In this document: in pieces, positions 1 through 64,000 of the stretch
How the letters are laid out: the number at the start of each line of letters is the position of its first letter
Numbering within the stretch: the first letter of the stretch is position 1
From: Armatimonadota bacterium
GTDB lineage: Bacteria; Armatimonadota; Fimbriimonadia; Fimbriimonadales; Fimbriimonadaceae
Length of the DNA stretch: 64,000 bases
Direction of reading: 5' to 3'
Assembly (NCBI GenBank): GCA_029781035.1
Contig: JAKOXK010000070.1
Span: forward strand, 62,001-126,000
The notes under the pieces: generated by a model
The model's database searches: none
Told to the model about the DNA's origin: nothing
What the model saw: only the letters and a program-made list of their open reading frames with translations
Program-made: the position numbers and the translations under genes

Positions 1-897
1 CCACAAGACAAGCCCAGGAAGGACGCCCTGAGGATCGCCAACGGAGTGTGGACTTTTGGGGATTTCAAACCAAAGGCTGGGTTTGTCAGGTCCGTCGGAA
101 GGTCGCTCAGATCCGAGCTGGCCTGTCTACCCTCGGCATCGGGTGCAGCACCTGAGATCAACGCCTGGTTTGACAGGAAGACAGCGGGACTCATACCCAA
201 GATGGTAAACCGGCTGAACGACTCGACGGTCTTTCTTCTGGCCAACGCTTTGGCGTTTCAAGGCAAATGGGCGTCACCTTTCAAGCCCTCACCCAAAAGC
301 ACTTTTCAGACTTCTCACGGCAAGTCGCTGGTTCCGATGATGCGACGGACAGACCAGTTCGCCACGGTACGAGCAAGCGGACTGACCGCCGTGTGGCTCC
401 CCTACACGTGCAACTGCTCTCTCGTGGTCGTCATGCCCCCTTTCGGTACGACACCCGTGCAGTATTTGGCGGCGATGAATGCGAGAAGCTGGTTCAAGCT
501 CAGAAGCCTGGCCTCTAACGAACGGCTCGACCTGACGCTTCCCAAGTTTTCATTTGGCTCGTCGCTCGACCTTCAGCCTGCCCTGACAAAGCTGGGTGCC
601 GGTGCCCTTTTCCAGCCAGGCTGTGACTTCAGTAACCTCGCCGACTTGCCGCCGTCCCTCAGCAAAGTCGGAGAGGCCAGGCAGTCGACAGCGATCGACG
701 TCGATGAGAAGGGCACTCGGGCCACAGCCGCCACGGACATCTCGGGAATGCTTCTTGGCGTGCCTGCCGGTTCGCCGATCGCTGTCAAGTTCGACCGTCC
801 ATTCATCTTCGTTCTTCAGGCAACTTCGGCCCGTGAGATCGTGCTCGTTGGTGTTGTGAACGATCCGAACCAGCACGGCACAGTTCAGGGTGCCTAG
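1..897 (+). CDS. Serpin (5'-truncated by window edge)
   Basis: Serine protease inhibitor fold. The frame is open from the first base of the window, so the N-terminal part lies upstream; a GTG at 46 is internal. Visible serpin landmarks are IANGVWTFG at the left edge, NALAFQGKW (the conserved NAxxFKGxW segment), a reactive-loop hinge DEKGTRATAAT rich in small residues as in inhibitory serpins, and the C-terminal signature FDRPFIFVL followed by VGVVNDP. It lies 32 bp upstream of a second serpin on the same strand, so the two are probably co-transcribed. No signal peptide can be judged because the start is missing. Confidence 0.9.
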   Translation, partial: PQDKPRKDALRIANGVWTFGDFKPKAGFVRSVGRSLRSELACLPSASGAAPEINAWFDRKTAGLIPKMVNRLNDSTVFLLANALAFQGKWASPFKPSPKSTFQTSHGKSLVPMMRRTDQFATVRASGLTAVWLPYTCNCSLVVVMPPFGTTPVQYLAAMNARSWFKLRSLASNERLDLTLPKFSFGSSLDLQPALTKLGAGALFQPGCDFSNLADLPPSLSKVGEARQSTAIDVDEKGTRATAATDISGMLLGVPAGSPIAVKFDRPFIFVLQATSAREIVLVGVVNDPNQHGTVQGA

Positions 898-929
898 CCC
901 GGCGTTTTGGGACGTGCAAGCATTAGGGA

Positions 930-2156
930 GTGCGACGGGTCGTACTCTTTCTTGTCATCGCGGCCACGGCCGGATGCATCTACGAGCCCCATGAGAAGTG
1001 GGCGACAGTCCGCAAGGGATCCGACATCGTCAATGCGACCTCCGCGCTCGGTCCAGAAGACCTGAAGAGCTTTGCGGGGCGATGGCCCTTGGCGGCTCGC
1101 CTAGCCGCAGTGATCAGTGACGACCCAAGGCGAGACAGTGCCTGTTTCTCGCCCGTCGCGACCGACTTTGCTCTGGCTGTGCTGTTGAACGGAGCTCAAG
1201 GCGATACCTATACAGCCCTTTCCCACTTGATGAGCGTGAAGGATCCCACACCCGAGAAGCTGAACGAAGCCAACAGCAAGCTCCTGGACGTCCTGGCAAG
1301 TCAGTACCCGAACGACGTGCATGTCGCGACCTCGCTGTGGAACCTCCTTCCCATCCGGTTCAGCAAGTCGTACCAAGACGACATGGCCAAGTACTACGAT
1401 GCCGACGCCAAGAAACTTGGATCGATCGGGCTGGCGGCGCACAGGCAAGTCAACGACTGGGTCAAGAAGCGCTCAGATGGCCAAGTAACGGACCTCGTGA
1501 ACCAAATAAGCGCGAACGACACGGCCATCGTCGTCAGCATCGCGATCGTGCGCACCCAGTGGGCCAAACCTTTCCTGCCTGCTCGTTTGGGCCCGTTTCA
1601 CGCTCCGAACGGTACATCGCAGGTAGCGATGATGTCCGACCCTGCCCGTCCAGCAAGAGTCGCAGACGGCCCGGGATTCAGAGCGCTCACTCTTCCATTC
1701 AGCAACGACGACTTGGAGTTCACAGCGATCCTGCCCGAGCCCGGAAAGCCCGTATCCACGGTGTGGTCTCCGGCCCTCTTCGAGACCGTCTTCGACAACA
1801 GCAGGAACGTCGTCGCCGATGTCGCGTTGCCTAAGTTCTCGATCGATGACCGTCAGGATCTGCGAACTGCGATCGCTCAGGTTGGAGGCAAGACGCTCTT
1901 TCAGCCACACAATGACTTCAGCGCACTGTCGCACGAGACAGACGGGCAGTACATGGTCGGCCAGTTTCTCCAAGCCGTGAGCTTCCAGATCGATGAACGG
2001 GGCCAGAGTCCTGAGCCGGCGGACGAGCAAGAACCAGCTTCACGCAACCACGCTGACATGGTCTTCCACGTTGACCGTCCGTTTGCTTTCTGTGTGTGGG
2101 AACGGGCCACCAAGACCGTCGTCCTTTCGGGCGTGGTCAACCGACCCAACGGTTAG
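930..2156 (+). CDS. Serpin-family lipoprotein with degenerate reactive loop
   Basis: A 408-residue serpin-fold protein starting at GTG. The N-terminus (MRRVVLFLVIAATAGC) looks like a lipoprotein signal with the acceptor Cys at residue 16, although the -3 position is Thr rather than Leu. Serpin landmarks: FSPVATDFALAVLLNGA near residue 70, IAIVRTQWAKPF (equivalent of NAxxFKGxWxxPF), LPKFSID, and a C-terminal FHVDRPFAFCVWE followed by VLSGVVNRP. The reactive-loop hinge region reads DERGQSPEPADEQEPAS, with Pro, Glu and Asp where inhibitory serpins carry small residues, so loop insertion and protease trapping look unlikely. It is probably a duplicate of the upstream serpin that has diverged. Confidence 0.85.
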   Translation: MRRVVLFLVIAATAGCIYEPHEKWATVRKGSDIVNATSALGPEDLKSFAGRWPLAARLAAVISDDPRRDSACFSPVATDFALAVLLNGAQGDTYTALSHLMSVKDPTPEKLNEANSKLLDVLASQYPNDVHVATSLWNLLPIRFSKSYQDDMAKYYDADAKKLGSIGLAAHRQVNDWVKKRSDGQVTDLVNQISANDTAIVVSIAIVRTQWAKPFLPARLGPFHAPNGTSQVAMMSDPARPARVADGPGFRALTLPFSNDDLEFTAILPEPGKPVSTVWSPALFETVFDNSRNVVADVALPKFSIDDRQDLRTAIAQVGGKTLFQPHNDFSALSHETDGQYMVGQFLQAVSFQIDERGQSPEPADEQEPASRNHADMVFHVDRPFAFCVWERATKTVVLSGVVNRPNG

Positions 2157-2161
2157 TCGGC

Positions 2162-3418
2162 TCACCCGTGCCAAGGCGAGTCTGGGAACTGCGCCAATGA
2201 CGGTCGCTTCTGGTCGTAACCGTCCATCCACAAAAGTGCCAGGCCAATTCCTGCCGCCCCCTCCATCAATCCTGTCTGTGCCTTCTGGTCGTCAGGTTGG
2301 ACGCGATTCTCTGCGAAGACCCACTTGAGGCCGTCACCTTCGGGCCGGCCGCGGGACAACAGGAAGTCGGCGAGCCGGCGTGCGAACGTTGCGTCCTGAG
2401 GACCAGCCCCGGACTTGGCGAGGTCGAGATAGAACTTTTCTACGCCCGCATCGCCACAACAGAGGCCAAAGTTGTTCCAGAATCCGGGCGTCCTCGTTTC
2501 GGGAATCCCGGACTTCTTGACCGCCTCGCTGGCCCGGGCGATCCATGCGCCGTACATCTCTTTGTGCGTCACTCGTTGGAGGACGGCAAAGAGCCTTGCC
2601 GTGCCGACGGGCCCATGGCACCAGCCGAGGTAGAAGAGGTCTTTGCCCTTCGAGTCGTCGTGGTAGACAAGCCCGTTCTCTTGTGACAGTTCGATCAGAT
2701 GGCCAGCACCTTGTTCGGCCGCCGCAACGTACTTGCTGTCGCCGGTTGCAGCACCGAGTTGGGCCAGAAAGTAGGCGATGCCGGCCGTTCCGTGCGAGAA
2801 GTTCGGCATCTCGCCCGTGTCGCCGCTGGCCTGCCCCACCGCCCATTTGAGTCCGCCTGGAGCGATCTGGGCGAGTTCAATGAGACGGTCACCCACCTTC
2901 TTCGCGGTATCCAAGTAGGTTGGATTGTCAAGGGCCGAAGACGCCCACACGAGGGTACATCCGATCCCAGCGCTCCCTGAAATGATGTCGTTGGAATCGT
3001 TCCATTGAACACCCTTGCCAACTGTCTTCGCTTTGGCGACGACTCGGTCCAGACAGTCTATCGCCGCTTGTCGGTATTCCTCCTTCCCCGTTGCGAGTCC
3101 CGCACATTGCAGCGCGAACGCCGAACCACACAGCCCGGTATACAGCCCGCTATCTTGAGTCTTTGACGAGAGAGCGATCACGTTGCGGGCAAGCCCGTCC
3201 ACCTGCCGGAGCCTTGGCAGCGATTGCTGGGCGCCAACCATCTCCGAAGTGAACACAAGGACTCCAGACAGCCCCGAGTACAAGGAGACGTCGTCGGACG
3301 AGCCCTTCACCAATTGTGCCTGGATCCACGTCGCTGCCTTGGCAGCGCCGTCCCAATAGGGGCGAGGTGTGTCTTGGTGGTGGCCAGACATGAGGACTGC
3401 GGCGACGGCAACGATCAC
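2162..3418 (-). CDS. Secreted LanC-like (lanthionine cyclase fold) protein
   Basis: A 418-residue alpha/alpha-toroid protein of the LanC-like family. The repeat motifs are present: GLSGV, GLCGSAF, GSAGIG, FSHGTAGIAYF, GWCHGPVGTA, LCCGDAG and EGAAGIGLALLW. The last Cys motifs correspond to LanC zinc ligands; the second is Cys-Cys-Gly where LanC has Cys-His-Gly. The N-terminus (MIVAVAAVLMSG) is a short hydrophobic segment, suggesting export, which is unusual for a cyclase. GTG is the only plausible start in this stretch. No lanthipeptide precursor or dehydratase is nearby, so a role in lanthipeptide synthesis is not supported; a carbohydrate-related or other function remains open. Confidence 0.8.
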   Translation of the reverse strand: MIVAVAAVLMSGHHQDTPRPYWDGAAKAATWIQAQLVKGSSDDVSLYSGLSGVLVFTSEMVGAQQSLPRLRQVDGLARNVIALSSKTQDSGLYTGLCGSAFALQCAGLATGKEEYRQAAIDCLDRVVAKAKTVGKGVQWNDSNDIISGSAGIGCTLVWASSALDNPTYLDTAKKVGDRLIELAQIAPGGLKWAVGQASGDTGEMPNFSHGTAGIAYFLAQLGAATGDSKYVAAAEQGAGHLIELSQENGLVYHDDSKGKDLFYLGWCHGPVGTARLFAVLQRVTHKEMYGAWIARASEAVKKSGIPETRTPGFWNNFGLCCGDAGVEKFYLDLAKSGAGPQDATFARRLADFLLSRGRPEGDGLKWVFAENRVQPDDQKAQTGLMEGAAGIGLALLWMDGYDQKRPSLAQFPDSPWHG

Positions 3419-3474
3419 GGGTCTATGGTGGCAGACGTCTGGAGACAGGCATGAGTCACGGCGATATGAGGGCC

Positions 3475-4020
3475 TCAGGCGCTGCTCTCGGTCCGTTCCA
3501 TCAATGCTCGATAGACGCCATCGACCTCTTCTTCGACGTTACCCAGGTTCGGCGTCACGATCCAGCCGGGGAGATCCGCGTGGATATAGGCCTCGGCCAA
3601 CGACCTGACCATCGGATCCAGAATCGAGGTGTCGAACGACTTGTTCGACCGCTCAGCGTTGCGAAGAAGTGCCGTTTCGACAGGAGCAGCGAGGGCAACG
3701 CGGCTCACGGGGAGTCCGTGCAGGCTCCGTTCGACCCAGAGGTCGATGTTCTCGGGAAGACGACAGTGATCGAGGACGACAGCGAACCCAGATTCGTGGT
3801 ACCGCCAAGCCAGGTCGGCGGCCGCGTCTTCGGCAATAGCGTATTGCAGGGCGGTCTCTTCAGACCATTCTGGGAACGAGTCGGCCCTTCCCGAAACCAC
3901 CCAGTCGCGCAAGTCGTCCACGGGAATGCACACCGAACGCTCGAACCTCCGAGCCAGCGCCAACGCCAGAGTGGACTTCCCTGATGCAGGGGAGCCGCTG
4001 ACGATGACGACCGGTGGCAT
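3475..4020 (-). CDS. P-loop kinase / AAA-type ATPase, small
   Basis: A 181-residue nucleotide kinase-like protein. The Walker A motif GSPASGKST lies at residues 8-16 if the start is the ATG at 4020; a further 40 codons are open upstream (to 4140) but would overlap the divergent gene at 4118. CAAAAT sits 7 nt before this ATG, which supports it. PVDDLRDWV and VVLDHCRLPENIDLW resemble the substrate-binding and Walker B regions of zeta-toxin or chloramphenicol-phosphotransferase-like kinases. The substrate cannot be read from sequence. No antitoxin-like partner is adjacent, so a toxin role is not supported. Confidence 0.75.
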   Translation of the reverse strand: MPPVVIVSGSPASGKSTLALALARRFERSVCIPVDDLRDWVVSGRADSFPEWSEETALQYAIAEDAAADLAWRYHESGFAVVLDHCRLPENIDLWVERSLHGLPVSRVALAAPVETALLRNAERSNKSFDTSILDPMVRSLAEAYIHADLPGWIVTPNLGNVEEEVDGVYRALMERTESSA

Positions 4021-4027
4021 TCGAAGG

Positions 4028-4033
4028 ATTTTG
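4028..4033 (-). promoter_or_regulatory. -10 element CAAAAT for leaderless kinase gene
   Basis: On the minus strand CAAAAT ends 7 nt before the ATG at 4020. The spacing puts the transcription start at or next to the start codon, a pattern repeated at many genes of the window. No Shine-Dalgarno sequence precedes the ATG. Confidence 0.45.
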
Positions 4034-4117
4034 GCACCGGTAGCCCTGAGCCGCGCTACTGGTGGAACGTGCAGTTCGTCCTTTTCCAAGGTGGCAAGCC
4101 TCGATGAACTCCGGCGC

Positions 4118-4345
4118 ATGAGCGATGTGTCCCTCGGCAAGGAGATCCTTTCCGCTTGGACACCATGGTCCCTCGTGAGTGTGCTTGTGACAGTTCTGGT
4201 CTTTGGTCAGATCGTCAAGCGCGCTGGGTACTCACGGTGGTGGTCGTTGCTGACCCTCGTGCCGTTGATTGGAAGCATCGCGCACGTCGTGTTCGCCTTT
4301 GCTCCGTGGCCTGTTGAGTCACCTCGGGGGAGGAAGAAGCGGTGA
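4118..4345 (+). CDS. Small membrane protein with RAGY motif (copy 1)
   Basis: A 75-residue hydrophobic protein with two predicted membrane helices (about residues 14-32 and 42-62). It contains RAGYSRWWSLLTLVPLIG, resembling the K/R-AG-x-x-GW-x-x-L-x-P core of several uncharacterised small membrane families, and ends in a basic tail RGRKKR. The ATG at 4118 is chosen because the upstream frame overlaps the divergent kinase gene. Its stop overlaps the GTG of the next gene by 4 bases, and the two proteins are paralogous, so they probably form a translationally coupled pair. Function unknown. Confidence 0.65.
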   Translation: MSDVSLGKEILSAWTPWSLVSVLVTVLVFGQIVKRAGYSRWWSLLTLVPLIGSIAHVVFAFAPWPVESPRGRKKR

Positions 4346-4599
4346 ACCCCTCCCAATCGATGGTGGAACGAACCGTTGGACACGCTGCCCACTGGGTGAT
4401 CTACCATCCGGCCGTTCCCTTGGGTATCGCTGGGGTGCTCGCGTTGCTGACCTTGATTGCGAATTGGCGAATCTTCGTCCGTGCCGGATATGGCGGCTGC
4501 TGGTCGCTCCTGCTCCTCGTCCCGATCGCGAACCTGTTCGCCGTGTTGCACTTGGCGTTCGTCCGCTGGCCCGTCCAAGGGCGAAGAGCCAAGCACTAG
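4342..4599 (+). CDS. Small membrane protein with RAGY motif (copy 2)
   Basis: An 85-residue protein with two predicted membrane helices, starting at GTG inside the stop of the preceding gene. IFVRAGYGGCWSLLLLVPI aligns with the motif of the upstream copy, and both end in a WPV segment followed by basic residues (WPVQGRRAKH here). This points to a tandem duplication. Its TAG overlaps the stop codon of the convergent cutC gene by 3 bases. No known function can be assigned; a heteromeric membrane pair is possible. Confidence 0.65.
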   Translation: MNPSQSMVERTVGHAAHWVIYHPAVPLGIAGVLALLTLIANWRIFVRAGYGGCWSLLLLVPIANLFAVLHLAFVRWPVQGRRAKH

Positions 4600-5333
4600 A
4601 GCCCTGACACTTCGCTCCTAACCGCCTCGATCCTCTCGGGTACGGGCCGAAAGTCCATCGCGCCGCCGTAGCCCGTTGTGCCCGAGTCTGCGCGGAACGA
4701 AAAGTGCAACTCCCGGCATCCGGCCACTTCGACCAGTCTTCGGGCGTTGTGGGGCCGGACGCCCCCTCCGGCAAGGATCGTGATCCTGCCCGCAGCCAGC
4801 CGGGTCAGTTGCTCGAGGCCGTCGAGTCCTTCGTCAACGTTGGGATGGCCGCCACTCGTCAGCACACGAGCGAAGCCAAGGTCGATCAAGTCCTCAAGCG
4901 CCCCCGACAAATCCGGAACCATGTCGAAGACACGGTGGAAAGCCACCGGGCGACCATCAGCCGCCTCGACCAATTGTCGGTTGCGATCCCGGTCGATCGA
5001 CCCGTCGGGAGTTAGGACGCCGCAGATGACCTCGGTCGCGCCGTGTTGGACGCACAAGCGAACGTCGCGTACAGCTGCTAGGAAGTCAGCCTCCGGTGGG
5101 CACGGCCCGCCTTCCCTCGGACGAACCATCGCAACGACTGGAATTCGAACTCGATCAATGACTTCTTGGAGCATCCCAAGAGACGGAGTGACGCCTCCAG
5201 TTGGCAAGCCGGCGCACAGTTCGAGGCGATCAGCCCCGGCGCCGTCGGCCGCCACCGCTTCTTCGACCGACCCACAGCAGGCTTCTAGCAGGACGGGACG
5301 GTGCGGGGGTGCGCATTGGCCATCTTCAGTCAT
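4596..5333 (-). CDS. cutC: CutC family protein (copper homeostasis-associated TIM barrel)
   Basis: A TIM-barrel protein of the CutC family, cytosolic and associated with copper tolerance in some bacteria, though its biochemical activity is unsettled. Family motifs are clear: LLEACCGSVEEA near the N-terminus, GADRLELCAGLPTGGVTPS, VVAMVRPREG, VFDMVPD, RVLTSGG, and ITILAGGGVRPHN. The length of 245 residues is normal. ATG at 5333 is preferred to the GTG at 5342. The gene converges with the mini-membrane-protein pair and is divergent from the TM2 gene at 5396. No metal-responsive operator is evident. Confidence 0.93.
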   Translation of the reverse strand: MTEDGQCAPPHRPVLLEACCGSVEEAVAADGAGADRLELCAGLPTGGVTPSLGMLQEVIDRVRIPVVAMVRPREGGPCPPEADFLAAVRDVRLCVQHGATEVICGVLTPDGSIDRDRNRQLVEAADGRPVAFHRVFDMVPDLSGALEDLIDLGFARVLTSGGHPNVDEGLDGLEQLTRLAAGRITILAGGGVRPHNARRLVEVAGCRELHFSFRADSGTTGYGGAMDFRPVPERIEAVRSEVSGL

Positions 5334-5395
5334 GGTAGTCACAGTAATTGTGTCCAGGGCCTGCCTCGTTGTAACATCGAGGCTAGGAACAGGGA

Positions 5396-5935
5396 TTGTA
5401 TTCAGTCATTGGAACGGACGGGCTCGTCTACGGGCCAGTAGACCTTGGCCAGCTTCAGCTTTGGGTCAATGAAGGGCGAGTCACTCCGACCACTGTCCTC
5501 ATCGACGATGTCACGGGACAGCGAGCCCCCGCGTCAACGTTCCCCCTCGTTCAGTCCATGTTTCCCGTGTACGGCGCCCAGGCTCCGTCCGTCCCACGGT
5601 ACGCAACACCGGCCTCACCCTACCCCACCACACAGATCGGGCAGCCTCAGCAACGCTCGGGATATGGCAGCTATCCGGTCTATCCCAGTGGAGACCTGTA
5701 TGCAAGCGTGCCACCGAAGTCGAAGGTGATCGCGGCCATGCTGGCTATCTTGCTCGGGTGTTTCGGAGCCCACCAGTTCTATCTCGGCAAGGTCGGCTTG
5801 GGCATCGCTATGCTCCTCATCACGATAGCCACGTGCGGAATCGGGAGCCTCGTTACCCTGGTCTGGTCTCTTGTGGACTTCGCAATGATCCTCGGTGGTT
5901 CCACCGTTGACAGTCAGGGCCGTCCACTGGCCTGA
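5396..5935 (+). CDS. GYF_2-TM2 domain membrane protein
   Basis: A 179-residue protein starting at TTG, with an AGGA Shine-Dalgarno 7 nt upstream. Residues 1-45 form a GYF_2 (DUF4339)-type domain (YGPVDLGQLQLWVNEGRV), a putative peptide-binding module. A Pro/Tyr-rich linker follows to about residue 100. The C-terminus is a TM2 domain with KSKVIAAMLAILLGCFGAHQ and FYLGK and two membrane helices separated by a short turn. The architecture is common in bacteria but not assigned a function. The TM2 domain anchors it in the inner membrane; the GYF_2 part is presumably cytosolic. Confidence 0.85.
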   Translation: MYSVIGTDGLVYGPVDLGQLQLWVNEGRVTPTTVLIDDVTGQRAPASTFPLVQSMFPVYGAQAPSVPRYATPASPYPTTQIGQPQQRSGYGSYPVYPSGDLYASVPPKSKVIAAMLAILLGCFGAHQFYLGKVGLGIAMLLITIATCGIGSLVTLVWSLVDFAMILGGSTVDSQGRPLA

Positions 5936-6045
5936 CCCGATCCGAGGGATCCGTGATGCCGACACGGGCCTCTTAGCGCAAAAGTGGGAACTCGACCGAT
6001 GGACTCTGCATTACGGCGGCTAGCGCTCTTGCGCTGAGGTTAGTA

Positions 6046-6855
6046 ATGAGGACAAAAACCTTTGGAGTGCTGTTGCTGTCACTCTTGCCCTTCGCCACCA
6101 ACGCAGCGACCGTCACGGTCCACGTGTTCAACTTCGACTTTGGCATGAACCCGCCTATACACGGAGATCCCGTCATTGAAGTCGGCGACACCGTCGAATG
6201 GACGTGGGACGGAGGCGTTCACTCTACCAAAGCCGCAGCTGGGCAGGCCGACTCATGGGACTCTGGCATCAAGGCCAGCGGAGTCTTTGACCACGTTTTC
6301 AACACCGCAGGCGTGTTCAACTATTATTGCGCCGTCCATGGCTCCGATGCCGGCAACGGCAACGTCACAGGAATGTCTGGGAAGGTCACGGTCTTGAACG
6401 CGTTTGTCCCGAACGCCTACAAGATCGTACGCGGAATCTACATCTCTGGCGGAGTCGCAGACACCCAGACCAGCGACGACAGCTACCTGACTGTCCAAAA
6501 GGGCCCGACGCCGAACGCGAACGATGCGCCGATCCAGGTGCAGTTCACGACGACCTCGACCGTATCGCACCCCTCGATCTTCAAGATCTCCCTTGAAGAC
6601 GGAGTCAACGCTTCCGGGCTCTCGAGGAGGGTTGAGCTCCTAAACGTCCAGACCAACTCGCTTGAGCTCGTGAACCTCGGGTCGGCCCAGACTTCGGACA
6701 AAGTCAACGTGTTCGACCTGTCCGGAGACCTGTCGCGATTCGTCGATCCCACGAACGGCAATGTCGTCGTCAAAGTCTCGTACTTCGCAGCTGGACCTGT
6801 CACGGTTTCGGTGTGGAAAGCGCGGTTCGACCGTGTCGCCGTCTTGGCTCTCTAA
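6046..6855 (+). CDS. Secreted cupredoxin-domain protein
   Basis: A 269-residue exported protein with a signal peptide (residues 1-20, LLLSLLPFATNA). Residues 21-125 form a plastocyanin-like cupredoxin domain: the type-1 copper ligands are visible as His in GGVHST, Cys and His in YYCAVHG, and Met in GMSG. The C-terminal 140 residues form a separate beta-rich domain of unknown type, without a membrane anchor. It could act as a periplasmic or extracellular electron carrier; no partner oxidase is adjacent. A GAGG Shine-Dalgarno lies about 7 nt before the ATG and a hairpin terminator follows the stop. Confidence 0.85.
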   Translation: MRTKTFGVLLLSLLPFATNAATVTVHVFNFDFGMNPPIHGDPVIEVGDTVEWTWDGGVHSTKAAAGQADSWDSGIKASGVFDHVFNTAGVFNYYCAVHGSDAGNGNVTGMSGKVTVLNAFVPNAYKIVRGIYISGGVADTQTSDDSYLTVQKGPTPNANDAPIQVQFTTTSTVSHPSIFKISLEDGVNASGLSRRVELLNVQTNSLELVNLGSAQTSDKVNVFDLSGDLSRFVDPTNGNVVVKVSYFAAGPVTVSVWKARFDRVAVLAL

Positions 6856-6874
6856 GCCTGCGTGAAAACGTGAT

Positions 6875-6895
6875 GGGCGCCCCCTGCGGGCGCCC
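6875..6895 (+). terminator. Hairpin terminator after cupredoxin gene
   Basis: Eight-base perfect arms GGGCGCCC (6875-6882 and 6888-6895) with a 5-base loop, 20 bp after the stop codon. Only a weak T-rich stretch follows (AATTCGTTTC), so it may be an imperfect intrinsic terminator. Confidence 0.6.
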
Positions 6896-7086
6896 AATTC
6901 GTTTCGTGGACGCCGTTCGAAGTCCTGGAATTCCGTGACTCCTTGGGCCCGTTCCAGCACCCGAGAATCCCTTTGGACGCCGGTGGGAGGGCCAAGGGGA
7001 GCTTCTCATTTGGCGTCCTTGGGATGCGAGCCTCCACCCCAGGACAATTCAGTCGACTCGCCATCGGTTTGATACACTCAGCCATC

Positions 7087-7890
7087 TTGTCACGGCCGAA
7101 GCCCAAGCCAGTTTGGCCCGCTGTCCTTCTTCCAAGCGAACATGGCAGTTGGTCGTTCGTCTTGGACCCTCCGCTCTGGGGCCTGTTGATGGCACCGAGC
7201 CTTCGCGGGACGGCAGTCGTCATGCTCGCCCTTACAGGGTTCCTGGCGTATCGGCCGCTACGCTTGGCCGCCCGGGACTTGCTCGCCCACAAGTCGTACC
7301 CCCGAACCCGTTGGGCAGTGGCTTTTGCCACGGTACTTTCATGCTTGACAGTGGTGCTCTCGGTGGTCGGACAGGTCGGGCCTGCCATGCCGTATTGGAC
7401 AACCTTGGCCACCTTCTGCGCAATCGGAATCGTCTTCGCCATCGTCGACCATCGGACTCGTCCCGGGAGCCTAGGGCGTGAGCTAATCGGCGCTGTCATG
7501 ACAATCCCCCTCGCCCTCACGCTGGTTGAGAATGCCCATCCCCACCCGTCCCTGCTCCCACTGGCCGTGGCTGGTCTCCTTGCGTTCAAGTCAGTGAGCA
7601 CTGTCCTTTACGTGCGGGCTAGGTTGGCTGGATCCGAAGGGTCGGCCATCTCCAAGGTCACCGCTGTTTCCGTCGGCATCCTGGGTGTCGCCTTTTCTTT
7701 GATGGTCGCTGACCCCCTTTGGCCCGCTCATATCCCGACGCTGGCCATGCTCGTGCTAGTAATCCGGGCAGCGTGGGGAATGTCAGCCCACGCCAAGTCT
7801 TTGGCCCCCAAATGGGTCGGAATACAAGAGTTTTCTTATTCGCTAATGATCGTACTCTTTGTGGGCATTGGCTACTGGGCATTCCGCTAA
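7087..7890 (+). CDS. YwiC-like family integral membrane protein
   Basis: A polytopic membrane protein with about eight hydrophobic helices and the YwiC-like family signature LLPSEHGSWSFVLDPPLWG near the N-terminus. The frame is open back to an ATG at 6943, but the extra 48 residues are not family-like; TTG at 7087 follows a TACACT -10 element (7073-7078) at 8 nt and leaves the family N-terminus intact. An ATG at 7024 is the alternative. Charged loop motifs RPLRLAARD and HKSYPRTR are visible. The family has no established function. Confidence 0.75.
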   Translation: MSRPKPKPVWPAVLLPSEHGSWSFVLDPPLWGLLMAPSLRGTAVVMLALTGFLAYRPLRLAARDLLAHKSYPRTRWAVAFATVLSCLTVVLSVVGQVGPAMPYWTTLATFCAIGIVFAIVDHRTRPGSLGRELIGAVMTIPLALTLVENAHPHPSLLPLAVAGLLAFKSVSTVLYVRARLAGSEGSAISKVTAVSVGILGVAFSLMVADPLWPAHIPTLAMLVLVIRAAWGMSAHAKSLAPKWVGIQEFSYSLMIVLFVGIGYWAFR

Positions 7891-8078
7891 CGAGCGTCTG
7901 GCGACTATCGCGCATCATCCCAATTGGCCAAGGTAAACAACCTCCCAACCTACGCGGTTTAAGCCACGAAAGCCAAGAAGTCACCACTTTGTGACAACCC
8001 TCATTGTCCAGACTCGGACTCGATGGTAGTGTACGGGGTTGTAAGCCTTCTTCAACGGACAGGGGTGAACTCGGACGG

Positions 8079-8438
8079 ATGTTGACTTGCAGGAGTGAAT
8101 CGGGCGGCAGTCTCGTCGCCTTCAACGTAAGCGGGATTGTGACTGGAAGCGACGTCGAGTCGACGCTGAGGAGAGCGACAACTCCTTCTTTGCAGGATTC
8201 CCGAAACCGCATCCTCTTGGTGTTCGACGGCTTCGTCGGCTGGGAATCGGATGCGGTTCAGGGGTTGTTCGACGCGGCGTCGGCCAGCCCCCGTGCCGAG
8301 TTCACGGCGGCGATAGTGGCGCCGGAGTCCGTCGCACGGCCCATTGCTGTCGTGCTGAGCCAAGTGACGAACGGTCCGGTGCTCTACTTCGAGCGGTCTC
8401 AACTCAACAAAGCCGTTTCCTGGCTACGAACAATCTAG
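8079..8438 (+). CDS. SpoIIAA-like (STAS-fold) protein
   Basis: A 119-residue soluble protein resembling the SpoIIAA-like family: an N-terminal strand LVAFNVSGIVTGSDVEST, a middle ILLVFDGFVGWES, and alternating helix/strand to the C-terminus. These proteins have the STAS anti-sigma-antagonist fold but usually lack the phosphorylated Ser and are often linked to lipid or membrane binding. ATG at 8079 is preferred; the frame is open to 8004, but those residues are not domain-like. It is transcribed separately from both neighbours, and no anti-sigma partner is adjacent. Confidence 0.65.
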   Translation: MLTCRSESGGSLVAFNVSGIVTGSDVESTLRRATTPSLQDSRNRILLVFDGFVGWESDAVQGLFDAASASPRAEFTAAIVAPESVARPIAVVLSQVTNGPVLYFERSQLNKAVSWLRTI

Positions 8439-8555
8439 CCGTCTTTCACTGTCACGAAAGTCGACGACGAAGCGTTACCGCCTGCAGAGGATTGTGGTGC
8501 GACCGAGAGGAGCCGAACCGCCCGACTCGGGTCCAGACCACCCCGCGCAATGGAC

Positions 8556-8561
8556 TATAGT
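8556..8561 (+). promoter_or_regulatory. -10 element TATAGT for leaderless aldo/keto reductase gene
   Basis: TATAGT ends exactly 6 nt before the ATG at 8568, placing the transcription start at the start codon. The in-frame ATG at 8550 would lie upstream of this element. Confidence 0.55.
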
Positions 8562-8567
8562 CAGGCT

Positions 8568-9566
8568 ATGGACAAGCGGACGATCGCCGGTCGTGAAGTG
8601 GGCGCGCTCGGCCTGGGGTGCATGGGGATGTCTTACGCATACGGGCCGTCGGACAAGGGCGAGTGTCTCCGGACACTGGGCCGTGCCCTTGAACTCGGAG
8701 TCAACTTCTGGGACACCGCCGACGTTTACGGGGCCGGAGAGAACGAGAAGCTCCTGTCGGAAGTCCTCAAAGACCACCGAGCCGAAGTCTTCTTGTGCAC
8801 GAAGTTTGGAAACGTCTACGACCGATCCATGACGAGCCATCAGGATCAAGTGTCGTCGAACGAGCCGTGGATTGTGGACGGCACTCCCGAGTACGTGCGC
8901 CGGTGCTGCGACCTGAGTCTCCAGCGCTTGGGAACAGATGTGATCGACCTCTACTACCAACACAGGGTCGATCCCCAGATTCCTGTCGAAGAAACAGTGG
9001 GGGCTATGGCCGAACTGGTCAAAGCTGGCAAAGTCCGGAACCTGGGCCTGAGCGAGGCCGCCGCTGAGACCATTCGACGGGCACACAGCGTTCACCCGGT
9101 CACGGCAGTACAGAGTGAGTACTCCTTGTGGACGCGCGATTTTGAAGCGAGCGTCATCCCGACTTGTGCCGAGTTAGGGATCACCTTTGTCCCCTACTCG
9201 CCGCTGGGCCGTGGGTTTCTCACGGGCACGATCCAACACCCGGATGACCTACCGGAAGGTGACTGGCGCCGAAACAACCCAAGGTTCTTCGAAGAGAACA
9301 TGACCGCCAACGCTCAACTGGCCCAGGCAGTCAAGGAGGTCGCCAAGAGGCGAGGGGCGACAGCGGCCCAAGTGGCTCTCGCGTGGGTGCTTTCCCGGGG
9401 CGAGAAGATGATCCCCATCCCCGGGACAAAGCGAGTGCGGTACTTGGAAGACAACGTCGGGGCCCTCAACGTCCGGCTTACCAAGGAGGATTTCGACGAT
9501 CTGGACTCCCTCCAAGCAGTCGGAGAGCGCTACCCATCGGTCGGGATGAAGTTCCTTAACGGCTAG
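8568..9566 (+). CDS. Aldo/keto reductase
   Basis: A 332-residue NADP(H)-dependent oxidoreductase with an (alpha/beta)8 barrel. Motifs in order: LGLGCMGMSYAYG, the catalytic Asp in DTAD, Tyr in DVYGAGEN, Lys in CTKFG and His in YYQHRVD, then QSEYSLWTRD and FVPYSPLGRGFL, and the cofactor-binding C-terminal IPIPGTKRVRYLEDN. This matches the AKR group related to YhdN and plant auxin-induced reductases. The start at 8568 is set by a TATAGT element 6 nt upstream. The substrate is unknown. It converges with the cupin gene 13 bp downstream. Confidence 0.93.
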   Translation: MDKRTIAGREVGALGLGCMGMSYAYGPSDKGECLRTLGRALELGVNFWDTADVYGAGENEKLLSEVLKDHRAEVFLCTKFGNVYDRSMTSHQDQVSSNEPWIVDGTPEYVRRCCDLSLQRLGTDVIDLYYQHRVDPQIPVEETVGAMAELVKAGKVRNLGLSEAAAETIRRAHSVHPVTAVQSEYSLWTRDFEASVIPTCAELGITFVPYSPLGRGFLTGTIQHPDDLPEGDWRRNNPRFFEENMTANAQLAQAVKEVAKRRGATAAQVALAWVLSRGEKMIPIPGTKRVRYLEDNVGALNVRLTKEDFDDLDSLQAVGERYPSVGMKFLNG

Positions 9567-9579
9567 CGGCCAAAGGGCG

Positions 9580-9981
9580 TCAGTCCCGAGGGTTGAGCGG
9601 GTCGAGTTCTTCGCAGAGGACTACACTCTCCTGCTCGTTCGGATCCGTCCGAGCGATCAGTGCCTTCGCTTCGTGGCTGAAGGGGTTGTACGGAAGGTGG
9701 GGCACACCCGCCGGAATGTAGACAAAGTCGCCAGCCTGTACGCGGTCGCAGTTCTCCAACTCGGGCCCATGCAGGAACTCCACTGCCCCCTCCAGCACAT
9801 AGATGGCGGTCTCGTGAGCGTCGTGGTAGTGCGGCTCTGAGCGCGTGCCAGGTGGCATCACCAGCAGATGCATGCAGATCGCTTGCGATCCAGCAGTCTG
9901 GGCCGAGATCCCTGTCAGGTAGTCCATACCTTGTTTGCCGTGGAAGCCGTCCTTGCTTCGAATGACTTTGCACTCAGCCAT
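9580..9981 (-). CDS. Cupin-domain protein
   Basis: A 133-residue single-domain cupin. Motif 1 is visible as PHYHDAHETAIYVLEG with metal ligands His, His and Glu, and motif 2 as GDFVYIPAGVPHLPYN with the fourth ligand His. ATG at 9981 is chosen because it follows both a GAGG ribosome site and an AATAAT element; the frame is open to 10035. The enzyme activity is not predictable from the fold. The gene lies downstream of an SDR gene on the same strand and could be co-transcribed with it. Confidence 0.85.
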   Translation of the reverse strand: MAECKVIRSKDGFHGKQGMDYLTGISAQTAGSQAICMHLLVMPPGTRSEPHYHDAHETAIYVLEGAVEFLHGPELENCDRVQAGDFVYIPAGVPHLPYNPFSHEAKALIARTDPNEQESVVLCEELDPLNPRD

Positions 9982-10044
9982 GTCCTCATTATTCGCCTGA
10001 GCGACCTGCGCGACTATGACTAGTGGCATGTCCAACGACGATTC

Positions 10045-10764
10045 TCAGTCCTGAGAGAAGGGACTGGAGAAGTTCGTGACGACGACAGGAGCGACCGCGA
10101 TCGAGCGGGGCGAGGCTACGAGCCAACGGACCAAATCGGCAACCGCTTCGGGCCTCATCATCCTGGCTCGCTCTGACTCTTCCGAGTGCGGTACCCACAA
10201 ATCAGTGTCCACCGATCCCGGGCAAACGGAGAAGACTCGGATTCCATGGGCTTTCCCCTCCAGGGCCAAGACCTCGGAAAGCCCGTTCAGGCCAAACTTG
10301 CTGGCGCAATAAGCTGAATTCCCAACGAAACCTTGTACACCGGCAACTGAGCTGATATTGACGATCTGACCATGGCTGGACCGCAGATGTCCCCAAGCCG
10401 CACGTGCGAACAGGAACGGACCACGCAGATTCGTCTCCAGCACCTCGTCCCAGGCGTCAAGCGTGACCTCCTCGACAGGAGTGGGTCCGAAGACGCCCGC
10501 GTTGTTGACAAGAACGTCGAGCCTGCCCAGGCCCTCGACACACTGGGCGACCGTCCCCTCGATCGAGGACGGGTCTCTAACGTCGCACGTGGCAAAGCGG
10601 ACGGGACCGGGCAGTTCTGAGGCCAACTGAGCCAACGCAGCCTGCCTCCGGCCACACAGGAAAAGGGCGGCTCCGGCACTGGAGAGTGACCTTGCGATCG
10701 CTGCACCAATGCCAGACCCGCCCCCGGTGACGAGAGCGACCATTCCTGTCAGACCCTGTTCCAC
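10045..10764 (-). CDS. Short-chain dehydrogenase/reductase (SDR)
   Basis: A 239-residue classical SDR. The Rossmann motif TGGGSGIG is at residues 13-20, the NNAG motif lies near residue 88, and the catalytic Ser-Tyr-Lys triad is in SSVAGVQGFVGNSAYCASK. CPGSVDTDLW is the substrate-loop Pro-Gly motif. Start is GTG 10764, with TATCAT 7 nt upstream. The closest general match is 3-oxoacyl-ACP reductase-like SDRs, but the substrate cannot be specified. No fatty acid genes are adjacent. Confidence 0.9.
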   Translation of the reverse strand: MEQGLTGMVALVTGGGSGIGAAIARSLSSAGAALFLCGRRQAALAQLASELPGPVRFATCDVRDPSSIEGTVAQCVEGLGRLDVLVNNAGVFGPTPVEEVTLDAWDEVLETNLRGPFLFARAAWGHLRSSHGQIVNISSVAGVQGFVGNSAYCASKFGLNGLSEVLALEGKAHGIRVFSVCPGSVDTDLWVPHSEESERARMMRPEAVADLVRWLVASPRSIAVAPVVVTNFSSPFSQD

Positions 10765-10771
10765 GGGCCTG

Positions 10772-10777
10772 ATGATA
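10772..10777 (-). promoter_or_regulatory. -10 element TATCAT for leaderless SDR gene
   Basis: On the minus strand TATCAT ends 7 nt before the GTG at 10764, in the leaderless arrangement seen elsewhere in the window. Confidence 0.5.
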
Positions 10778-10782
10778 CTAGG

Positions 10783-11325
10783 TCATTTCAGGACGGCTGC
10801 CAGGGCTCCGTCCAACTGCTTTTCGCCCTTTGGATCGAGGCTCACATTCGTCATGGCATGCTCGATCTTCATGTCGCGGTAGACCATGACCGTGTTCTTC
10901 ACTGAACCGTCCAAATTGATCTTGTAGTGGCCGACGGCGGCGTCGGACGGACTGAGCAAAGCCAGGCACACATCGCTGGCCTTGTCTCCGATCAGGTTCT
11001 TGTATTCCTTGGCTGTTCCAGCTTTGTCTTTGGTCAAGACAACGATGAGGGCACGTAGTTGCTGCTCCTTGTGGCTTTGCACTTGCCCTTCGAGGTGCTC
11101 GGCCAGCTTGGCCACGTACTGGGCGCTTTCTCCGTTCACCCAGACCTGGACGGACGGTCGGCGTCCGTTCGCGCACACAAAGCATTTCGTCGTGCCGGCA
11201 AGCGGTCCGGAAATATGGTCAGGGTTGAACGGCGTGACGGACTCCCCCGGCTTCAGACCGGACATGGCTCCAGCGAGCCCCAACGATGCGATGGCAAGGG
11301 CGGCGAGGGTGGGTAGTGCTGACAT
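10783..11325 (-). CDS. Exported thioredoxin-fold-like protein with CxxC
   Basis: A 180-residue protein with a signal peptide (residues 1-20). After GLKPGESVTPFNPDHISGP comes KCFVCANGRRPSV, a CxxC that resembles a redoxin site with Phe-Val between the cysteines, followed by alternating helix and strand (LRALIVVLTKDK, VMVYRDMKIE). The fold looks thioredoxin- or peroxiredoxin-like, but the classic cis-Pro is not obvious. The ATG has a GAGAGGAAA ribosome site. Likely periplasmic or extracellular. It resembles proteins annotated only as hypothetical; redox activity is inference. Confidence 0.6.
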   Translation of the reverse strand: MSALPTLAALAIASLGLAGAMSGLKPGESVTPFNPDHISGPLAGTTKCFVCANGRRPSVQVWVNGESAQYVAKLAEHLEGQVQSHKEQQLRALIVVLTKDKAGTAKEYKNLIGDKASDVCLALLSPSDAAVGHYKINLDGSVKNTVMVYRDMKIEHAMTNVSLDPKGEKQLDGALAAVLK

Positions 11326-11391
11326 CAGTTTCCTCTCGGCGAAAGGAACGACGAAACTGGAGAAAAAGTTCCTGGTGTCAGCCTGCCGATG

Positions 11392-11577
11392 TCACTTCAG
11401 CACTTTGATCAGTCGAACCCGGGCGAGTGGGAAGACCAAGAGGCCCGACGGCGACTCAAGGACGACGATTGTGCTGTCGGCGGAATGGACCACTCCAGTG
11501 TCCTTGTGTTCGGTCTCGCCGGCGGCCGTGTACACCGTCACCGTGCGCCCCTCCAGCTGTTTGATGAGTTCGCTCAT
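11392..11577 (-). CDS. Small beta-rich protein, LSm-like
   Basis: A 61-residue protein with MSELIKQLEGRTVTVYTAA followed by several short strands (GVVHSADSTIVVLES, VFPLARVRLIKVL). The pattern of a short N-terminal helix and five strands resembles small SH3 or LSm-like barrels, but no specific family is recognised. The ATG is preceded by AAGGGA, a plausible ribosome site. It lies between the CxxC protein and the beta-helix gene on the same strand. Confidence 0.6.
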   Translation of the reverse strand: MSELIKQLEGRTVTVYTAAGETEHKDTGVVHSADSTIVVLESPSGLLVFPLARVRLIKVLK

Positions 11578-11642
11578 GGCTGTCCCTTTCTACTCGCCTG
11601 AAGGCGCCGCGGATTCAAGAAGCGCCCAGACTGCTGCGACAG

Positions 11643-13994
11643 TCATCCTTTTGGCTTGACCTCGACCTTGAGCTCAGTGTAACCGTCGATCTCAAAGTGG
11701 GCGACCCGGATCGAGTGCTTCCCTTTCGCCAGCTTTAGTTCCTTCGTGTAGAGAGTCGGTCCCTGGTAGTGCCATTCGTCGATGACCAACCTGTCGTCGA
11801 CCCAAACCCGGGCCCCGTCGTCGCAGGTGATGTTGACGACCATGTCACCGCCAGGAGACATGAAGCTGCCTTCAGCCGAGGTCGTGAAGTGGTCAGCGGG
11901 CACGCCCTCGCGCGGCGACCCTCCTGTGGCAAAGAACAACTCGTTCGACTTGTACTCCGCTAGAGGCTTCCCTGCCAGTACTTTCGCAAAGGCAGCCGTC
12001 TTGGTCCTCGGATCAGACGAGTCGTCCCAAGCCCAGAACTTGACGTCCCAGTCGATCGGGATGAACACCTTGCTCCAGCCGAACACGACTGGTTTGCCTG
12101 CGGCCGTCACAACTCCCCGGGCGTCCACAGTCTCTCCACCGACATATGCCATCTGGATCCGGTAGTTTCCGTCGCTACCCTTGGGAACCGTCGCGGTCAC
12201 AGTTCCGGGTACCGATCCGCTCTGCGAGCTCAGCGTCAGACCTTTGACGTCTGTGGCCCGCCACTTCCCTTTGGGGCCCAGGATCTCAAAGGAGAGAGTG
12301 TCGGGTGTGGGTTTCTTGCGAAGCCAGATCAGAGGACGCCTGAAGTCATAGGGGCCCCATTCGTCCACCAAGATGTACTTTCGACCGCGGAGCGTGCCCT
12401 TGGGGATGAAGGCGTCCATTCCGTTCGTGGCCGGCTTCACATAGTAAGGCTCCATGGCCAAAAGGGCGGCCTTGAGTTCGTCCGACGGATTGGAGGCCAG
12501 ACGCTTCGGGATGTCGAGTCCGCTCGACCAACTCGTCTCGATGAACTTCAGATAGTCAGGGCCATCTGGCTCGTTCGCCACCACTGAATTGCCACCGCGT
12601 GACATCCAGGGTTTGGCCAGCTCACCAGGGATCCCGTTCCACAGGTTGTCCTTGTAGGTGACGCCTGCTTTGGCTGGCTCGTCTTTGGGCCCCTGCCCCA
12701 CGTTTCGTTCGGCGAGCGTGTTCGACTGCTCGCCGTCGAACTGCCACACGCCCTTGGAGCCCATGAAGAGGTTTTGTCGTAGAGTCACGTCGAAACCGGA
12801 GCCGAGAAGGATCGCATGCTCGGCCTCAGGCAGGAAGACGTTGTGCTCGACGACGGTTCCGACGTTCCGGACATCGCGGTGCTTGGGGTAACCCCAGCTC
12901 GGGTCAGGCTGTCCTGCGTCCTGCCAGAGAAAGACGCCCACCGAGTCGCCACCGAACTTGTTGAAGCTGATCGTGTTCTTCTGTCCATGTTCGATCGCGA
13001 TCGCCTCACCGTCCAGGCCGAACTGGTTGCCAATGATCGGCGTGCCGTAGCTGTAACCGCCCCACACACCGTGCCAAGAGTCGCTCAAGAGGTTGTTCAC
13101 GAACTGGTTTCGACTGAACGTCGCTTCGATCGCGTTGCAAGGTGAGTCGCTGAGATCGTTCCCATAGAGGAGGTTGTCGTTGCACCCACCCTCTCCGCTG
13201 TCCATCGTCTGCTGGCCCGCCCAAAGGAAAAAGCCGTCGCCGCCGTGGGTCGCCGAGTTGTAAGCGAAGATGTTCTGGTTGCACTGCTCGAACACCAAGA
13301 TTCCGGCCGAGTCCTGGCCACGGTTGTAGACACCGTGCGAATAGCCTCGGACGCACCAATCCATCTTGTTGTGCATAATCTTGTTGCCGGAAGACCTGTA
13401 CATACCAAGTCCTAGTCCTGAGTTGAAGGAAAGGACGCAGTTCCAGACAAGGCCGTTGTTGCACTTTGTGAGCATCAGCCCGCACTGTCCCCCGGTTACG
13501 TGCAAGTTCTTGACCTCGAAGTTGTCGCATCCGTCAAGATAGGCCCCCGCTCCGTATCGATACCACTCGTGGTTCTCGTTGTGGTGGTAGCTCTGCCAGT
13601 CGGATTCGTCTTCCCTTTCCTGGGTGCTCATCAAGTGTTGCTTCCAATTGTAGGAAAAATCACAGTTGTAAAGCTTGAGACCTGGACAATTCCGTGCAAG
13701 GAACCCGATCTTGTACCCGCGGATCTTCAAGTTCCGGATGGTGACATTCTCGCCCGTCACCAGCAGGCCCAAGCCCTGTCGCTTGTCAGGCGCCGCCGTC
13801 TCAGGGCTGCCTTCCAGCGTTGCACCACCAAAGTCCACGACGATGTTCCTACCTGCCACCGTCAGCACAGACTTCTCGAAGTTATCGTCTGAGTTGGGAA
13901 ACGAATACACCTTGGGCACGACTTTGACGGAGTCGTGGATAGCCAGGCCTCGGGTGAGCGTTACGTCGTCTACGGGCGCGGGCAGGAAGGGCAT
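11643..13994 (-). CDS. Right-handed beta-helix protein with C-terminal PA14 domain
   Basis: A 783-residue protein. Residues 30-480 contain many NosD/pectate-lyase-type rungs (for example NVTIRNLKIRGYKIG, NKIMHNKMDWC, NTISFNKFGGDSVGVFLWQ), forming a parallel beta-helix of the kind found in polysaccharide lyases and epimerases. A beta-sandwich linker follows, then a PA14-type domain (about residues 690-780, with DDGARVWVDDRLVIDEWH), which usually binds carbohydrate. No signal peptide is visible at the chosen ATG, which follows CAGAAT at 6 nt. A carbohydrate-active role is likely; the exact activity is unknown. Confidence 0.8.
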   Translation of the reverse strand: MPFLPAPVDDVTLTRGLAIHDSVKVVPKVYSFPNSDDNFEKSVLTVAGRNIVVDFGGATLEGSPETAAPDKRQGLGLLVTGENVTIRNLKIRGYKIGFLARNCPGLKLYNCDFSYNWKQHLMSTQEREDESDWQSYHHNENHEWYRYGAGAYLDGCDNFEVKNLHVTGGQCGLMLTKCNNGLVWNCVLSFNSGLGLGMYRSSGNKIMHNKMDWCVRGYSHGVYNRGQDSAGILVFEQCNQNIFAYNSATHGGDGFFLWAGQQTMDSGEGGCNDNLLYGNDLSDSPCNAIEATFSRNQFVNNLLSDSWHGVWGGYSYGTPIIGNQFGLDGEAIAIEHGQKNTISFNKFGGDSVGVFLWQDAGQPDPSWGYPKHRDVRNVGTVVEHNVFLPEAEHAILLGSGFDVTLRQNLFMGSKGVWQFDGEQSNTLAERNVGQGPKDEPAKAGVTYKDNLWNGIPGELAKPWMSRGGNSVVANEPDGPDYLKFIETSWSSGLDIPKRLASNPSDELKAALLAMEPYYVKPATNGMDAFIPKGTLRGRKYILVDEWGPYDFRRPLIWLRKKPTPDTLSFEILGPKGKWRATDVKGLTLSSQSGSVPGTVTATVPKGSDGNYRIQMAYVGGETVDARGVVTAAGKPVVFGWSKVFIPIDWDVKFWAWDDSSDPRTKTAAFAKVLAGKPLAEYKSNELFFATGGSPREGVPADHFTTSAEGSFMSPGGDMVVNITCDDGARVWVDDRLVIDEWHYQGPTLYTKELKLAKGKHSIRVAHFEIDGYTELKVEVKPKG

Positions 13995-14000
13995 AGCCGG

Positions 14001-14006
14001 ATTCTG
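14001..14006 (-). promoter_or_regulatory. -10-like CAGAAT before beta-helix gene
   Basis: CAGAAT on the minus strand ends 6 nt before the ATG at 13994, with the same spacing as at other probable leaderless genes. Only the TANNNT-like shape supports it. Confidence 0.35.
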
Positions 14007-14053
14007 GCACCAAAAGCGGGCGCGGAACCCCTGTCCCGCGCCCTTGTGCCGAA

Positions 14054-15511
14054 CTAGTCGCGGCTTCGCAAGCAGTCGCGAAGGTAGAGCTCTGTCACCG
14101 GCGTCGCCCTGTAGTCTTTACCGAGAAGTCGAAGCAACTTCGTCACCGCCTGGTCGCGCGGCACGCCTGACCACGTTTCATAGTTCATCCAGAAGTTGTC
14201 CCACCATTCTCGTGGCTGCACTTTGGCACCGTCGTATTCGGTGATCCGACCGGTCCGGCCGCCTGTCACCAGACTGCCGACACTGGTCGAGGCCTGGTAC
14301 ACGCGGTCAATGTCGTGTTTGATCTGGCTGGCGTCCGTCGAAGACATCACTCCGTTCGATGTCGCCTTGTAGAACTGCACCGTCACGCGCACTGGGAACC
14401 GAGGGTCGCGTTCGACAGCCAGGTGATCAACCTCGGTGAACGGGCCTTCCTCGTCCCCGTGCCCGATCACGGCGTTCTCAACGTCGCTTCCGCCCCGTCG
14501 AGCCCCTTGGCTTGCTGGCGCCGACTTCGCCATGTCCTCGTTGAACCCGCCGCCTCCGCCAAGGCCACCACTGTAGCGCGGCTCCTCGCGATGCTTGAGC
14601 GGAACTTGAATCAGAAGCACCATGTTCAGAGCCTCGTCCGCAACTTTCGCGTCCCCGTGGCCCTCTCCGGGCCGGCCCTTGGCGTTCCAGTCGCTCAAGC
14701 GCTCGCCAGTGAGGCTGGCCCGCATGCCGTCTGCGTTGTGAAACAGCCGCTGTCCCCAGTCCCAGCCAGCGTCAAAGCCGTCGCGCTTGTTGTCGATCAC
14801 GGTCATGCTGGTTCCCTCCCGGGTCGCCAGGATCGTGAGCACGGCTGGATTTCCCGGTGACGACTGGTAGTTGAAGACGACAGGATTGAAGGTCGCCTTT
14901 CCTTGCTGGGGAACCGGCAAGAAGCACGCCTGGGCGCTCACCAGCACCTTCGAGTCTCGGGGCGCCAAGAGCGTGCGGTCGCGTGCCGTCCAGGAATCCG
15001 GATGAGCCATGTAGCGGGAAGGCGAGACGAGGAAGTCGTAGAGCGAGATCCGCTTAAGTGAAGCCCCCCTCTGGTTGCCGACCAACAGCGTGAAGTCGCG
15101 GGGATCCATCTCTCCGGTCACGTCGCTGAAGTTGGGGTACCGGATCACGGGCATTAGAACCTTCTCCACTTGGCCATGGCCCACCGGCAGACCGACTTGT
15201 ATGGTCATATCGCTGATGTTTGGCCCGACCGACGAACCCTTAAAGCGCCCCGTGTCTTCCCAGGTGAGGTTGAGCAAAGACAGCCCGTGTACACCAACCA
15301 TCCGCTGCGCGTCGCTGTCATTGACCATGGACGCCGTCTTGCGCACGGCGTCCAGGTAGGCCGGATCAGACCTCTGTTCGCGTGCCATCGAGTTCCGGTC
15401 GTGCCTCAAGAATCCGCCAAATCCCCCTTTTGCCGTGTCGTCCTGGGCGTTGACGGCCACCGTCGCCGCACCCATCGCCGCTAGGATCCAAAGATGTTTC
15501 AACTGTCTCAT
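14054..15511 (-). CDS. Secreted protein of unknown function
   Basis: A 485-residue exported protein. The ATG at 15511 gives a typical signal peptide (MRQLKHLWILAAMGAATVAVNA) and is preceded by GGAGAG; the frame is open 10 codons further. The mature protein has a Gly-rich start (GGFGGF), mixed alpha/beta sequence, a Gly-rich segment (SGGLGGGGGFNED) near residue 320, and a C-terminal region ending in LLGKDYRATPVTELYLRD. No domain is recognised and no catalytic motif stands out. The segment reading DHLAVERDPRFPVRVTVQFY is beta-rich. Confidence 0.7.
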   Translation of the reverse strand: MRQLKHLWILAAMGAATVAVNAQDDTAKGGFGGFLRHDRNSMAREQRSDPAYLDAVRKTASMVNDSDAQRMVGVHGLSLLNLTWEDTGRFKGSSVGPNISDMTIQVGLPVGHGQVEKVLMPVIRYPNFSDVTGEMDPRDFTLLVGNQRGASLKRISLYDFLVSPSRYMAHPDSWTARDRTLLAPRDSKVLVSAQACFLPVPQQGKATFNPVVFNYQSSPGNPAVLTILATREGTSMTVIDNKRDGFDAGWDWGQRLFHNADGMRASLTGERLSDWNAKGRPGEGHGDAKVADEALNMVLLIQVPLKHREEPRYSGGLGGGGGFNEDMAKSAPASQGARRGGSDVENAVIGHGDEEGPFTEVDHLAVERDPRFPVRVTVQFYKATSNGVMSSTDASQIKHDIDRVYQASTSVGSLVTGGRTGRITEYDGAKVQPREWWDNFWMNYETWSGVPRDQAVTKLLRLLGKDYRATPVTELYLRDCLRSRD

Positions 15512-15644
15512 CCAGTCTCTCCAAGACTCTGTGTCTCTCATGAAGCGTGACGTTCAGGCATCGGCCCGGTTTCACGGACGGTAGTTCCAAAGGAAGCGTG
15601 CTTGTCAGTGGGGAGTGCCGTCTGGCAGGGTCAGCCGGGCGCTG

Positions 15645-15650
15645 TATGAT
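15645..15650 (+). promoter_or_regulatory. -10 element TATGAT
   Basis: TATGAT ends 8 nt before the GTG at 15659 and 14 nt before the in-frame ATG at 15665; GAGG lies between it and the starts. Confidence 0.45.
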
Positions 15651-15658
15651 GAGGTTGG

Positions 15659-16234
15659 GTGGGAATGGGATCATTCCGTGATTTTCAGGCAAAGCGGGAT
15701 GCGGCAGCGTCGCTGACTATGGTCGGAACTGCGCTCGTTTGCACGTCGCTTGTCTGGCTCGGTTTGAGCTTGTGCAGCCCGTCCGGGTCGAACGGTTGGC
15801 TGGCCTACGCCATTGGCCCAGTCACTTTGGTGGTCGGAGCGCCGATGTTGGCCATGGGGCTCAAGTATGCTTCCCAAGCCAGACTGGCCGCGCGCAAGGG
15901 AATCGATGAGACCTGCGCCCAAGGTGCGAACGAGGCCGTCGACCTCTCTTTTTGGGCGCGCCAGGTGCCCTGGATGGGAACGGCCGGGTGTGCCCTGGCA
16001 CCCATCAATGTCGTAGCCGACGCTCTCATGGCCATGGGGAACGACGTAATCACACCCTTTGAGTTCATCTGGGGTCTTGAGGTCGTTTGGGCCGTCTTTG
16101 CCACCGGCCTGCTCTTCTCTCGGCCAGCGCAGAGTCAACACCCCGGTTACCGCCTTGGGCTAGCAATAGGCCTCGCCACCTGGGTGGCCCCGATCATCGT
16201 TGCGACAGTCGCTGGAGTCGCACGGTACCTTTGA
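15659..16234 (+). CDS. Multi-pass membrane protein, unknown
   Basis: A 191-residue protein with about five hydrophobic segments (around residues 18-38, 47-68, 103-125, 132-152 and 165-188) and a conserved-looking central loop KYASQARLAARKGIDETCAQ. Start GTG 15659 or ATG 15665. No family is recognised. It is separated from the following secreted-protein cluster by a promoter and an inverted repeat, so it is probably monocistronic. Confidence 0.7.
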   Translation: MGMGSFRDFQAKRDAAASLTMVGTALVCTSLVWLGLSLCSPSGSNGWLAYAIGPVTLVVGAPMLAMGLKYASQARLAARKGIDETCAQGANEAVDLSFWARQVPWMGTAGCALAPINVVADALMAMGNDVITPFEFIWGLEVVWAVFATGLLFSRPAQSQHPGYRLGLAIGLATWVAPIIVATVAGVARYL

Positions 16235-16279
16235 CTGGAACTGACCGTTCCGTGAGCGAACTCAAAACAGGCCTCCTGT

Positions 16280-16295
16280 CGGTGTCTGAACACCG
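16280..16295. promoter_or_regulatory. Inverted repeat upstream of the tandem paralogue operon
   Basis: CGGTGT and ACACCG flank CTGA. The repeat ends 11 nt before a TACACT -10 element (16307-16312), so it overlaps the expected -35 position. It could be an operator or the hairpin of a terminator for the upstream gene; no T-tract follows. Confidence 0.35.
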
Positions 16296-16306
16296 GGAAG
16301 TTAGGA

Positions 16307-16312
16307 TACACT
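16307..16312 (+). promoter_or_regulatory. -10 element TACACT of the tandem paralogue operon
   Basis: TACACT followed by a roughly 50 nt leader ending in GGAGG 7 nt before the TTG at 16370. A TATAGT follows at 16314-16319 and could be an alternative. Confidence 0.45.
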
Positions 16313-16369
16313 TATAGTGAGGGGGAGCGCCGTTCGACGCCCGCCTCAATCACCTTTGGAGGTGGCTGT

Positions 16370-17083
16370 TTGAATCAACGAGCTTTGGCTCTCTGGGGCG
16401 TCGGTGCCTTGGCACCGGTGTCCTTTGCGTGGTCGTTCTATGACCACAGTGTCGGTTCCGGCTTCAGCTACAGCGCAGCTAACGGAGCCTGCGACGGCGG
16501 AATCTACGACTACGGTGCCAACTTCGGCCTTCAGGAAGGCCAACTCGTGACGGCCGTCGCTGGCGGCACGATGATCCCCTACGTGCGGGCCGACTTTCTC
16601 CAGTTCAGCGACTTCGACGACGAAGTATGGATCGACGTGTATGATGCGGCCGGTCACAGTCTTATCGGCTCGACCGGGGCAGTCCCTGCGACCAAGACTT
16701 ACTTCACTGACAGCGTCTTCGGGCTCATGGGCGTGTCTTACACGGCCCGAGCCATGATCGGTGGGTTGCAGGCTGGGAACTCGTACCTGGTCTGCATGCA
16801 AGTTGTCGGTCCATCCTGGGCGTTCATTTGCAGAGACGTGAACGGGCTTGACGAGTCGTTTGCCCGCGACTACTCCCACTACGGCTATCCAGGTGGATAT
16901 GGCTGCAATTCCTGGGAGTCGTTTGCCGGGTTGGGATTTGGTGCAGGGCAGACCTGTATGGCGATCTTAACTCCCGAGCCATGCGAGTTGATGGCGCTGG
17001 GCGCGGGCGCGTTGGCCACAGCCTGGGCACGCAGGAGGGCCCAGCGATCCCGTAAGACCCAGAGCCCAGGAGGTGGCCGGTGA
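16370..17083 (+). CDS. Secreted PEP-CTERM protein (tandem family, copy 1)
   Basis: A 237-residue exported protein starting at TTG with a strong GGAGG site. It has a signal peptide (residues 1-20) and a domain shared with the next two genes: YDHSVGSGFSYSAANG near the N-terminus, DYGANFGLQEGQLVTA, VWIDVYDAAG, TYFTDSVFGLMGVSY, MQVVGPSWAFICRDV and DYSHYGYPGGYG. The C-terminus is a PEP-CTERM sorting signal: PEPCELM, a hydrophobic stretch (ALGAGALATAWA) and a basic end RRRAQR, predicting processing by an exosortase. The domain is not recognised; its motifs suggest a beta-sandwich. It overlaps the next gene by 4 bp. Confidence 0.85.
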   Translation: MNQRALALWGVGALAPVSFAWSFYDHSVGSGFSYSAANGACDGGIYDYGANFGLQEGQLVTAVAGGTMIPYVRADFLQFSDFDDEVWIDVYDAAGHSLIGSTGAVPATKTYFTDSVFGLMGVSYTARAMIGGLQAGNSYLVCMQVVGPSWAFICRDVNGLDESFARDYSHYGYPGGYGCNSWESFAGLGFGAGQTCMAILTPEPCELMALGAGALATAWARRRAQRSRKTQSPGGGR

Positions 17084-17685
17084 AGGCACGGACAGCTTCC
17101 GTCTTGGCGATGGCCCTACTTACGAGTCCGGTTCGCACGCAAGTCTGGTTCTACGACCACAGCCTGAATTCAGGTTATCGGTACAACGCAGGCAACGGCG
17201 ACGCCGACGGTGGGAGCACCGACTTTGGCTCCAACAGGGGACTGCAGGAGGGCCAGGTCATCACAGCCCTTGGACCTTTGATCGATACGGTCGAAGCCAG
17301 CTACCTCCAGTACAGCGACGGCAACTCTCAGGTTTGGATCGAGCTCTTTGACAGCTCGGGAAGCACTCTGATCGCTTCATCAGGCCTGACCACCGCGTAC
17401 AAGACGTACTTCACAGACGACGTTTTCGGGATGCGCGGGGTCACCTACCACGCCAACGTCGTCCTCGGTGGCCTCCATGCAGGCTCCGACTACATGATCG
17501 CGATGCAAGTCGTCGGTCCCTCCTGGGCATACATTGCCAGAGATGTCAACGGAGTGGAGGGTTCGTACGGTAGGGACTATTCACACTTTGGCTATTCCGG
17601 TGGCTATGGGACAACGGAGTGGACGTCGATGGGCGACCTCGGTTTTGGCGAGGGCATGACCATTCTGAGGGTCGGCAGCACGTGA
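17080..17685 (+). CDS. Secreted protein, tandem family copy 2, cut before a PEP-CTERM-like tail
   Basis: A 201-residue paralogue of copy 1 (YDHSLNSGYRYNAGNGD, NRGLQEGQVITA, VWIELFDSSG, TYFTDDVFGMRGVTY, MQVVGPSWAYIARDV). It starts at GTG within the stop of copy 1 and has a signal-like N-terminus (SVLAMALLTSPVRT). It ends at TGA 17683-17685, but the same frame continues for 32 codons with a degenerate PEP-CTERM-like tail (see 17686-17784). As written the protein would be secreted without an anchor. The function of the family is unknown. Confidence 0.85.
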   Translation: MKARTASVLAMALLTSPVRTQVWFYDHSLNSGYRYNAGNGDADGGSTDFGSNRGLQEGQVITALGPLIDTVEASYLQYSDGNSQVWIELFDSSGSTLIASSGLTTAYKTYFTDDVFGMRGVTYHANVVLGGLHAGSDYMIAMQVVGPSWAYIARDVNGVEGSYGRDYSHFGYSGGYGTTEWTSMGDLGFGEGMTILRVGST

Positions 17686-17784
17686 CCAGAGACTGGGGGG
17701 CCGGTCGGCCTCGGCTTGTGCCTGGCAGCGCTCGCCCGATTTCGGGTCACGCGGGCCCAGCGAAGCGGCCTGCAAGGGGACTAG
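17686..17784 (+). pseudogene. In-frame PEP-CTERM-like tail behind a TGA stop
   Basis: Directly after the TGA of copy 2, the same frame reads PETGG, then a hydrophobic VGLGLCLAALA, then a basic RFRVTRAQRSG, ending at TAG 17782-17784, only 7 nt before copy 3. Copy 1 ends in the same order (PEPCELM, hydrophobic helix, RRRAQRS). The tail is either a decayed C-terminus lost by a nonsense change or a readthrough extension. The unusual 106-nt gap between copies 2 and 3 disappears if the tail is counted. Confidence 0.55.
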
Positions 17785-17791
17785 GCCGAAG

Positions 17792-18424
17792 ATGAGGACG
17801 AAACTATTGGCCCTGATCCCGATCGTGTCGCTCTCGGCATCGGTGCACGGCGGCGTACTTTATGACCACACGGTCGAAGCTGGTTACAGCTACGACCAGG
17901 GGATCGGGTCCTGCGACGGAGGCATGGCCGACTATGGGGCGAACTACGGCCTACAGGTGGGGCAACTTGTGACGGCCACGTCTGAGAACCGATACATCAC
18001 GTCGGTCAGCGCCAATTTCCTGCAGTACACGGACTACGACACCCAAGTCTGGATCGATGTCTACGACAAGACGGGCAAAACACTGATCGCAACGTCGGGC
18101 CTCATCTCGGCATTCAAGAACCGGTTCACAGACCACGTTTTCGGGACTCTTGGAGTCACTTACTACGCGACCGTGATGTTCGGTCCCTTGACGCCAGGCA
18201 CGTCCTATCTGATTTCGATGCAGGTGGTGGGCCCTTCGTGGGCTTACATCTGCCGGGACGTCACGAGCTTCCCTGTCCCATCGCACTGTCAAGCCGATAC
18301 CAGCTATTTCCGGGACGGTTCGCACTTTGGGTACCCGGGTAGCGGCGCATCAACAGACTGGACACAGCTGGCCCACTATGGGTACGGATACGGACTGACC
18401 TGCATGAAGGTCGCGGTCTTGTAA
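17792..18424 (+). CDS. Secreted protein, tandem family copy 3, without PEP-CTERM anchor
   Basis: A 210-residue paralogue with a signal peptide (LLALIPIVSLSASVHG) and the family motifs YDHTVEAGYSYDQG, DYGANYGLQVGQLVTA, VWIDVYDKTG, RFTDHVFGTLGVTYY, MQVVGPSWAYICRDV, GSHFGYPG. It carries a roughly 15-residue insertion with extra Cys (SFPVPSHCQADTS) not found in the other copies. The protein ends at TAA 18422-18424 with no sorting signal, and none lies in frame downstream. It probably belongs to the same operon as copies 1 and 2. Confidence 0.85.
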   Translation: MRTKLLALIPIVSLSASVHGGVLYDHTVEAGYSYDQGIGSCDGGMADYGANYGLQVGQLVTATSENRYITSVSANFLQYTDYDTQVWIDVYDKTGKTLIATSGLISAFKNRFTDHVFGTLGVTYYATVMFGPLTPGTSYLISMQVVGPSWAYICRDVTSFPVPSHCQADTSYFRDGSHFGYPGSGASTDWTQLAHYGYGYGLTCMKVAVL

Positions 18425-18435
18425 CTGCTTGAGGA

Positions 18436-19260
18436 CTACTTGATGCTGCCGAGGGTCACACCCTTGACAAAGTAGCGCTGGAGGGACAGGAACACGACGA
18501 GCAACGGAACCAGCGTGACGACGGCGGCGGTCATTTGGAGGGGCCAGTTCGTGCCGCCATATGAGTTCTTGAAGATGCTCAGTCCGACCTCGAGAGTGCG
18601 CATGTCCTGGCTTTGAGTGGCAATGAGCGGCCAGAAGAAGTCGGTCCAGGTGGCGATGAAGGCAAATGCGCCCAAAGTCGCCAAGGCAGCTTTACTCATC
18701 GGAAGGATCAGCCGGGAATAGACGACCCAATCACTGGCACCGTCCATCCGAGCCGCCTCGTCCAGTTCCATCGGGATTTGGCTGAAGAACTGGCGCAAGA
18801 GGAATATCCCGAAGGAACTGCTGACTCCTGGCACGATCAGAGCCCAGTAAGTGTCGAGCCAATGCCAAGACCGGAGCATGAGGAAGACGGGGATCTGCGT
18901 GACGGTGCCCGCGAACATCATGCTGAGGAGGATCGCTGCAAAGAAGATCTCCTTGCCTTTGAACTGGAGCCGGGCAAACCCATACGCAGCCATCGAGCAG
19001 ACCAAGAGCTGGCCAAAAACCACGCCTGCACAGACGACGAGGGAGTTCAAGAAGAACCGGAACACCGGTATGTCCGGGTGGAAGACCACGAAGCGGTAGT
19101 TCTCCCAGTGAAGCGTGGATGGGACTAGTTTGGCGACGTCGGGTATCGCCTCCTTGCTTTCGTGAAGGCTGACGAGCACCATCCACGCGAACGGCGCCAT
19201 GAGGAACGCCGCCAAAAGGATGAGGACGGCGTATGTGGCGGTCTTCTTGGCCGGGCTCAT
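18436..19260 (-). CDS. Carbohydrate ABC transporter permease (MalG/UgpE-like)
   Basis: A 274-residue inner-membrane permease of CUT1 sugar transporters with six predicted helices. The EAA loop that contacts the ATPase is EAARMDGASDWVVYSRLILP, and FAFIATWTDFFWPLIA follows it. The partner permease (21009-21884) and binding protein (23010-24284) are on the same strand, but a transglutaminase gene on the opposite strand separates this gene from them. No ATPase is encoded in the window; a shared MsmK-like ATPase elsewhere is likely. A weak GAG ribosome site precedes the ATG. Confidence 0.93.
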   Translation of the reverse strand: MSPAKKTATYAVLILLAAFLMAPFAWMVLVSLHESKEAIPDVAKLVPSTLHWENYRFVVFHPDIPVFRFFLNSLVVCAGVVFGQLLVCSMAAYGFARLQFKGKEIFFAAILLSMMFAGTVTQIPVFLMLRSWHWLDTYWALIVPGVSSSFGIFLLRQFFSQIPMELDEAARMDGASDWVVYSRLILPMSKAALATLGAFAFIATWTDFFWPLIATQSQDMRTLEVGLSIFKNSYGGTNWPLQMTAAVVTLVPLLVVFLSLQRYFVKGVTLGSIK

Positions 19261-19403
19261 CGCTCACTCGTCACTCTACATCAGCCGGCGCTTCCGGGAC
19301 AAGGGAGGTCGGTCTGCAGATTTGAACGACTTAATGATGTGAGGCAGCCTAGGCAGGATTCCTTTGATACAATGGGTGACTGATCGGTTCTGACACTGAG
19401 GGC

Positions 19404-20750
19404 ATGATGAAAGGGCTGTGGATAGTCGGAGGCTTGCTGCTGAGCGCAGGGGCCCACGGAAACATGGACGTGACAGTGACCGACATCTATCCGTGCGACC
19501 TTGAAGGAAACAGGGTCACGCCCCACGTGGGCGACGCCCTGTATCCGGTCAAAGTCGTGTGGAGCGTCCATCACGCCGATGGACAGACCTACAACGTGCA
19601 GATAACGCTCGGAAACCTCACGTTCGAATACCCCGTCTGGACGCCGACAGACGGCGACGGGTACTGGTGCCACCTCTACTTCCCTGGTGGGATGGACGGG
19701 GTGGTCCCCATTTCTTGTGACTTGGATCCAGAAGGCGTCCTGGGCGATCCCAATCTGGCCGACAACCAGATGAGTTCTGCCTTTACCCCGACGCCGCCCG
19801 GCTCTGACATCGTCTACACCGACAAGAGGCGTGTCTTCGCCCGTCAGTCCACCACGGTCACATTCACTCCCGGATCTACGGTCGACCGAATGGTGACCTG
19901 GGCATGGAACCCATCAAGCGAAGCGAACGAGACGGTCGTCAGCTCACGGACAAAGCCTGCGGGCACCCGGGTCTTCAGTCAACCGTACAACCACGCGATC
20001 CTTCGGACAGAACGGCTCAACGTGACGGATGAGACGGCTGGCTTCGAGCAGGACATCTTGGCCGACCTCTCCAATGTGAAGACGAACGCGGCCCTGTTGC
20101 GGTCGACAACTTGGCTCGATGAGGACACTGCCGCCGGATCGATGCCCTGCTATGTTGGCGACGAACCGGTCTATCAGGTAGGTAGCCCCGCAATAGCTCA
20201 GTTCGTAGACACCTATCTTCCCAGCGGCTACCGCTTGTTACTGACGCCGTATGACGCAGCGAAACGGCTCTACCTCGGAGTCAATCACGAACTCACGTAT
20301 GATATCAACGGGGGCTTGTTCGGGGCAGACGCCTTCACCGCGCATCACGGCGATTGCGGAGGCTATGCGACCCTGCTCGTGGCTGCATGCCGTCATGCCG
20401 GAATTCCAGCGCGGTGCCTCTGCGGCTGGTGGGAGGGCCTGAACCAATGGCACGTGATGGCACAGATCTATCTCGCTGGCCACGGATGGATGACCTGCGA
20501 CCCAACGACGGACGATCTTTGGTTCGATCCAACCGGCACTTATGCGTCTCGCTTTGGCACCGTCGTCGACCTCAACACGTTCTTCACCGTGAACCGTGCG
20601 ACCGAACACATCTACGAAGGACTGACTGGCGACTACGCCTTCCAGCCCGGAGCGATTTGGGTGTGGGGCAATCTGGGGATCGACCACTGGAACGAAGAGT
20701 GCTCGATGTGGCCCGTACTGTCGACTCCGGGATCGAAAGCCGCGCCCTGA
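19404..20750 (+). CDS. Secreted transglutaminase-like protein
   Basis: A 448-residue exported protein with a signal peptide (residues 1-19). Residues 20-130 look like a CARDB-type beta domain; residues about 310-385 form the transglutaminase core with the catalytic triad Cys (HHGDCGGYATLL), His (NQWHVMAQIYL) and Asp (GWMTCDPTTD). It could be a protease, peptide amidase or crosslinker. A TACAAT -10 (19368-19373) and a GAGG ribosome site lead to ATG 19404. It sits as a lone plus-strand gene inside the minus-strand sugar transport locus and converges with the 70-residue gene at 20766. Confidence 0.85.
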   Translation: MMKGLWIVGGLLLSAGAHGNMDVTVTDIYPCDLEGNRVTPHVGDALYPVKVVWSVHHADGQTYNVQITLGNLTFEYPVWTPTDGDGYWCHLYFPGGMDGVVPISCDLDPEGVLGDPNLADNQMSSAFTPTPPGSDIVYTDKRRVFARQSTTVTFTPGSTVDRMVTWAWNPSSEANETVVSSRTKPAGTRVFSQPYNHAILRTERLNVTDETAGFEQDILADLSNVKTNAALLRSTTWLDEDTAAGSMPCYVGDEPVYQVGSPAIAQFVDTYLPSGYRLLLTPYDAAKRLYLGVNHELTYDINGGLFGADAFTAHHGDCGGYATLLVAACRHAGIPARCLCGWWEGLNQWHVMAQIYLAGHGWMTCDPTTDDLWFDPTGTYASRFGTVVDLNTFFTVNRATEHIYEGLTGDYAFQPGAIWVWGNLGIDHWNEECSMWPVLSTPGSKAAP

Positions 20751-20765
20751 TTCGCGACTTGACCG

Positions 20766-20978
20766 TCACCTACGCCGCAGCTTGCGTTCGATGATGGCGA
20801 ACACGACGATCACGATGATCGCGGCCGTCCAGCGAAAGTCACGTCCGACCCCGGAGTGGATCCCCGTCATCAAGACACTCTCGATGAGGCCGAACACGAT
20901 GAGAAGTGCGATCCTCGCGATCCGGATACCGAGAAACTCAGGTTGTCTCACCGGTCTTGGCGCTCGTCTCCTCAACAT
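20766..20978 (-). CDS. Small membrane protein (2 TM)
   Basis: A 70-residue protein with two hydrophobic segments (IARIALLIVFGLIESVLM and TAAIIVIVVFAIIE) and basic ends (MLRRRAPRP and ERKLRRR). It starts 30 bp after the permease gene upstream on the same strand, with AGGA and GAG before the ATG, so it probably belongs to that transcript. No family is recognised. Confidence 0.55.
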   Translation of the reverse strand: MLRRRAPRPVRQPEFLGIRIARIALLIVFGLIESVLMTGIHSGVGRDFRWTAAIIVIVVFAIIERKLRRR

Positions 20979-21008
20979 CGTCTCGATCCTTTACGCGGTG
21001 ATCCCCTG

Positions 21009-21884
21009 TCAGGATGCACTGTAGCCTTCAAGCTGCGACTTCATCAGGCGATACTGGGCCATGGCGACAGCGGCCGTGACGATCAAGAGCAGAAACGATT
21101 GTGCCGATGCCGTCGAGACATGGAACTTGCTCCACGCTTCGACGTAGATGTGGTACCCGACTACGTCCGTCGTGTCGAGCGGCCCGCCCCTGGTCATCAT
21201 GTAAACCGGAGTGAACAGTTGGAACGCGGCGATGGTGCTCGTGACCAAAACGAACAGGTTCGTTGGAGCCAACATCGGCCAAGTCACGTGGCGGAACTTG
21301 GCCCAAGGTCGCGCCCCGTCAAGTTCTGCAGCCTCATAGAGGACAGGTGGTACGCCCAGTAGCCCCGCAACGTAGATGATCATGCGTGGGCCCAAGCCCG
21401 TCCACACCGACATGAATGCGAGCGCAGACATGGCCCACCACGGATCGTTCAGGAAGTCCACACTCTTGAAGCCGAACAGCTTCGTTGTCACGTTGATGAG
21501 GCCGTTGTCGGGAAGGTACACGTAGATCCACAGCATGGAAACCGCGACCATGCTGCTGACGGATGGCACGTAGTACAAAGTACGGAACAGGCCCATTCCA
21601 CGCAACTGCTGGGCCACAAGCACGGCGATCAAAAGCGCCACCGCCATACCGGAGGGCACACTGAGAAGGGTGAACTTCAGCGAGTTCCCCATCGCGTTCC
21701 AGAAGGACGGATCCTGGAGCACTTCGCCATACTTGCCAAGCCCGACAAACGGCATCGTGCCCTTGAGGATCTTCCAGTCGAACAGGCTCACCCAGAGGGC
21801 GTAAAGGATCGGCACCGCGGCAAACACGGCCAAATGAGCCAACGCCGGCGCGATGAACAGGTAGCCAGTCCGATCCTTGCGCAC
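21009..21884 (-). CDS. Carbohydrate ABC transporter permease (MalF/UgpA-like)
   Basis: A 291-residue permease with six predicted helices, typical of the first permease of CUT1 systems (GYLFIAPALAHLAVF at the N-terminus). The EAA loop reads YEAAELDGARPWAKFRHVTW. It starts at GTG 5 nt after a CATACT element, so it may be transcribed without a leader from its own promoter, even though a WD40 gene and a binding-protein gene lie upstream on the same strand. It pairs functionally with the permease at 18436-19260. Confidence 0.93.
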   Translation of the reverse strand: MRKDRTGYLFIAPALAHLAVFAAVPILYALWVSLFDWKILKGTMPFVGLGKYGEVLQDPSFWNAMGNSLKFTLLSVPSGMAVALLIAVLVAQQLRGMGLFRTLYYVPSVSSMVAVSMLWIYVYLPDNGLINVTTKLFGFKSVDFLNDPWWAMSALAFMSVWTGLGPRMIIYVAGLLGVPPVLYEAAELDGARPWAKFRHVTWPMLAPTNLFVLVTSTIAAFQLFTPVYMMTRGGPLDTTDVVGYHIYVEAWSKFHVSTASAQSFLLLIVTAAVAMAQYRLMKSQLEGYSAS

Positions 21885-21889
21885 GCCTC

Positions 21890-21895
21890 AGTATG
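21890..21895 (-). promoter_or_regulatory. -10 element CATACT for leaderless permease gene
   Basis: CATACT on the minus strand ends 5 nt before the GTG at 21884. Confidence 0.5.
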
Positions 21896-21925
21896 GGCGA
21901 ATCGCGCGACCAGTTGGTTGCGCCC

Positions 21926-22963
21926 TTACTTGCGGACTCCGGAAGTGAAGTCGGGGATTTGCGCGAGACCAGCTTGGCCCGACCCAAACCCCAGCGACTC
22001 GAGGGCCATGCCGAACTGGCCGTCGACACCGGGACGACGCCGGCAACCCATCGCGATCTTGGTCGAAAACCCATCGGGCAGCACCAAGTTGACAAGCAAC
22101 GACTTGGAGACAGCGTTCCAGACCTCAAGCGTGGGATCGGTGCTTGTGAACGGAAGGCCCACGATCAATGCCGTGTGCCCGGAACTGCTGAAGACAGCGT
22201 CGTAGCCCTGCATGATCTTGGTCGTCGTCTGCACCTGGGTCAGGTTGTTCAAATCAACCCAGCTCACTCCGTTGAAAGACGACACCAAGGCCTGGTTCCC
22301 ATCGGGCGAAACGGCGAAGGCACCGAGAAACGATGATCGAAACGTGTTGAGTTGGCCCAGTGGAGACAAGCCAGGCGCCGACCACAGGCGCAGGTTGCCA
22401 ACGAAGTCCACGGTTGCGATCTGTTGACGTCCGGGAATGAAGCGCGCCCGCATACAACTGACGAACTGCCCCACAATCTGGGTCGTGCTCAGTGTCCAGT
22501 CAGACACGCGCCATACGCGGACTGTCGTGTCATCGCCCGCGCTCACCAAATACTGACCGTCGGGAGAAAAGTCGACGTCGAGCACGCTCGAAGTGTGCCC
22601 CGAGAGCACGGTGACGGGCGATAGGTCGGCGGTGTGCCACAAATGGATCGTGTGGTCAGGGCCGCTTCCTCCTTCAAAGACAAAGGAGCTGCTCGCCAAG
22701 TACTGCCCATCGGGAGAAACGGCCAGAGCTCCGACCGGTCCGGGCAATCCCGTCACTTGTCTGACCAGGGCTCCCGTGTTCGCGTCGTACTCACGGATGG
22801 AACTGTCGCCGTTTCCGATGAAGAACGCTTTCCCGTCCTTGGAGAACGCGACGGCTTGTGGAGTTCCGGGGACGTCCAACCTCCAGCGAAAGAAGGGAGA
22901 ACTTTGGGACAGTCCGCTCAAAGGCACGACTACAGCCATGAGGAAAACAAAGAGGCGTCGCAC
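21926..22963 (-). CDS. Secreted WD40-repeat protein
   Basis: A 345-residue protein with a signal peptide (MRRLFVFLMAVVVPLSGLSQ) followed by WD40 blades; clear repeats include VGALAVSPDGQYLASS with TIHLWH, VLDVDFSPDGQYLVSAGDD with TVRVWRVSDW, and GAFAVSPDGNQALVSS. A seven-bladed propeller would need about 300 residues, which fits. The C-terminal 40 residues (after FSTKIAMG) look unlike a blade. It lies between the binding protein and permease genes of a sugar transporter with no obvious link to them. Starts at GTG. Confidence 0.8.
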   Translation of the reverse strand: MRRLFVFLMAVVVPLSGLSQSSPFFRWRLDVPGTPQAVAFSKDGKAFFIGNGDSSIREYDANTGALVRQVTGLPGPVGALAVSPDGQYLASSSFVFEGGSGPDHTIHLWHTADLSPVTVLSGHTSSVLDVDFSPDGQYLVSAGDDTTVRVWRVSDWTLSTTQIVGQFVSCMRARFIPGRQQIATVDFVGNLRLWSAPGLSPLGQLNTFRSSFLGAFAVSPDGNQALVSSFNGVSWVDLNNLTQVQTTTKIMQGYDAVFSSSGHTALIVGLPFTSTDPTLEVWNAVSKSLLVNLVLPDGFSTKIAMGCRRRPGVDGQFGMALESLGFGSGQAGLAQIPDFTSGVRK

Positions 22964-23009
22964 ATCATCAGGTAATGCTCGATCAGCGGATTTGGTTCGA
23001 GGAGGGCCG

Positions 23010-24284
23010 TCAACGCTTCGAGAACTCAGCGTCTATGTCGTGAGCCGCTTTGGACACCGCCACGTGTACAGGGACATTGTTCTTGAGCACAGCGTCCATG
23101 GCCTTCTGTCCGACGTCTTCGACGCGATCGTATCCTTCGACCCGAGAGCCCCAAGGCGGACGCGCCGACGGCACAATGGACTGGAACGCCCGTTCCAGGT
23201 CCGTCCCACGCGAGGCGCGGAGCTTCTCCTCCTCGACGTCCTTTCGTCCGCAGACGGCGATCCCGCTCGCGTTGTAGCGTTTTTGAACCCCGTAGCTCGC
23301 CCAGAACTTGAGCCACTCCCAGGCTTCTTCGGGGTGCTTGCACCCCTTCCCGATCGCTTGTCCAGCTTCGTACATCACCGTCACAGAGTGCTCGAGGTTC
23401 GTTGGGAGTTCGACGACCGCGATGTCGTCCATATCGATGTCTTTCGCGGCTTTGAGGGCGACGATGTACCAATGTCCACTGACCTTCATCGCGGCGCGGG
23501 CGGTGGCAAAGAAGTCGACTCCCGTCGCGGCTGACTGGCTGAGAGAGGGTGCCACTCGGTACTTGTTGACGAGGTCGGCCAGGTATTGCACCGCCTCTAC
23601 AGACTTGGGCGAGTCGAAGAACCCTGTCGCCCGCGACCCGTCGGGCGCCAACACGTCTGAACCGTTGTTCCAGAGGAACATCACCCATCCCGGCATCCAG
23701 TTGGCGAATTCGAACCCGTAGACCCCAGGGCGAGTGAGCGCCTTCGCGATCTCCTGAAACTTCTCGAAACTCCATTGCCCCGTTGGAACCGGGACCCCCG
23801 CCTCGCGGAAGAGCTTCCTGTTGAGATAGACGACCATCGGCGTGAAGTCGGTCGGAATGGCAAAGAGCGACTTGCCACGGCGCGCGACGTCCACAACGTT
23901 GGGATAGTAGTCGTCCAAGCGGAACGCTGGGTCGCGGTCGATGAACGGCGTCAGATCCATCAGCGTGCCGTTATCGATAAAGACAGCCGCGCTCGACGCA
24001 TCGAGGTTGACGATGTCGGGCATCGCCCCTGCAATGTAGTCGAGCAGAACCTTGCGCACGTGCTCCTGACTGTCGGGAGCAGCCTCGACTCGCAGCTTTA
24101 GGCCCGGGTGGGCTGACTCAAACTCCCGATACAGTCGTTTCTGGAGCCTTGCATACTCGTCATCGTCCCCAGCTCCGCCCCACGTAGCGATCCGGAGCTC
24201 CTTCCCTGGGAGCCACACGCTCTTGCATCCCATGGGGCAGAGTGCCGCCCCAGCCATGAGTCCCAGCAGTTGGCGGCGCGTCAT
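23010..24284 (-). CDS. Sugar ABC transporter substrate-binding lipoprotein
   Basis: A 424-residue solute-binding protein of the CUT1 type. The N-terminus is a twin-Arg-like lipoprotein signal (MTRRQLLGLMAGAALCPMGC), with Cys 16 or 20 as possible lipid acceptors. The domain shows ELRIATWGGAGDDD, PDIVNLDASSAAVFIDNG, SLFAIPTDFTPMVVYLNRK and EEAWEWLKFWAS. It captures oligosaccharide for the permeases downstream. CATAAT ends 6 nt before the ATG, suggesting a leaderless transcript. A GH38-like enzyme upstream suggests mannoside-type glycans as ligands, but that is inference from context. Confidence 0.92.
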   Translation of the reverse strand: MTRRQLLGLMAGAALCPMGCKSVWLPGKELRIATWGGAGDDDEYARLQKRLYREFESAHPGLKLRVEAAPDSQEHVRKVLLDYIAGAMPDIVNLDASSAAVFIDNGTLMDLTPFIDRDPAFRLDDYYPNVVDVARRGKSLFAIPTDFTPMVVYLNRKLFREAGVPVPTGQWSFEKFQEIAKALTRPGVYGFEFANWMPGWVMFLWNNGSDVLAPDGSRATGFFDSPKSVEAVQYLADLVNKYRVAPSLSQSAATGVDFFATARAAMKVSGHWYIVALKAAKDIDMDDIAVVELPTNLEHSVTVMYEAGQAIGKGCKHPEEAWEWLKFWASYGVQKRYNASGIAVCGRKDVEEEKLRASRGTDLERAFQSIVPSARPPWGSRVEGYDRVEDVGQKAMDAVLKNNVPVHVAVSKAAHDIDAEFSKR

Positions 24285-24290
24285 GTAAGG

Positions 24291-24296
24291 ATTATG
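24291..24296 (-). promoter_or_regulatory. -10 element CATAAT for leaderless binding-protein gene
   Basis: CATAAT on the minus strand ends exactly 6 nt before the ATG at 24284; no Shine-Dalgarno is present between them. Confidence 0.6.
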
Positions 24297-24331
24297 CGAC
24301 GACGGGAGCCTGCGGGGCCTGACTGCGCGAG

Positions 24332-24973
24332 TCAGTCAAGCCAAACAGCTTCGACAACATCGGAGCAATGCAAGGCACTCGTCATGGCCTCGGAGTGTGC
24401 GCCCTGGACGTCCAATGTCACGGTGAGGCCACCGTCGCCCGACAGGTGGGCGCCAAGTACCGAACTGCCGACCCGTTCGATCGCTTCGATGACCACAGAC
24501 AGGGCTTCGCGTCGGGCAAGCTTGACCATCAGAGCCCGGGCATGCGTGTTGGGAGCCAGTTTGTCTTCGATCCTTTCGACGACGGCAAGGGTGAAGACCG
24601 TGAGCAGGGTGGCCGCGCCCGCTACGACAATGAGCGACCCTCCAGCACTGACGGCCATGCCAATGGCGGCCATCGCGAACAGGCTCGCGGCCGTGGTCAG
24701 GCCCTTGATCTCGGCGCCGAGCCTCATGATCGTGCCAGCACCGAGGAAGCCGACACCCGTCACGATGTTCGACGCGATCCGGTCCGGAGTGTCTCCTCCG
24801 AAGCGCTTGCTGACTTCACTAAAGATGACCACGCCGATGACCAACAGCATGTGAGTCCGAATGCCGGCCGGACGACCGTGCATCTCACGCTCGTAACCGA
24901 CGACTGCACCGAGCAATGCAGCCAGGCCCAACTTGACCAACACGACGCAGATGAAGGGCCAGTCGAACACCAT
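24332..24973 (-). CDS. MgtC/SapB family membrane protein
   Basis: A 213-residue protein with the MgtC/SapB signature: LGLAALLGAVVGYERE, RPAGIRTHMLLVIG, ASNIVTGVGFLGAGTIMR and IKGLTTAASLFAMAAIG, forming four to five membrane helices, then a soluble C-terminal ACT-like domain (ALMVKLARREALSVVIEAI). The family is tied to survival at low magnesium and to regulation of membrane ATPases; the direct function is debated. ATG 24973 is preferred over TTG 24991 because CAGAAT lies 6 nt before it. Its place in a glycan locus is unexplained. Confidence 0.9.
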   Translation of the reverse strand: MVFDWPFICVVLVKLGLAALLGAVVGYEREMHGRPAGIRTHMLLVIGVVIFSEVSKRFGGDTPDRIASNIVTGVGFLGAGTIMRLGAEIKGLTTAASLFAMAAIGMAVSAGGSLIVVAGAATLLTVFTLAVVERIEDKLAPNTHARALMVKLARREALSVVIEAIERVGSSVLGAHLSGDGGLTVTLDVQGAHSEAMTSALHCSDVVEAVWLD

Positions 24974-24979
24974 GGCGCC

Positions 24980-24985
24980 ATTCTG
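24980..24985 (-). promoter_or_regulatory. -10-like CAGAAT before mgtC-like gene
   Basis: CAGAAT on the minus strand ends 6 nt before the ATG at 24973; it lies between the stop of the GH38-like gene and this start. Confidence 0.4.
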
Positions 24986-24999
24986 GACCAATCAGCGAC

Positions 25000-27585
25000 T
25001 CAAGACGATTGGGAGCTGGGAGCTTCCGTCCGGTGCACAGTCGCCCAGACCTCACGCTTGGCATCCAGATCCCGGAAACGTTTGCGACCCGGGACGATGT
25101 CCAAATACAAAGTGGCGATCTCGTGGGGGCGCATCTTGAACCGCAGCCGTGCCGCCTCGATTCCAAACGGCTTGAGGTTCTCCGGTTCCGTCGTCAAGAG
25201 ACGATCATCGCCACGACCAGGTGACAATTCCTCCTCTATCTCACCAAGAAGGTTCGTCTTGAACGCCTTGGCGATTGGGCCGACGATGTTCAGATCCACG
25301 TCGGTGTCAAGCCCGTCGTACTCCACCAGCCGCAACACATAGGGATAGCCCATACCACGCCCGGCGTAAGACTCGAGGTCGCGCCCAGAGTAGTCCTCAG
25401 TCTCGCGGAAGAGTGCCGTCACCAACACGTTCGTTGGCTGGACTCGGAGGAAGGAGAAGTCGCTCAGAGCGATATCGCCCACCTTGGCCCTCTTGTCGGG
25501 ATAGGACGCTGCCGTGAACGTCCCGTGCCAACCACGGCTCTCGCGATAGCAGTCGCTGAACGTATGCCCCTCGCACCTTCGGACGTGCCAGCCAGTGGCA
25601 ACCTCGTCCGCGAAATAGTCCTCGTCCCACGGGTCATACGCATTGATGACGCACTCGATGGCTCGCTCAGAGAGGAACCACTGACGACAGCCAGCGTGGG
25701 TGATCAGCCACTGCTCGGACCCCGCTCTGACCTTCACGAACGAGGTAGACGTGAACGCGGACTCAACGGACTCAAACCATTGAGGGGACGTCATCCAGTC
25801 GCCAGTCGGGTACTTCTTTCGACCGCACTGGCCGGTCACCACTTCTGAAACCCCATAAGGGTGGTCTGCCCAGACCCTGATGTCTGCACCGAACTCAAAG
25901 CGCATTTTCTGAGCGGCGTTGAGGCCACCTTTGGGTCGGTCCATGTGCGTCGTCCACCCGATGTTCCCGCGATGACTCGGTTCCGCGCGCCAAGTCATTT
26001 CTGCCGACTGACCGTCGGAAGACAGGTGCTTGACGATCAAGCCGGTTTCCGGATCAGCATCCTGGTTATGGCCATCTCTGCCTGCGGCGGCTTCGACCCA
26101 AACGGGCAGCTCATCGGTCGCTTTTGCGGCAAGAGGTCGTACCACCAGGTGTCCCTGAGTGGATTTCAAGGAGGAGTCGGAGGAGTCCCAGACGAAGGCG
26201 GTGGTTTCGGTCTGAGGGGCAGGGCGGTTTTCGTCTCGGCTCTCGACCCTGAATCCAAAGGGAGGTACGGGCGAACTCAGGATGCCGGCCTGACTCGGCT
26301 TGACGCGAGAGCGGTCTGACGGCCAGCACAGGCAGTTCAAGTGGATTTCGTGGCAGGGTGCCGATTGAATCCTGGCACACAGCATTTGCTTGGCGGCAAA
26401 CCACTGGTGGCGGGCCAGAGAATAGGCGCGCCGATACGATGCTTTGCCAACGTGGCCGCACAGGCCCTCGCACTCGTCGTTGTCGTGGTGCTGCGCGCTC
26501 AGTAGCTCGCGCCAAGCTTCCTCGAACTCCCAAACTGGATACACGTCCCAATTGGCATAGGGCCGACCGAACACGCCGAGGATGGCATGGAGCGCCTCAG
26601 CCTCGAGCAGGGTCCGTTCGGTTCGCTCACTCTCCTTCCGCATGAAGTCTCCGTTCTTGCCGAGGGTCATCCCGTGCCAGACCTGGTCGAGCGAGTACTT
26701 GCGGACTGGCACGTCTCCCGTTCCCGACTCCCTTTGTCGCTCCAAGTACTGACCCAGGGTGGCGAACTGGACTTCGAACCGCTCGTCGTCCAAAAGCTGC
26801 TTCATCTTTGGGATCATGAGCTCTGACCGACACATCCAGTCTTGGCTCGGCATGAGTTCGAGCCATTGGAGGATTAGGGGAGGAACATCGCGAGACATCT
26901 TTGACGCCGAAAGGGCTTTGTCATCACCGCCGTCTGCATTGCCGGGAGTGGCGCCCCTGCGCAGAACCTCTTCTGGCCCGTATTCGGCTAGTTCGTCCAA
27001 GAGGATCTGGAAATCCTCGGGCCACTGATGGAGGTTCAGGCGGTTCCTGGTGGCGGTGAGAATGCGCGATCCGTCGTGACCCTCCCACCAGACGACGGGT
27101 GCGGCTTCAAACGGCACTTCGGGCGTATGCCATGTCCACTGGAAATAAAGGGCCGCTCCGTCGAGGCCGACGCCGCGCAACATCTGGGGCAATTGGGGGA
27201 AGAAGTCAAACTCCTCTTCCCAAAACGTCTTTGGACGGTATCCCAAGACCCGCATGGCCGTCCGCACGCCGTAGACGCGCTGCCGGACGTTCGACTCCCC
27301 GCCATGGAAGAGCCCGTAGGGTTGCCCATAGGAGCAACCGACCGGCTCCATCCAGCCCTCTTGGACCGCCTGCTTCAAATCGGCAAGCTCCTCTGGACAC
27401 TCGGAAGCCATCTTCTCGTAGCCGATGCCGTCGAAGTTCACGCAGCCTTTCGCCCCGGTTCCGCGACAAAACTTATACATATCGCGAACGGCACCGGGAA
27501 GGACGTGATAACCCCAGAGCCACTGGAGATCGACCCAGTGCTGGTGGTTTCCGAATGTGTAGACGAGGGGCATGCGGCCAGACAC
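25000..27585 (-). CDS. GH38-like alpha-mannosidase family protein
   Basis: An 861-residue glycoside hydrolase-like protein. The N-terminal barrel has a metal-binding-type motif GNHQHWVD near residue 12, SYGQPYGLFHGGESNVRQ, and FWEEEFDFFPQLPQML, which parallels the GH38 nucleophile region (xxDxxGHxxxLPQ). WWEGHDGSRIL is also GH38-like. The rest (about residues 450-850) is a beta-rich C-terminal region. Compared with typical GH38 (HxHxD), one residue is inserted between the second His and the Asp. No signal peptide is seen, so the substrate would be processed in the cytosol after uptake by the nearby ABC transporter. GTG 27585 follows TAAACT at 6 nt; ATG 27573 is the alternative. Confidence 0.75.
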   Translation of the reverse strand: MSGRMPLVYTFGNHQHWVDLQWLWGYHVLPGAVRDMYKFCRGTGAKGCVNFDGIGYEKMASECPEELADLKQAVQEGWMEPVGCSYGQPYGLFHGGESNVRQRVYGVRTAMRVLGYRPKTFWEEEFDFFPQLPQMLRGVGLDGAALYFQWTWHTPEVPFEAAPVVWWEGHDGSRILTATRNRLNLHQWPEDFQILLDELAEYGPEEVLRRGATPGNADGGDDKALSASKMSRDVPPLILQWLELMPSQDWMCRSELMIPKMKQLLDDERFEVQFATLGQYLERQRESGTGDVPVRKYSLDQVWHGMTLGKNGDFMRKESERTERTLLEAEALHAILGVFGRPYANWDVYPVWEFEEAWRELLSAQHHDNDECEGLCGHVGKASYRRAYSLARHQWFAAKQMLCARIQSAPCHEIHLNCLCWPSDRSRVKPSQAGILSSPVPPFGFRVESRDENRPAPQTETTAFVWDSSDSSLKSTQGHLVVRPLAAKATDELPVWVEAAAGRDGHNQDADPETGLIVKHLSSDGQSAEMTWRAEPSHRGNIGWTTHMDRPKGGLNAAQKMRFEFGADIRVWADHPYGVSEVVTGQCGRKKYPTGDWMTSPQWFESVESAFTSTSFVKVRAGSEQWLITHAGCRQWFLSERAIECVINAYDPWDEDYFADEVATGWHVRRCEGHTFSDCYRESRGWHGTFTAASYPDKRAKVGDIALSDFSFLRVQPTNVLVTALFRETEDYSGRDLESYAGRGMGYPYVLRLVEYDGLDTDVDLNIVGPIAKAFKTNLLGEIEEELSPGRGDDRLLTTEPENLKPFGIEAARLRFKMRPHEIATLYLDIVPGRKRFRDLDAKREVWATVHRTEAPSSQSS

Positions 27586-27591
27586 GCCGCG

Positions 27592-27597
27592 AGTTTA
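27592..27597 (-). promoter_or_regulatory. -10 element TAAACT for leaderless GH38-like gene
   Basis: TAAACT on the minus strand ends exactly 6 nt before the GTG at 27585. Confidence 0.5.
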
Positions 27598-27603
27598 CAG
27601 TCC

Positions 27604-27954
27604 TTAGACGAAGACGTCGAGCTTGTTCCTGAGTCTACAGACGAGGCGCCTGAAAAACTGGATCACTCGACCTGACCGCTGGGCCGGTTTCATCAGTCCC
27701 ACCAACTCAGGGCATCGCTCCACGAGTTCGCAAATCTTGAGATCGACGACCGCCGAACTGCGCTCGAACTCACCAGCCCACCAGCAGACAAAGCACTCGC
27801 TGGCCTCTTCGACATTCAAAGTTCCGCAGAGCGGGCAGACCTTGAGGGTTCCGGCAGCAAACCGGCGTCGAAGGCTCTCGGAGTCTCGGGCAGCGTCCCA
27901 GCGTTGGATCATCTTCCAGCGAATATCATCGGGTTTCAGTCCACCGCTCTTCAT
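27604..27954 (-). CDS. Small zinc-ribbon protein
   Basis: A 116-residue protein with a four-Cys cluster, VCPLCGTLN and ECFVCWW, about 14 residues apart, typical of a zinc ribbon of the rubredoxin or zf-RanBP type. A basic, Arg-rich C-terminus (GRVIQFFRRLVCRLRNK) follows. The function is unknown. It is the first gene before the GH38-like gene on the minus strand and diverges from the membrane protein at 28020. Confidence 0.6.
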   Translation of the reverse strand: MKSGGLKPDDIRWKMIQRWDAARDSESLRRRFAAGTLKVCPLCGTLNVEEASECFVCWWAGEFERSSAVVDLKICELVERCPELVGLMKPAQRSGRVIQFFRRLVCRLRNKLDVFV

Positions 27955-28019
27955 GCCAGCGACTCTGATGCGGGAATCTTTCCTGAGATGTGGAACAAGG
28001 AAGGAGAGGCATAGAGACG

Positions 28020-28475
28020 ATGTTTGGTCTGGTCGGCTATACGATGGCTAGCTTCGCCGTGGGTTGCGTCTTGACCTTGATCGTCGGTCTGTTCCGGCCG
28101 ATCAAGCAGAACGACGACTGGAAGCCCTGGAAGTACATCCTCATCTTCATGGGAGTCGTGTGCGCCATCCCCTATGGCTACACGGAATCTCTGACTGCCA
28201 TGTTCGGCAAGCCCATGAAAGACGGAGTGCAGCAAGCGCTAGACGACGCCCAGACCAAAGGCGATCTTATCTACTACAAAGTCGTACAGTATCAAGGTGA
28301 GAAGGCCAAGGTGATCGCGGTCGCCAACGACAAGAACGAAGTCGGCTATGCGGAGCGGGCCATTTTTGAGGTGGACCTCGAAAAGGGCAAGAACGGCTGG
28401 AACGCGGCCTCCTACGAGACGATCAGTTCGTTCTCCCGCCAGCGTGACGGCACGACCATGCCACCCTATTGGTAG
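28020..28475 (+). CDS. Membrane protein, unknown
   Basis: A 151-residue protein with two N-terminal hydrophobic segments (VGYTMASFAVGCVLTLIVGL and YILIFMGVVCAIPYGYT) and a soluble C-terminal half (about residues 60-150) with VQYQGEKAKVIAVANDKN, probably extracytoplasmic. ATG 28020 has AAGGAGAGG about 12 nt upstream. No family is recognised. Confidence 0.65.
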   Translation: MFGLVGYTMASFAVGCVLTLIVGLFRPIKQNDDWKPWKYILIFMGVVCAIPYGYTESLTAMFGKPMKDGVQQALDDAQTKGDLIYYKVVQYQGEKAKVIAVANDKNEVGYAERAIFEVDLEKGKNGWNAASYETISSFSRQRDGTTMPPYW

Positions 28476-28515
28476 CGAGACTGGGCTCAGAAGTTGGGGC
28501 CGGCGCCGAGGCGGA

Positions 28516-28521
28516 TACAAT
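28516..28521 (+). promoter_or_regulatory. -10 element TACAAT for leaderless CBS gene
   Basis: TACAAT ends exactly 6 nt before the ATG at 28528, so the transcript likely begins at the start codon. Confidence 0.6.
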
Positions 28522-28527
28522 CGGTCC

Positions 28528-28926
28528 ATGACCTTGCGCGAGGTGCTGCACGCCCACATTCCGACTCTCAATCGGAGGAGCACCGTCCGCGACGCCGTCG
28601 ACAAGATGGACGTGTACCAGTTCCCTGCCCTTGTGGTCGTAGACGACGACATGGTTCCAATCGGAGTCTTGACGGAGGGCGATCTCTGCCGTGGGATCGG
28701 TGAGCAAGGCAGCCTGTTCGCGGTCAAAGATGAGCCCGTGTTCCGCTTCGCGACCCCCCACCCGACGGTTGCTTCGGCCTCCATTGAAGTCAGCGACGCC
28801 CTCCATATGATGCTGAGTCAGGGAATCACAGTCCTCCCGATCGTCGATGACGGCACTTTGTGCGGCATTGTTCTCAGGGTGGATTTGATGCAAGCCATGC
28901 TCATCGACGTCGAGCCCGGTCCCTAA
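28528..28926 (+). CDS. CBS-domain pair protein
   Basis: A 132-residue protein made of two CBS motifs: residues 1-60 (STVRDAVDKMDVYQFPALVV, VPIGVLTEGDLCRGIG) and residues 75-132 (PTVASASIEVSDALHMMLSQ, ITVLPIVDDGTLCGIVLRVD). Such pairs bind adenosyl ligands such as AMP or ATP and act as energy sensors. It stands alone, without a fused effector domain. It is followed by bcp, panB and panC on the same strand; a separate promoter-like CTATAAACT lies ahead of bcp. Confidence 0.9.
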   Translation: MTLREVLHAHIPTLNRRSTVRDAVDKMDVYQFPALVVVDDDMVPIGVLTEGDLCRGIGEQGSLFAVKDEPVFRFATPHPTVASASIEVSDALHMMLSQGITVLPIVDDGTLCGIVLRVDLMQAMLIDVEPGP

Positions 28927-28974
28927 GGTCTCTGGCATTCAACTATAAACTCCGGGCGCCTTGAGGAGGCCCAA

Positions 28975-29427
28975 ATGGTAGTCGAAGGTCAACCGTTCCC
29001 TGAGTTCCGGCTGCTTGACCAAGATGGCAAGTTCCGGACTTTAGCAGAGTTCAAGGGCTCACCAACCATCGTCTATTTCTATCCAAAAGACGACACAAGT
29101 GGGTGTACGACCGAAGCGTGCGGGTTTCAGGAGTCATTGCCGCGGTTCAAGGGTGTCCCTGTCATTGGAGTCTCACCTGACTCCGTCAAGTCGCACAGGA
29201 AGTTCGCGGACAAATACGGCCTCGACTTCGTCCTGCTTTCTGACGACAAACAGGAGTTGGCCAAGGCTGTCGGAGTCTGGGTGGAGAAGTCGATGTACGG
29301 ACGCCAGTACATGGGCATTGAGCGCACGACGTTCCTACTCGACGCAGACGGCACTGTTTCGCGTGTCTGGCGCAAGGTGAAGCCGGCCGGACACCCGGAC
29401 GAAGTGATCGAGGCGCTCAGGTCTTGA
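28975..29427 (+). CDS. bcp: Thioredoxin-dependent peroxiredoxin (BCP type)
   Basis: A 150-residue 2-Cys-like peroxiredoxin of the BCP/PrxQ type that reduces hydrogen peroxide and organic peroxides in the cytosol. The peroxidatic Cys is in DDTSGCTTEACGF, with a second Cys five residues later, the PrxQ resolving position. FYPKDD, VIGVSPDSVKSHRKFADKY and ERTTFLLDADG are family motifs. A strong GAGGAGG site precedes the ATG. The stop overlaps the region of the panB start, so the two are probably co-transcribed. Confidence 0.95.
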   Translation: MVVEGQPFPEFRLLDQDGKFRTLAEFKGSPTIVYFYPKDDTSGCTTEACGFQESLPRFKGVPVIGVSPDSVKSHRKFADKYGLDFVLLSDDKQELAKAVGVWVEKSMYGRQYMGIERTTFLLDADGTVSRVWRKVKPAGHPDEVIEALRS

Positions 29428-29429
29428 CG

Positions 29430-30215
29430 ATGGCGAAGAAGGTGACCGCGCCAGCGATCCGAGCCATGAAAGGCTCGGGCCAGCAAGTTGTGAGCCTAAC
29501 GGCTTACGACTATACAAGTGGTTTGCTCGCCGACCAGTCTGGGGTCGAGATCGTCCTTGTCGGCGATAGTCTCGGAACCGTCATTCAAGGTCAGACCTCG
29601 ACGGTTCCGGTCACGCTTTCTGAAGTCGTCTACCACGTTCGGGCGGCACGGCGCGGCGTCGAACGGGCCCTGTTCGTCGCGGATATGCCGTTTGGCTCCT
29701 ACGGCTCTTCCGTTTCCCAGGCGGTCGACTCAGCCGTACAACTGGTTCGAAACGGAGCCGAAGCCGTCAAGTTGGAGGGCACCTACACCGAAGAGGTCAA
29801 AGCCATTGTTAGGACCGGGGTTCCTGTCATGGGGCACATTGGGATGACCCCCCAATCCATCCACGCTATTGGCGGTCATCGCGTCCAGGGCAGGGGGGAT
29901 GCGGCAAGCCGTTTGATAGATCAAGCGAAAGCCCTGGAGGACGCGGGAGTGTTCTCGATCGTCCTGGAACTGACGACGTCGGAAACATCGGAGCGGGTGA
30001 CAAAAGCGGTGGGTGTTCCGACGATCGGGATCGGGGCCGGGCCACACTGCGACGGTCAGATCCAGGTCTTTCACGACCTTCTCGGGCTATACCCTGTCCA
30101 GTTCAAGCACAGTAAGAGGTACGCGAACGGTCGCACGGTCTTCTTGAGGGCGCTCAGAAGATATGCGAACGACGTCCGCGAAGGCAAGTTCCCCGAGAAG
30201 GAGCAGTCTTTTTGA
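29430..30215 (+). CDS. panB: 3-methyl-2-oxobutanoate hydroxymethyltransferase
   Basis: First committed enzyme of pantothenate synthesis: transfers the hydroxymethyl group of 5,10-methylene-THF to 2-oxoisovalerate, giving ketopantoate. Metal- and substrate-binding motifs are visible: VVSLTAYDYTSGLLAD, EIVLVGDSLG, VFVADMPFGSYG-like RALFVADMPFGSYG, AEAVKLEG, PVMGHIGMTPQS and VPTIGIGAGPHCDGQI. The 261-residue length is typical. ATG 29430 is preferred to TTG 29424, which overlaps the bcp stop. It overlaps panC by 4 bp, a translationally coupled pair. Confidence 0.96.
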   Translation: MAKKVTAPAIRAMKGSGQQVVSLTAYDYTSGLLADQSGVEIVLVGDSLGTVIQGQTSTVPVTLSEVVYHVRAARRGVERALFVADMPFGSYGSSVSQAVDSAVQLVRNGAEAVKLEGTYTEEVKAIVRTGVPVMGHIGMTPQSIHAIGGHRVQGRGDAASRLIDQAKALEDAGVFSIVLELTTSETSERVTKAVGVPTIGIGAGPHCDGQIQVFHDLLGLYPVQFKHSKRYANGRTVFLRALRRYANDVREGKFPEKEQSF

Positions 30216-31036
30216 GGGTTGCCCGCACAAAGGCTGAGGTCAGAGAGTTCTGCAAAGACGCCGACAATGTTGGGCTTGTCCCAACTATGGGCGCCTTTCA
30301 CGAAGGGCACTTGACCTTGATGCGTCAATGCAGACAGACCTGCGCAACGACCGTCGTCTCCTTGTTCGTCAATCCAACACAGTTCGGTCCCAATGAGGAC
30401 TTCGATCGCTACCCGAGAGACGAGTCGACTGATTTTGAGTTTGCGGAAGCAGAAGGTGTCGATCTCGTCTTCGCTCCGGATACGGGCGAGGTCTACGACA
30501 CGAATCGGCAGACCAATGTCATTGTCCCTGACGTCACTGAACGCTACGAAGGGACCGTGAGGCCAGGCCACTTTGAAGGAGTGGCTACCGTCGTCCTGAA
30601 GCTCTTCAACATTGTCCGTCCGAACGCGGCGTTCTTCGGGCTGAAAGATCTCCAACAGTGTGCCGTGATCCAAAAAATGGTCCGCGACTTGGACGTGAAC
30701 ATTGCCCTCCACTTTTCGGAAACTGTGCGCGAGCCCGACGGTCTTGCGATGTCGAGCCGCAATGTGAGGTTGTCGGCTTCTGACCGAGCTGTGGCTAACC
30801 AACTCTATCGGGTCTTGGGCGACACCGCAAGCGCCATGCGTTCGTCTACAGCCCCCGTAGAACAACTAGTGCTCAAAGCAAAGGGTGTCTTGACTGCACT
30901 CGGGTTTGGCGTTGACTACCTTGACCTCGTGGATCCGACGGCAATGGCACCCCTTGAAGCCATAGGCCCGGGATCAAGGCTGATTGTTGCAGCCAGGCTC
31001 GGCATCGTTAGACTTATCGACAACATTCCTGTCTAA
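30212..31036 (+). CDS. panC: Pantoate--beta-alanine ligase
   Basis: Joins pantoate and beta-alanine with ATP to make pantothenate in the cytosol. Nucleotidyltransferase motifs: VPTMGAFHEGHLTLMRQ (the HxGH-type signature), VSLFVNPTQFGPNEDFDRYP, FGLKDLQQCAVI, and the KMSKS-like SSRNVRLS segment. Length 274 is normal. The start is TTG 30212 inside the panB stop, with GGAG 8 nt upstream. The panD gene is not in the window. Confidence 0.96.
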   Translation: MRVARTKAEVREFCKDADNVGLVPTMGAFHEGHLTLMRQCRQTCATTVVSLFVNPTQFGPNEDFDRYPRDESTDFEFAEAEGVDLVFAPDTGEVYDTNRQTNVIVPDVTERYEGTVRPGHFEGVATVVLKLFNIVRPNAAFFGLKDLQQCAVIQKMVRDLDVNIALHFSETVREPDGLAMSSRNVRLSASDRAVANQLYRVLGDTASAMRSSTAPVEQLVLKAKGVLTALGFGVDYLDLVDPTAMAPLEAIGPGSRLIVAARLGIVRLIDNIPV

Positions 31037-31129
31037 GAATGCAGTTAGCGATATCCAAGAAAGCAAGTTCGGGTATTGTGATCCTGCTTGAGGCGTCTAC
31101 GGATGGAGCCGCCTCAACGGAGCCCCCCA

Positions 31130-31537
31130 ATGGCTAAGACTGTCGAGAAAACCAAAGCCTCGCTAAAACTAAGAGCACAAGCCCGAAATGGTGCCTTGAC
31201 TCTCAGGCTTGGCGTCAAAAAATACGTTTTACCTTTTGAAGTCCGACTGTTGACCTCGAACGAGTACGTGTTCGTACACGTACCGCCGAGCGCAGAGATC
31301 ATGAAACTCACCCAAGACGGTCTCGAAGTTGTCACGGATGCAAGAGCTGCAGAAGAAGCGGCCAAGAGTTTCCGGCGGAGCCGCAAGCGATCGTCGGGAA
31401 AGAGTGCGGCACCGGTCGAAATGCCGACGGAAGTGGCCGCTGCCCTGAGCAAGATCCCGCCCGGTTACAAGATTGGCTATGGGTTGGACGGATCGATCCG
31501 CCTTGTGAAGACGCGACGGCGTCGCCGAAAAGCCTGA
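31130..31537 (+). CDS. Basic protein of unknown function
   Basis: A 135-residue protein rich in Lys and Arg, from MAKTVEKTKASLKLRAQ to a basic end KTRRRRRK. The middle (LRLGVKKYVLPFEVRLLTSNE, VFVHVPPSAEIMKL) is beta-rich and Arg/Lys-rich SFRRSRKRSSGK follows. It could bind nucleic acid, but no family is recognised. The ATG at 31130 is chosen because the frame upstream (from 31088) is not typical. A strong terminator follows directly. Confidence 0.55.
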   Translation: MAKTVEKTKASLKLRAQARNGALTLRLGVKKYVLPFEVRLLTSNEYVFVHVPPSAEIMKLTQDGLEVVTDARAAEEAAKSFRRSRKRSSGKSAAPVEMPTEVAAALSKIPPGYKIGYGLDGSIRLVKTRRRRRKA

Positions 31538-31550
31538 CCTGACGAAAAAA

Positions 31551-31583
31551 GGGCGTCCGGTCCCAGGGCCGGACGCCCTTTTT
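31551..31583 (+). terminator. Strong intrinsic terminator
   Basis: Perfect arms GGGCGTCCGG (31551-31560) and CCGGACGCCC (31569-31578) with an 8-base loop, followed by TTTTT and preceded by AAAAAA. It separates the gene at 31130 from tRNA-Thr, and the flanking A and T runs allow function in both directions. Confidence 0.9.
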
Positions 31584-31609
31584 CGTGCCTGCGGTACATT
31601 CCAACCTGC

Positions 31610-31684
31610 GCCGCGTTAGCTCAGTGGTAGAGCAACCGCCTTGTAAGCGGTAGGTCGTCAGTTCGAATCTGTCACGCGGCTCCA
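31610..31684 (+). tRNA. tRNA-Thr (anticodon TGT)
   Basis: Cloverleaf readable by eye: perfect acceptor arms GCCGCGT/ACGCGGC, D-arm GCTC/GAGC, anticodon stem ACCGC/GCGGT with loop CTTGTAA (anticodon TGT), T loop TTCGAAT and encoded CCA at 31682-31684. The T stem GTCAG/CTGTC has a T-T mismatch at its second pair. The last 13 bases overlap, antisense, the 3' end of the MFS gene. Confidence 0.95.
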
Positions 31685-32940
31685 GTGCCTATCGGCTTGG
31701 GCTCAATAATCGACTTCCGCTGTGTCCAACCCCAAACCCAGCAGAGCAGCAGGATCACCCCGCCCAGAGCCAGCGCGACCGGCAGTCCGTGGTTCTGCGC
31801 CAGGACTCCAAAAGCGAAGACACCAATCGGGGCGATCCCAGAGATCGCCCACATATGCATGGAGATGACACGCCCGCGCAGGCCCGGTGGAGACAGCAAC
31901 TGGAAAAGCGTGTTCGTCGTATTGAATTGGATGATCGTACAGGCTCCCATCATGGCCAGTAATGGATAGGCGACGACCGGCAAGTGAACAAACGCAAGCG
32001 ATGTCGTGCAAAGAGCCATCAGTAACATGCTGATACGAACCATGAACGTTTTGTAAGGTTTCTGACTGAGCGAAGCAGTCGTAATCAGGCCAGCCAGGGC
32101 ACCGATCCCTACGAAACTCGACGCCACACCCAATCCCATTTGTCCAAGGCCCAATTGTTTCGTCGTAATGGCAGGCAACACCGCCACATAGAACGAGGCG
32201 AAGACGGCAGTCGAAGCCTCCAGAAGGAACAAAGTGCGGATGGACCGGTTGCGGAAAGTGTAACGAAGGCCTTCCAGCACGAGATCCCGGACAGGCTCGA
32301 CACGCTTGACCAAGGGCCTTAGGTCGGACTTGATCAGCAGAGCCGACGCAGCCAACGCAAAGAAACTCAGCCCGTTGGCGATGAAACAGACTGGCGCCCC
32401 GAACGATGCGGCCAGCGTGCTGCCAAGGACCGGCCCGATGACCCGGGCCATGTTGAACGTCGAAGCTTGGGCGGGAATTGCGGCCGCTAGATCCTCTTCT
32501 GAAACGACGCTCCTCACAATCGACTGGCGGGTAGGAACCTCGATACAAGTCACGAAGCCAGCGACGGCCGACACGACGAGAAAGTGCCAGTAGGCCAAGA
32601 AGTGCCCGTACGCAGCAACCCCTAGGAAACAGGGACCGATCGCAGAGATCACCATGCAGGCGATCAGGATCCACCTTTTGTCGTACATGTCTGAGATCAC
32701 ACCCAAGACTGGGCCAAAGATCGAGACAGGCAGCATCGCGACAAAGGTGACCATCGCCAGTTTGGCGCTGTCTCCGGTGATCTGAAAGACCAGGTAGCCC
32801 TGGACGACCGTCTGAACGGCTGATCCGGTGAAGGACAGGAATGCGCCGACCCACAGGAGCCGGAAGTCCCGATACCGAAGCGCACGGAACGCCGGCATGG
32901 CCGCCAGGCGGGCGGACAGTGTCGGTTCCGGTCGAGACAT
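31672..32940 (-). CDS. MFS exporter (EntS/MFS_3-like)
   Basis: A 422-residue major facilitator with 12 predicted helices, starting FRALRYRDFRLLWVGAFLSF, the N-terminus typical of the EntS/MFS_3 group. Loop 2-3 reads GVISDMYDKRWILIA, the MFS A-motif, and RSVVSEEDLAAAIPAQASTF is typical of the central loop. The group exports siderophores, macrolides or other small molecules; the substrate cannot be told. CATACT ends 6 nt before the ATG. The C-terminal codons overlap the 3' end of tRNA-Thr on the other strand. Confidence 0.9.
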   Translation of the reverse strand: MSRPEPTLSARLAAMPAFRALRYRDFRLLWVGAFLSFTGSAVQTVVQGYLVFQITGDSAKLAMVTFVAMLPVSIFGPVLGVISDMYDKRWILIACMVISAIGPCFLGVAAYGHFLAYWHFLVVSAVAGFVTCIEVPTRQSIVRSVVSEEDLAAAIPAQASTFNMARVIGPVLGSTLAASFGAPVCFIANGLSFFALAASALLIKSDLRPLVKRVEPVRDLVLEGLRYTFRNRSIRTLFLLEASTAVFASFYVAVLPAITTKQLGLGQMGLGVASSFVGIGALAGLITTASLSQKPYKTFMVRISMLLMALCTTSLAFVHLPVVAYPLLAMMGACTIIQFNTTNTLFQLLSPPGLRGRVISMHMWAISGIAPIGVFAFGVLAQNHGLPVALALGGVILLLCWVWGWTQRKSIIEPKPIGTGAA

Positions 32941-32946
32941 CAGTCA

Positions 32947-32952
32947 AGTATG
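32947..32952 (-). promoter_or_regulatory. -10 element CATACT for leaderless MFS gene
   Basis: CATACT on the minus strand ends exactly 6 nt before the ATG at 32940. A divergent TACACT for the glycosyltransferase gene lies 25 nt away. Confidence 0.55.
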
Positions 32953-32977
32953 ACCCTCTCCAAACAGGCGCCCCTGG

Positions 32978-32983
32978 TACACT
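32978..32983 (+). promoter_or_regulatory. -10 element TACACT for glycosyltransferase gene
   Basis: TACACT at 31 nt before the TTG at 33015, followed by AGGAGG at 32984-32989 and a second AGGA 8 nt before the TTG. A transcript from here excludes starts further upstream. Confidence 0.45.
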
Positions 32984-33014
32984 AGGAGGTCGACTTCCAC
33001 TGCAGGATGGCTTC

Positions 33015-34112
33015 TTGACTCCGAGACCTCTCCGGATCCTCCAGGTCGTTTCCAGTTCGGCCACCTCAGGGGCCGAACACCACACGGTCGTGCTTTCCCG
33101 GATGCTCGCCCACCACGGGCACTCCGTTGAGGTCGTCTGCCCGCCAATTCCCTGGATGCTAGACGCGCTGGCCCAGTCCGGCATCCCGACACACGCGATG
33201 GACATGAAGGTGGCAATGGGCTTGCGGGGACAGTCCGAGATGCTGAAGATCGTCCGAAAGGGCCGGTTCGACCTCATTCATGCTCACCTCAGCCGCGCGA
33301 CCTATCTCGGATACGTGGCCGGCACGTTGTGCCGTGTTCCCGTCGTTTCCACAGTTCATGTCGAGACTAGGGAGCCGATCTACAAACACTTGGCCCATGG
33401 CCGGAACCGCCTTGTGGCAGTCAGCAACTACATACATGGCGTCCTCAAGGGTCGGGGCGTCCGTGCGAACGCGATCGATGTCGTATACAACGGCACAGAC
33501 TTCGCCGACGTCCAGGTTGAGTCCAATCTGGCGGTGCACCGGGAGTTCGACATCCCGGAGAGTCGGCACTTGGTCGGGCTTGTCGGCAGGGTCGCGCCAG
33601 AAAAGGGACACCACATCGCTCTGCAGGCCCTTCCCCGCGTGCTCGACCAGGAACCTGAGACACAGCTCTTTTTTGTCGGCAGGACAGACGGAGACTTTCA
33701 CGAGCAGTTACGCGACGAAGCGGCCAGGCTCGGCGTTGAGGACCATGTCACCTTCACCGGTAATCGGGACGACGTGCCGCGACTCTTTGACGCCATGGCC
33801 TTCTCGATCTTGCCAAGCGTCATGGAATCGTTCGGCCTGGCGGTCATTGAGTGCATGGCCCGAGGGCGACCAGTCGTGGCCTCTAATGTGGGTGCCCTGG
33901 CCGAACTCGTCGTGCATGAGAAGACGGGTCTGCTCGTCGAGCAGACGCCAGAGGCTTTTGGGACAGCCATGCGCTTCCTCCTTGAAAACCCCGAAGCGCG
34001 AGAACAGATGGGCCGCAACGCCCGCATGGTGATCCAGGAGAAGTTCACCGTCGCCCAAATGGTAGAGCGGCTTGAGGCCGTCTACTACAAAGTCTTCGGT
34101 GAGGATCGGTGA
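33015..34112 (+). CDS. Glycosyltransferase family 4 (GT-B)
   Basis: A 365-residue GT-B transferase. N-terminal acceptor domain: RILQVVSSSATSGAEHHTV, LAHHGHSVEVVCPP, IHAHLSRATYLGYV and VSTVHVE. C-terminal donor domain: LVGLVGRVAPEKGHHIAL, DVPRLFDAMAFSILPSVMES, and the E-x7-E motif ESFGLAVIECMARGRPVVAS. These are typical of GT4 enzymes that transfer sugars to lipid-linked intermediates or glycoproteins. The TTG at 33015 is chosen because the promoter-like TACACT excludes the longer frame to 32841. It overlaps the next gene by 4 bp. Confidence 0.88.
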   Translation: MTPRPLRILQVVSSSATSGAEHHTVVLSRMLAHHGHSVEVVCPPIPWMLDALAQSGIPTHAMDMKVAMGLRGQSEMLKIVRKGRFDLIHAHLSRATYLGYVAGTLCRVPVVSTVHVETREPIYKHLAHGRNRLVAVSNYIHGVLKGRGVRANAIDVVYNGTDFADVQVESNLAVHREFDIPESRHLVGLVGRVAPEKGHHIALQALPRVLDQEPETQLFFVGRTDGDFHEQLRDEAARLGVEDHVTFTGNRDDVPRLFDAMAFSILPSVMESFGLAVIECMARGRPVVASNVGALAELVVHEKTGLLVEQTPEAFGTAMRFLLENPEAREQMGRNARMVIQEKFTVAQMVERLEAVYYKVFGEDR

Positions 34113-34525
34113 GGCTGCTACTCTGCAAGCTTTGTGAGTACGCCACCCAGCAACAGAACGGTCGCCACTCCATGGTCGGGATTTTCGACAACATCATCGC
34201 CCCGTTCTTCCCGATCGATCACCCGCCCCTCTTCCTCTGTCTTCAGTTCGAGTTTGACGCTGCAGAAGGCGGAGACCCGATGGATGTCACCGTCAAGCTG
34301 GTGGATGACGACGCCCGCCCGTTGCTGGACTTCAACGCCAACGGAGAGGTGCCCCGCGATGCGAATGGAGGCCCAACTCGATTGTTCATGCAGTTCGCGA
34401 TCCCCGTGATCCGTTTTGAGAGACCGGGTGACTACCGGATCGACGTGTCGTTCAACGGCGTGCATGTTGGCGAAGAGCGCATACCTGTGCTTCAGGTCAA
34501 CAAGCCTGGAACGCCACCAAGCTAG
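34109..34525 (+). CDS. DUF6941-like protein
   Basis: A 138-residue protein starting at GTG within the stop of the glycosyltransferase gene. Motifs LLLCKLCEYATQ and MVGIFDNIIAPFFP followed by beta strands (LCLQFEFDA, VTVKLVDDDARPLLDFNAN, PVIRFERPGDYRIDVSFNG) resemble the family I know as DUF6941, but this is a low-certainty match. It has no signal peptide and may be an immunoglobulin-like beta-sandwich. It converges with the DUF1385 gene with a 4-bp overlap. Confidence 0.6.
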   Translation: MRLLLCKLCEYATQQQNGRHSMVGIFDNIIAPFFPIDHPPLFLCLQFEFDAAEGGDPMDVTVKLVDDDARPLLDFNANGEVPRDANGGPTRLFMQFAIPVIRFERPGDYRIDVSFNGVHVGEERIPVLQVNKPGTPPS

Positions 34526-35583
34526 GTCATGACGTCTTCGGGGACGTAGGCGTCGGTGACCGTCAGGTCACCCGTCGTTTCCGCTTTCAACACGGCCTTG
34601 AGCGAGGCGATCGCCACCTCGAGGTGCTTTTCACGCGGTTCAGCGGTCGTGATCAGTTGCGTCATCAGCCCAGGCTTAAGGATCACGTTGACCCACCGCT
34701 GGTCTTTGGCCTTCCCCGCCGCCCGAATGACCTCGTAGCTGACGCCCGCAAGGATCGGAAACACGACCAGTTGGAGTGGGATCCGGCTGAGTGCCAGTTT
34801 CCACCAAGGGGAAGTAGCCGGAACAAACAGGTCTCTCGGGATGAGCGGGAACACGATGAAGGCCAGCAGTGTGACGATGATCAGGAAGTTCGTCCCACAC
34901 CGGGGATGCAGCCTTGTCTGGGCTCCACAATTCGCAACCGTCAGATCCAGCCGCGCCTCGATCGTGTTGATCGCCTTGTGCTCGGCACCATGATAGCGGA
35001 ACACTTCGAGCATCGAGGGAAACCGGCTGATGATTGCCAGGAACGCGATGAACATCACGACCTTGACGATCTCGGCCAAAATGTTCGTGGCGAGGAGTTC
35101 TTTGTTGACCGTAGGCGAATGGGTCGCGGTCCGGATCACCTGTTCGGCGACAAACTCAGGGACTCCTCGAAAGATCACGAACTGGACGATCAGCCCGGCG
35201 GCTACGGCCAGGAAGATCAGGAAGTTCTCAACCGGCTTGCTCAGGTTGCTCGTAGTCTCGACCACGTTCCCTTCGTCGTCCTTTGCGGCGTACTTCCGTC
35301 GAGTCTGTATGTCAGCCGCCCAGTTCATGGCACGGTTTCCCAACGCCATTGTGTCCAGGAGCGCCAGCGTCCCACGGAGGAACGGCTTCTTGAGCCACTG
35401 CTGCTTGCCAAGCCAAGTCGCGGCCAAGGGCTCGGTCTTGACGACGATATTGCCGTTGGGGGCCCTGCAAGCGACGGCAAAGTGATGTGGGGACCGCATC
35501 ATGACGCCTTCGACAACCGCTAGACCCCCGAATGTCAAGTACTCGCTGGCATTCGGATCCGCGGCATGGTCCCCAGTGGGCAT
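34522..35583 (-). CDS. DUF1385 family membrane protein
   Basis: A 353-residue protein with the DUF1385 signature: FGGLAVVEGVMMRSPHHFAVACRA, PFLRGTLALLDTMALG, FRYHGAEHKAIN and TRLHPRCGTNFLII, plus about five membrane helices in the middle and near the C-terminus. The His/Cys-rich FRYHGAEHK and HPRCG suggest metal binding, but the function is unknown. ATG 35583 is set by a TACACT element 9 nt upstream; the frame continues open to 35634. The C-terminal helical region has no known role. Confidence 0.9.
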   Translation of the reverse strand: MPTGDHAADPNASEYLTFGGLAVVEGVMMRSPHHFAVACRAPNGNIVVKTEPLAATWLGKQQWLKKPFLRGTLALLDTMALGNRAMNWAADIQTRRKYAAKDDEGNVVETTSNLSKPVENFLIFLAVAAGLIVQFVIFRGVPEFVAEQVIRTATHSPTVNKELLATNILAEIVKVVMFIAFLAIISRFPSMLEVFRYHGAEHKAINTIEARLDLTVANCGAQTRLHPRCGTNFLIIVTLLAFIVFPLIPRDLFVPATSPWWKLALSRIPLQLVVFPILAGVSYEVIRAAGKAKDQRWVNVILKPGLMTQLITTAEPREKHLEVAIASLKAVLKAETTGDLTVTDAYVPEDVMT

Positions 35584-35592
35584 AGAGGTGCG

Positions 35593-35598
35593 AGTGTA
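35593..35598 (-). promoter_or_regulatory. -10 element TACACT for DUF1385 gene
   Basis: TACACT on the minus strand ends 9 nt before the ATG at 35583, ruling out the in-frame start at 35634. Confidence 0.5.
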
Positions 35599-35763
35599 CC
35601 GGGTCACAGGTCGCCGTAACCGGTCCGACACCACTAGGTTTCACCCTGTCGGAGATTCAGCAGCTGGAACTCCTGTTAACATGCCGTTATTGGTGCTGGT
35701 TCGCGGCCTGCAAACGTCCCGGCGACCGAACTTTAGTAGGCTCAAACCTGTCAGAACAGATAG

Positions 35764-35779
35764 ACCCTGGAAACAGGGT
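35764..35779 (+). promoter_or_regulatory. Leader hairpin with GAAA loop
   Basis: ACCCTG and CAGGGT close a GAAA (GNRA) tetraloop, 17 nt before the ATG at 35797. GGAG follows at 35784-35787, so the hairpin sits directly upstream of the ribosome site and could stabilise the leader or gate translation. Confidence 0.35.
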
Positions 35780-35796
35780 TGATGGAGCAATAACTG

Positions 35797-35994
35797 ATGG
35801 GAGAAAAAGATCGGTTGGAGCTCACCGAGGACGAAGCGTACGTACTGCTTTCGCTCTGTATGACGAGTGACCTGCAGTTGGACGAACAGTCTGAACAAGC
35901 CTTGTGGAAGCTGGCTGAATTCTGTAAACATCATCGTAACGCTGAAAGCAATCATAGGAAGCCAGTGATCGGTGGGCTTTGTGAGGCGGGCTAG
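35797..35994 (+). CDS. Small acidic helical protein
   Basis: A 65-residue protein, mostly helical (ELTEDEAYVLLSLCMTSDLQ, SEQALWKLAEFCKHH), with no family recognised. It has a GGAG ribosome site 9 nt before the ATG and an upstream hairpin. The pattern of two amphipathic helices would fit a small regulator or an adaptor. The stop is followed within 11 bp by a hairpin (see 36005). Confidence 0.55.
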   Translation: MGEKDRLELTEDEAYVLLSLCMTSDLQLDEQSEQALWKLAEFCKHHRNAESNHRKPVIGGLCEAG

Positions 35995-36004
35995 TCCCGC
36001 CTCC

Positions 36005-36027
36005 GACCGTTTAAGACGGTCTCTTTC
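36005..36027 (+). terminator. Hairpin terminator candidate
   Basis: GACCGT and ACGGTC around a TTAAG loop, followed by TCTTTC, shortly after the stop at 35994. The T-tract is short, so termination is likely but not strong. Confidence 0.5.
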
Positions 36028-36036
36028 GGGGGGGGG

Positions 36037-36042
36037 TATGGT
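36037..36042 (+). promoter_or_regulatory. -10 element TATGGT for leaderless Nif3 gene
   Basis: TATGGT ends exactly 6 nt before the GTG at 36049. It follows a run of G bases at 36028-36036. Confidence 0.5.
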
Positions 36043-36048
36043 GCGGTC

Positions 36049-37152
36049 GTGGCAACCGTCAGTGATGTCTTGCGTGCCGTTGAAGCCCTGGCACCACCCC
36101 AATTCGCCTTTTCGTTTGACCACGTAGGGCTCCAAGCAGGAGATCCAGGTGCCGATGTCAATGGGATCGTATGCGCCCTGGACTGCACGCGATCGGCCCT
36201 GAACGCCGCTCGATCTCTCGGCGCGTCTGTCTTCGTCTCTCATCACCCCGTGATTTGGGAGCCTCTTGGGGCCGTGAGACCCGACGATGTGCGGGCAGCG
36301 ATTGTCATCGATGCCCTGCGCTCCAACATCGCACTCATAGCGGCACACACGAACTGGGACTGCGCCCCCGGCGGCGTCAATGACATCCTCGCTTCCCGAC
36401 TTGGATTGCAGAATGTCCGCCCCTTCGGGCCGTCTTCTGACGCCAAAGCCTACAAACTGACCGTGTTCACGCCTCGAAACACGGCCGAGAGCCTGATCGA
36501 TGCCTTGGCAAGTGCTGGGGCTGGCAAGATCGGACTTTACGAGAGGTGCGCCTATTGGGGGGAAGGCATAGGGACGTTCCGCGGTCTCGAAGGGTCACAA
36601 CCCACGGTTGGCACTGCGGGCGTGGTGGAACGGGTCGAGGAGGCTCGGGTCGAAACCGTGGTTCCTGCCGCATCGTTGGCTCGCGCCTTGGCTTCCGTCC
36701 GTTCGGTTCATCCTTATGAAGAACCCGCGATCGACGTCGTTCCGATGCAGAACGGAGCCGGATTCCCCTTGGGCAGAGTCGGAGAACTGCCCAAGGAACT
36801 CCCATGGGACGCCCTCGCTGGTCACGTCTCGCGCTGCCTCGGAGCATCCTGCCGAGTCTGGCCCGTTCCGGGGCGCAACGACGCTCGAGTAGTCGCCGTC
36901 ATTGGCGGAGCTGGGGATGAGGATTACCGCGCTGCTTTGGGCGCGGGAGCAGACGTCTTGTTGACAGGCGAAGTCCGCCACCACATCTCGATCGATGCGC
37001 CTGCCACCGGCATCGCCATGATCGAAGCCGGCCACTTCGCGACTGAGCATCCGGCAATGGAACAGATGGCCGACCGACTTCGGATCCTGTTGCCCGGCGT
37101 CGCGGTCCATGTCCACACGCCCGACGACCCGATCCCAGGGCGAGCCTCGTGA
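36049..37152 (+). CDS. Nif3-like dinuclear metal centre protein
   Basis: A 367-residue Nif3/YqfO-type protein: a Nif3 core with His-rich metal motifs (FDHVGLQAG, FVSHHPVIW, AAHTNWDCAPGGVND) and the C-terminal GHFATEHPAMEQ, split by a central inserted domain (about residues 130-250) of the PII-like YqfO type. The family binds two metal ions and forms hexamers; some members hydrolyse GTP, but no general activity is agreed. GTG 36049 follows TATGGT at 6 nt. Confidence 0.9.
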   Translation: MATVSDVLRAVEALAPPQFAFSFDHVGLQAGDPGADVNGIVCALDCTRSALNAARSLGASVFVSHHPVIWEPLGAVRPDDVRAAIVIDALRSNIALIAAHTNWDCAPGGVNDILASRLGLQNVRPFGPSSDAKAYKLTVFTPRNTAESLIDALASAGAGKIGLYERCAYWGEGIGTFRGLEGSQPTVGTAGVVERVEEARVETVVPAASLARALASVRSVHPYEEPAIDVVPMQNGAGFPLGRVGELPKELPWDALAGHVSRCLGASCRVWPVPGRNDARVVAVIGGAGDEDYRAALGAGADVLLTGEVRHHISIDAPATGIAMIEAGHFATEHPAMEQMADRLRILLPGVAVHVHTPDDPIPGRAS

Positions 37153-37170
37153 AGGGGGCACGGAGAAGTT

Positions 37171-37246
37171 TGGTAGCCCGGACGGGACTCGAACCCGCGA
37201 TTTCCTCCTTGAAAGGGAGGCGTCCTAACCGCTAGACCACCGGGCC
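37171..37246 (-). tRNA. tRNA-Glu (anticodon TTC)
   Basis: Read on the minus strand: acceptor arms GGCCCGG/CCGGGCT (first pair G-U), D-arm region GTCTAGCGGTTAGGAC typical of tRNA-Glu, anticodon stem CCTCC/GGAGG with loop CTTTCAA (anticodon TTC), T arm GCGGG-TTCGAGT-CCCGT and encoded CCA. It lies between the Nif3-like gene and the LysM hydrolase gene. Confidence 0.95.
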
Positions 37247-37280
37247 GGAAAGCGCTTCAGTGTGTCCCAAGCGCGTCAGA

Positions 37281-37317
37281 CAAAACAAGCCCGCACGGAC
37301 GTGAGGCCCGTGCGGGC
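37281..37317 (-). terminator. Intrinsic terminator after LysM-NlpC/P60 gene
   Basis: On the minus strand GCCCGCACGG pairs with CCGTGCGGGC (arms 37308-37317 and 37289-37298) and is followed by TTGTTTTG. It lies just past the stop of the gene ending at 37336. Confidence 0.85.
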
Positions 37318-37335
37318 GACAAGGAGGTGGGTCTT

Positions 37336-38838
37336 TCAGCGACCCGGGCCTTCGGACTTTTGCTCGGACTTGGGCGACTCTTCGTGCTTCGGCTCGGTTG
37401 CTTTGGCTTTTTCAGCCGAACCTGAGGAGCCCTCCATGACGCGGCGAGCTCCGGCAAAGCGGTTAGCGTAGTAACCGTCGGTCAGCTCGCTCACTTTGAC
37501 CTTGCCGCCGCCACTGCTCGCGTGGACGAACCTTCCATCGCCGAGGTAGATGCCGACGTGGCTGATCCGAGAACTCCGTGTCGTCCTGAAGAAGACGAGG
37601 TCGCCCTTCTTGAGCTCGCCCTTCGAGACGGACTTGCCTCGCGTGAATTGCTCAGCGGCCGTTCGGGGCAAGCGCACTCCGTGGCGGGAGTACGTGTAGC
37701 CGGTGAATCCGGAACAGTCGAACGCACCATTACCCGTCGCACCATAGCGATAGCGAGTACCGAGCTTGTCCAGCGCCGTCCCAATCACGCCGTCCCGGTC
37801 GCCGCTGTAGGCAACGACTCCGTCGCTGGATGGCGAGCTGTTCCGACCTGGCCTTGACGATGGTGCCTGCCGACGAGCCAATCGGGTCTGACTCTGCGAC
37901 CGTTGACGAATGACATGCGGTTTGGACGGTTGCTCGTAGCTCGCCAACATGGCTGCGGTCACGGGAGCGAGCATGTCGCCCCGGACCCATCCGACCGTAC
38001 CGCCGTCGAACTTGAGTTTGTACCAGTCGCCGATTCGGTCCGCCACAAGCGCGATCCGACCGACCTCAACCATCGTTACTCGGCTCGCGTCAGACTTGGC
38101 GCCGCTACGGACGATGACATTGTCACGGATGACCTTCGCTCGCTTTGTAGCGATGTAGGGAATCGTCGACGGGTTGCGGGCGGGAACTGTCAGTTTGGTA
38201 CCGATCTGAAGTCGGTTCCAATTGACCGTGGGGTTCAAGACGTGCAGTTGGTGCAACGTGATGCCGTAGCCGCGGGCGACAATCCAATCGTTGTCGTTCG
38301 CTGTGACCGTGTGCTTGCCGTATGCCGGTGCTTTGGGAGTCTGCGCGATGGTGCGCAGGGAGTTCGAAGCCGGCTTGGAAGCCAGAGTAGAGGCTTGCGG
38401 AACGTTGAGCTTGGCGCCGATCTGAAGGGTCGACCACTTGATCGACGGGTTCAAGTCGTGAAGCTGGCTCGGCTTGATGTTGAACCGCCGGGCGATCGAC
38501 CAGTCCGTGTCACCGTTCTGGACACAATAGGTTCCGGGCTTGTTTGAAGCCGGGCTCGCGCTCGCTTTGATTCGGGCTGGGATTGTAATCAGCGCGCCCG
38601 GTTGTAACTTCTCGGGCACGATGCCAGGGTTGGCGTCGATAAGAGTCTGGTAACCGGTCCCATACCGGCGCGAAATGGATGCGAACGACTCGTTTTTACC
38701 AACCCGGTGGACGTTTGGCGGCGTGTAGGCGCTACTGTTGAGCAAGGCGAACGCCCACAACGATCCGGAAACTAGCACTCCAATATCCTCCTCCGGTGGC
38801 GACTCCTCAGACAGAGCCCTCTGAGTCGCACTCGGCAT
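37336..38838 (-). CDS. LysM-SH3-NlpC/P60 peptidoglycan hydrolase
   Basis: A 500-residue cell wall hydrolase. Order: a hydrophobic signal-like segment (about residues 20-40, VLVSGSLWAFALLNSSA), three LysM domains (about residues 43-88, 103-148 and 172-217), a bacterial SH3 domain (about 232-290) and an NlpC/P60 domain (about 347-465) with the catalytic Cys in AFDCSGFTGYTY, His in SHVGIYLG and a third polar residue in FVHASSG. It cleaves stem peptides in peptidoglycan, probably between D-Glu and the diamino acid. The tail is Lys/Glu-rich. A weak ribosome site (GGTAGG) directly precedes the ATG. Confidence 0.92.
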   Translation of the reverse strand: MPSATQRALSEESPPEEDIGVLVSGSLWAFALLNSSAYTPPNVHRVGKNESFASISRRYGTGYQTLIDANPGIVPEKLQPGALITIPARIKASASPASNKPGTYCVQNGDTDWSIARRFNIKPSQLHDLNPSIKWSTLQIGAKLNVPQASTLASKPASNSLRTIAQTPKAPAYGKHTVTANDNDWIVARGYGITLHQLHVLNPTVNWNRLQIGTKLTVPARNPSTIPYIATKRAKVIRDNVIVRSGAKSDASRVTMVEVGRIALVADRIGDWYKLKFDGGTVGWVRGDMLAPVTAAMLASYEQPSKPHVIRQRSQSQTRLARRQAPSSRPGRNSSPSSDGVVAYSGDRDGVIGTALDKLGTRYRYGATGNGAFDCSGFTGYTYSRHGVRLPRTAAEQFTRGKSVSKGELKKGDLVFFRTTRSSRISHVGIYLGDGRFVHASSGGGKVKVSELTDGYYANRFAGARRVMEGSSGSAEKAKATEPKHEESPKSEQKSEGPGR

Positions 38839-38940
38839 CCTACCAGTCCCCGACCCGGTCTGTCAACTGAGATCGGTCATAACTGGGTCCGAAGCCATGA
38901 GTAGGTACGAGTTATCCAGCCAGAACGGTTCCCTCTCGGG

Positions 38941-38946
38941 TACGAT
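38941..38946 (+). promoter_or_regulatory. -10 element TACGAT before GT2 gene
   Basis: TACGAT ends 9 nt before TTG 38956 and 12 nt before ATG 38959. It lies upstream of a three-gene glycan cluster. Confidence 0.4.
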
Positions 38947-38955
38947 TTTTCCCCA

Positions 38956-39840
38956 TTGATGCTCAGCATCCTGATCGTGAACTGGAACACCCGCGACCTT
39001 TTGCGATCATGCCTGGCCTCTATTCTCAAGTTCCCACCGGACTGCCCCTTTGAAGTGATCGTCGTTGACAACGCGTCGTCCGATCAAAGCGCGGCGATGG
39101 TGAAGTCAGAGTTTCCCCAAGTAAAACTCCTTGAACCGGGTTCAAACACAGGCTATGCGCACGGGAACAACCTAGCATTTAGTGCTTCTCAAGGAGACTA
39201 CCTCCTAACGCTTAACCCAGACACGGAATTCGAAGACTTGTCGATTAGTGTCTGCCGTAGCGAACTCGAGGCGAATCACCCCTATGGAGTCTTGGCCCTG
39301 CGTTTGGTCGGGCCCCATGGAGAGACTCAGAAATCAGTGCGCGGATTCCCTACACTCCTTGGAGTATTAGGCGCCTGGGCCAAACTTGACACAGTATTGC
39401 CTTATTCAGTTTTCGGGTCGTACTCGCTGCCCGGCTTCGACTATGGACACGCCGGTCCGGCCCCCCAGCCGATGGGGACGTTCCTCTTGTTCAGGCGAGC
39501 GGCGCTCGCCGCCGTGGGCGATCCTTCAAGACCGTTCGACGAGCAATTCCCGATCTTCTTCAACGAGGTCGACCTGCTGTACCGTCTGCACCGGGCCGGT
39601 CATCCTTGCTGGTACACGCCGAACGCACACATCCGTCATCAGCACGGAGCCAGCACGGGTCAGGTGCGTAAAAGTATGATCTGGGAGTCCCACCGGAGCC
39701 TGGTGCGTTACTTGAGGAAACACCTGAAAGGACCGCAGCGCACGCTGTTGCCGGTGGTCGCCTTGATTGCGTGGGTTGCTGCGTTCATCCGGGCGAAGGG
39801 CGTCTATGCCGGATTTCGACCTGAGCATCACGATCTGTAG
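38956..39840 (+). CDS. Glycosyltransferase family 2 (copy 1)
   Basis: A 294-residue GT-A transferase. Motifs: LSILIVNWNTRDLLRSCLAS at the N-terminus, VIVVDNASSDQSA, GSNTGYAHGNNLAF and LTLNPDTEF (the metal-binding DxD-like region). The downstream acceptor part has PMGTFLLFRRAALAAVG and FFNEVDLLYRLHRAG. These fit the rhamnosyl/GT2 group used in surface polysaccharide synthesis. Start is TTG 38956 or ATG 38959. It overlaps the next transferase by 35 bp, so the two are translationally coupled. Confidence 0.9.
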   Translation: MMLSILIVNWNTRDLLRSCLASILKFPPDCPFEVIVVDNASSDQSAAMVKSEFPQVKLLEPGSNTGYAHGNNLAFSASQGDYLLTLNPDTEFEDLSISVCRSELEANHPYGVLALRLVGPHGETQKSVRGFPTLLGVLGAWAKLDTVLPYSVFGSYSLPGFDYGHAGPAPQPMGTFLLFRRAALAAVGDPSRPFDEQFPIFFNEVDLLYRLHRAGHPCWYTPNAHIRHQHGASTGQVRKSMIWESHRSLVRYLRKHLKGPQRTLLPVVALIAWVAAFIRAKGVYAGFRPEHHDL

Positions 39841-40708
39841 TTGGAACACGTTGACCGATCTGCGAGCGTGCCTCGCGAGCTTGCGCCAGGTTGCCAACGA
39901 AGGCTCGTTTGAGGTCATCGTGATCGACAACGCTTCGGCCGATCGCTCTCCGGACATGGTTGAGGAAGAGTTCCCAGAGTTCACCCTGCTTCGGCAAGCC
40001 ACGAATCTTGGGTTCACTGGAGGGCACAACGTAGGGATCGAACGACGACGCGGCCGCGATGTGGCGCTCCTCAACTCGGACACCATCGTCCATGCTGGCG
40101 CTGTCAGCAAGCTGATGAGCTTCATGGCCGATCACCCAGAAGTAGGCATCGTTGGCCCAAAGCTCCTCAATCCCGACGGCACACTTCAGTACTCCTGCCG
40201 GAAGTTTCCCAACCCAGTCGCAGCGGCGTTTCGCAACACGTTCCTCGGGCGACTTTTTCCCAGGAACCGCTATGTCCGCGACTACTTGATGCAGGACTTT
40301 GACCACACCCGGACGACCGAAGTGGACTGGGTCAGTGGAGCTGCCCTGTTCATTCGCGGAGAAGTCGTGGATCGGATTGGAAGCCTGGACCCGGAGTATT
40401 TCATGTACTGCGAGGACACGGACTACTGCAAGAGGGCGTGGGACGCCGGATACAAGGTCGTTTACCTGCCTGAGGCCGTGGTGACGCACGCTATTGGACG
40501 CAGCACAGACCGCGTGGCGAACAAGATGATCGTCCGGTTCCACCGGTCCATGTTCCGTTTCTACAAGAAGCACCTGATCGCCAAGTACTGGTGGCCTACA
40601 CGCCCGTTCCTCCTCCTCTTCGCATGCCTGGCACTGTCGACCCGCGCCGGTATATTCTTGGCCAAGAACGCCTTCGATGCCGTCCGTCGGCGCCTCCGCA
40701 CGCGATGA
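39806..40708 (+). CDS. Glycosyltransferase family 2 (copy 2)
   Basis: A 300-residue GT-A transferase paralogous to the gene before it: LSITICSWNTLTDLRACLAS, VIVIDNASADRS, ATNLGFTGGHNVGIE, VALLNSDTIV, and the acceptor segment TEVDWVSGAALFIRGE and FMYCEDTDYCKRAW. A C-terminal hydrophobic helix (PFLLLFACLALSTRAGIFLA) may associate it with the membrane. ATG 39806 is preferred over the frame start at 39767. It overlaps the O-antigen-ligase-like gene by 4 bp. Confidence 0.9.
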   Translation: MPDFDLSITICSWNTLTDLRACLASLRQVANEGSFEVIVIDNASADRSPDMVEEEFPEFTLLRQATNLGFTGGHNVGIERRRGRDVALLNSDTIVHAGAVSKLMSFMADHPEVGIVGPKLLNPDGTLQYSCRKFPNPVAAAFRNTFLGRLFPRNRYVRDYLMQDFDHTRTTEVDWVSGAALFIRGEVVDRIGSLDPEYFMYCEDTDYCKRAWDAGYKVVYLPEAVVTHAIGRSTDRVANKMIVRFHRSMFRFYKKHLIAKYWWPTRPFLLLFACLALSTRAGIFLAKNAFDAVRRRLRTR

Positions 40709-42792
40709 AGCGAATCCCCACTGATATGGTTCCGCTCCTCCTCGCGGCGTTTCTCGCGCCGTTGATCGGTGGCCAAGTCAGCCTTGAGGCATCCCCGTTC
40801 GATGGTTATCTGACCGGAGTCATGGGCGGATCTGAGCTCCCGTTCGGAGCCCGAGCGATCATCGGGACGCTGATAGGGGCTTCTCTCTTTCTGGCACTCG
40901 TCCGAAAGAGGGTCGTCCAGATTCCTGCCGTTCGCATCGGCGGCCTCTTGCTGGCCCTGGTCGGCTTGATTGGCCTCTCGATCCTCGTGTCGGCCTTCAA
41001 GTACGAAAGCTACTGCGCCTGGCTCTACTGGATCCTGTTCGCCATGGCCTTTTTCGCCGCTGTCGCCACGCTTGGCAGAAAGGCAGGCGTCAGGGCCGTC
41101 ATCTGGGCCGCAGTGGCTGGCGGAGCCCTTGAATCGCTGAAGGCCATTCTCGAGTACGCCAGTGTCAGGGCGACCGAACCGTCACACCGTGTCTTTGGTG
41201 ACTGGAACAACCCGAATGGCTTGGCTGGAATGCTCTGCCTCCTCGTCCCCCTTGCCTACGGGCTCTGTGCCACCTCAGAAAGGCTGGAGTCCTTTCTCTC
41301 GGTATTGGCCGGCGCCCTCATGGTCTTCGCTGTCGCTCTGACCCAGTCGAAGGGGGGCCTCCTCGTACTGGGTCTTGCGACCGTCACGTTCCTGGCGGCC
41401 GGACTCAGTTGGAAGGGCCGGGCGAAAGCGGTCGCGGGACTGATTCCCCTCGTCCTGGGCCTCGTTCTGGTCGCTGGCGTCATCGCGTCGAACAGAGCCA
41501 GTGCGAACGCCGGGAGCTTCGGTGAGCGGATCACTCAGGCGGGCACGACTCAAGACCAGTCGGCCGGATATCGCGAACTCCTTTGGAAGGGAGCGGTCAA
41601 GATGATTGCGCAGCGCCCGACGGGATATGGAATCGGCACGTACCGCTATGAGTCTGGCCGGCCTGGGCTAACCGAACAAACAGTCCACACCCACCAAACT
41701 TGGCTTCAACTGGCCGTGGAAGCGAGCCCGCTTGCCACCTTGTTGCTCCTAGCGTTTGCCGGTGGTTGGCTCGCCACATTTCTAGCTGGAGCCCGGAAGT
41801 GGCCGTGGAACCTGGCAGGTCTCAGAGCCGGGATCCTCGGCACCTGCGTCGCCGCCGCCACCGATGGCATGATCGAGAGCAACCTGATCTTCCTAGGCAT
41901 TGGTGTGACGTTGTTCATCGTGCTCGGTGCTGGACTCCAGTCTTCGAGCGACGGCTCCATGCCAGAAATCGCTCCCAAAGGCGTGCGCTGGCCGCTGGCT
42001 GCCTTTGCGTGCGTCATTCCTGTCATCGCAATATGGCATTCAAGTGTTTCTGAGTTATACAAATCGTTAGGCGTGGCGGCTGTCGCTGAGGGCGACTTGG
42101 TGGGAGCCAAGGCGGACTTCGCTGCCGCTCGCACGGTGGCGCCGGGCGATGGAGAGGCCTTGTTCTGGAGTTCTCGACTGGAGGCGACGGACACCAGAAG
42201 TCGGGTCGAGTGGATGGCTCGGACTGTTGCAGCCTGCCCCAACACCCGGTATCTCCGGGCCTATGCGCGTGCGGCCCAGGACGACAAACAGCCGATCCTC
42301 GCCGCTACAGTGATTGAGGCTGCCCTGGCGCGTGACCCGAACAACCTCTCGACCTTGGAACTGAAGTACAAGCTACTGGTCGAGGACGGGAACGAACCGG
42401 CGGCGATCAAGACCGCACGGCGCTTGATCCAGGTCGAAGAGACCCCCTATTTCAAGGTCAGGGCGATTCCCGAGTTGGTTCCCCTCGAAACAGACGATGC
42501 GAGAGTGTTCCTTGCCGCCAACACATCGAGCCCCTCCGAACGCGCCCAACTCCTCAGGCCAGCGGTTGAAGGCTACCTTCGCTATTTCTCAGCGACCGTC
42601 CCCGTGATCAAACGCTTCGCGTCAGCGTCGCCAACCGGAGGGTTCCTCGGCCACGACATGCGGGAGGTCCACGACGTGGCGAACCGGGCGAGAAACGCAG
42701 CGCAGACTTTGAAGGCCGCTTATTCTCAGTTGGGAGATTCGGCCGGCGAGTCCTGGGTGGATGAAGCCGTGTCCAAGTTCGAAGTCGAGTGA
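40705..42792 (+). CDS. O-antigen-ligase/Wzy-like membrane protein
   Basis: A 695-residue protein with about 11 hydrophobic helices in the first 440 residues, of the Wzy_C/O-antigen ligase type; the central loop GYRELLWKGAVKMIAQRPTG followed by YGIGTYRYESGRP and HTHQTWLQLAVE is the ligase family's periplasmic motif region. The C-terminal 250 residues are helical and repeat-like (TPR-like), for example DLVGAKADFAAARTVAPGDG. It probably transfers polysaccharide to a lipid or protein acceptor. Its 3' end overlaps the convergent PBP2 gene by 67 bp. Confidence 0.85.
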   Translation: MKRIPTDMVPLLLAAFLAPLIGGQVSLEASPFDGYLTGVMGGSELPFGARAIIGTLIGASLFLALVRKRVVQIPAVRIGGLLLALVGLIGLSILVSAFKYESYCAWLYWILFAMAFFAAVATLGRKAGVRAVIWAAVAGGALESLKAILEYASVRATEPSHRVFGDWNNPNGLAGMLCLLVPLAYGLCATSERLESFLSVLAGALMVFAVALTQSKGGLLVLGLATVTFLAAGLSWKGRAKAVAGLIPLVLGLVLVAGVIASNRASANAGSFGERITQAGTTQDQSAGYRELLWKGAVKMIAQRPTGYGIGTYRYESGRPGLTEQTVHTHQTWLQLAVEASPLATLLLLAFAGGWLATFLAGARKWPWNLAGLRAGILGTCVAAATDGMIESNLIFLGIGVTLFIVLGAGLQSSSDGSMPEIAPKGVRWPLAAFACVIPVIAIWHSSVSELYKSLGVAAVAEGDLVGAKADFAAARTVAPGDGEALFWSSRLEATDTRSRVEWMARTVAACPNTRYLRAYARAAQDDKQPILAATVIEAALARDPNNLSTLELKYKLLVEDGNEPAAIKTARRLIQVEETPYFKVRAIPELVPLETDDARVFLAANTSSPSERAQLLRPAVEGYLRYFSATVPVIKRFASASPTGGFLGHDMREVHDVANRARNAAQTLKAAYSQLGDSAGESWVDEAVSKFEVE

Positions 42793-44585
42793 ACCTCGAC
42801 CTGTGGCGTGCCGGGGTTCTTCGACTGCAACCACGCTCGCACCACTTGGGCCGCGATAGGTGCTGCAACTTCGCCACCATGGCCGGCGTTTTCGACCATT
42901 ACACAGATAACAATCTTGGGATTGTCGATCGGTGCCATCCCAACAAACCAACTATGCGTCTCGTGGTCCTTGCGGTTCTCGGCGCTACCTGTCTTGCCGC
43001 CCCAAGACAGCCCGGGAATCTGCGCCGTACGGGCTGTGCCACTCTCGATCACGTGGCGCATCGCGGAGGTCAACGAGTCCCACTCGAAAGCAGTGGCGTC
43101 CACATGGCCGAGTGGTTCGGGCTTGGCGAAAACCGGCTGTGCTCCCTCCTCAGGGCCGACGGTTGCCCGCAAGAGGTGCGGCTTGTAGCTCGTACCCCGG
43201 TTGGCGACCAAAGCGACGAGGCACGCCATCTGAAGCGGAGTTACGGCTAGCTCGCCCTGTCCAATGCCAAAGTTGACGGTATCACCGATCGACCACGGAC
43301 GGTCTCGATTCTGGGCCCACCATTCCGGAGTCGGTACGCGCCCCGCCGATTCCGACGGCAGGTCGATCCCGGTCGCCTTGCCGATGCCGGTCGCCTCGCA
43401 GGCCTTCAATAGCCCTTCCCGACCGATCAGCTCGGCCAGGTGCCCGAAATACGTGTTGCAGCTCTTCGAGAACGCCCGATCATAGGAGACGTCACCGTGC
43501 ACTCCGAGGCACTTGGTCTTGTGGTTGCCGACCTGCAAATAGCCGGGACAGTTGAACGTGGCTGTCGTGGAAAACTCATTGGTGATCCATGAAGCGATCG
43601 TTGTCAGGACCTTGAACGTCGAGCCCGGAGGATACGCAGCACTGGTCGCCCGGAAGAAAAAGGGGCGACTGGGATCGTTTTGGAGGGCCGAATATTCGTC
43701 TCGACTGATCCCTTGGAGGAAGTCGGATGCGTCGTAGGTCGGGCTGCTCGCAAGTACCAGCACCTCCCCCGTGGTCGGATCGAGGGCGACGACCGATCCG
43801 CGCCGACCGCTCAGCAGGTTCTGAGCCACGGCTTGTAGTTTGAGGTCCAGGCTCAGAATCAGGGTCGAGCCCGCAACAGGCTCCTCGGTCCCGATCGACA
43901 GGGAGCGCAGCTTTCGTTGCCGGGCATCGATCGCAAACTTCTCATGCCCGGGGATTCCCATGAGCGACCGTTCGTACTCTCGCTCAATCCCTTGTATTCC
44001 CACGTATCCCGCCGGATCGATCCCTTGGGACTCGAGCCTCTTCTTGTCCACGTCCCGGGGAGTGCCCACATACCCGGTGATGTGACTGGTCAACAAAGGC
44101 TGCGCGTAGTAGCGCATGGCCTGCGTGTCGACACTGAATCCAGGAAGTTCGTCAGCAATCTCGGCGATCTTCGTGGCGACGACGACGTCGGCACCGACAT
44201 AGACTGGAACCGCCAGATTGCCCTTGCCCCGAACCGCGTAGATCGCCTTCGTCAGGGCGCTCGCTGTAGATCCCAACATGCGGGCGACACGAGCCACGAC
44301 GTCCGGGTGCTTGAGCGCCACGACGGGCCGAGCCAAGATCACAACGGTCGGTTTGACCCCTGCGATCAGCTGTCCCGTCCGATCAACAATCTTCCCGCGA
44401 GGAGCGAGGCGCTCGACGCTGTCGTTGTTGGTGACGCTGGCTCGCTCCTTCAGGTCGTCGTACTCGACGACCTGAAGGTACCAAAGTCGGCTCACGTACG
44501 CGAGCATGACCGCGATCAACAGTCCAGGTACCAGGAGGATCCGCGGTTGGAGCGGCCGTTCTTCAGGTACGTGGATTACCGACAT
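42726..44585 (-). CDS. mrdA: Penicillin-binding protein 2 (transpeptidase)
   Basis: A 619-residue class B PBP for cell elongation. One N-terminal membrane helix (about residues 16-35) precedes a dimerisation domain and a transpeptidase domain with the catalytic motifs SxxK (PPGSTFK, near residue 322), SxN (SKSCN) and KTG (GGKTGSAEN, near residue 528). It crosslinks peptidoglycan on the outer face of the inner membrane. A Ser/Thr-rich tail ends the protein. PBP1A lies upstream on the same strand, with a possible small gene between. The last 67 bp overlap the convergent O-antigen-ligase-like gene. Confidence 0.93.
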   Translation of the reverse strand: MSVIHVPEERPLQPRILLVPGLLIAVMLAYVSRLWYLQVVEYDDLKERASVTNNDSVERLAPRGKIVDRTGQLIAGVKPTVVILARPVVALKHPDVVARVARMLGSTASALTKAIYAVRGKGNLAVPVYVGADVVVATKIAEIADELPGFSVDTQAMRYYAQPLLTSHITGYVGTPRDVDKKRLESQGIDPAGYVGIQGIEREYERSLMGIPGHEKFAIDARQRKLRSLSIGTEEPVAGSTLILSLDLKLQAVAQNLLSGRRGSVVALDPTTGEVLVLASSPTYDASDFLQGISRDEYSALQNDPSRPFFFRATSAAYPPGSTFKVLTTIASWITNEFSTTATFNCPGYLQVGNHKTKCLGVHGDVSYDRAFSKSCNTYFGHLAELIGREGLLKACEATGIGKATGIDLPSESAGRVPTPEWWAQNRDRPWSIGDTVNFGIGQGELAVTPLQMACLVALVANRGTSYKPHLLRATVGPEEGAQPVFAKPEPLGHVDATAFEWDSLTSAMRHVIESGTARTAQIPGLSWGGKTGSAENRKDHETHSWFVGMAPIDNPKIVICVMVENAGHGGEVAAPIAAQVVRAWLQSKNPGTPQVEVHSTSNLDTASSTQDSPAESPN

Positions 44586-44601
44586 CTCAGTGGAGATACC
44601 C

Positions 44602-44847
44602 TCAAATGGGGAGTCGTTTCGGCCTTAGGCCCAAGTGACGGACCCAGCGAGCCAGTCGCCTGACGCCTCGGGCCACCCAACGGACGGGCGGAGAGACCGT
44701 AGACTTCGACACGAACCTCGTGGACGCGGGTGGACCAGCTTGAGCCGAAGCGTGACCCGTCTGAATGTTGGCCAAGGCGAGGAAGCAACCTGCTAGGGCC
44801 ACCATGACCGTTCCGAGGACGACGAACTGACGGACGCGGGTCGCCAG
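44602..44847 (-). CDS. Possible small membrane protein with CTG start
   Basis: An 81-codon frame between PBP1A and PBP2. A perfect AGGAGG (44854-44859, overlapping the PBP1A stop region) stands 6 nt before CTG 44847; ATG 44805 is the alternative start (67 residues). The product has a hydrophobic segment (RQFVVLGTVMVALAGCFLALA) and a basic C-terminus (RRLARWVRHLGLRPKRLP). It could be a small membrane or lipoprotein factor linked to wall synthesis. No homologue is recognised, so it may not be expressed. Confidence 0.4.
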   Translation of the reverse strand: MATRVRQFVVLGTVMVALAGCFLALANIQTGHASAQAGPPASTRFVSKSTVSPPVRWVARGVRRLARWVRHLGLRPKRLPI

Positions 44848-44849
44848 TG

Positions 44850-47114
44850 TCAGCCTCCTGGGCCCTTGTGAAGCTGACAGCGTTCTTTGGGCTCCGTTCC
44901 GGCTTTGAATGCCTTTCTGACTCGCTCTGGACAGTAGATCGTCGCCCTTTGTCCACTGTCGGCACAGATCTCGACCCAAACGATCTTCCCTTCCTCAGCA
45001 GTGCCACCGTCCTTCTTGGGCCCGCCCTTCGAAGGGGGGGCATCGTTACCGTCTCCTTGGACGACGGGCGGAATGTCGCCAGGCTGGTCGGGTGGGGCCT
45101 GGTCGCCCGGATTGTCAGGCTGAGGGCTCGTCTTCTCGTCGATGCCAGGATTGACCTCGTCAGCTGGCGCTGTCGCGTCGTCGGGTGTGATTGTGACCTG
45201 AGGCGCCTTGATGTGTCGAGCCTCTTCCCCATAGAGTTTCTGGGCTTGACCGACGATCTGGGCCCAGAGGGGAGCGACCATGTGTCCTCCCATCACGTAG
45301 TCGTCCATCGGCAGGTAGCGGACGCGGCCGTCAGCAGTCCGAGTCTCGTTAGCTATCCAGCCCACTCCGAGGAACTTGTCCGTGTATCCACAGAACCAGG
45401 CGTCCTTGTTCGAACTGGTCGTGCCGGTCTTGCCTCTGGCGTTGGTGACCGAGCCAGCGCGCGTGCCGGTTCCTCCGGTGACCACCGCGCGAAGGCAGGT
45501 GTCGATCCCTTCAGCCGACGACGGACTCAGTTGTCGTCGGTGGAATGTCGGCCCGTTCACTTGGACTGCTTGTCCATTTGGGCCGACGATCCTTACGACG
45601 CCGTAGGGTTCGAATCGGTCTCCCTTGTTTTGAAAAACGCTGTAGGCCGCGGCCATTTCCAACGGTGTCACTTCATCGGCGCCCAACGCGATCGTCTCCG
45701 CGGCGGGCAGATCGGACTTGATGCCAAACGCAGTGTGGGCCGTACTGATGACGTTCTCAAGGCCGACGTCTTTCATCGCCCACATCGCACAGGTGTTGAT
45801 CGACTTGGCGATGGCCGTCCTGACGCTGACCGCCCCCCCCTTGCCCCCGCCTCGTATCAGCCTCTCGCCATGTCCGTTGTCTTTGGGGATGAAGTACGGC
45901 TCGTTGCTGACGGACCCGTTGGGATTGAGCTTGTCGAATTCAAAGGCCGTGGCGTATACCAGTGGCTTGAACGATGAGCCGGGCTGCCTATGGCCCTGCG
46001 TGATGACGTTGAACTGGTTCTTGTTGTAGTCGGGTCCACCCACCATGGCCAGGATCCGACCTTCGTTGTCCGTCAGCACAAATGCGGCCGTCGTGATCTT
46101 GAGGCGACGATTCTTGGCGACCATCTCCCGGATCTTCTTCTCTGCGAACTCTTGCAGCTTCGGGTCCAGAGTCGTTTCGATCCTGTACCCTCCGGTCGAC
46201 AGGTCAATGTCAGGGCAGTTGTCCTGAACCCATTGCTTGACGTAGTCGCAGAAGTACGGGGCGGTGCGTGTGCCTCCGCCTTCCTCGCCACGCTTGCGCA
46301 AGTGCAGCGGCTCTTTGAGCGCCGAATTGTAGTCCGAGTCACCTATCCAGCCTTCGTCGTGCATGATGCCAAGAACAATGTCACGGTTCCGGAGGGCAAC
46401 GCGCTTGTTCGAGAACGGGTTCTCGTCACTCGGACGACGGACGCACCGGGCCAAGGTCGCTGCTTCAGACCACGTCAACTGATCGAGCGACTTGCCAAAG
46501 TAGACTTGGGCGGCTGCCGAAACCCCGTAGGCACCCGAGCCATAAAAGACCTGGTTCAAGTAGAGCTCGAGAATCTGTTCCTTCGTCAGCTTGCGCTCGA
46601 TCATCGTGGCGAGCGCCATATCCTCGATCTTGCGGTCCAGTGTCTTCGATGTGCTCGTGAAGACGCGCTTGGCCAGTTGCATCGTCAGTGTGCTGGCGCC
46701 CTCTGTCCTGTGACCCGTAAGAGTCGAAAAAGCCGCCCGGCCAACGGCCCAGAAGTCGACACCCTCGTGTTGGAAGAACCGCTTGTCCTCGGCAGCGAGA
46801 GTCGCTGAAATGACCTTTCCCGGGACGTCCTCGATCTTGACAGGCTGTCGAAACTCCGTCGAGATCGACTCCATCACTTCTCCATCGCGGGAAAGGATCA
46901 CGCTTCGTTCGGCGGTGTACCGCTTCATCCGTTCGGGCAGGGACGGAACGAGCGACGCAGCTTTTTTGAGTTGCTGGTCGGCGTACCAGGTCGCTCCCAT
47001 CACGACGATGCTCAAGAGGATGAAAGCAGTGGCGCAGCCGATTTTAAGCCGCTTCCACCCCTTCGACCGCTTTCCTACGGGCCGTGCGGACGTGTTAGCG
47101 ATAGATCGAGACAC
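44850..47114 (-). CDS. Penicillin-binding protein 1A (bifunctional class A PBP)
   Basis: A 754-residue class A PBP. A cytosolic basic tail and one membrane helix (about residues 28-48) precede the GT51 glycosyltransferase (catalytic Glu109 in AAEDKRFFQHEGVDF; GASTLTMQLAK; RKIEDMALATMIE) and the transpeptidase (SxxK in RQPGSSFKP near residue 380, GKTGTTSSNKDAW). The C-terminal 110 residues are Pro/Asp-rich and end with a Cys-containing segment. GTG 47114 follows CATAAT at 9 nt. Confidence 0.94.
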   Translation of the reverse strand: MSRSIANTSARPVGKRSKGWKRLKIGCATAFILLSIVVMGATWYADQQLKKAASLVPSLPERMKRYTAERSVILSRDGEVMESISTEFRQPVKIEDVPGKVISATLAAEDKRFFQHEGVDFWAVGRAAFSTLTGHRTEGASTLTMQLAKRVFTSTSKTLDRKIEDMALATMIERKLTKEQILELYLNQVFYGSGAYGVSAAAQVYFGKSLDQLTWSEAATLARCVRRPSDENPFSNKRVALRNRDIVLGIMHDEGWIGDSDYNSALKEPLHLRKRGEEGGGTRTAPYFCDYVKQWVQDNCPDIDLSTGGYRIETTLDPKLQEFAEKKIREMVAKNRRLKITTAAFVLTDNEGRILAMVGGPDYNKNQFNVITQGHRQPGSSFKPLVYATAFEFDKLNPNGSVSNEPYFIPKDNGHGERLIRGGGKGGAVSVRTAIAKSINTCAMWAMKDVGLENVISTAHTAFGIKSDLPAAETIALGADEVTPLEMAAAYSVFQNKGDRFEPYGVVRIVGPNGQAVQVNGPTFHRRQLSPSSAEGIDTCLRAVVTGGTGTRAGSVTNARGKTGTTSSNKDAWFCGYTDKFLGVGWIANETRTADGRVRYLPMDDYVMGGHMVAPLWAQIVGQAQKLYGEEARHIKAPQVTITPDDATAPADEVNPGIDEKTSPQPDNPGDQAPPDQPGDIPPVVQGDGNDAPPSKGGPKKDGGTAEEGKIVWVEICADSGQRATIYCPERVRKAFKAGTEPKERCQLHKGPGG

Positions 47115-47123
47115 GTGTCTGTG

Positions 47124-47129
47124 ATTATG
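47124..47129 (-). promoter_or_regulatory. -10 element CATAAT for PBP1A gene
   Basis: CATAAT on the minus strand ends 9 nt before the GTG at 47114, in the short gap after the RseB-like gene. Confidence 0.5.
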
Positions 47130-47153
47130 ACGTGGCAGTACGGATAGTCGTTG

Positions 47154-48122
47154 CTACTCTGTGATGTGTGACGCTAATTGGCGTAGGTCCTGCTCGCTCG
47201 GGTCGCCGAGCAAGGCGAACCTCATGCCGTTGTTTTCCCACACGTAGCTGTTGACGTTCCTGCCCTCGATCCTCTTCAGCCGGTCTGCGTTCACAGGACC
47301 TTGGATCATGAAGAACGAAACGCGGGACCGCTGGTTGCCGTAAAGCTGCATCAAGACTTTGACCCCCTTGGGCTCGAGTTTCCGTACGCTGAGCAGCGTC
47401 CAACCTCGTGGCAACTGCATGGGCTTGAACCCCATTTCCGCGCTCAGGCGTTTCAGGTCGTCATAGGGCGTCACGAGACGAGCCCCAGGTTTGTCGATCC
47501 GAAATGTACTGGCGTTGATCGTGGGGTTGAATTGGACCGAGGTGAACTCGATCGAACCCACCAAGTCGCCTCTTGGGTCGAACGTCTGCAACTTGAGCAA
47601 GACGTTGTGTGCGGGGTCGATCCATGCTCGCGACACCACCCCCCCCTTGCTGTTGTCGACTTCTAGTTGACGAGTCGGGAATCCCGCTATCGACCCACCG
47701 TCCGTCTCCTTGACCTCCGACTTGGACTCACCCTTGGCGAAAATCCGGGCAAGACGGAACATGGCTTCTGACTCTCGAGCCGGCATTTCCCGGATCTCGT
47801 TCGTTGCTGGAGACCAGACCAGCCTCTTGTGGTCGTCTTCGACGGAGATCTGCCCCTTGACTTCACTGTCGTGAAGCACTTCAGTCCGGATCCGGACTCC
47901 GTCCCTGACGACGCTTTCCGTCATGAGACGACGGACGCCCCTTTCGATATGCTGCACAACCCTCACGCCCGAGAAGCGAACCTTTTGCTTCTGATCCATC
48001 AGTCGCTGGATCAGCGGATGGATGTCGGCTTGAACCGGTCCACCACCGTGCCTCGTACCGCGCTGGCAGAACGCCACTGCAGGCACGGCGGCAACGAGAA
48101 GGACGATGAACGATCGGTTCAT
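47154..48122 (-). CDS. RseB/MucB-like periplasmic regulator
   Basis: A 322-residue exported protein (signal peptide residues 1-18) with an RseB/MucB-like, LolA-type beta-fold N-terminal half (VRFSGVRVVQHI, RRLMTESVVRDGVRIRTEV, GSIEFTSVQFN) and a C-terminal half (GFKPMQLPRGWTLLSVRKL, YGNQRSRVSFFMIQG). In the SigE system RseB binds RseA and senses lipoprotein or LPS stress. It overlaps the anti-sigma gene by 4 bp, completing a sigma, anti-sigma and RseB cascade. The PBP1A gene follows on the same strand. Confidence 0.8.
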   Translation of the reverse strand: MNRSFIVLLVAAVPAVAFCQRGTRHGGGPVQADIHPLIQRLMDQKQKVRFSGVRVVQHIERGVRRLMTESVVRDGVRIRTEVLHDSEVKGQISVEDDHKRLVWSPATNEIREMPARESEAMFRLARIFAKGESKSEVKETDGGSIAGFPTRQLEVDNSKGGVVSRAWIDPAHNVLLKLQTFDPRGDLVGSIEFTSVQFNPTINASTFRIDKPGARLVTPYDDLKRLSAEMGFKPMQLPRGWTLLSVRKLEPKGVKVLMQLYGNQRSRVSFFMIQGPVNADRLKRIEGRNVNSYVWENNGMRFALLGDPSEQDLRQLASHITE

Positions 48123-48565
48123 AACGAGTCGGGCCTGCTCGAGTTGGGTTCAGGCGTCCACGAAACTCCCATCCCGGTTTCGAGGTCAGCCTCATGGTGC
48201 GCACTGACTAGGGATTCTTCGAGACTCGGTCCCGTCTGCTTGGCCAGCGGAGCCGTGCTGATCGCGGTGCGATCGACTTTCGGAGCGTGCGGCATGAAGA
48301 CGAAGAGGGCGAGCACTGCCACGGCGGTCGCTGCAAATCCGGAGACCCAGAAGGTGACGCTGCGCCTCTTCGGCTTGACCGAGCATTTCAGCAACTCCTC
48401 GTTCAAGGCACTGCGCCAAGACAGGCTGGGCTCGGGATCGTGAAGGGCGCCCACGAGGGGAGCGCTCGTGACCTGAGCCTCGAGAAGTTCGTCGAGTTCA
48501 AGGCTCTCCGACGCCGTCATCGGTGTCTCCCGCACGATCTTCAAGATCAGTTCTTGATCCTTCAT
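48119..48565 (-). CDS. Anti-sigma factor (RseA-like)
   Basis: A 148-residue single-pass membrane protein. The cytosolic N-terminus (MKDQELILKIVRETPMTASE, LELDELLEA) would hold the sigma factor; one membrane helix (about residues 72-91, FWVSGFAATAVAVLALFVF) follows and the rest is periplasmic. It lacks the zinc-binding HxxxCxxC of ZAS anti-sigma factors, so it resembles the RseA type. It overlaps the sigma gene and the RseB-like gene by 4 bp on each side. Confidence 0.8.
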   Translation of the reverse strand: MKDQELILKIVRETPMTASESLELDELLEAQVTSAPLVGALHDPEPSLSWRSALNEELLKCSVKPKRRSVTFWVSGFAATAVAVLALFVFMPHAPKVDRTAISTAPLAKQTGPSLEESLVSAHHEADLETGMGVSWTPEPNSSRPDSL

Positions 48566-49194
48566 ACGCCTCCTCTCGCCGAAGCCAAATAGTCTCCAAC
48601 GTGCTTCTGCATGTGAGCTCGGGCAAGGAACAGCCGGCTCTTGACGGTCCCGACCGGCACGTTGACGGTCGAAGCTATCTCCTCGTACCCCATGTCTTCC
48701 TTATCGTGCAACAGGAGGACTGTCCTGAGTTTTTCCGACATGCTGCCGAGCGCCTCCTCGACCACGACCGAGAGTTCCTCGTTCATGACGAGCATTTCGG
48801 GATCCCAGCGGGTGTCGGCGAACTCCAGCGGCTCTTCGTCGTCGAACGACGAGTCCAAGCTGTTGAAGTCAGGACCACGGTCAACCCTCCGAGACCGGTC
48901 GATGCACAGGTTGTGAGCGATCCGAAACAGCCAGGTCCTCAGTGAACAGCGGCCGTCGAACCGCGCCAGCCCCTGGAAAGCCTTGATGAACACCTCCTGG
49001 GCGACGTCAAGGGCCTCTTCTTCGCTGCGGAGCATCCGGCGGACAAAGCCCAACACCCGGGCCTGATAGGCGTCAACGATCTTGCCGAACGCTTCAGCGT
49101 CCTGACGGCGGCTCTGCGCCACAAGCGCCTGCTCGGTCGCGGCGTCCATGTGTCGTCGGTTAGCCAAAGACTCGACTCCTACGAGGCCGTTCAT
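48562..49194 (-). CDS. ECF RNA polymerase sigma factor (SigE-like)
   Basis: A 210-residue ECF sigma factor. Region 2 reads VDAYQARVLGFVRRMLRSEE, DVAQEVFIKAFQGLARFDG and LRTWLFRIAHNLCIDRSRR; region 4 reads LRTVLLLHDKEDMGYEEIAS and VPVGTVKSRLFLARAHMQ. It directs transcription of envelope-stress genes and is presumably held by the RseA-like protein. Start ATG 49194 or ATG 49149 (MDAATEQALV). The upstream 370 bp hold no gene. Confidence 0.92.
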   Translation of the reverse strand: MNGLVGVESLANRRHMDAATEQALVAQSRRQDAEAFGKIVDAYQARVLGFVRRMLRSEEEALDVAQEVFIKAFQGLARFDGRCSLRTWLFRIAHNLCIDRSRRVDRGPDFNSLDSSFDDEEPLEFADTRWDPEMLVMNEELSVVVEEALGSMSEKLRTVLLLHDKEDMGYEEIASTVNVPVGTVKSRLFLARAHMQKHVGDYLASARGGV

Positions 49195-49566
49195 CTGCTA
49201 ATGAATTGACGGATGGACCTGCCCGTGGTTCACCAATTGTGCCCCATACCGGGTCCGCAAGGTTGCCAGTTCCTCAACTTCTGCCGAGAGTTGAAGGGCT
49301 GCGGATCCAAGGAACTCGAGCCATAGTTACGGGCGCACCAGGCTCCAAAGGGCCCAAGTGCGCGGAGAAGCTGGAACGAGGAAACTTGTACAGACCATCA
49401 TTACAGGTAGGGACGCCGAAGTCCCGAAACCACCTTTATGAACAGCGACAGTCACCGTACCTGTCCTGCCCGAAGCGCGACACGCTCCTGAGCCTGGTCT
49501 CTGGGCCCGCGCGACCGGCAGGCGCGACCAGCCCATACGACCAAAACCCCCTCACGGAGCCAGAAG
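49195..49566. other. Gene-free stretch, possible structured leader
   Basis: No credible reading frame. Two inverted repeats can be seen: GGGAC/GTCCC around GCCGAA (49410-49425) and CTGGTC/GACCAG (49494-49531) enclosing a GC-rich inner stem. They lie upstream of the DUF1003 gene and could belong to its 5' leader. No known riboswitch consensus is recognised. Confidence 0.3.
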
Positions 49567-50034
49567 ATGTCCCTTTTCTCCCAACCGTTCGATTCTCGGC
49601 GCGTGCGCGCCATCCTGTCCACCCGACCGGCCCCCGAAGCGCCGGAAACGACTCAGGCCCTGGAGGAGTTCGAGGAACGTGGAGCCACGTTTGGAGAGCG
49701 CCTCAGCGACCGGATCGCGGACTTCGGGGGCAGTTGGACGTTCATTCTCTCGTTCATCGCGTTTTGCGGCTTGTGGATGGGTTGGAACCTGACAGGACAC
49801 AGATTCGACAACTATCCCTTCATCCTGTTGAACCTCGTGCTGAGCCTCGTCGCCGCCCTTCAGGCTCCGGTCATCATGATGAGCCAACGCCGACAAGAAG
49901 CCAAAGACCGGTCGCGGGCGGTCCTCGACTTTCAGCTCAGCCGACACGCTGAAGACGAAGTCCGCGCCCTCCGTGAGGAAGTGCGGGAGCTGGCCGAGCT
50001 CAACCGCGAGCTGCTCACCCGGATGGGCGAGTGA
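49567..50034 (+). CDS. DUF1003 family membrane protein
   Basis: A 155-residue protein with the DUF1003 pattern: SDRIADFGGSWTFILSF, LWMGWN, YPFILLNLVLSLVAALQAPV, MMSQRRQEAKDRSRAV, and two membrane helices. A coiled-coil-like C-terminus (DEVRALREEVRELAELNREL) follows. The family is predicted to be membrane-bound; the function is unknown. The convergent gene at 50119 shares its terminator. Confidence 0.9.
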   Translation: MSLFSQPFDSRRVRAILSTRPAPEAPETTQALEEFEERGATFGERLSDRIADFGGSWTFILSFIAFCGLWMGWNLTGHRFDNYPFILLNLVLSLVAALQAPVIMMSQRRQEAKDRSRAVLDFQLSRHAEDEVRALREEVRELAELNRELLTRMGE

Positions 50035-50076
50035 ACCTGATCACTCGCAGGGATTCGTTAGACGCACAAAGAACAA

Positions 50077-50105
50077 GGACCCTTCAACGAGGGTCCCTGT
50101 TTTCA
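50077..50105. terminator. Bidirectional terminator
   Basis: GGACCCT (50077-50083) and AGGGTCC (50090-50096) form a perfect 7-bp stem. CTGTTTTC follows on the plus strand and TTGTTCTTT on the minus strand, so it can serve both the DUF1003 gene and the convergent thioredoxin-fusion gene. Confidence 0.75.
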
Positions 50106-50118
50106 AGCGAGTGCAGGA

Positions 50119-51120
50119 TTACTTCTTGCTCTTGGCGGTGTTGATCTCACCGTAGACTTGGTCTGGGCTGGCGTAGCCGACGTATTCGTGGAAGACGGCG
50201 CCGTCCCCATGCATGAACTTGACCGTGGGCATGGCCGTGATGCCGTACTTAGAAGCGATCTCTTTTTGAGCGTCCACGTCCACCTTGCAGAGGATGAAGT
50301 CCTTCGTCAGTTCTTTGAACTTGGCGGTGTGGAAAGCCTCGGCGTCCATGCGCTTGCAGGGGCCGCACCAGGTCGCCCAGAAATCCACCATGAGGACTTT
50401 GCCCGTGGCCTTGGACAAGGAGAGGGCTTTGTCAAAGTCGGTCATCCACACGCCAGAAGCGACGGCGTTCGCGTCGATCTCCTTGGCACCGGCCGGGGCC
50501 TTGAACGCGAACAGGTCCGGGCTGGCCGAAGTCGAGCATTGGCTGACCAAGAGGACGCTTGTCATCGGATCCTGTCCGGGGGCCGTGATCGTGATCTCCC
50601 CCTGCTTCAACATGTTGTTGCTCACGTCCGTGTAGAGCTTCATGTTCATGGCGCCCTTGGGGTCGAATTGGACGTCGATCGTGTTCAAGGTCATTCCAGC
50701 CCGGTTTTTCGTACCGGTGTCCTTACTGGCCGCGTATGTGTCGACGACGCCTGGGTTGAAGAACGCCCGCCAAACCGCCAGGTCAGAGTCACCGAAAAGC
50801 TCCATCAGGGCTTCGTTTGTCTGAGGCTTCTTGACATACGAATTCTCTGTCTTGTCGTAGACAGTCACGGTGGCCCCGTCGGCGACGGACACGGTCGTCG
50901 GAGTCTCGATCCGAGCCATGTTCGGCTTGCTGAAAGCCACGTTGTACTCAACAGCGGTGCCACCGAGGGGTTGGACGACGTACTTGGCGCTGAACGCCTG
51001 TGCGCTGCCCATGGTCGCGGCGAACGCCTTGAGCTTGGTCGAAGAACCACCCAAGGTGGCGGCCAGACAAATGGCCGCGGTCATTGCGAGCGAACCCGCC
51101 AACATCGTTCTCTTATTCAT
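50119..51120 (-). CDS. LolA-like/thioredoxin fusion protein (Cys form)
   Basis: A 333-residue exported protein. Signal peptide (LAMTAAICLAATLGG), then a LolA/DUF2092-like domain (about residues 25-210; FSAKYVVQPLGG, TLNTIDVQFDPKG) and a C-terminal thioredoxin domain with WCGPC in MVDFWATWCGPCKRMDAEAF and the cis-Pro in GITAMPTVKF. It is a paralogue of the gene at 51316-52314, which has TGA in place of the first active-site Cys. Likely a periplasmic disulfide reductase joined to a lipoprotein-carrier-like domain. ATG 51120 with AGGTGGG is preferred over GTG 51129. Confidence 0.88.
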   Translation of the reverse strand: MNKRTMLAGSLAMTAAICLAATLGGSSTKLKAFAATMGSAQAFSAKYVVQPLGGTAVEYNVAFSKPNMARIETPTTVSVADGATVTVYDKTENSYVKKPQTNEALMELFGDSDLAVWRAFFNPGVVDTYAASKDTGTKNRAGMTLNTIDVQFDPKGAMNMKLYTDVSNNMLKQGEITITAPGQDPMTSVLLVSQCSTSASPDLFAFKAPAGAKEIDANAVASGVWMTDFDKALSLSKATGKVLMVDFWATWCGPCKRMDAEAFHTAKFKELTKDFILCKVDVDAQKEIASKYGITAMPTVKFMHGDGAVFHEYVGYASPDQVYGEINTAKSKK

Positions 51121-51272
51121 TCTTCCCACCTAGGATCCGGAGATTCCCGCACTATTTTAGCCACAATATCCTAAAAGCCAGTCGTTCTGAACGAAAAGGA
51201 CGACAGGGGCCCGCTTTGCCAGGGATCTGCACCGTCGCGCCGATGTTTCGGACCGGGTGGTTCAAGATGGCC

Positions 51273-51305
51273 GAGGGCCGGTCGGATCCGTGCCGACCGG
51301 CCCTC
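51273..51305 (-). terminator. Hairpin terminator after selenoprotein candidate
   Basis: A 13-bp perfect stem with arms GAGGGCCGGTCGG and CCGACCGGCCCTC (51273-51285 and 51293-51305), starting 11 bp after the stop of the Sec candidate. The following tract has few T residues, so it is a strong hairpin but a weak terminator. Confidence 0.6.
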
Positions 51306-51315
51306 GCAGCGCCTT

Positions 51316-52314
51316 TCAGAGCTTGCTTGCGGCCTTCTTCACTTCGTCAACGAAGGCGTCCAACGGCATGTAACCGGGAATCCGGTCGATTTCGTCGCCC
51401 TTGGAATTGAAGAAGATGATCGTGGGGAAACCAGTGCAACCATACTTTGAGAAGAGGTCTGTCCTGACTTCACCGTTCACACGGCACAGGACGAAGTTCT
51501 TCGCGGCCTCTTTGAATTTCGGGGAGCTGAAAACTTCAGACTCCAATTTGTGACAGTAGGTTCACCAGTCCGCATAGAAGTCAACGATCAGTCCCTTGTT
51601 GAACTGCTTCGCCGCGTTCTGCGCGTCCTCGAAGTTCGTCAGCCACTTTCCTGCGACCAGGTCGGACTGAGACAGCTCCTTGGCGCCGGCAGGAGCCTTG
51701 AACGCAAAGAGGTCAGGGCTGGCGGAAAGGGAGGTGGCAGTAACGAGCAAGACCCTTGTCTGCGGATCCTGGCCCGGAGCCGACATCGTGATCTCACCCT
51801 GCCTCAACATGTTGTCGGTCGAATCCGTGTAGAGCCGAAGAGTCATCTCTCCCTTCGGATCCACCTTGACGTCGATCGTGTTGAGCGTCTTGCCAGCACG
51901 GCTCTTAGTCCCTGCGTCCTTAGAGTACGTGTACTGGCTCGTCACATCTTTGAAGAAGGGCTTCCACACCGCGGTCTCCACATCGGAGAAGAGACCCATC
52001 AGTTCGGCCTCGGTCTGAGGCTTCCTATAGTAGGTCTTCTCCAACTTGTCGTAGATCGTGATGTTCTTTCCGTCGGCGATGGTCAAGCTGGTCGGCGTCT
52101 CAACCGAAGCCTTGTCCGGCTTGGCCAGCGCGACGCTGTACTCCGCCGGTGACCCGCCGAGTGGCTGGACTGTGTATTTGATGCTGATCGCCTGCGCGCC
52201 GCCTAGAGCCGACGCGAACGCCTTCAGCTTGGGCGAGGCGTCGCTGGCCATGGCAGCAGTGCACAGCACCGCCGCCACGGCCAAGACCCCTGTTCCAAAT
52301 GTCTTGATGTTCAT
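51316..52314 (-). CDS. LolA-like/thioredoxin fusion, candidate selenoprotein (Sec at TGA 51562-51564)
   Basis: A 332-residue paralogue of the gene at 50119-51120. The frame runs from ATG 52314 through a signal peptide (GVLAVAAVLCTAAMA), a LolA/DUF2092-like domain (FASALGGAQAISIKYTV, TLNTIDVKVDPKG) and into a thioredoxin domain, then meets TGA where WCxxC should start: DFYADW, TGA, TYCHKLESEVF. The frame continues uninterrupted for 76 codons with the cis-Pro in FPTIIFF and ends at 51316. The TGA replaces the first, nucleophilic Cys; the second Cys is kept. A SECIS-like hairpin starts 17 nt after the TGA (51523-51544). If TGA is read as stop, the protein would lose its catalytic domain. Confidence 0.8.
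51523..51544 (-). promoter_or_regulatory. SECIS-like hairpin
   Basis: On the minus-strand mRNA, GGAG pairs with CUCC and, past a single bulged U, CUGAA pairs with UUCAG around a GUU loop. The loop lies about 27 nt after the UGA. Bacterial SECIS elements known from fdhF have the same order: a lower stem, one bulged U, a short upper stem and a small loop containing GU. The stem lies inside the coding sequence, as required for SelB-dependent recoding in bacteria. Confidence 0.65.
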
Positions 52315-52387
52315 GGTTGCACTCTGGAAACTTTGTGGTTCCCCATGTGCATTCTATAACGAAACGGCCCCAAGGTAAAACTGGCCC

Positions 52388-53704
52388 ATGCGGGATTGGG
52401 CGCCGGTCGCACTGGTGGCACTGGTCTTCGCGGTTCTTTGCCTCGCCTTCAACGTGTCCACACCCTACAGGAAGCCCGGCTTTCTTCGCCATCAAAAGGC
52501 GGACATGATCCAGGACATTGGGGCACCCGACGAGAGACAGCACGCCAACTACGTCGCGCGCCTCATGAGAGGCGAGGGCTTTCCAGTCCTGAGGCCCGGC
52601 GACCCCGACCTGTACGAGTCGTATCAAGCCCACCAGCCGCCTCTATACTATGTCGCCGCCGCTCTGTGGTGCAGGGTCGCGGGTCAAGATCCGACCGAAC
52701 CGGCCAATGGCCTCTGGCTCCGGCTGCTGAGCACCGTGTTTGGTGTCGCAACCATATTCGGGCTCGCCGCCGGAGCCCAGTGGCTCACCAACGACCGCCG
52801 GTGCGGTTGGGCCGCCGCCACCTTGGGCCTCGTACCGATGCATGTCGCTCTGAGTTCGGCAGCGAGCAACGATCCCCTCCTGATCGCGCTCTGTACTTGG
52901 ACCCTGGCTCTCCTCGCGCTTGGCTCTCGAAGGGGGTGGTCGGTCAAAACAGCGCTCTTGATTGGCCTCCTTTCCGGATTAGCCTTCTTGACCAAGACCA
53001 CCGCCGTGGCGTTGATGCCGTGCGTCGCCGTCGGACTGGGATTTGCCTGGAAGGGGTTGCCGGGCCGAGACAGGTGGCTGGCGACGGCGTGTGCGTTGGC
53101 GCTGCCGGTCCTGATCGCCGCGCCTTGGTGGATCCGGAACCAACAGCTCTACGGTGACCCGTTGGCCATGAAGGCGTTCACGGCCGCATTCACCGGCAGC
53201 CCGCAAGCATCCGTGTTCATCAACGGTCTTGGCGCTGCGGGCTACTGGACATCGATGGTCGCTTGGTGGACGTTTCGAAGTCTGATCGGTGTCTTCGGCT
53301 ACATGGATATATTCCTCTTCGAAGGACCGGGCATGGAAGCCAGCAACCGCATCTACATCGCGCTCGGTCTTCTGTTGTTCGTGCCCATCGCCTGGTCGGT
53401 GGCTTCGCTCGTCGCCAAAGATCCCGAGTCGCGCCCGGCACGAAAGGGAATCGTGGTTGGCGCGCTTTTCGCGGCTTTGGTGTCGCTGTTCTTCTTGCGC
53501 TTCAACATGCAGTACTTTCAAGGTCAGGGTCGCTACCTATATCCAGCGTTGGCGCCTGCGGCGTGGGCCTTCGGCACAGGCTCCGTCCTCATGGCAAAGG
53601 CCAGGGCGTCGTGGGCTTGGGTCGTGCCACTGTCAATCCTCGTGTTACTGGATGTCGTGTCACTCGTCCAACTGACGACTGCATTCACGACCCGTGTCGT
53701 TTGA
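52388..53704 (+). CDS. GT-C fold glycosyltransferase-like membrane protein
   Basis: A 438-residue polytopic protein with about ten hydrophobic helices and an early extracytoplasmic loop containing an acidic pair (GAPDERQHANYVARLM), followed by YQAHQPPLYYVAAALW, the arrangement of the dolichyl-phosphate-mannose/ArnT-like GT-C superfamily (GT39/GT83 or DUF2142-like). It would transfer a sugar from a polyprenyl-phosphate donor to a protein or lipid. A TATAAC element lies near 52356, about 26 nt before the ATG at 52388. It is divergent from the selenoprotein candidate. Confidence 0.8.
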   Translation: MRDWAPVALVALVFAVLCLAFNVSTPYRKPGFLRHQKADMIQDIGAPDERQHANYVARLMRGEGFPVLRPGDPDLYESYQAHQPPLYYVAAALWCRVAGQDPTEPANGLWLRLLSTVFGVATIFGLAAGAQWLTNDRRCGWAAATLGLVPMHVALSSAASNDPLLIALCTWTLALLALGSRRGWSVKTALLIGLLSGLAFLTKTTAVALMPCVAVGLGFAWKGLPGRDRWLATACALALPVLIAAPWWIRNQQLYGDPLAMKAFTAAFTGSPQASVFINGLGAAGYWTSMVAWWTFRSLIGVFGYMDIFLFEGPGMEASNRIYIALGLLLFVPIAWSVASLVAKDPESRPARKGIVVGALFAALVSLFFLRFNMQYFQGQGRYLYPALAPAAWAFGTGSVLMAKARASWAWVVPLSILVLLDVVSLVQLTTAFTTRVV

Positions 53705-53761
53705 CGCAGTTTCTGTGCCTTCGCAACGGAGGGCACAGTCTATAGTGTTAGAAGGGATCAA

Positions 53762-55900
53762 ATGTTCATCGCGACACTCGCGCTCGTCGTGGCCGGTTTT
53801 CAGAACTTGCCTGCCGACGAAAGGCTGGACGCCAAGCTGACGGCCCGCATCGACGCTTCGTCGCTGCAGCAAGTCGCCCACGTATTGGGCAAAAAGGCTG
53901 GCCTCAACTTGTCCGGTGACGACCGGCTCGCTTCGCAAGTCGCCATCGTGGATGTGCATGAAGCGCGGTTACGGGACGTTATGGACCGCCTCGCCACGGT
54001 GACGGACACAGAATGGGTCAAGAACGGCGACGGCTACCTCCTCAGGCAATCGGCACCGAAGCGCCAGGAAAGGGCACAAGCCGAATACGCGCTTCGGTTA
54101 AGTCAGATCCAAAAGGCCCTTGACAAGTACAGGGAGATCGCATCGCAGGGCTACCAGGCCACCAACCTCGCCAACTACATCCGCGAGCAAAACCGACAAC
54201 AGCAGAACGGTGATCAAGGCATGGGGCGCTTTATGGAGGCCCCCACTGCGGATCCATCCAAAGAGTACGGCGCGTTCCTGCCTACGGGCCGCGCCCTGGC
54301 TCGAGCTCTTCTCAGTATTGACCCATCGGTTCCTGCCAGTTTGACTTCCGACCAAAGGATCGTCTTCTCGACGAATCCGACCAAGATGCAGCGGTCGTTG
54401 CCCATCGACGTCAAGAAGGAAGCCGCTTCTTTTGCTGCCGACTTGGCTGTCGCGAGGGAAGCCTACAAAACCGTGAGCAAGGACGCCCCAGCCGGGGAGA
54501 GGGGTGATGGCGAGGGCATGGATGAGGCGGCAGACCCCGGCGGCGACTTTGCACCGGCTCGTTTCCGGCTGGTCCTATCCCGGACTCCCCAGTTCTTTGG
54601 ATCCGACACCATTACAGCCCTATGGTCAGCTTTAGAAAAGGATGGCAACGAGGTCTACCAGCAGCAATCGACTCTATGGACCGACTCATTCCTGAGCCAA
54701 AGCATGCTCGGTATCGATTTTGATCCGACTGAGGCGCCAGTCCAATTCGACGCCAGGCCAGACTCCATCTGGCACATAAAGGCCCTGATGGGGGTCATGC
54801 GGGACGAAAACTACAAAAAGGATCCTCGATTCAACACGATCATGCTCCACCCAGATGCGGTGGAGCCGTTGTCGCTCCTGACCAGTGACCTCCTTGCGGA
54901 CGTTGCCAAGAAGGGCGGCTTGAACTTGATCGCCGAGCTCTCTGACGACGACATCATTGCTGGGATCGTCGGCATGACCCTGGACAAAGATCTGACCCGG
55001 GCTCGGGAGAAACTGGAGTCAACCCTGTTCGACGATCTTTCTCAGAACGATGGGTGGTTGATGATGAGGCCGAAGTTCGCTGCTTCACGGCGGTCAAGCC
55101 AAGTCAACCGTAAGGCCCTTGGCACCATGATTCGGTCGGTTGGGACACCGTCGTTGTCGGAATTGGCCCGCTATGCCTCTGACCGAGGTGTCGGCCCACA
55201 GATGAACCTGATCGAGCTCGCCTACCTCCTGGGCGTGCGGTCAGACAGCGCCGGTTCGTTCATGTCGGGCCTCGACACTTTGGACAGCCCCGCGCTCAAA
55301 TTCATCGGCGGACTCGATAATGCCGGCATGAGCGCTTTCCTGGCCGGCGTTCCGCGCACATATTCCTCCATGACCCCAAGCCAAAAATCCCTAATGGACG
55401 AGTTCGTGTACGGCTGTGCCGGTCAAAACCTCCGTTCAAGCGACGCTCCCGGTGAAAACGAAGTCGACCCGGAGGTGTCCGAAGAGGTCACGGACCTCCT
55501 CCCCAATGGGATTCCCGCTGGCGGAACCGCAAGGATGATCCACCAGGACCGGCCAACGCTGTTCCAGCCTTCGCCTGACGGCAAGAGCTGGATGCCAGTG
55601 GACCAGTACAGCGTTGCGCTTCAAATCGCTGCCAAAACCAGACCAGAGCTGCTGAAAGACGCCCAACAGTTCAAGCCCGTGACACAGTTCCGGATCGGAG
55701 GTACCCGGGGCTACATCTTCCAGTTCTGGGTAACAGCCAAAACGTACTACAGTTGGTCGTTCGATCAGAGAGTGATGCCAGAGGGGTCGAGCACTTTGAC
55801 ATACGACCAAGTGCCGGCCGAGCTCAAGCGATCGATCGAAGACTTGGCCCGGCAGCTCGTGACCACTCCCTCAGGTGGCTACGAAGACGATGGCGGTTAG
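53762..55900 (+). CDS. Large secreted protein with STN-like domain
   Basis: A 712-residue exported protein; the N-terminal hydrophobic segment MFIATLALVVAGFQ is a short signal. Residues about 20-95 resemble the secretin/TonB N-terminal (STN) domain (LTARIDASSLQQVAHVLGKK, LRDVMDRLATVT). The remainder is helical and mixed without recognised domains; a Gly-rich loop PAGERGDGEGMDEAADPGGD occurs near residue 245. It precedes an ECF sigma gene (52 bp gap), and the third gene, an anti-sigma-like protein, has a similar STN-like segment, so the three may act together. Confidence 0.65.
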   Translation: MFIATLALVVAGFQNLPADERLDAKLTARIDASSLQQVAHVLGKKAGLNLSGDDRLASQVAIVDVHEARLRDVMDRLATVTDTEWVKNGDGYLLRQSAPKRQERAQAEYALRLSQIQKALDKYREIASQGYQATNLANYIREQNRQQQNGDQGMGRFMEAPTADPSKEYGAFLPTGRALARALLSIDPSVPASLTSDQRIVFSTNPTKMQRSLPIDVKKEAASFAADLAVAREAYKTVSKDAPAGERGDGEGMDEAADPGGDFAPARFRLVLSRTPQFFGSDTITALWSALEKDGNEVYQQQSTLWTDSFLSQSMLGIDFDPTEAPVQFDARPDSIWHIKALMGVMRDENYKKDPRFNTIMLHPDAVEPLSLLTSDLLADVAKKGGLNLIAELSDDDIIAGIVGMTLDKDLTRAREKLESTLFDDLSQNDGWLMMRPKFAASRRSSQVNRKALGTMIRSVGTPSLSELARYASDRGVGPQMNLIELAYLLGVRSDSAGSFMSGLDTLDSPALKFIGGLDNAGMSAFLAGVPRTYSSMTPSQKSLMDEFVYGCAGQNLRSSDAPGENEVDPEVSEEVTDLLPNGIPAGGTARMIHQDRPTLFQPSPDGKSWMPVDQYSVALQIAAKTRPELLKDAQQFKPVTQFRIGGTRGYIFQFWVTAKTYYSWSFDQRVMPEGSSTLTYDQVPAELKRSIEDLARQLVTTPSGGYEDDGG

Positions 55901-55951
55901 GTGCGCAAGGCTTTGTAACCTCGGTGCGGTGCCTGCCGTCCAATCTCAACG

Positions 55952-56518
55952 GTGGTGTCCAATCTGATCGACCAGGCGCATACTTTGGGAGTGGACGATG
56001 AGTCGCGTCTCGTTGATCGTGCCGTGGCCGGCGACGAGACAGCATTCCGCTCGCTCTATCAGCGCTACTACGCCAAGGTCTACTCGATCGCCAAAGGCAT
56101 CTTGCTATCGGCCGAAGAAGCGGAGGACGCTTGTCAGGAAATATTTATGCTGGCTTATAAAAACTTGCATAAATTTGACAGGCGATCGCGATTCAGCACG
56201 TGGCTGTTCAGGATCGCCGTCAACCGAAGCATCCAAGAGTCGCGCAAATCGCCGGGCCGCAGGGGGATCGTGGATCTGGGTGAAGAAGCCGAGTCCATTC
56301 CCGACACCCGTCATGAGCCGGAGACCGACCCTATGGTCGAAGAAGCCCTTGAGCAGCTTCAACCCCTTGACCGCGCGGTTTTGACCCTGTTCTATTGGGA
56401 CGACCTCAGCCTGCAAGAGATTGGCGAATCGATCGGGTGTTCGGCCAATGCAGCGAAAACTCGGTTGTTCCGTGCCCGAGAGCGATTCCGTGAAGTTTAT
56501 GAGGGGGCCCGTCCGTGA
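55952..56518 (+). CDS. ECF RNA polymerase sigma factor
   Basis: A 188-residue ECF sigma factor: region 2 has LYQRYYAKVYSIAKGIL, DACQEIFMLAYKNLHKFD and STWLFRIAVNRSIQESRK; region 4 has LQPLDRAVLTLFYWDDLSLQ, IGESIGCSANAAKTRLFRAR. Start GTG 55952 or the next GTG at 55955. It overlaps the anti-sigma-like gene by 4 bp and is distinct from the SigE-like factor at 48562. Confidence 0.92.
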   Translation: MVSNLIDQAHTLGVDDESRLVDRAVAGDETAFRSLYQRYYAKVYSIAKGILLSAEEAEDACQEIFMLAYKNLHKFDRRSRFSTWLFRIAVNRSIQESRKSPGRRGIVDLGEEAESIPDTRHEPETDPMVEEALEQLQPLDRAVLTLFYWDDLSLQEIGESIGCSANAAKTRLFRARERFREVYEGARP

Positions 56519-57336
56519 AGATCCCGCAGGACATTGACCGACTGCTCTGGTCAGTCGCTGAGCAACACGATCCCCGAGCCTTTGACGAGTTCGCCGAGCG
56601 CTACCCCGCGTACAAGGACGAACTTGTCGCGCGGACAAAACTTGTCCGGTCGCTCCGCGGTGCGCGGCCCAACCGGGACGTTCCGGTGTTCAATTTGCCG
56701 CAGGCTCACCGCGCGCAAAGCCGTGCCCGGATGTTCCAAGTGTTCGCGCTGGGCGCTCTCGTCGTGGTGGCGGCCGCCAGTGTCGGTGTGACCGTGTTTC
56801 GGCACCAGGCGACTTCTTCGAGGCAAACGCCTCCAGTCAGCAGCCCTGCCAGTCAGCAGCATGGGTCAATGCTGCCTCATTCGAACCAACTGCCGCCGGA
56901 AACGGTCGGGCCAAAGAGAGTGGGCCAGTCCGCACCTGTCACGCCCCACCCAGTGCAACCGGCGCAGGCTCCGGATCCCTTTGGACGGCTGGTGACCGTG
57001 GACGAGGAAGGCGCCGCGCTCTCGCAGGTCCTCAGGGACATCGCTCATCAAGCTGGAATCCATCTCGAATTTGCGCCCGGCATGTCGGAAGAGACAGTGA
57101 ACGTCCGGTACATGGCCCTTCCGGCGAAGCTCGCGTTTGAGGATCTTGGACAGAACTTCGGAATCTCCGTCGTCGTCCAGGAGGGTAGCCGGGCTCTTGT
57201 CATTCCTGCTATCGACTCCAGCAGGCCCGTCGTGACGCTGCCAGATGGATCGTATTCGGAGCCAGCCGAGCCGGCCACAGGCTCGAGCGACCAAGCAAGA
57301 ACTCCGGGTTTGAACCACACTGACGGGCGCCATTAG
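56515..57336 (+). CDS. Membrane anti-sigma-like protein with STN-like domain
   Basis: A 273-residue protein starting at GTG within the sigma gene stop. The N-terminus is helical (DIDRLLWSVAEQHDPRAFDE) and could bind the sigma factor; a membrane helix follows (about residues 77-97, FQVFALGALVVVAAASVGVTV), then a Pro-rich linker and a C-terminal STN-like domain (about residues 165-240; ALSQVLRDIAHQAGIHLEF). The layout resembles FecR-type anti-sigma regulators but without the FecR domain; the STN end suggests contact with an outer-membrane partner. Confidence 0.65.
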   Translation: MKIPQDIDRLLWSVAEQHDPRAFDEFAERYPAYKDELVARTKLVRSLRGARPNRDVPVFNLPQAHRAQSRARMFQVFALGALVVVAAASVGVTVFRHQATSSRQTPPVSSPASQQHGSMLPHSNQLPPETVGPKRVGQSAPVTPHPVQPAQAPDPFGRLVTVDEEGAALSQVLRDIAHQAGIHLEFAPGMSEETVNVRYMALPAKLAFEDLGQNFGISVVVQEGSRALVIPAIDSSRPVVTLPDGSYSEPAEPATGSSDQARTPGLNHTDGRH

Positions 57337-57358
57337 AATCCTCCAATGAAGACAAAAC

Positions 57359-57383
57359 AAGAGAGCTATAATAGATCTCTCTT
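57359..57383 (+). promoter_or_regulatory. Promoter with inverted repeat before prepilin gene
   Basis: TATAAT (57367-57372) lies between AAGAGAG (57359-57365) and CTCTCTT (57377-57383), a perfect 7-bp inverted repeat ending 1 nt before the ATG. It may be an operator over the -10 element. Confidence 0.5.
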
Positions 57384-58202
57384 ATGTGCATCAAACCACA
57401 CCGAGCGTTCACGCTCATTGAACTGCTGGTGGTGATCGCGATCATCGCGATACTAGCCGCCATTCTCTTCCCTGTGTTCTCGAAGGCCAAAGAGGCAGCC
57501 AAGGTCAGCGCCTGCCTCAGCCAGATGAAGGAACTGGGGCTCGCGATCGAGATGTACGACACCGATCACGACGATTACCTGCCTCCGGCCAGCATGCGGA
57601 CGACAAATCCGAACGACACCCCGACGATATGGACAGAGCGCGTAATCACCTACGTCAAGAACACCCAGATCTTCGTCGCTGTGGGCTCGGAGGGTGGGTT
57701 CGCCACGAACTGGGCGACCCGCCGGGTGCAGTCCATCGGGTATTCCGACGCCACTGGTTACGATCCGTTGAGCACTGCCGTCGAAGGGAACGCGGCGCCC
57801 GGTACCGAGGGGTTCAAGAACGTGGCGAACGCTGGGCAGTTAGAGGAACCGGCAAGGGTTGGGCTGTTCGCCGTCACGCCGAACGGTCCCCAAGGCGACA
57901 CGACAAGCAAGCACAGAGGTTACGTTTTCAACCCGTACAACGGCATGAACTCGCCTGACAACGACTACAAGAAGGGATTGCCCATGGTCAGCGACCGGGA
58001 CCTGGTGATCGATGCAGGCGACAAGAACTACCCGAACAGCCCGAACCTCTCACCCGGCGAGCTAAAACCGATCTGGGCCCGATACGGCACAGACGGGAAC
58101 GGTTCAGGAAGATGCCCCGTAATCTTCGGAGACACGCACGCAAAAGTGCTCTCCGCCAACTCAATGAATGCTTTTGGCACGGTTATTTGGCGATTCCGTT
58201 GA
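57384..58202 (+). CDS. Prepilin-type N-terminal methylation domain protein
   Basis: A 272-residue pilin-like or pseudopilin protein. The N-terminus has a short basic leader and the prepilin cleavage/methylation motif [19 protein letters not shown] (Glu at position 5 of the mature protein). The C-terminus has [11 protein letters not shown], equivalent to the H-x-DG-type end of the DUF1559-like secreted pilin family common in Armatimonadota and Planctomycetes. It is exported by the type IV pilus/type II secretion machinery. The promoter directly upstream carries an inverted repeat. Confidence 0.92.
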
Positions 58203-58267
58203 TTTGAAGCCCTGAATCTTGCCTTGCCTGCGGACCGTCGCTATACTTGAAGTGGCGGTCTGCACTT

Positions 58268-58984
58268 ATGTCGCACCTCGAACGTAGCTCGAACATTAAG
58301 GAAGTCTATGGACAACGGGCACTCGTATCGATCATTCCGGGCTTGATCGGTGTGGCAATTGGCGCCGCCTTCATCGCCTATCACAGCATTTTCATTGGCC
58401 TGGGGTACGTACTGGTCTTCGGTGGGATAGCAGCGATCGTCTACGGCTCGATCCAGCTGGGCCACATGCGGAAGATTCCGTCGTTTCCAGTCAAGTGTCC
58501 GTTCTGTGGGCACAAGAACGACTTCACAGAGCAGCCGTTCTCGGATGTGCGTTGCGACAGTTGTCAGCGCATGGTTCCGATCTCGGCCGGTCGCATCCTC
58601 AACATCTCGCAGGTTCGGTGTGGCTATTGCAACCACCTGAACTACTACAATGAGAAGAGCACCGGTCTCATCTGCGAGAACTGCAACCGGATCGTCCCGA
58701 TCGCGGCCGAGGCCGGGGTCCAAGCGAAGGCGACTTTCGACCACTACACGGTCCACGACGACGACCGGCCCTACGACCTCGTCCTCTCCGACGTCGGTGG
58801 TGCCCACAACGAAGACCTTGTGACAGCGCTGCAACAGATGTTGGCCCTGAACCGGAACCAGGTCAAAGACATGTTCACGGAGCTCCCCGTCGTGCTCTTG
58901 ACCGGTATCCCGAAGAAGAAAGCCGAGCTGCTCAAGGCGCAGATCGAGATCCATCACGGCAAGGCCGACATGCGTTTGAGCTAG
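58268..58984 (+). CDS. Membrane zinc-ribbon protein with L7/L12-like C-terminus
   Basis: A 238-residue protein. Two N-terminal membrane helices (GLIGVAIGAAFIAYHSIFIG and GYVLVFGGIAAIVYGSIQLG) are followed by two zinc ribbons: CPFCGHKN with CDSC, and CGYCNHLN with CENC. The C-terminal 65 residues (VTALQQMLALNRNQVKDMF and PVVLLTGIPKKKAELLKAQIE) resemble the L7/L12 C-terminal fold, including the KAELLKAxIE helix. ATG 58268 is preferred because TATACT (58242-58247) overlaps TTG 58247. The combination is unusual; a role linking membrane and ribosome is only speculation. Confidence 0.7.
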   Translation: MSHLERSSNIKEVYGQRALVSIIPGLIGVAIGAAFIAYHSIFIGLGYVLVFGGIAAIVYGSIQLGHMRKIPSFPVKCPFCGHKNDFTEQPFSDVRCDSCQRMVPISAGRILNISQVRCGYCNHLNYYNEKSTGLICENCNRIVPIAAEAGVQAKATFDHYTVHDDDRPYDLVLSDVGGAHNEDLVTALQQMLALNRNQVKDMFTELPVVLLTGIPKKKAELLKAQIEIHHGKADMRLS

Positions 58985-59107
58985 CTCCGTCCCTCAACGC
59001 TCAGCCAGACTCGGGTATCCTCCGCGCCGACTTGCCCGGCAATCAGAGTCGTGCTTTGACGCAAGACCTGGGTGGATGCCGGGCACAAGAATGATTAGGA
59101 GAAGTCA

Positions 59108-62359
<3,252 letters not shown>

Positions 62360-62386
62360 CATCAGCGCCCAGCAGGCGGTGAGAAC

Positions 62387-62414
62387 GCGGCCCGGTCGCC
62401 AGCGACCGGGCCGC
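62387..62414. terminator. GC-rich hairpin terminator between hppA and capA-like gene
   Basis: GCGGCCCGGTC and GACCGGGCCGC form an 11-bp stem. No clear T-tract follows on either strand, so it may act as a transcription barrier for both convergent genes rather than a canonical terminator. Confidence 0.5.
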
Positions 62415-62432
62415 GCAGTCTTAAGACGAGCG

Positions 62433-63443
62433 TCAGTTCAATGCCACGGTCGTCGACCGACGGTTGCGGTACCTCTTCAAGAGCGTGTCGCCCAAGGCCT
62501 TGAAGGTCGAGACAGCCTTGGCCCGATCCTTCACTGGCAGCGGTACGACAGAACCAGTCGCGATCGCGCAGGGCAAGGCGTCCGCACCGGTGAACTTCTT
62601 CCCGTCAAAGTGCAAGCGAAACAGACAAGTGCTCCCTGGCATCGGCGAAACGAAGTTGCCGAGCGAATAGAAGATCGGGTGGCCCGCGTACACCTCTGCA
62701 CCCTGCAAGACGTGCGGATGAGCACCGAGCACGCAATCGGCTCCTGCCTCGACAAAGGCTCTTCCCAATTGCACCTGGTACGGCTTGGGCAAGTTCTGCC
62801 TCTCTTCGCCCCAGTGCAGCCAGACCACGACCACATCGGCCTCTGAGCGCGCCTCTGCCACGATGGACTTGAGACGCCGCATTTGGGGCTGCTTGATCAC
62901 GCCTCCGAGGGACAATCCGGCCACACCTGGAGAGTCAGCTGTCGCCATCGAACACTTCCACAGGGCCTGGTCTGTGACAAACGCTAAGTAGGAAACGAAC
63001 GCCACCCGAACCCCGCCAGCCGTCTTGACGACCACCGCCCTATCGGCTTGTTCAGCGTTTGGACCGACGCCGCACCAGTGAACGCCGACCTTGTCGAGCG
63101 AAGCCGTCATTTGCCGCACGCCTGCCCAGCCGTGGTCCATCGCATGGTTGTTGGCCAGTCCGACGAGTGTCAAGCCCGCGTTAGCGATGAAGGACGCTTG
63201 CGCCGGGTTGGCGCTCAAGACGAACTGCTTCTTCGCCTTGAGTTCGTCCGTGCTCTTTCTGGGCGTCGTTTCCCGGACTGTCGTCAGGGGGATTTCAAGG
63301 TTCGCACTTGCTATGTCGGCCGACTTGAGCCAGGATTGGACTCCCCGGAACACGGATTCGCCTGGCTTGATGGAGTTCAACATGATGTCACCACCCACTG
63401 CCAATGACCACGACTGCGAAATGACCGCGAGGCTCAAGAACAT
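62433..63443 (-). CDS. CapA family protein (metallophosphatase-like)
   Basis: A 336-residue CapA/PgsA-type protein. The N-terminus MFLSLAVISQSWSLAV resembles an export signal. Motifs: LAVGGDIMLNS, ANLEIPLT, LVGLANNHAMDHG, VVWLHWGEE and LGAHPHVLQGAE, with IFYSLGNFV, all typical of the CapA calcineurin-like fold. The founders of the family act in poly-gamma-glutamate capsule synthesis or export, but most members lack proof; no capB or capC is nearby. It converges with hppA. Confidence 0.92.
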   Translation of the reverse strand: MFLSLAVISQSWSLAVGGDIMLNSIKPGESVFRGVQSWLKSADIASANLEIPLTTVRETTPRKSTDELKAKKQFVLSANPAQASFIANAGLTLVGLANNHAMDHGWAGVRQMTASLDKVGVHWCGVGPNAEQADRAVVVKTAGGVRVAFVSYLAFVTDQALWKCSMATADSPGVAGLSLGGVIKQPQMRRLKSIVAEARSEADVVVVWLHWGEERQNLPKPYQVQLGRAFVEAGADCVLGAHPHVLQGAEVYAGHPIFYSLGNFVSPMPGSTCLFRLHFDGKKFTGADALPCAIATGSVVPLPVKDRAKAVSTFKALGDTLLKRYRNRRSTTVALN

Positions 63444-63609
63444 GCTCTACTCAAGGACGGCGCAAGCGCACAAAACGCACAGGAATTGTCTGTCACCGAC
63501 GAGTTGCCAGCGTCGCGAACTGTAGAAACTCCAAAAACCCGCAAGATTGCGGAGTCCATCTCCCGACACTGTTGTATAGGGGCCATGAAAGGGCCCCAGG
63601 AGCAAGACC

Positions 63610-64000
63610 TTGACAATCCGACCAACGTCAGTCCAGCCGTCTGCGGTTTCGCAGACCCAAAGTCCGTTCCAGAAGGGCCGTGAGGCCTTTGAAAGCCTGG
63701 AAAAGGCCATGCAAAGCGGCGACTTGGCTGCCGCTCAAAAGGCATACGCCACGCTCACGTCGCTGCCGAAACCTGCGAAGACGAGCGGCGGATCAAGCGG
63801 TGGCGATCCCGTGGCCGCGTCGATGGACAGCCTCGGCCAAGCCCTGCAATCCGGTGACATGAGTAAGGCCACCCAGGCGTTCAACTCCATCACGCAAGCC
63901 ATCAAGTCGCATCACAAACCGCATCCGTGGCAGTCGGGCAGGCCCCGAACTCACAACGGGCAGGTTCCAAGCCCCACTTCGGGCTCAGGTTCCTTCCCGA
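63610..64000 (+). CDS. Repeat protein of unknown function (3' end beyond window)
   Basis: An open frame from TTG 63610, with AGGAG 7 nt upstream, running off the window edge (130 codons visible). Two similar units occur: SLEKAMQSGDLAAAQKAY and SLGQALQSGDMSKATQAF, followed by a Gly/Ser/Pro-rich end. No signal peptide is seen. The repeat resembles a helix-turn-helix pair of about 50 residues. An upstream in-frame stop at 63586-63588 sets the boundary. A TATAGG lies at 63575-63580. Confidence 0.65.
   Translation, partial: MTIRPTSVQPSAVSQTQSPFQKGREAFESLEKAMQSGDLAAAQKAYATLTSLPKPAKTSGGSSGGDPVAASMDSLGQALQSGDMSKATQAFNSITQAIKSHHKPHPWQSGRPRTHNGQVPSPTSGSGSFP

Follow-up and report, generated by a model that had tools for sequence, protein, structure and literature searches.

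A PEP-CTERM-like tail beyond an in-frame TGA in a tandem exoprotein family of an Armatimonadota genome: probable loss of a sorting tail

The second of three tandem genes in a 64,000-nucleotide stretch of an Armatimonadota draft genome (contig JAKOXK010000070.1 of assembly GCA_029781035.1; this whole stretch is named "the window") ends at a TGA codon, beyond which the same reading frame continues into what, judged by its sequence, is a genuine homologue of PEP-CTERM sorting tails. We consider, with a probability of roughly four in five, that this gene (copy 2) represents the recent loss of a sorting tail in a tandem family under relaxed constraint, leaving a freely secreted copy. The product of copy 2 would thus most likely be a freely exported protein after tail loss, and the generation of two forms from this one gene is unlikely.

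The tandem cluster and the frame beyond the TGA

The three related genes are located in tandem on the + strand, and their N termini appear signal-like by eye (Table 1). Copy 1, the C-terminus of which reads PEPCELMALGAGALATAWARRRAQRSRKTQSPGGGR, ends in a TGA (17081-17083) that overlaps the GTG of copy 2. As a previous sequence-only reading of this DNA had correctly reported, copy 2 stops at the TGA at 17683-17685 and its frame remains open beyond this codon up to a stop ending at 17784, the intervening sequence specifying the 32 residues PETGGPVGLGLCLAALARFRVTRAQRSGLQGD followed by a TAG (17782-17784). The spacing described in that reading was also confirmed, the ATG of copy 3 (17792) being located 7 nt past the TAG of the tail, as opposed to a gap of 106 nt (17686-17791) between the TGA and copy 3. 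Up to the TGA, the copy 2 product ends at GST, and neither a PEP motif nor a hydrophobic helix nor a basic cluster is present at its C terminus. Searches against Pfam and NCBIfam returned no match for either the body or the tail of copy 2. In a structure model of copy 2 (of low confidence, pLDDT 50), the last strand, encompassing residues 195-200, precedes the stop.

In a 151-nt fold, GGTCACG, located close to the tail's end (about 17746-17752), is a pairing partner for CGTGACC, which spans the TGA (17681-17687). The TAA of copy 3 (in the 18403-18424 region) sits about where the PEP motif would begin, and is located 11 nt ahead of the stop codon at which a convergent transporter gene ends.

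Table 1 Features of the tandem cluster, with positions given with respect to the window
Feature	Position	Strand	Basis
Copy 1, exported protein whose PEP-CTERM tail (PEPCELMALGAGALATAWARRRAQRS...) is divergent	16370..17083	+	ORF; TIGR02595 tail score
Copy 2 body, 201 aa, GTG start at 17080	17080..17685	+	ORF; 59% identity to paralogue G000:C12:105240-105836
PEP-CTERM-like tail in the frame of copy 2, beyond the TGA, 32 codons + TAG	17686..17784	+	Profile alignment across the TGA; codon-biased divergence
SECIS-like hairpin GGGGCC-GGTC-GGCCTC, loop 17 nt past the copy 2 TGA	17697..17712	+	Conforms to the published bSECIS model; -9.5 kcal/mol
Copy 3, tailless, 210 aa ending in KVAVL	17792..18424	+	ORF; profile match stops at position 202 of 224

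Homology and divergence of the tail

A family profile, made from five relatives and in which the row of copy 2 ends at its stop, aligns to copy 2 across the TGA, covering positions 2-222 of 224 with one TGA inside the alignment (349 bits). Among the matches listed for 113 genomes of the order and for 291 genomes of the phylum, copy 2 is the sole one with an internal stop. The nearest paralogue, present on contig C12 of the same genome (G000), ends in NAVPEPVSMIALGIGLAALARKRRK, while a relative in a congener (G001) ends in NAVPEPVSMIALGAGLVALARKRRK; at the position of the tail both of these carry NAVPEPVSMIALG(I/A)GL(A/V)ALARKRRK. When the tails of copy 2 and C12 were compared without gaps, 11 of 22 residues were found to be identical, and third codon positions differed in 15 of 22 cases, as against 14 of 44 for the first two positions of the codon (Fisher p 0.008). 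This bias indicates that, over the greater part of its history, the tail DNA was translated, and a tail arising by chance was ruled out on the basis of the profile alignment through the stop together with this codon pattern. Taken in isolation, the copy 2 tail obtained 6.7 bits on a profile of 31 tails of the lineage (the G001 tail and 30 of the 38 listed tail rows, the other eight being omitted), scores on this profile being approximate as at least one row is one residue short and in one row the first residue A was changed to V. At least this score was reached by three of 1522 other window segments (four of 1523 when the tail itself is included), and copy 1's own tail scored 4.2 bits, below that of copy 2.

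The tail had been described as degenerate, with PET in place of PEP and an Arg within the helix. The former stands; the latter does not, since both intact relatives have an Arg at the same site (LAALA-R), from which it follows that the basic cluster begins with this residue, which is not a helix-breaking substitution. The true departures of the copy 2 tail are PET for PEP, and GGPVG where the relatives have VSMIA.

At 61% identity to C12 despite changes at 38 of 62 four-fold sites, the body of copy 2 is conserved, which indicates that the gene is alive up to the stop. Visible signs of decay are scarce in the tail, which contains no frameshift and no second stop before the TAG, which retains its hydrophobic run and basic end, and whose divergence is not above that of the body (p 0.37). 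With respect to the C12 tail, the open tail of copy 1 carries 18 changes at 44 first and second positions, as compared to the 14 in copy 2, these comparisons being gap-free so that a possible one-residue shift in copy 1 would inflate the divergence of copy 1; the C12-G001 pair is much tighter, at 3 of 44. Given that the divergence of the copy 2 tail does not exceed that of the copy 1 tail, and that the C12-G001 pair is tighter, constraint on the tail seems to have been relaxed throughout the cluster, and the stop would be young. The sequence-only reading had named two findings that would speak against it, namely orthologues devoid of tail homology, and an ancient TGA followed by an unconstrained tail. 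As to the former, the paralogue and the congener both carry the tail; the latter was rejected over the whole divergence, the 14 changes at first and second positions being too few when set against the four-fold sites of the body (binomial P 7e-5).

The PEP-CTERM setting and a proposed model for tail loss

The host genome encodes an exosortase (PF09721, 162.6 bits, G000:C30) and about 30 intact PEP-CTERM tails. Of the 39 tail matches listed for this genome, 33 exceed the TIGR02595 cut-off, two of them only with their neighbours in frame, and none of the 39 has an internal stop; copy 1 is among those above the cut-off of 16, its tail obtaining 15.6 bits alone and 16.2 bits with neighbours in frame. 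Across four genomes of the genus 143 TIGR02595 matches were retrieved, four of which are located in frames shorter than 75 aa, and all four were read, in addition to one weaker match with an internal TGA. In G002, one PEP tail is located beyond an in-frame TAG and TGA (C260:365-436, L134), the frame upstream of it having no Pfam match, and a gene resembling trypsin (Pfam Trypsin_2, E 0.0067, below cut-off) carries a frameshift and a TAA ahead of its PEP tail (C253:2194-2265, L135). In G001, an orphan PEP-CTERM tail (PF07589, 22.8 bits; C10:97187-97258, L132) is present in frame past the stop of a Crp-like regulator, the Crp-type identity of which was judged by eye, and the tail match on contig C8 represents a 68-aa fragment. 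The match with a TGA on G003:C4 was read as chance. The stop-separated tails indicate that stops ahead of surviving tails are ordinary in this genus.

The family itself is rare, 5 of the 291 genomes of the phylum containing its 13 members, and its tail is in frame in 11 members, behind the TGA in copy 2 and absent in copy 3. Within these 291 genomes neither an orthologue of copy 2 nor a second case of a stop at the tail site among the other family members was found, and a scan of named genomes returned no relatives of the family. Two additional candidates were discarded: a weak tail-like match in a 42-aa frame at G000:C85, downstream of a gene that uses a different frame, was read as a chance overlap, and a 59-aa frame at G088:C203 was read as a contig edge. 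In the phylogenetic tree copies 1-3 cluster together with C12 as their sister, the fork of the three being supported by values of 95/94 and the order among them not being settled.

According to the model that we favor, duplication of an exosortase-sorted PEP-CTERM protein would have generated the tandem family, and constraint on the tail would then have relaxed within the cluster, as may be reflected by the divergent tail of copy 1, the stop just ahead of the tail in copy 2 and the absence of a tail in copy 3. Release factor RF2, which is present in the host genome, would terminate translation of copy 2 at the TGA, so as to yield an exported, beta-rich domain without membrane helix or PEP motif, which would consequently be set free and not retained for the exosortase. 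We infer that the stop is young, that the protein is exported and that the free form is released. Of the two interpretations put forward in the sequence-only reading, that of a decayed or lost tail gained from the tails that remain intact in the closest paralogue and in the congener, from the tailless copy 3 and from the other stop-separated tails of the genus, while that of a programmed readthrough yielding two forms gained no positive evidence.

Decoding of the TGA, rival explanations and known systems

An altered genetic code was ruled out, as RF2 is present and TGA is the terminator of 35 of the 54 window ORFs that were kept. Judged from its gene content, the host genome nevertheless decodes TGA as selenocysteine (Sec), since it carries a tRNA-Sec with a TCA anticodon, SelB and a SelD with an in-frame TGA (loci G000:C64:3179-4108, L089; G000:C10:22361-24181, L086; G000:C54:7010-7100, L080). 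Among the matches listed, much of the host's order also decodes TGA as Sec, SelD itself being a selenoprotein with two hairpins past its TGA and a GT core in the loop of the second; the best named relative of the host SelD is that of Armatimonadetes isolate SZAS-3 (71% identity). Recoding of TGA elsewhere in the host, together with the SECIS-like hairpin, keeps a recoding route for copy 2 in consideration, by which SelB would bind the GGTC hairpin just downstream of the TGA as a Sec codon and the full sorted protein would be made. The hairpin, with its 6 bp, GGTC loop, spacing of 17 nt and -9.5 kcal/mol, fits the published bacterial SECIS model (PMC13188914), the hairpin being sought 16-37 nt past the TGA. 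The same test, confined to unbroken stems, was passed by 31 of 31 SelD TGAs of the order (a set that leaves out L092 and L107, without a Sec TGA, and the fragment L090), the apical loops of which contain a GT core. However, it is also passed by chance, namely by 118 of 2022 TGA triplets in the window under loose and 55 under strict settings (2.7%), and, when a TGA was placed before PEP tails, by 11 of 83 (loose) and 4 of 83 (strict, 4.8%), one of the 83 being as stable. Among the 35 TGA-ending window genes a single one, presumably copy 2, passes the strict test. Furthermore, relatives have Val or Thr, not Cys, ahead of the PEP motif and no redox motif is present, only copy 2 of the 13 members has a TGA at this site, the hairpin is not conserved, the stretch folds no better than shuffled sequences, and in a longer context the hairpin is replaced by another pairing. 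Incorporation of Sec at this TGA is thus very improbable.

If a near-cognate tRNA were to read through the TGA, whether through leakiness or in a programmed manner, a minor anchored and a major free form would be produced, with the tail under selection. TGA followed by C is a weak stop in E. coli, the tail is open to a stop 7 nt ahead of copy 3 and is no more diverged than the open tail of copy 1, and yet this TGA-C context is ordinary here (15 of 35 TGA-ending window genes), no second genome among the 291 of the phylum has the arrangement, the PEP motif is altered to PET and the other stop-separated tails of the genus resemble decay, so that we regard readthrough as quite improbable; among the papers searched, none pairs PEP-CTERM with readthrough. 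That the TGA would be decoded at a set fraction, either through SelB and the GGTC hairpin or through leakiness, such that one gene would yield a free and an exosortase-sorted exoprotein and recoding would act as a sorting switch, is very doubtful. The TGA may also be an error in the assembly of a draft genome consisting of 98 contigs, where one base would be enough to close a gene that is in reality open; the absence of internal stops from the 39 listed host tails argues against this, and the change in the PEP motif and the tailless copy 3 are beyond what a single error explains, which makes it very unlikely.

If the tail of copy 2 was indeed lost, a tandem exoprotein family that sheds its sorting tail would provide sorted and free copies from separate genes. 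A TGA positioned just ahead of a tail in a Sec-decoding genome requires a chance control, as the DNA of PEP tails itself yields SECIS-like hairpins. Were recoding to be true, it would constitute a new use of TGA, governing protein sorting and not redox chemistry.

When compared to known systems, the cluster resembles the PEP-CTERM/exosortase (EpsH) system (TIGR02595, PF07589, PF09721) in being an exported family in which PEP, a hydrophobic run and a cluster of basic residues make up the C terminus, with an exosortase in the same genome, whereas the tail of copy 2 is located behind a stop and reads PET, and the annotated product is tailless. Bacterial selenoproteins with a bSECIS, such as SelD of the order, share with copy 2 a TGA, a GGTC-loop hairpin at 17 nt and a Sec-decoding host, but copy 2 is devoid of a Cys/Sec homologue, a redox site or conservation, and a hairpin this good occurs by chance in about 3-5% of cases. 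The decayed PEP-CTERM genes G002:C260 and G002:C253 are like copy 2 in that a PEP tail survives downstream of in-frame stops, although each of them carries more than one lesion, whereas copy 2 carries a single stop, its body being intact otherwise.

Follow-up and report, generated by a model that had tools for sequence, protein, structure and literature searches.

A LolA-thioredoxin fusion protein with a candidate selenocysteine at its active site in the order Fimbriimonadales

Selenocysteine (Sec) is decoded in bacteria by SelB with the Sec-tRNA and a hairpin downstream of the UGA codon, and the chemistry of thioredoxin-fold oxidoreductases is established. A 2026 inventory of selenoproteins (PMC13188914) includes a Sec thioredoxin (PF00085, UxxC) and a thiol:disulfide interchange selenoprotein (PF13098, UxxC), and the UxxC thioredoxin is already a known selenoprotein type. 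The protein described here likewise has a thioredoxin fold and the putative Sec as the first residue of UxxC, but it adds a LolA-fold domain and a signal-like sequence, and a LolA fusion is absent from that inventory. The fold is shared with the γ domain of DsbD (29–30% identity to 1vrs and 2fwe), which is the top NCBIfam match of the protein. In contrast to DsbD, there is no transmembrane domain, the partner domain is LolA-like, and the first Cys is replaced by the predicted Sec; the DsbD model NF001419 scores 68.2 bits over residues 190–328 only, below its cut-off of 330 bits, a threshold for which the transmembrane domain is required. The fold of residues 26–217 is common to the LolA lipoprotein carrier, RseB, and LprG, but here it is joined to a thioredoxin, and the sequence match is weak. 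Despite the common fold, assignment as a LolA orthologue was rejected, as the LolA equivalog TIGR00547 gave 17.7 bits against a cut-off of 112. The Trx7/PDZ selenoprotein (NF041199) is also a thioredoxin-like selenoprotein with a second domain, but it combines CxxU with PDZ rather than UxxC with LolA, and it scores 29.5 bits against a cut-off of 300. No NCBIfam selenoprotein model reached its cut-off with the protein. Neither PMC13188914 nor PMC9312934 contains the terms LolA, DUF2092, or Armatimonad-, and a literature search for selenoproteins with Armatimonadetes or Fimbriimonas returned nothing relevant.

The window, the whole stretch of 64,000 nucleotides that was analysed, comes from a genome of 3.42 Mb in 98 contigs. 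On its minus strand, a gene of 332 codons plus stop (51316..52314, with the ATG at 52314) contains a single internal in-frame TGA, codon 251 (51562..51564). In the thioredoxin site W-C-x-x-C, this codon takes exactly the place of the first Cys, and it would be read as Sec in W-U-T-Y-C. The context of this codon is DFYADW-TGA-TYCHKL, and 81 open codons follow up to the true stop codon, also TGA (51316..51318, minus strand). Termination at the internal TGA would give 250 residues, and the read-through product has 332. Most of the thioredoxin match falls 3' of the TGA (PF13098, E = 8e-16, residues 236–322; PF13899, E = 2e-15; PF00085, E = 1e-13), and the second Cys, Cys-254, and the cis-proline, Pro-297, are kept there. 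The frame coordinates, the internal TGA, and the in-frame continuation given in the initial annotation were borne out when 52314–51316 was read again, as were the downstream cis-proline, the intact final stop, and a neighbouring paralogue with WCGPC at the aligned site (51129–50119). What had been called a thioredoxin fusion is one indeed, and the fused N-terminal domain has a LolA fold.

On inspection of the sequence, the first residues of the predicted protein, up to about residue 24, resemble a signal peptide, and the protein is probably exported. This stretch is followed by the LolA-fold domain (residues 28–222; 51649..52233, minus strand; DUF2092, E = 2e-5) and by the thioredoxin or DsbD-γ-like domain (residues 223–332; 51319..51648, minus strand). 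An AlphaFold2 model calculated with 43 homologues has a pLDDT of 92.9. Residues 26–217 of the model match LolA (Protein Data Bank code 4mxt) with a Z score of 17.0 and an rmsd of 2.8 over 176 aligned residues (Foldseek was also run), and residues 220–332 match thioredoxins and DsbD-γ (2lst, Z 16.6; 1vrs_D, Z 15.8, 29% identity). Trp-250, Cys/Sec-251, Cys-254, and the cis-proline Pro-297 are invariant in the alignment when U is read as C. The thioredoxin fold, the [C/U]xxC motif, and the cis-proline place the protein in the thioredoxin superfamily.

Homologues were searched for in 113 genomes of the order and were detected in 112 of them. The codon at the first CxxC position is TGA in 19 rows of the resulting table, which represent 18 distinct homologues (the present gene and 17 others) from 14 genomes and two families; G077 and G081 were counted as one sequence because they are identical over 3963 bases. 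These two genomes (loci L031 and L032) are labelled as different genera, and the identity might reflect a shared contig, contamination, or recent transfer. In all 31 other homologues of the table, the aligned codon is TGC or TGT. The TGA rows include the site variants WUTYC, WUGFC, WUGYC, WUSWC, WUGWC, and similar ones. Thirteen of them (12 distinct) have the full LolA-thioredoxin architecture, and the remainder are more distant thioredoxin relatives. The thioredoxin domain is intact in every one of the 18 distinct homologues, and no frameshift was found 3' of this codon. A pseudogene, in which a nonsense mutation removed the thioredoxin domain and left the downstream part as a relic, would agree with the standard code, under which the frame does stop at the TGA, and with the occurrence of LolA-only relatives, which match residues 10–221 only (G037:C1). 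The recurrence of TGA at the same codon with the domain preserved, together with the complete Sec machinery of the genome, makes this highly improbable. If annotated with the standard code, the TGA forms of the LolA-thioredoxin genes would be cut short at the catalytic residue.

The genome encodes selA (contig C82, E = 1.2e-114), selB (contig C10, E = 1.2e-92, above cut-off), tRNA-Sec (contig C54, 74.7 bits; tRNA-SeC with anticodon tca, i.e. UCA, according to ARAGORN), and selD (contig C64, E = 2.4e-100), so the cell has the full set for the use of UGA as Sec. The active site of selD itself contains an in-frame TGA (CAG-U-ASK), and this gene belongs to an accepted selenoprotein family. Both selA and selD are above cut-off in 14 of the 14 genomes with a TGA form, and selA in 60 of 113 overall; the co-occurrence of the TGA form with selA has a hypergeometric P of 6e-5, with relatedness ignored. 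The presence of a tRNA-Sec with anticodon UCA also argues against a genome-wide reading of UGA as tryptophan (code 4). That code would leave the frame open, but both the Sec gene and its neighbour at 52388–53704 terminate in TGA, and homologues carry Cys, not Trp, at codon 251, which leaves code 4 with practically no credence. Codon, evolutionary exchange with Cys, machinery, and domains are directly established for this gene, and we infer on strong comparative evidence that Sec is inserted at UGA 251. We are highly confident that the gene at 51316..52314, with its two domains and apparent export signal, encodes a selenoprotein.

A candidate SECIS hairpin, GGAG-U-CUGAA-GUU-UUCAG-CUCC, is situated at 51523..51544 on the minus strand, which is nucleotides +18 to +39 after the TGA, with the loop GUU at +28. 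It consists of 22 nucleotides with 9 bp and one bulged U at a spacing of 27 nucleotides, and it has a value of −9.8 kcal/mol; compared with dinucleotide shuffles, its z is −1.7. The hairpin agrees with all four constraints of a published bacterial model (PMC13188914), which barely separates Sec from Cys homologues in this family. Fixed-register pair counts used a register that was picked after the TGA sequences had been seen, and we therefore rely on a register-free comparison. For hairpins with G in the loop, the stem scores higher after TGA than after TGC or TGT (P = 0.011), and a stricter comparison that requires GU in the loop gives P = 0.054. Against synonymous-codon shuffles the candidate is not stronger (z −0.74, p 0.22). 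The same test showed no signal for selD, the accepted selenoprotein family (mean z −0.37), and it was discarded as powerless here because this positive control was also null. The selD genes of the order have a hairpin about as far from their TGA, with a loop that is mostly GUU, GUC, or GUG. The candidate hairpin is plausible, and we take it as support, not as proof. The reading of the TGA at the first Cys as a candidate Sec, made in the initial annotation, is upheld by the sel genes, by the TGA and TGC/TGT codons of the homologues, and by this hairpin with SECIS geometry; two of the refuting conditions proposed there (a genome lacking selA, selB, selC, and selD, and orthologues with frameshifts or lost conservation after the TGA) were examined, and both results favour it.

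The SelD genes of the order (L057–L086) have two consecutive hairpins after the UGA, and these hairpins persist while their stem sequences vary from genome to genome. They are good material for a SECIS model of this lineage.

In the mechanism we propose, SelB with Sec-tRNA(UCA) would decode UGA 251 as Sec, aided by the hairpin just 3' of it, and translation would end at the second UGA. After export, the LolA-fold domain would probably bind a hydrophobic or lipoprotein client via a hydrophobic surface. Sec-251 would attack and Cys-254 resolve, such that the DsbD-γ-like thioredoxin domain exchanges thiols and disulfides on the bound client. The Sec protein would then probably be re-reduced by a membrane reductase of the DsbD/CcdA type. 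Contig C7 encodes a DsbD-type protein that has a thioredoxin domain of its own, and a second DsbD_TM match is on contig C85, so that an electron donor is available in the periplasm. The client and the electron donor are proposed tentatively, from the fold and the signal-like sequence, and we hold this part of the mechanism to be somewhat less than an even chance; beyond thiol-disulfide exchange, we infer the function rather than observe it. UGA read-through is rarely complete, which, like the LolA-only relatives, counts for a regulated dual product, where termination at UGA would mostly yield a LolA-like protein, and the full protein would arise by Sec read-through when selenium can be had. 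The stop, however, lies 28 residues inside the thioredoxin domain and off the domain border, and the short product would thus carry an unfolded tail; we consider such regulation unlikely.

The conserved divergent neighbour of the gene is a DUF2142/PMT-like membrane protein (52388..53704, plus strand). The LolA-thioredoxin gene adjoins this divergent gene in 25 of 30 loci, among which the TGA forms include L018, L025, L026, L036, and L038, and most of the others are Cys forms. Because TGA and Cys forms adjoin the same neighbour, they are positional orthologues, and by this comparison of sequences Sec and Cys appear to have been exchanged repeatedly at one chromosomal position within the LolA-thioredoxin family. 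On the other side lies a tandem Cys paralogue with WCGPC (50119..51129, minus strand), which has 51% identity to the Sec copy and would be a selenium-free isoform. The repeated exchange and the presence of both forms side by side in one genome provide a natural test of the benefit of Sec in an extracytoplasmic thioredoxin. Selenoprotein architectures would gain an apparently exported LolA-thioredoxin fusion, in an order for which the literature searched held no selenoprotein report that we found.

The two domains give different trees. The N-terminal domain tree places the Sec copy as sister of the neighbouring Cys copy (support 100/98), and grouping of this part with the Sec form of G037 is rejected by the AU test (p 0.002). 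In the tree of the thioredoxin domain, the Sec copy falls outside the Cys clade of the genus, its grouping with G037 Sec is weak (81/86), and simple tandem duplication is not rejected for this part (AU test, p 0.25–0.32). In the three other genomes of the genus, a Cys copy alone was seen, beside the DUF2142 gene. The conflict between the trees suggests a mosaic or gene-conversion origin, and a tandem duplication with mosaic exchange would fit both of them; plain duplication followed by a Cys-to-Sec change would also be compatible with the AU test. More speculatively, the LolA half of the Sec gene may have been homogenised with the WCGPC copy while its thioredoxin half came from an older Sec lineage, and the pair may serve as two isoforms, one dependent on selenium and one independent of it, of a redox chaperone that handles lipids or lipoproteins, a scenario we regard as doubtful.

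A scan of the contigs of the genome for relatives returned distant thioredoxins only. Elsewhere, G063, G001, G002, G004, and G006 (L091–L096) contain more thioredoxin-domain selenoprotein candidates with WUGWC, WUGYC, WUPSC, or WUGSC, and their alignment to the query is confined to the thioredoxin part. Outside the order, only the thioredoxin part is covered among the matches listed, and some of these also have TGA. The homologues in G120, G183, G179, and G150 contain one internal TGA each and may be further Sec forms in the phylum. Near the LolA-thioredoxin pair, at 47157–49194 of the window, are an ECF sigma factor, a probable anti-sigma factor, and a MucB/RseB-like protein, which has a LolA-type fold.

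Follow-up and report, generated by a model that had tools for sequence, protein, structure and literature searches.

The in-frame TGA codon found at positions 51564-51562 (minus strand) of the window, i.e., the whole 64,000-nucleotide stretch of Armatimonadota DNA analysed here, is very likely a selenocysteine (Sec) codon, and the mRNA hairpin located at 51544-51523 its SECIS element. This reading is founded on the Sec-decoding genes of the same genome, on orthologues which also use Sec, and on hairpins with a G[G/U] loop that go with TGA and not with Cys codons at this site. We hold with good confidence that the TGA is decoded as Sec in a protein fusing a DUF2092 and a thioredoxin domain, with the hairpin acting as SECIS element, and we infer SelB binding, Sec incorporation, export and redox function. 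The Sec codon and the SECIS role had been proposed in an earlier note on this DNA; both have stood, while two of its supporting arguments, the weight given to a bulged U and the constraint imposed by the coding sequence, have not.

Regarding the gene itself (51316-52314, minus strand), it encodes 332 residues when TGA is translated as Sec (U), which then stands at position 251 (ADWUTYCHK) as the first residue of a U-T-Y-C (UxxC) active site. This codon (51562-51564) aligns with the CxxC Cys of the adjoining paralogue and of 58 other Cys orthologues, and is also TGA in nine other distinct orthologues. Past it, the frame stays open and conserved for 81 codons up to a normal stop, which is itself a TGA (51318-51316). 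Pfam matches include Thioredoxin_2 (8.4e-16), Thioredoxin_7 (2.4e-15) and a weak N-terminal DUF2092 (2e-5), and the thioredoxin-like domain covers residues 224-328 (51331-51645, minus strand; Pfam and PDB sequence matches), with what is by eye a probable signal peptide at the N-terminus. NCBIfam matches of the product were far below cut-off, and its single-sequence structure prediction (mean pLDDT 36.6) was not used. The tandem paralogue (50119-51129, minus strand), 51% identical over its full length, has Cys in a WCGPC active site and no internal stop; the search for related loci returned distant Cys thioredoxins only.

With a thioredoxin-like domain and Sec-x-x-Cys, Sec being deduced from the codon, the protein belongs with the UxxC thioredoxin-like selenoproteins. 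UxxC thioredoxin and PF13098 selenoproteins are already known: in the accessible part of the table of PMC13188914, the entries "Thiol:disulfide interchange protein" (PF13098) and "Thioredoxin" (PF00085) have in common with the window protein a thioredoxin-like domain with Sec first in the active site. Unlike them, the window protein carries a fused, weakly matching DUF2092-like N-terminal domain, and a DUF2092-thioredoxin fusion was not found in that part of the table (PMC13188914). Searches of the accessible literature for DUF2092 selenoproteins, or for selenocysteine or selenoproteins in Armatimonadetes, Armatimonadota or Fimbriimonas, returned nothing relevant.

The genome of the window (96.3% complete) contains the machinery to decode Sec, namely a tRNA-Sec with anticodon TCA (74.7 bits), a full-length selB (310.7 bits), selA (448.3 bits) and selD (335.8 bits), the latter having one in-frame TGA of its own (HCAGUASKLG) followed, 33 nt downstream, by a stem of 8 bp capped by a GUC loop. 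The gene combines what is asked of a selenoprotein gene, namely an in-frame UGA at a site where homologues have Cys or Sec, and a genome having tRNA-Sec, SelA, SelB and SelD. Among 85 genomes of the family, selB is above cut-off in 48 and selA in 50, and both are present in all nine genomes with a TGA orthologue (hypergeometric p 0.004 and 0.006, respectively), although as fragments for selB in G028 and selA in G013.

All 85 family genomes searched have some match to the Sec gene, and nine of them, including the one of the window, possess a full-length orthologue with one internal TGA, always at the same codon; two more genomes of the order, from another family, have TGA orthologues as well (L064 and L083). 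In 69 distinct full-length orthologues, the site codon is TGA (10), TGC (45) or TGT (14) and never another one, TAA and TAG included. This set leaves out at least eight full-length Cys orthologues (G009, G012, G016, G026, G040, G045, G062 and G077), and rows were dropped for L074 (the same 135 nt as L075), for other duplicates and for L078, which matches the pattern described below and is not thioredoxin-like by eye. On the tree of the 69 sequences, seven changes of the Sec label are needed, at least three of them on well-supported branches. Cys-to-Sec changes are described, in the accessible part of PMC1794560, as common in thiol-based families, some Cys homologues keeping SECIS remnants, and this fits the Sec/Cys pattern seen among the orthologues. 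Two Cys orthologues, L021 and L088, have hairpins 23 nt (GAAGGC-GGAG-GCCUUC) and 33 nt (UCUUC-GGAACG-GAAGA) past the Cys codon, which are possible SECIS remnants. Across 291 genomes of the phylum, the pattern W-UGA-x-[FYW]-C was found at 30 places in 22 genomes, of which 29 places are thioredoxin-like by eye, and the reversed control pattern at none.

The hairpin described in the earlier note, starting 17 nt past the TGA, is confirmed in place by sequence and folding. On the minus-strand mRNA it reads GGAG (51544-51541), a single bulged U (51540), CUGAA (51539-51535), the apical loop GUU (51534-51532), UUCAG (51531-51527) and CUCC (51526-51523), so that the loop, whose G and U are the predicted SelB-facing bases, starts 27 nt past the TGA. 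Folded in isolation, it has an MFE of -9.0 kcal/mol (ViennaRNA), a stability reached by none of 200 dinucleotide shuffles (z -2.87). It is retained in the MFE structure of 48, 61 and 140 nt mRNA contexts, whose overall stability is not unusual (z -1.74, -0.96 and 0.03, respectively), and it is the best hairpin found within the 16-37 nt range.

The SECIS element of E. coli fdhF has a bulged U beneath a short upper stem and G-U in its loop. Both features of this general description recur in the window hairpin; unlike in fdhF-type elements, where the bulged U is functional, the one of the window is not kept in the other Sec orthologues (0/9, pattern test). Rfam gave no relevant match, the one hit being a chance match (E 3.8). 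The limits published for bacterial SECIS elements, as given in the accessible part of PMC13188914, comprise a loop of 3-9 nt, an upper stem of 4-16 bp, a G among the first two loop nucleotides, 16-37 nt from the UGA to the apical loop and an MFE of at most -7.5 kcal/mol, and the window hairpin lies within all of them (3 nt, 5 bp, GUU, 27 nt and -9.0). Compared with the consensus given there, it has G first in the loop, then U, and nothing outside the model; its sequence is unlike that of most orthologues, and such divergence is usual for bacterial SECIS elements (PMC13188914). Compensatory stem changes across orthologues, which count as support and are not among the limits of that model, did not exceed shuffles in a fixed register.

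The exact hairpin is not conserved. Among the nine other Sec orthologues, its upper stem and loop (CUGAA-GUU-UUCAG) are shared by L081 only, and the bulged U by none, so that the bulged U, likened in the earlier note to the one that SelB recognises in E. coli fdhF, is not supported as a conserved key element. Several pairing registers are used among the ten Sec orthologues, and the covariation sought in two fixed registers did not exceed shuffles in either, with 53.3% of cells paired against a shuffled mean of 52.4 in the register of the window and none over shuffles in a second one (GGAC/GUCU). TGA orthologues without the hairpin, the observation that the note had named as adverse to its reading, thus exist as far as the exact hairpin is concerned; a hairpin of SECIS type, with at least 4 bp, is present in 10/10.

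To assess chance formation, codons in the stretch past the site were recoded, i.e., exchanged for synonymous ones drawn from the same gene. The stability of the window hairpin is unremarkable by this measure, being matched by a fraction of 0.16-0.25 of recodings (p 0.245 and 0.159), and 55-64% of the recodings of the window gene yield a generic hairpin with 4 bp or more and a G[G/U] loop at 16-37 nt (25% for 5 bp). It follows that, contrary to what had been argued, a hairpin is not unlikely to be accidental on account of lying in coding sequence; the GAA-GTT-TTC-AGC strand stems largely from the encoded E-V-F-S. The full form, which includes the bulged U and a lower stem of 4 bp, occurs in 0.8% of 40,000 recodings, for a description fixed after the hairpin had been seen. 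Moreover, Sec and Cys genes do not differ in the energy of their best hairpin when the loop is unconstrained or contains any G (p 0.13-0.66), and do so when the loop must begin with.?G[GU] (p 0.003, 16-37 nt).

It is the comparison of orthologues that decides. A hairpin having 5 bp or more, a.?G[GU] loop and a distance of 16-37 nt past the codon is found in nine of the ten Sec orthologues and in four of the 59 Cys orthologues (Fisher 1.2e-7), and with at least 4 bp, for the same loop and range, in 10/10 and 19/59, respectively (Fisher 5.9e-5); the 5-bp threshold was brought in alongside that of 4 bp once stability had failed as a test. From recoding, such a hairpin is expected in 2.3 (at least 5 bp; P 7e-6) and 4.5 (at least 4 bp) of the ten Sec genes, and in 6.7 and 18.3, respectively, of the 59 Cys genes, so that the Cys genes behave as expected by chance and the Sec genes do not. 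When the 22-nt range was slid along the Sec genes, hairpins of at least 4 bp were present in 0-5 of the ten at each of 15 other places, versus all ten at the proper one, and the apical loops of the ten Sec orthologues, all beginning with.?G[G/U], start 20-27 nt past the TGA. On varying the settings, the contrast proved to require the G[GU] loop, and it weakened for 6 bp (p 0.019) or for any loop sequence (0.05-0.7, with loops of at most 7 nt). As the orthologues are related, only three independent Sec/Cys pairs are available on well-supported branches; they follow the prediction in nearly every case and are too few for significance (sign test p 0.25). At the place 22 nt before the SECIS range, 40 of the 59 Cys orthologues have a G[GU]-loop stem, far above the number at other places, for which the coding of the CGPC motif may be responsible. 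Beyond the orthologues, a set of 20 other predicted Sec genes, the selD of the same genome included, has 10 members with a G[GU]-loop hairpin of 5 bp or more, versus 2.3 expected (P 1.7e-7); the ten without it all look like one other family, with a longer and different hairpin.

These results have to be weighed against an explanation in which the TGA does encode Sec, but the hairpin arises as a side effect of the amino acid sequence and of codon usage, with another fold serving as SECIS or with SelB tolerating weak hairpins here. The frequency of generic hairpins among recodings, the lack of conservation of the exact hairpin, the membership of the upper 3' strand in conserved E-V-F-S codons, and the half of the other Sec genes which have the longer hairpin instead, all speak for it; nevertheless, the contrast between Sec and Cys genes with its positional control, together with the persistence of the hairpin as best of its range and in the MFE of longer contexts, renders this explanation rather improbable. 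The hairpin is probably the functional SECIS element of a selenoprotein with a UxxC thioredoxin domain.

Other readings deny that Sec is inserted at all. The Cys paralogue adjoining the gene and the Cys found in orthologues of the same genus would suit a TGA that is a plain stop codon, or an error of sequencing, in a degenerating copy of that paralogue whose readthrough is unused, a scenario that we regard as very improbable given the conserved open codons past the TGA, the use of TGA but never TAA or TAG in ten distinct orthologues and the presence of the decoding genes. A changed genetic code, in which TGA would stand for some other amino acid, Trp for instance, accounts for the open frame and nothing further, and it is barely credible in view of the Cys found in 59/59 non-TGA orthologues, the termination of the gene itself at TGA and the tRNA-Sec with its TCA anticodon.

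The longer hairpin belongs to a second UxxC thioredoxin-like Sec family (L057, L058, L060, L062, L063, L071, L072, L076, L077 and L079), most members of which have, by eye, a long TPR-like C-terminal part. In an alignment of the 63 nt following each TGA, it comprises two helices, one of 8 bp (columns 17-24 with 52-59) and an inner one of 4 bp, with 86.7% of cells pairing versus 18-41% when slid, and a covariation score reached by 6 of 500 shuffles; its apical part, at 14 nt, does not fit the loop model of 3-9 nt. The phylum has three further kinds of thioredoxin-like genes with W-UGA-xxC (L061/L068/L085, L070/L084 and L080/L086), each having 6-8 bp hairpins and a GUUCC, AGUU or UGGA[C/U] loop 16-22 nt past the TGA.

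The two halves of the window gene may have distinct histories. Its N-domain is 61% identical to that of its own Cys paralogue versus 38-39% to the five Sec genes listed, and its thioredoxin domain is 48% identical to L081, from the Sec genes of other genera, versus 38% to the tandem paralogue; in an AU test, the grouping of the thioredoxin domain with its genus was not rejected (p 0.42). From sequence comparison, gene conversion or a domain swap within 50119-52314 is possible. We put forward, as a tentative and rather doubtful proposal, an undescribed family of DUF2092-like/UxxC-thioredoxin selenoproteins whose SECIS element would keep its loop letters and distance while sliding between registers within conserved codons; in the window, the Sec copy may be a mosaic, with the N-terminal half from its own Cys tandem copy and the thioredoxin-plus-SECIS half from the Sec lineage.

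By the mechanism known from E. coli, SelB with GTP and Sec-tRNA-Sec would most likely bind the loop G and U of the hairpin as the UGA enters the ribosome, and the bound complex would insert Sec where release factor 2 would otherwise act. The resulting protein would be a thiol-disulfide oxidoreductase, either periplasmic or secreted, export being suggested by its N-terminus, with Sec as attacking residue and a Cys version of the same protein encoded beside it.

Finally, the finding adds a selenoprotein which ordinary gene calling would truncate at 250 amino acids. Moreover, the ten Sec orthologues and the 59 with Cys, including the Cys counterpart adjacent to the gene, offer a comparison of what a bacterial SECIS element must keep: here, evolution would preserve a short stem, of roughly 5 bp, whose G[G/U] loop lies about 20-27 nt past the UGA, and not a particular sequence, register or bulged U. 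If the Sec copy were indeed a mosaic, the use of Sec would move as a cassette.
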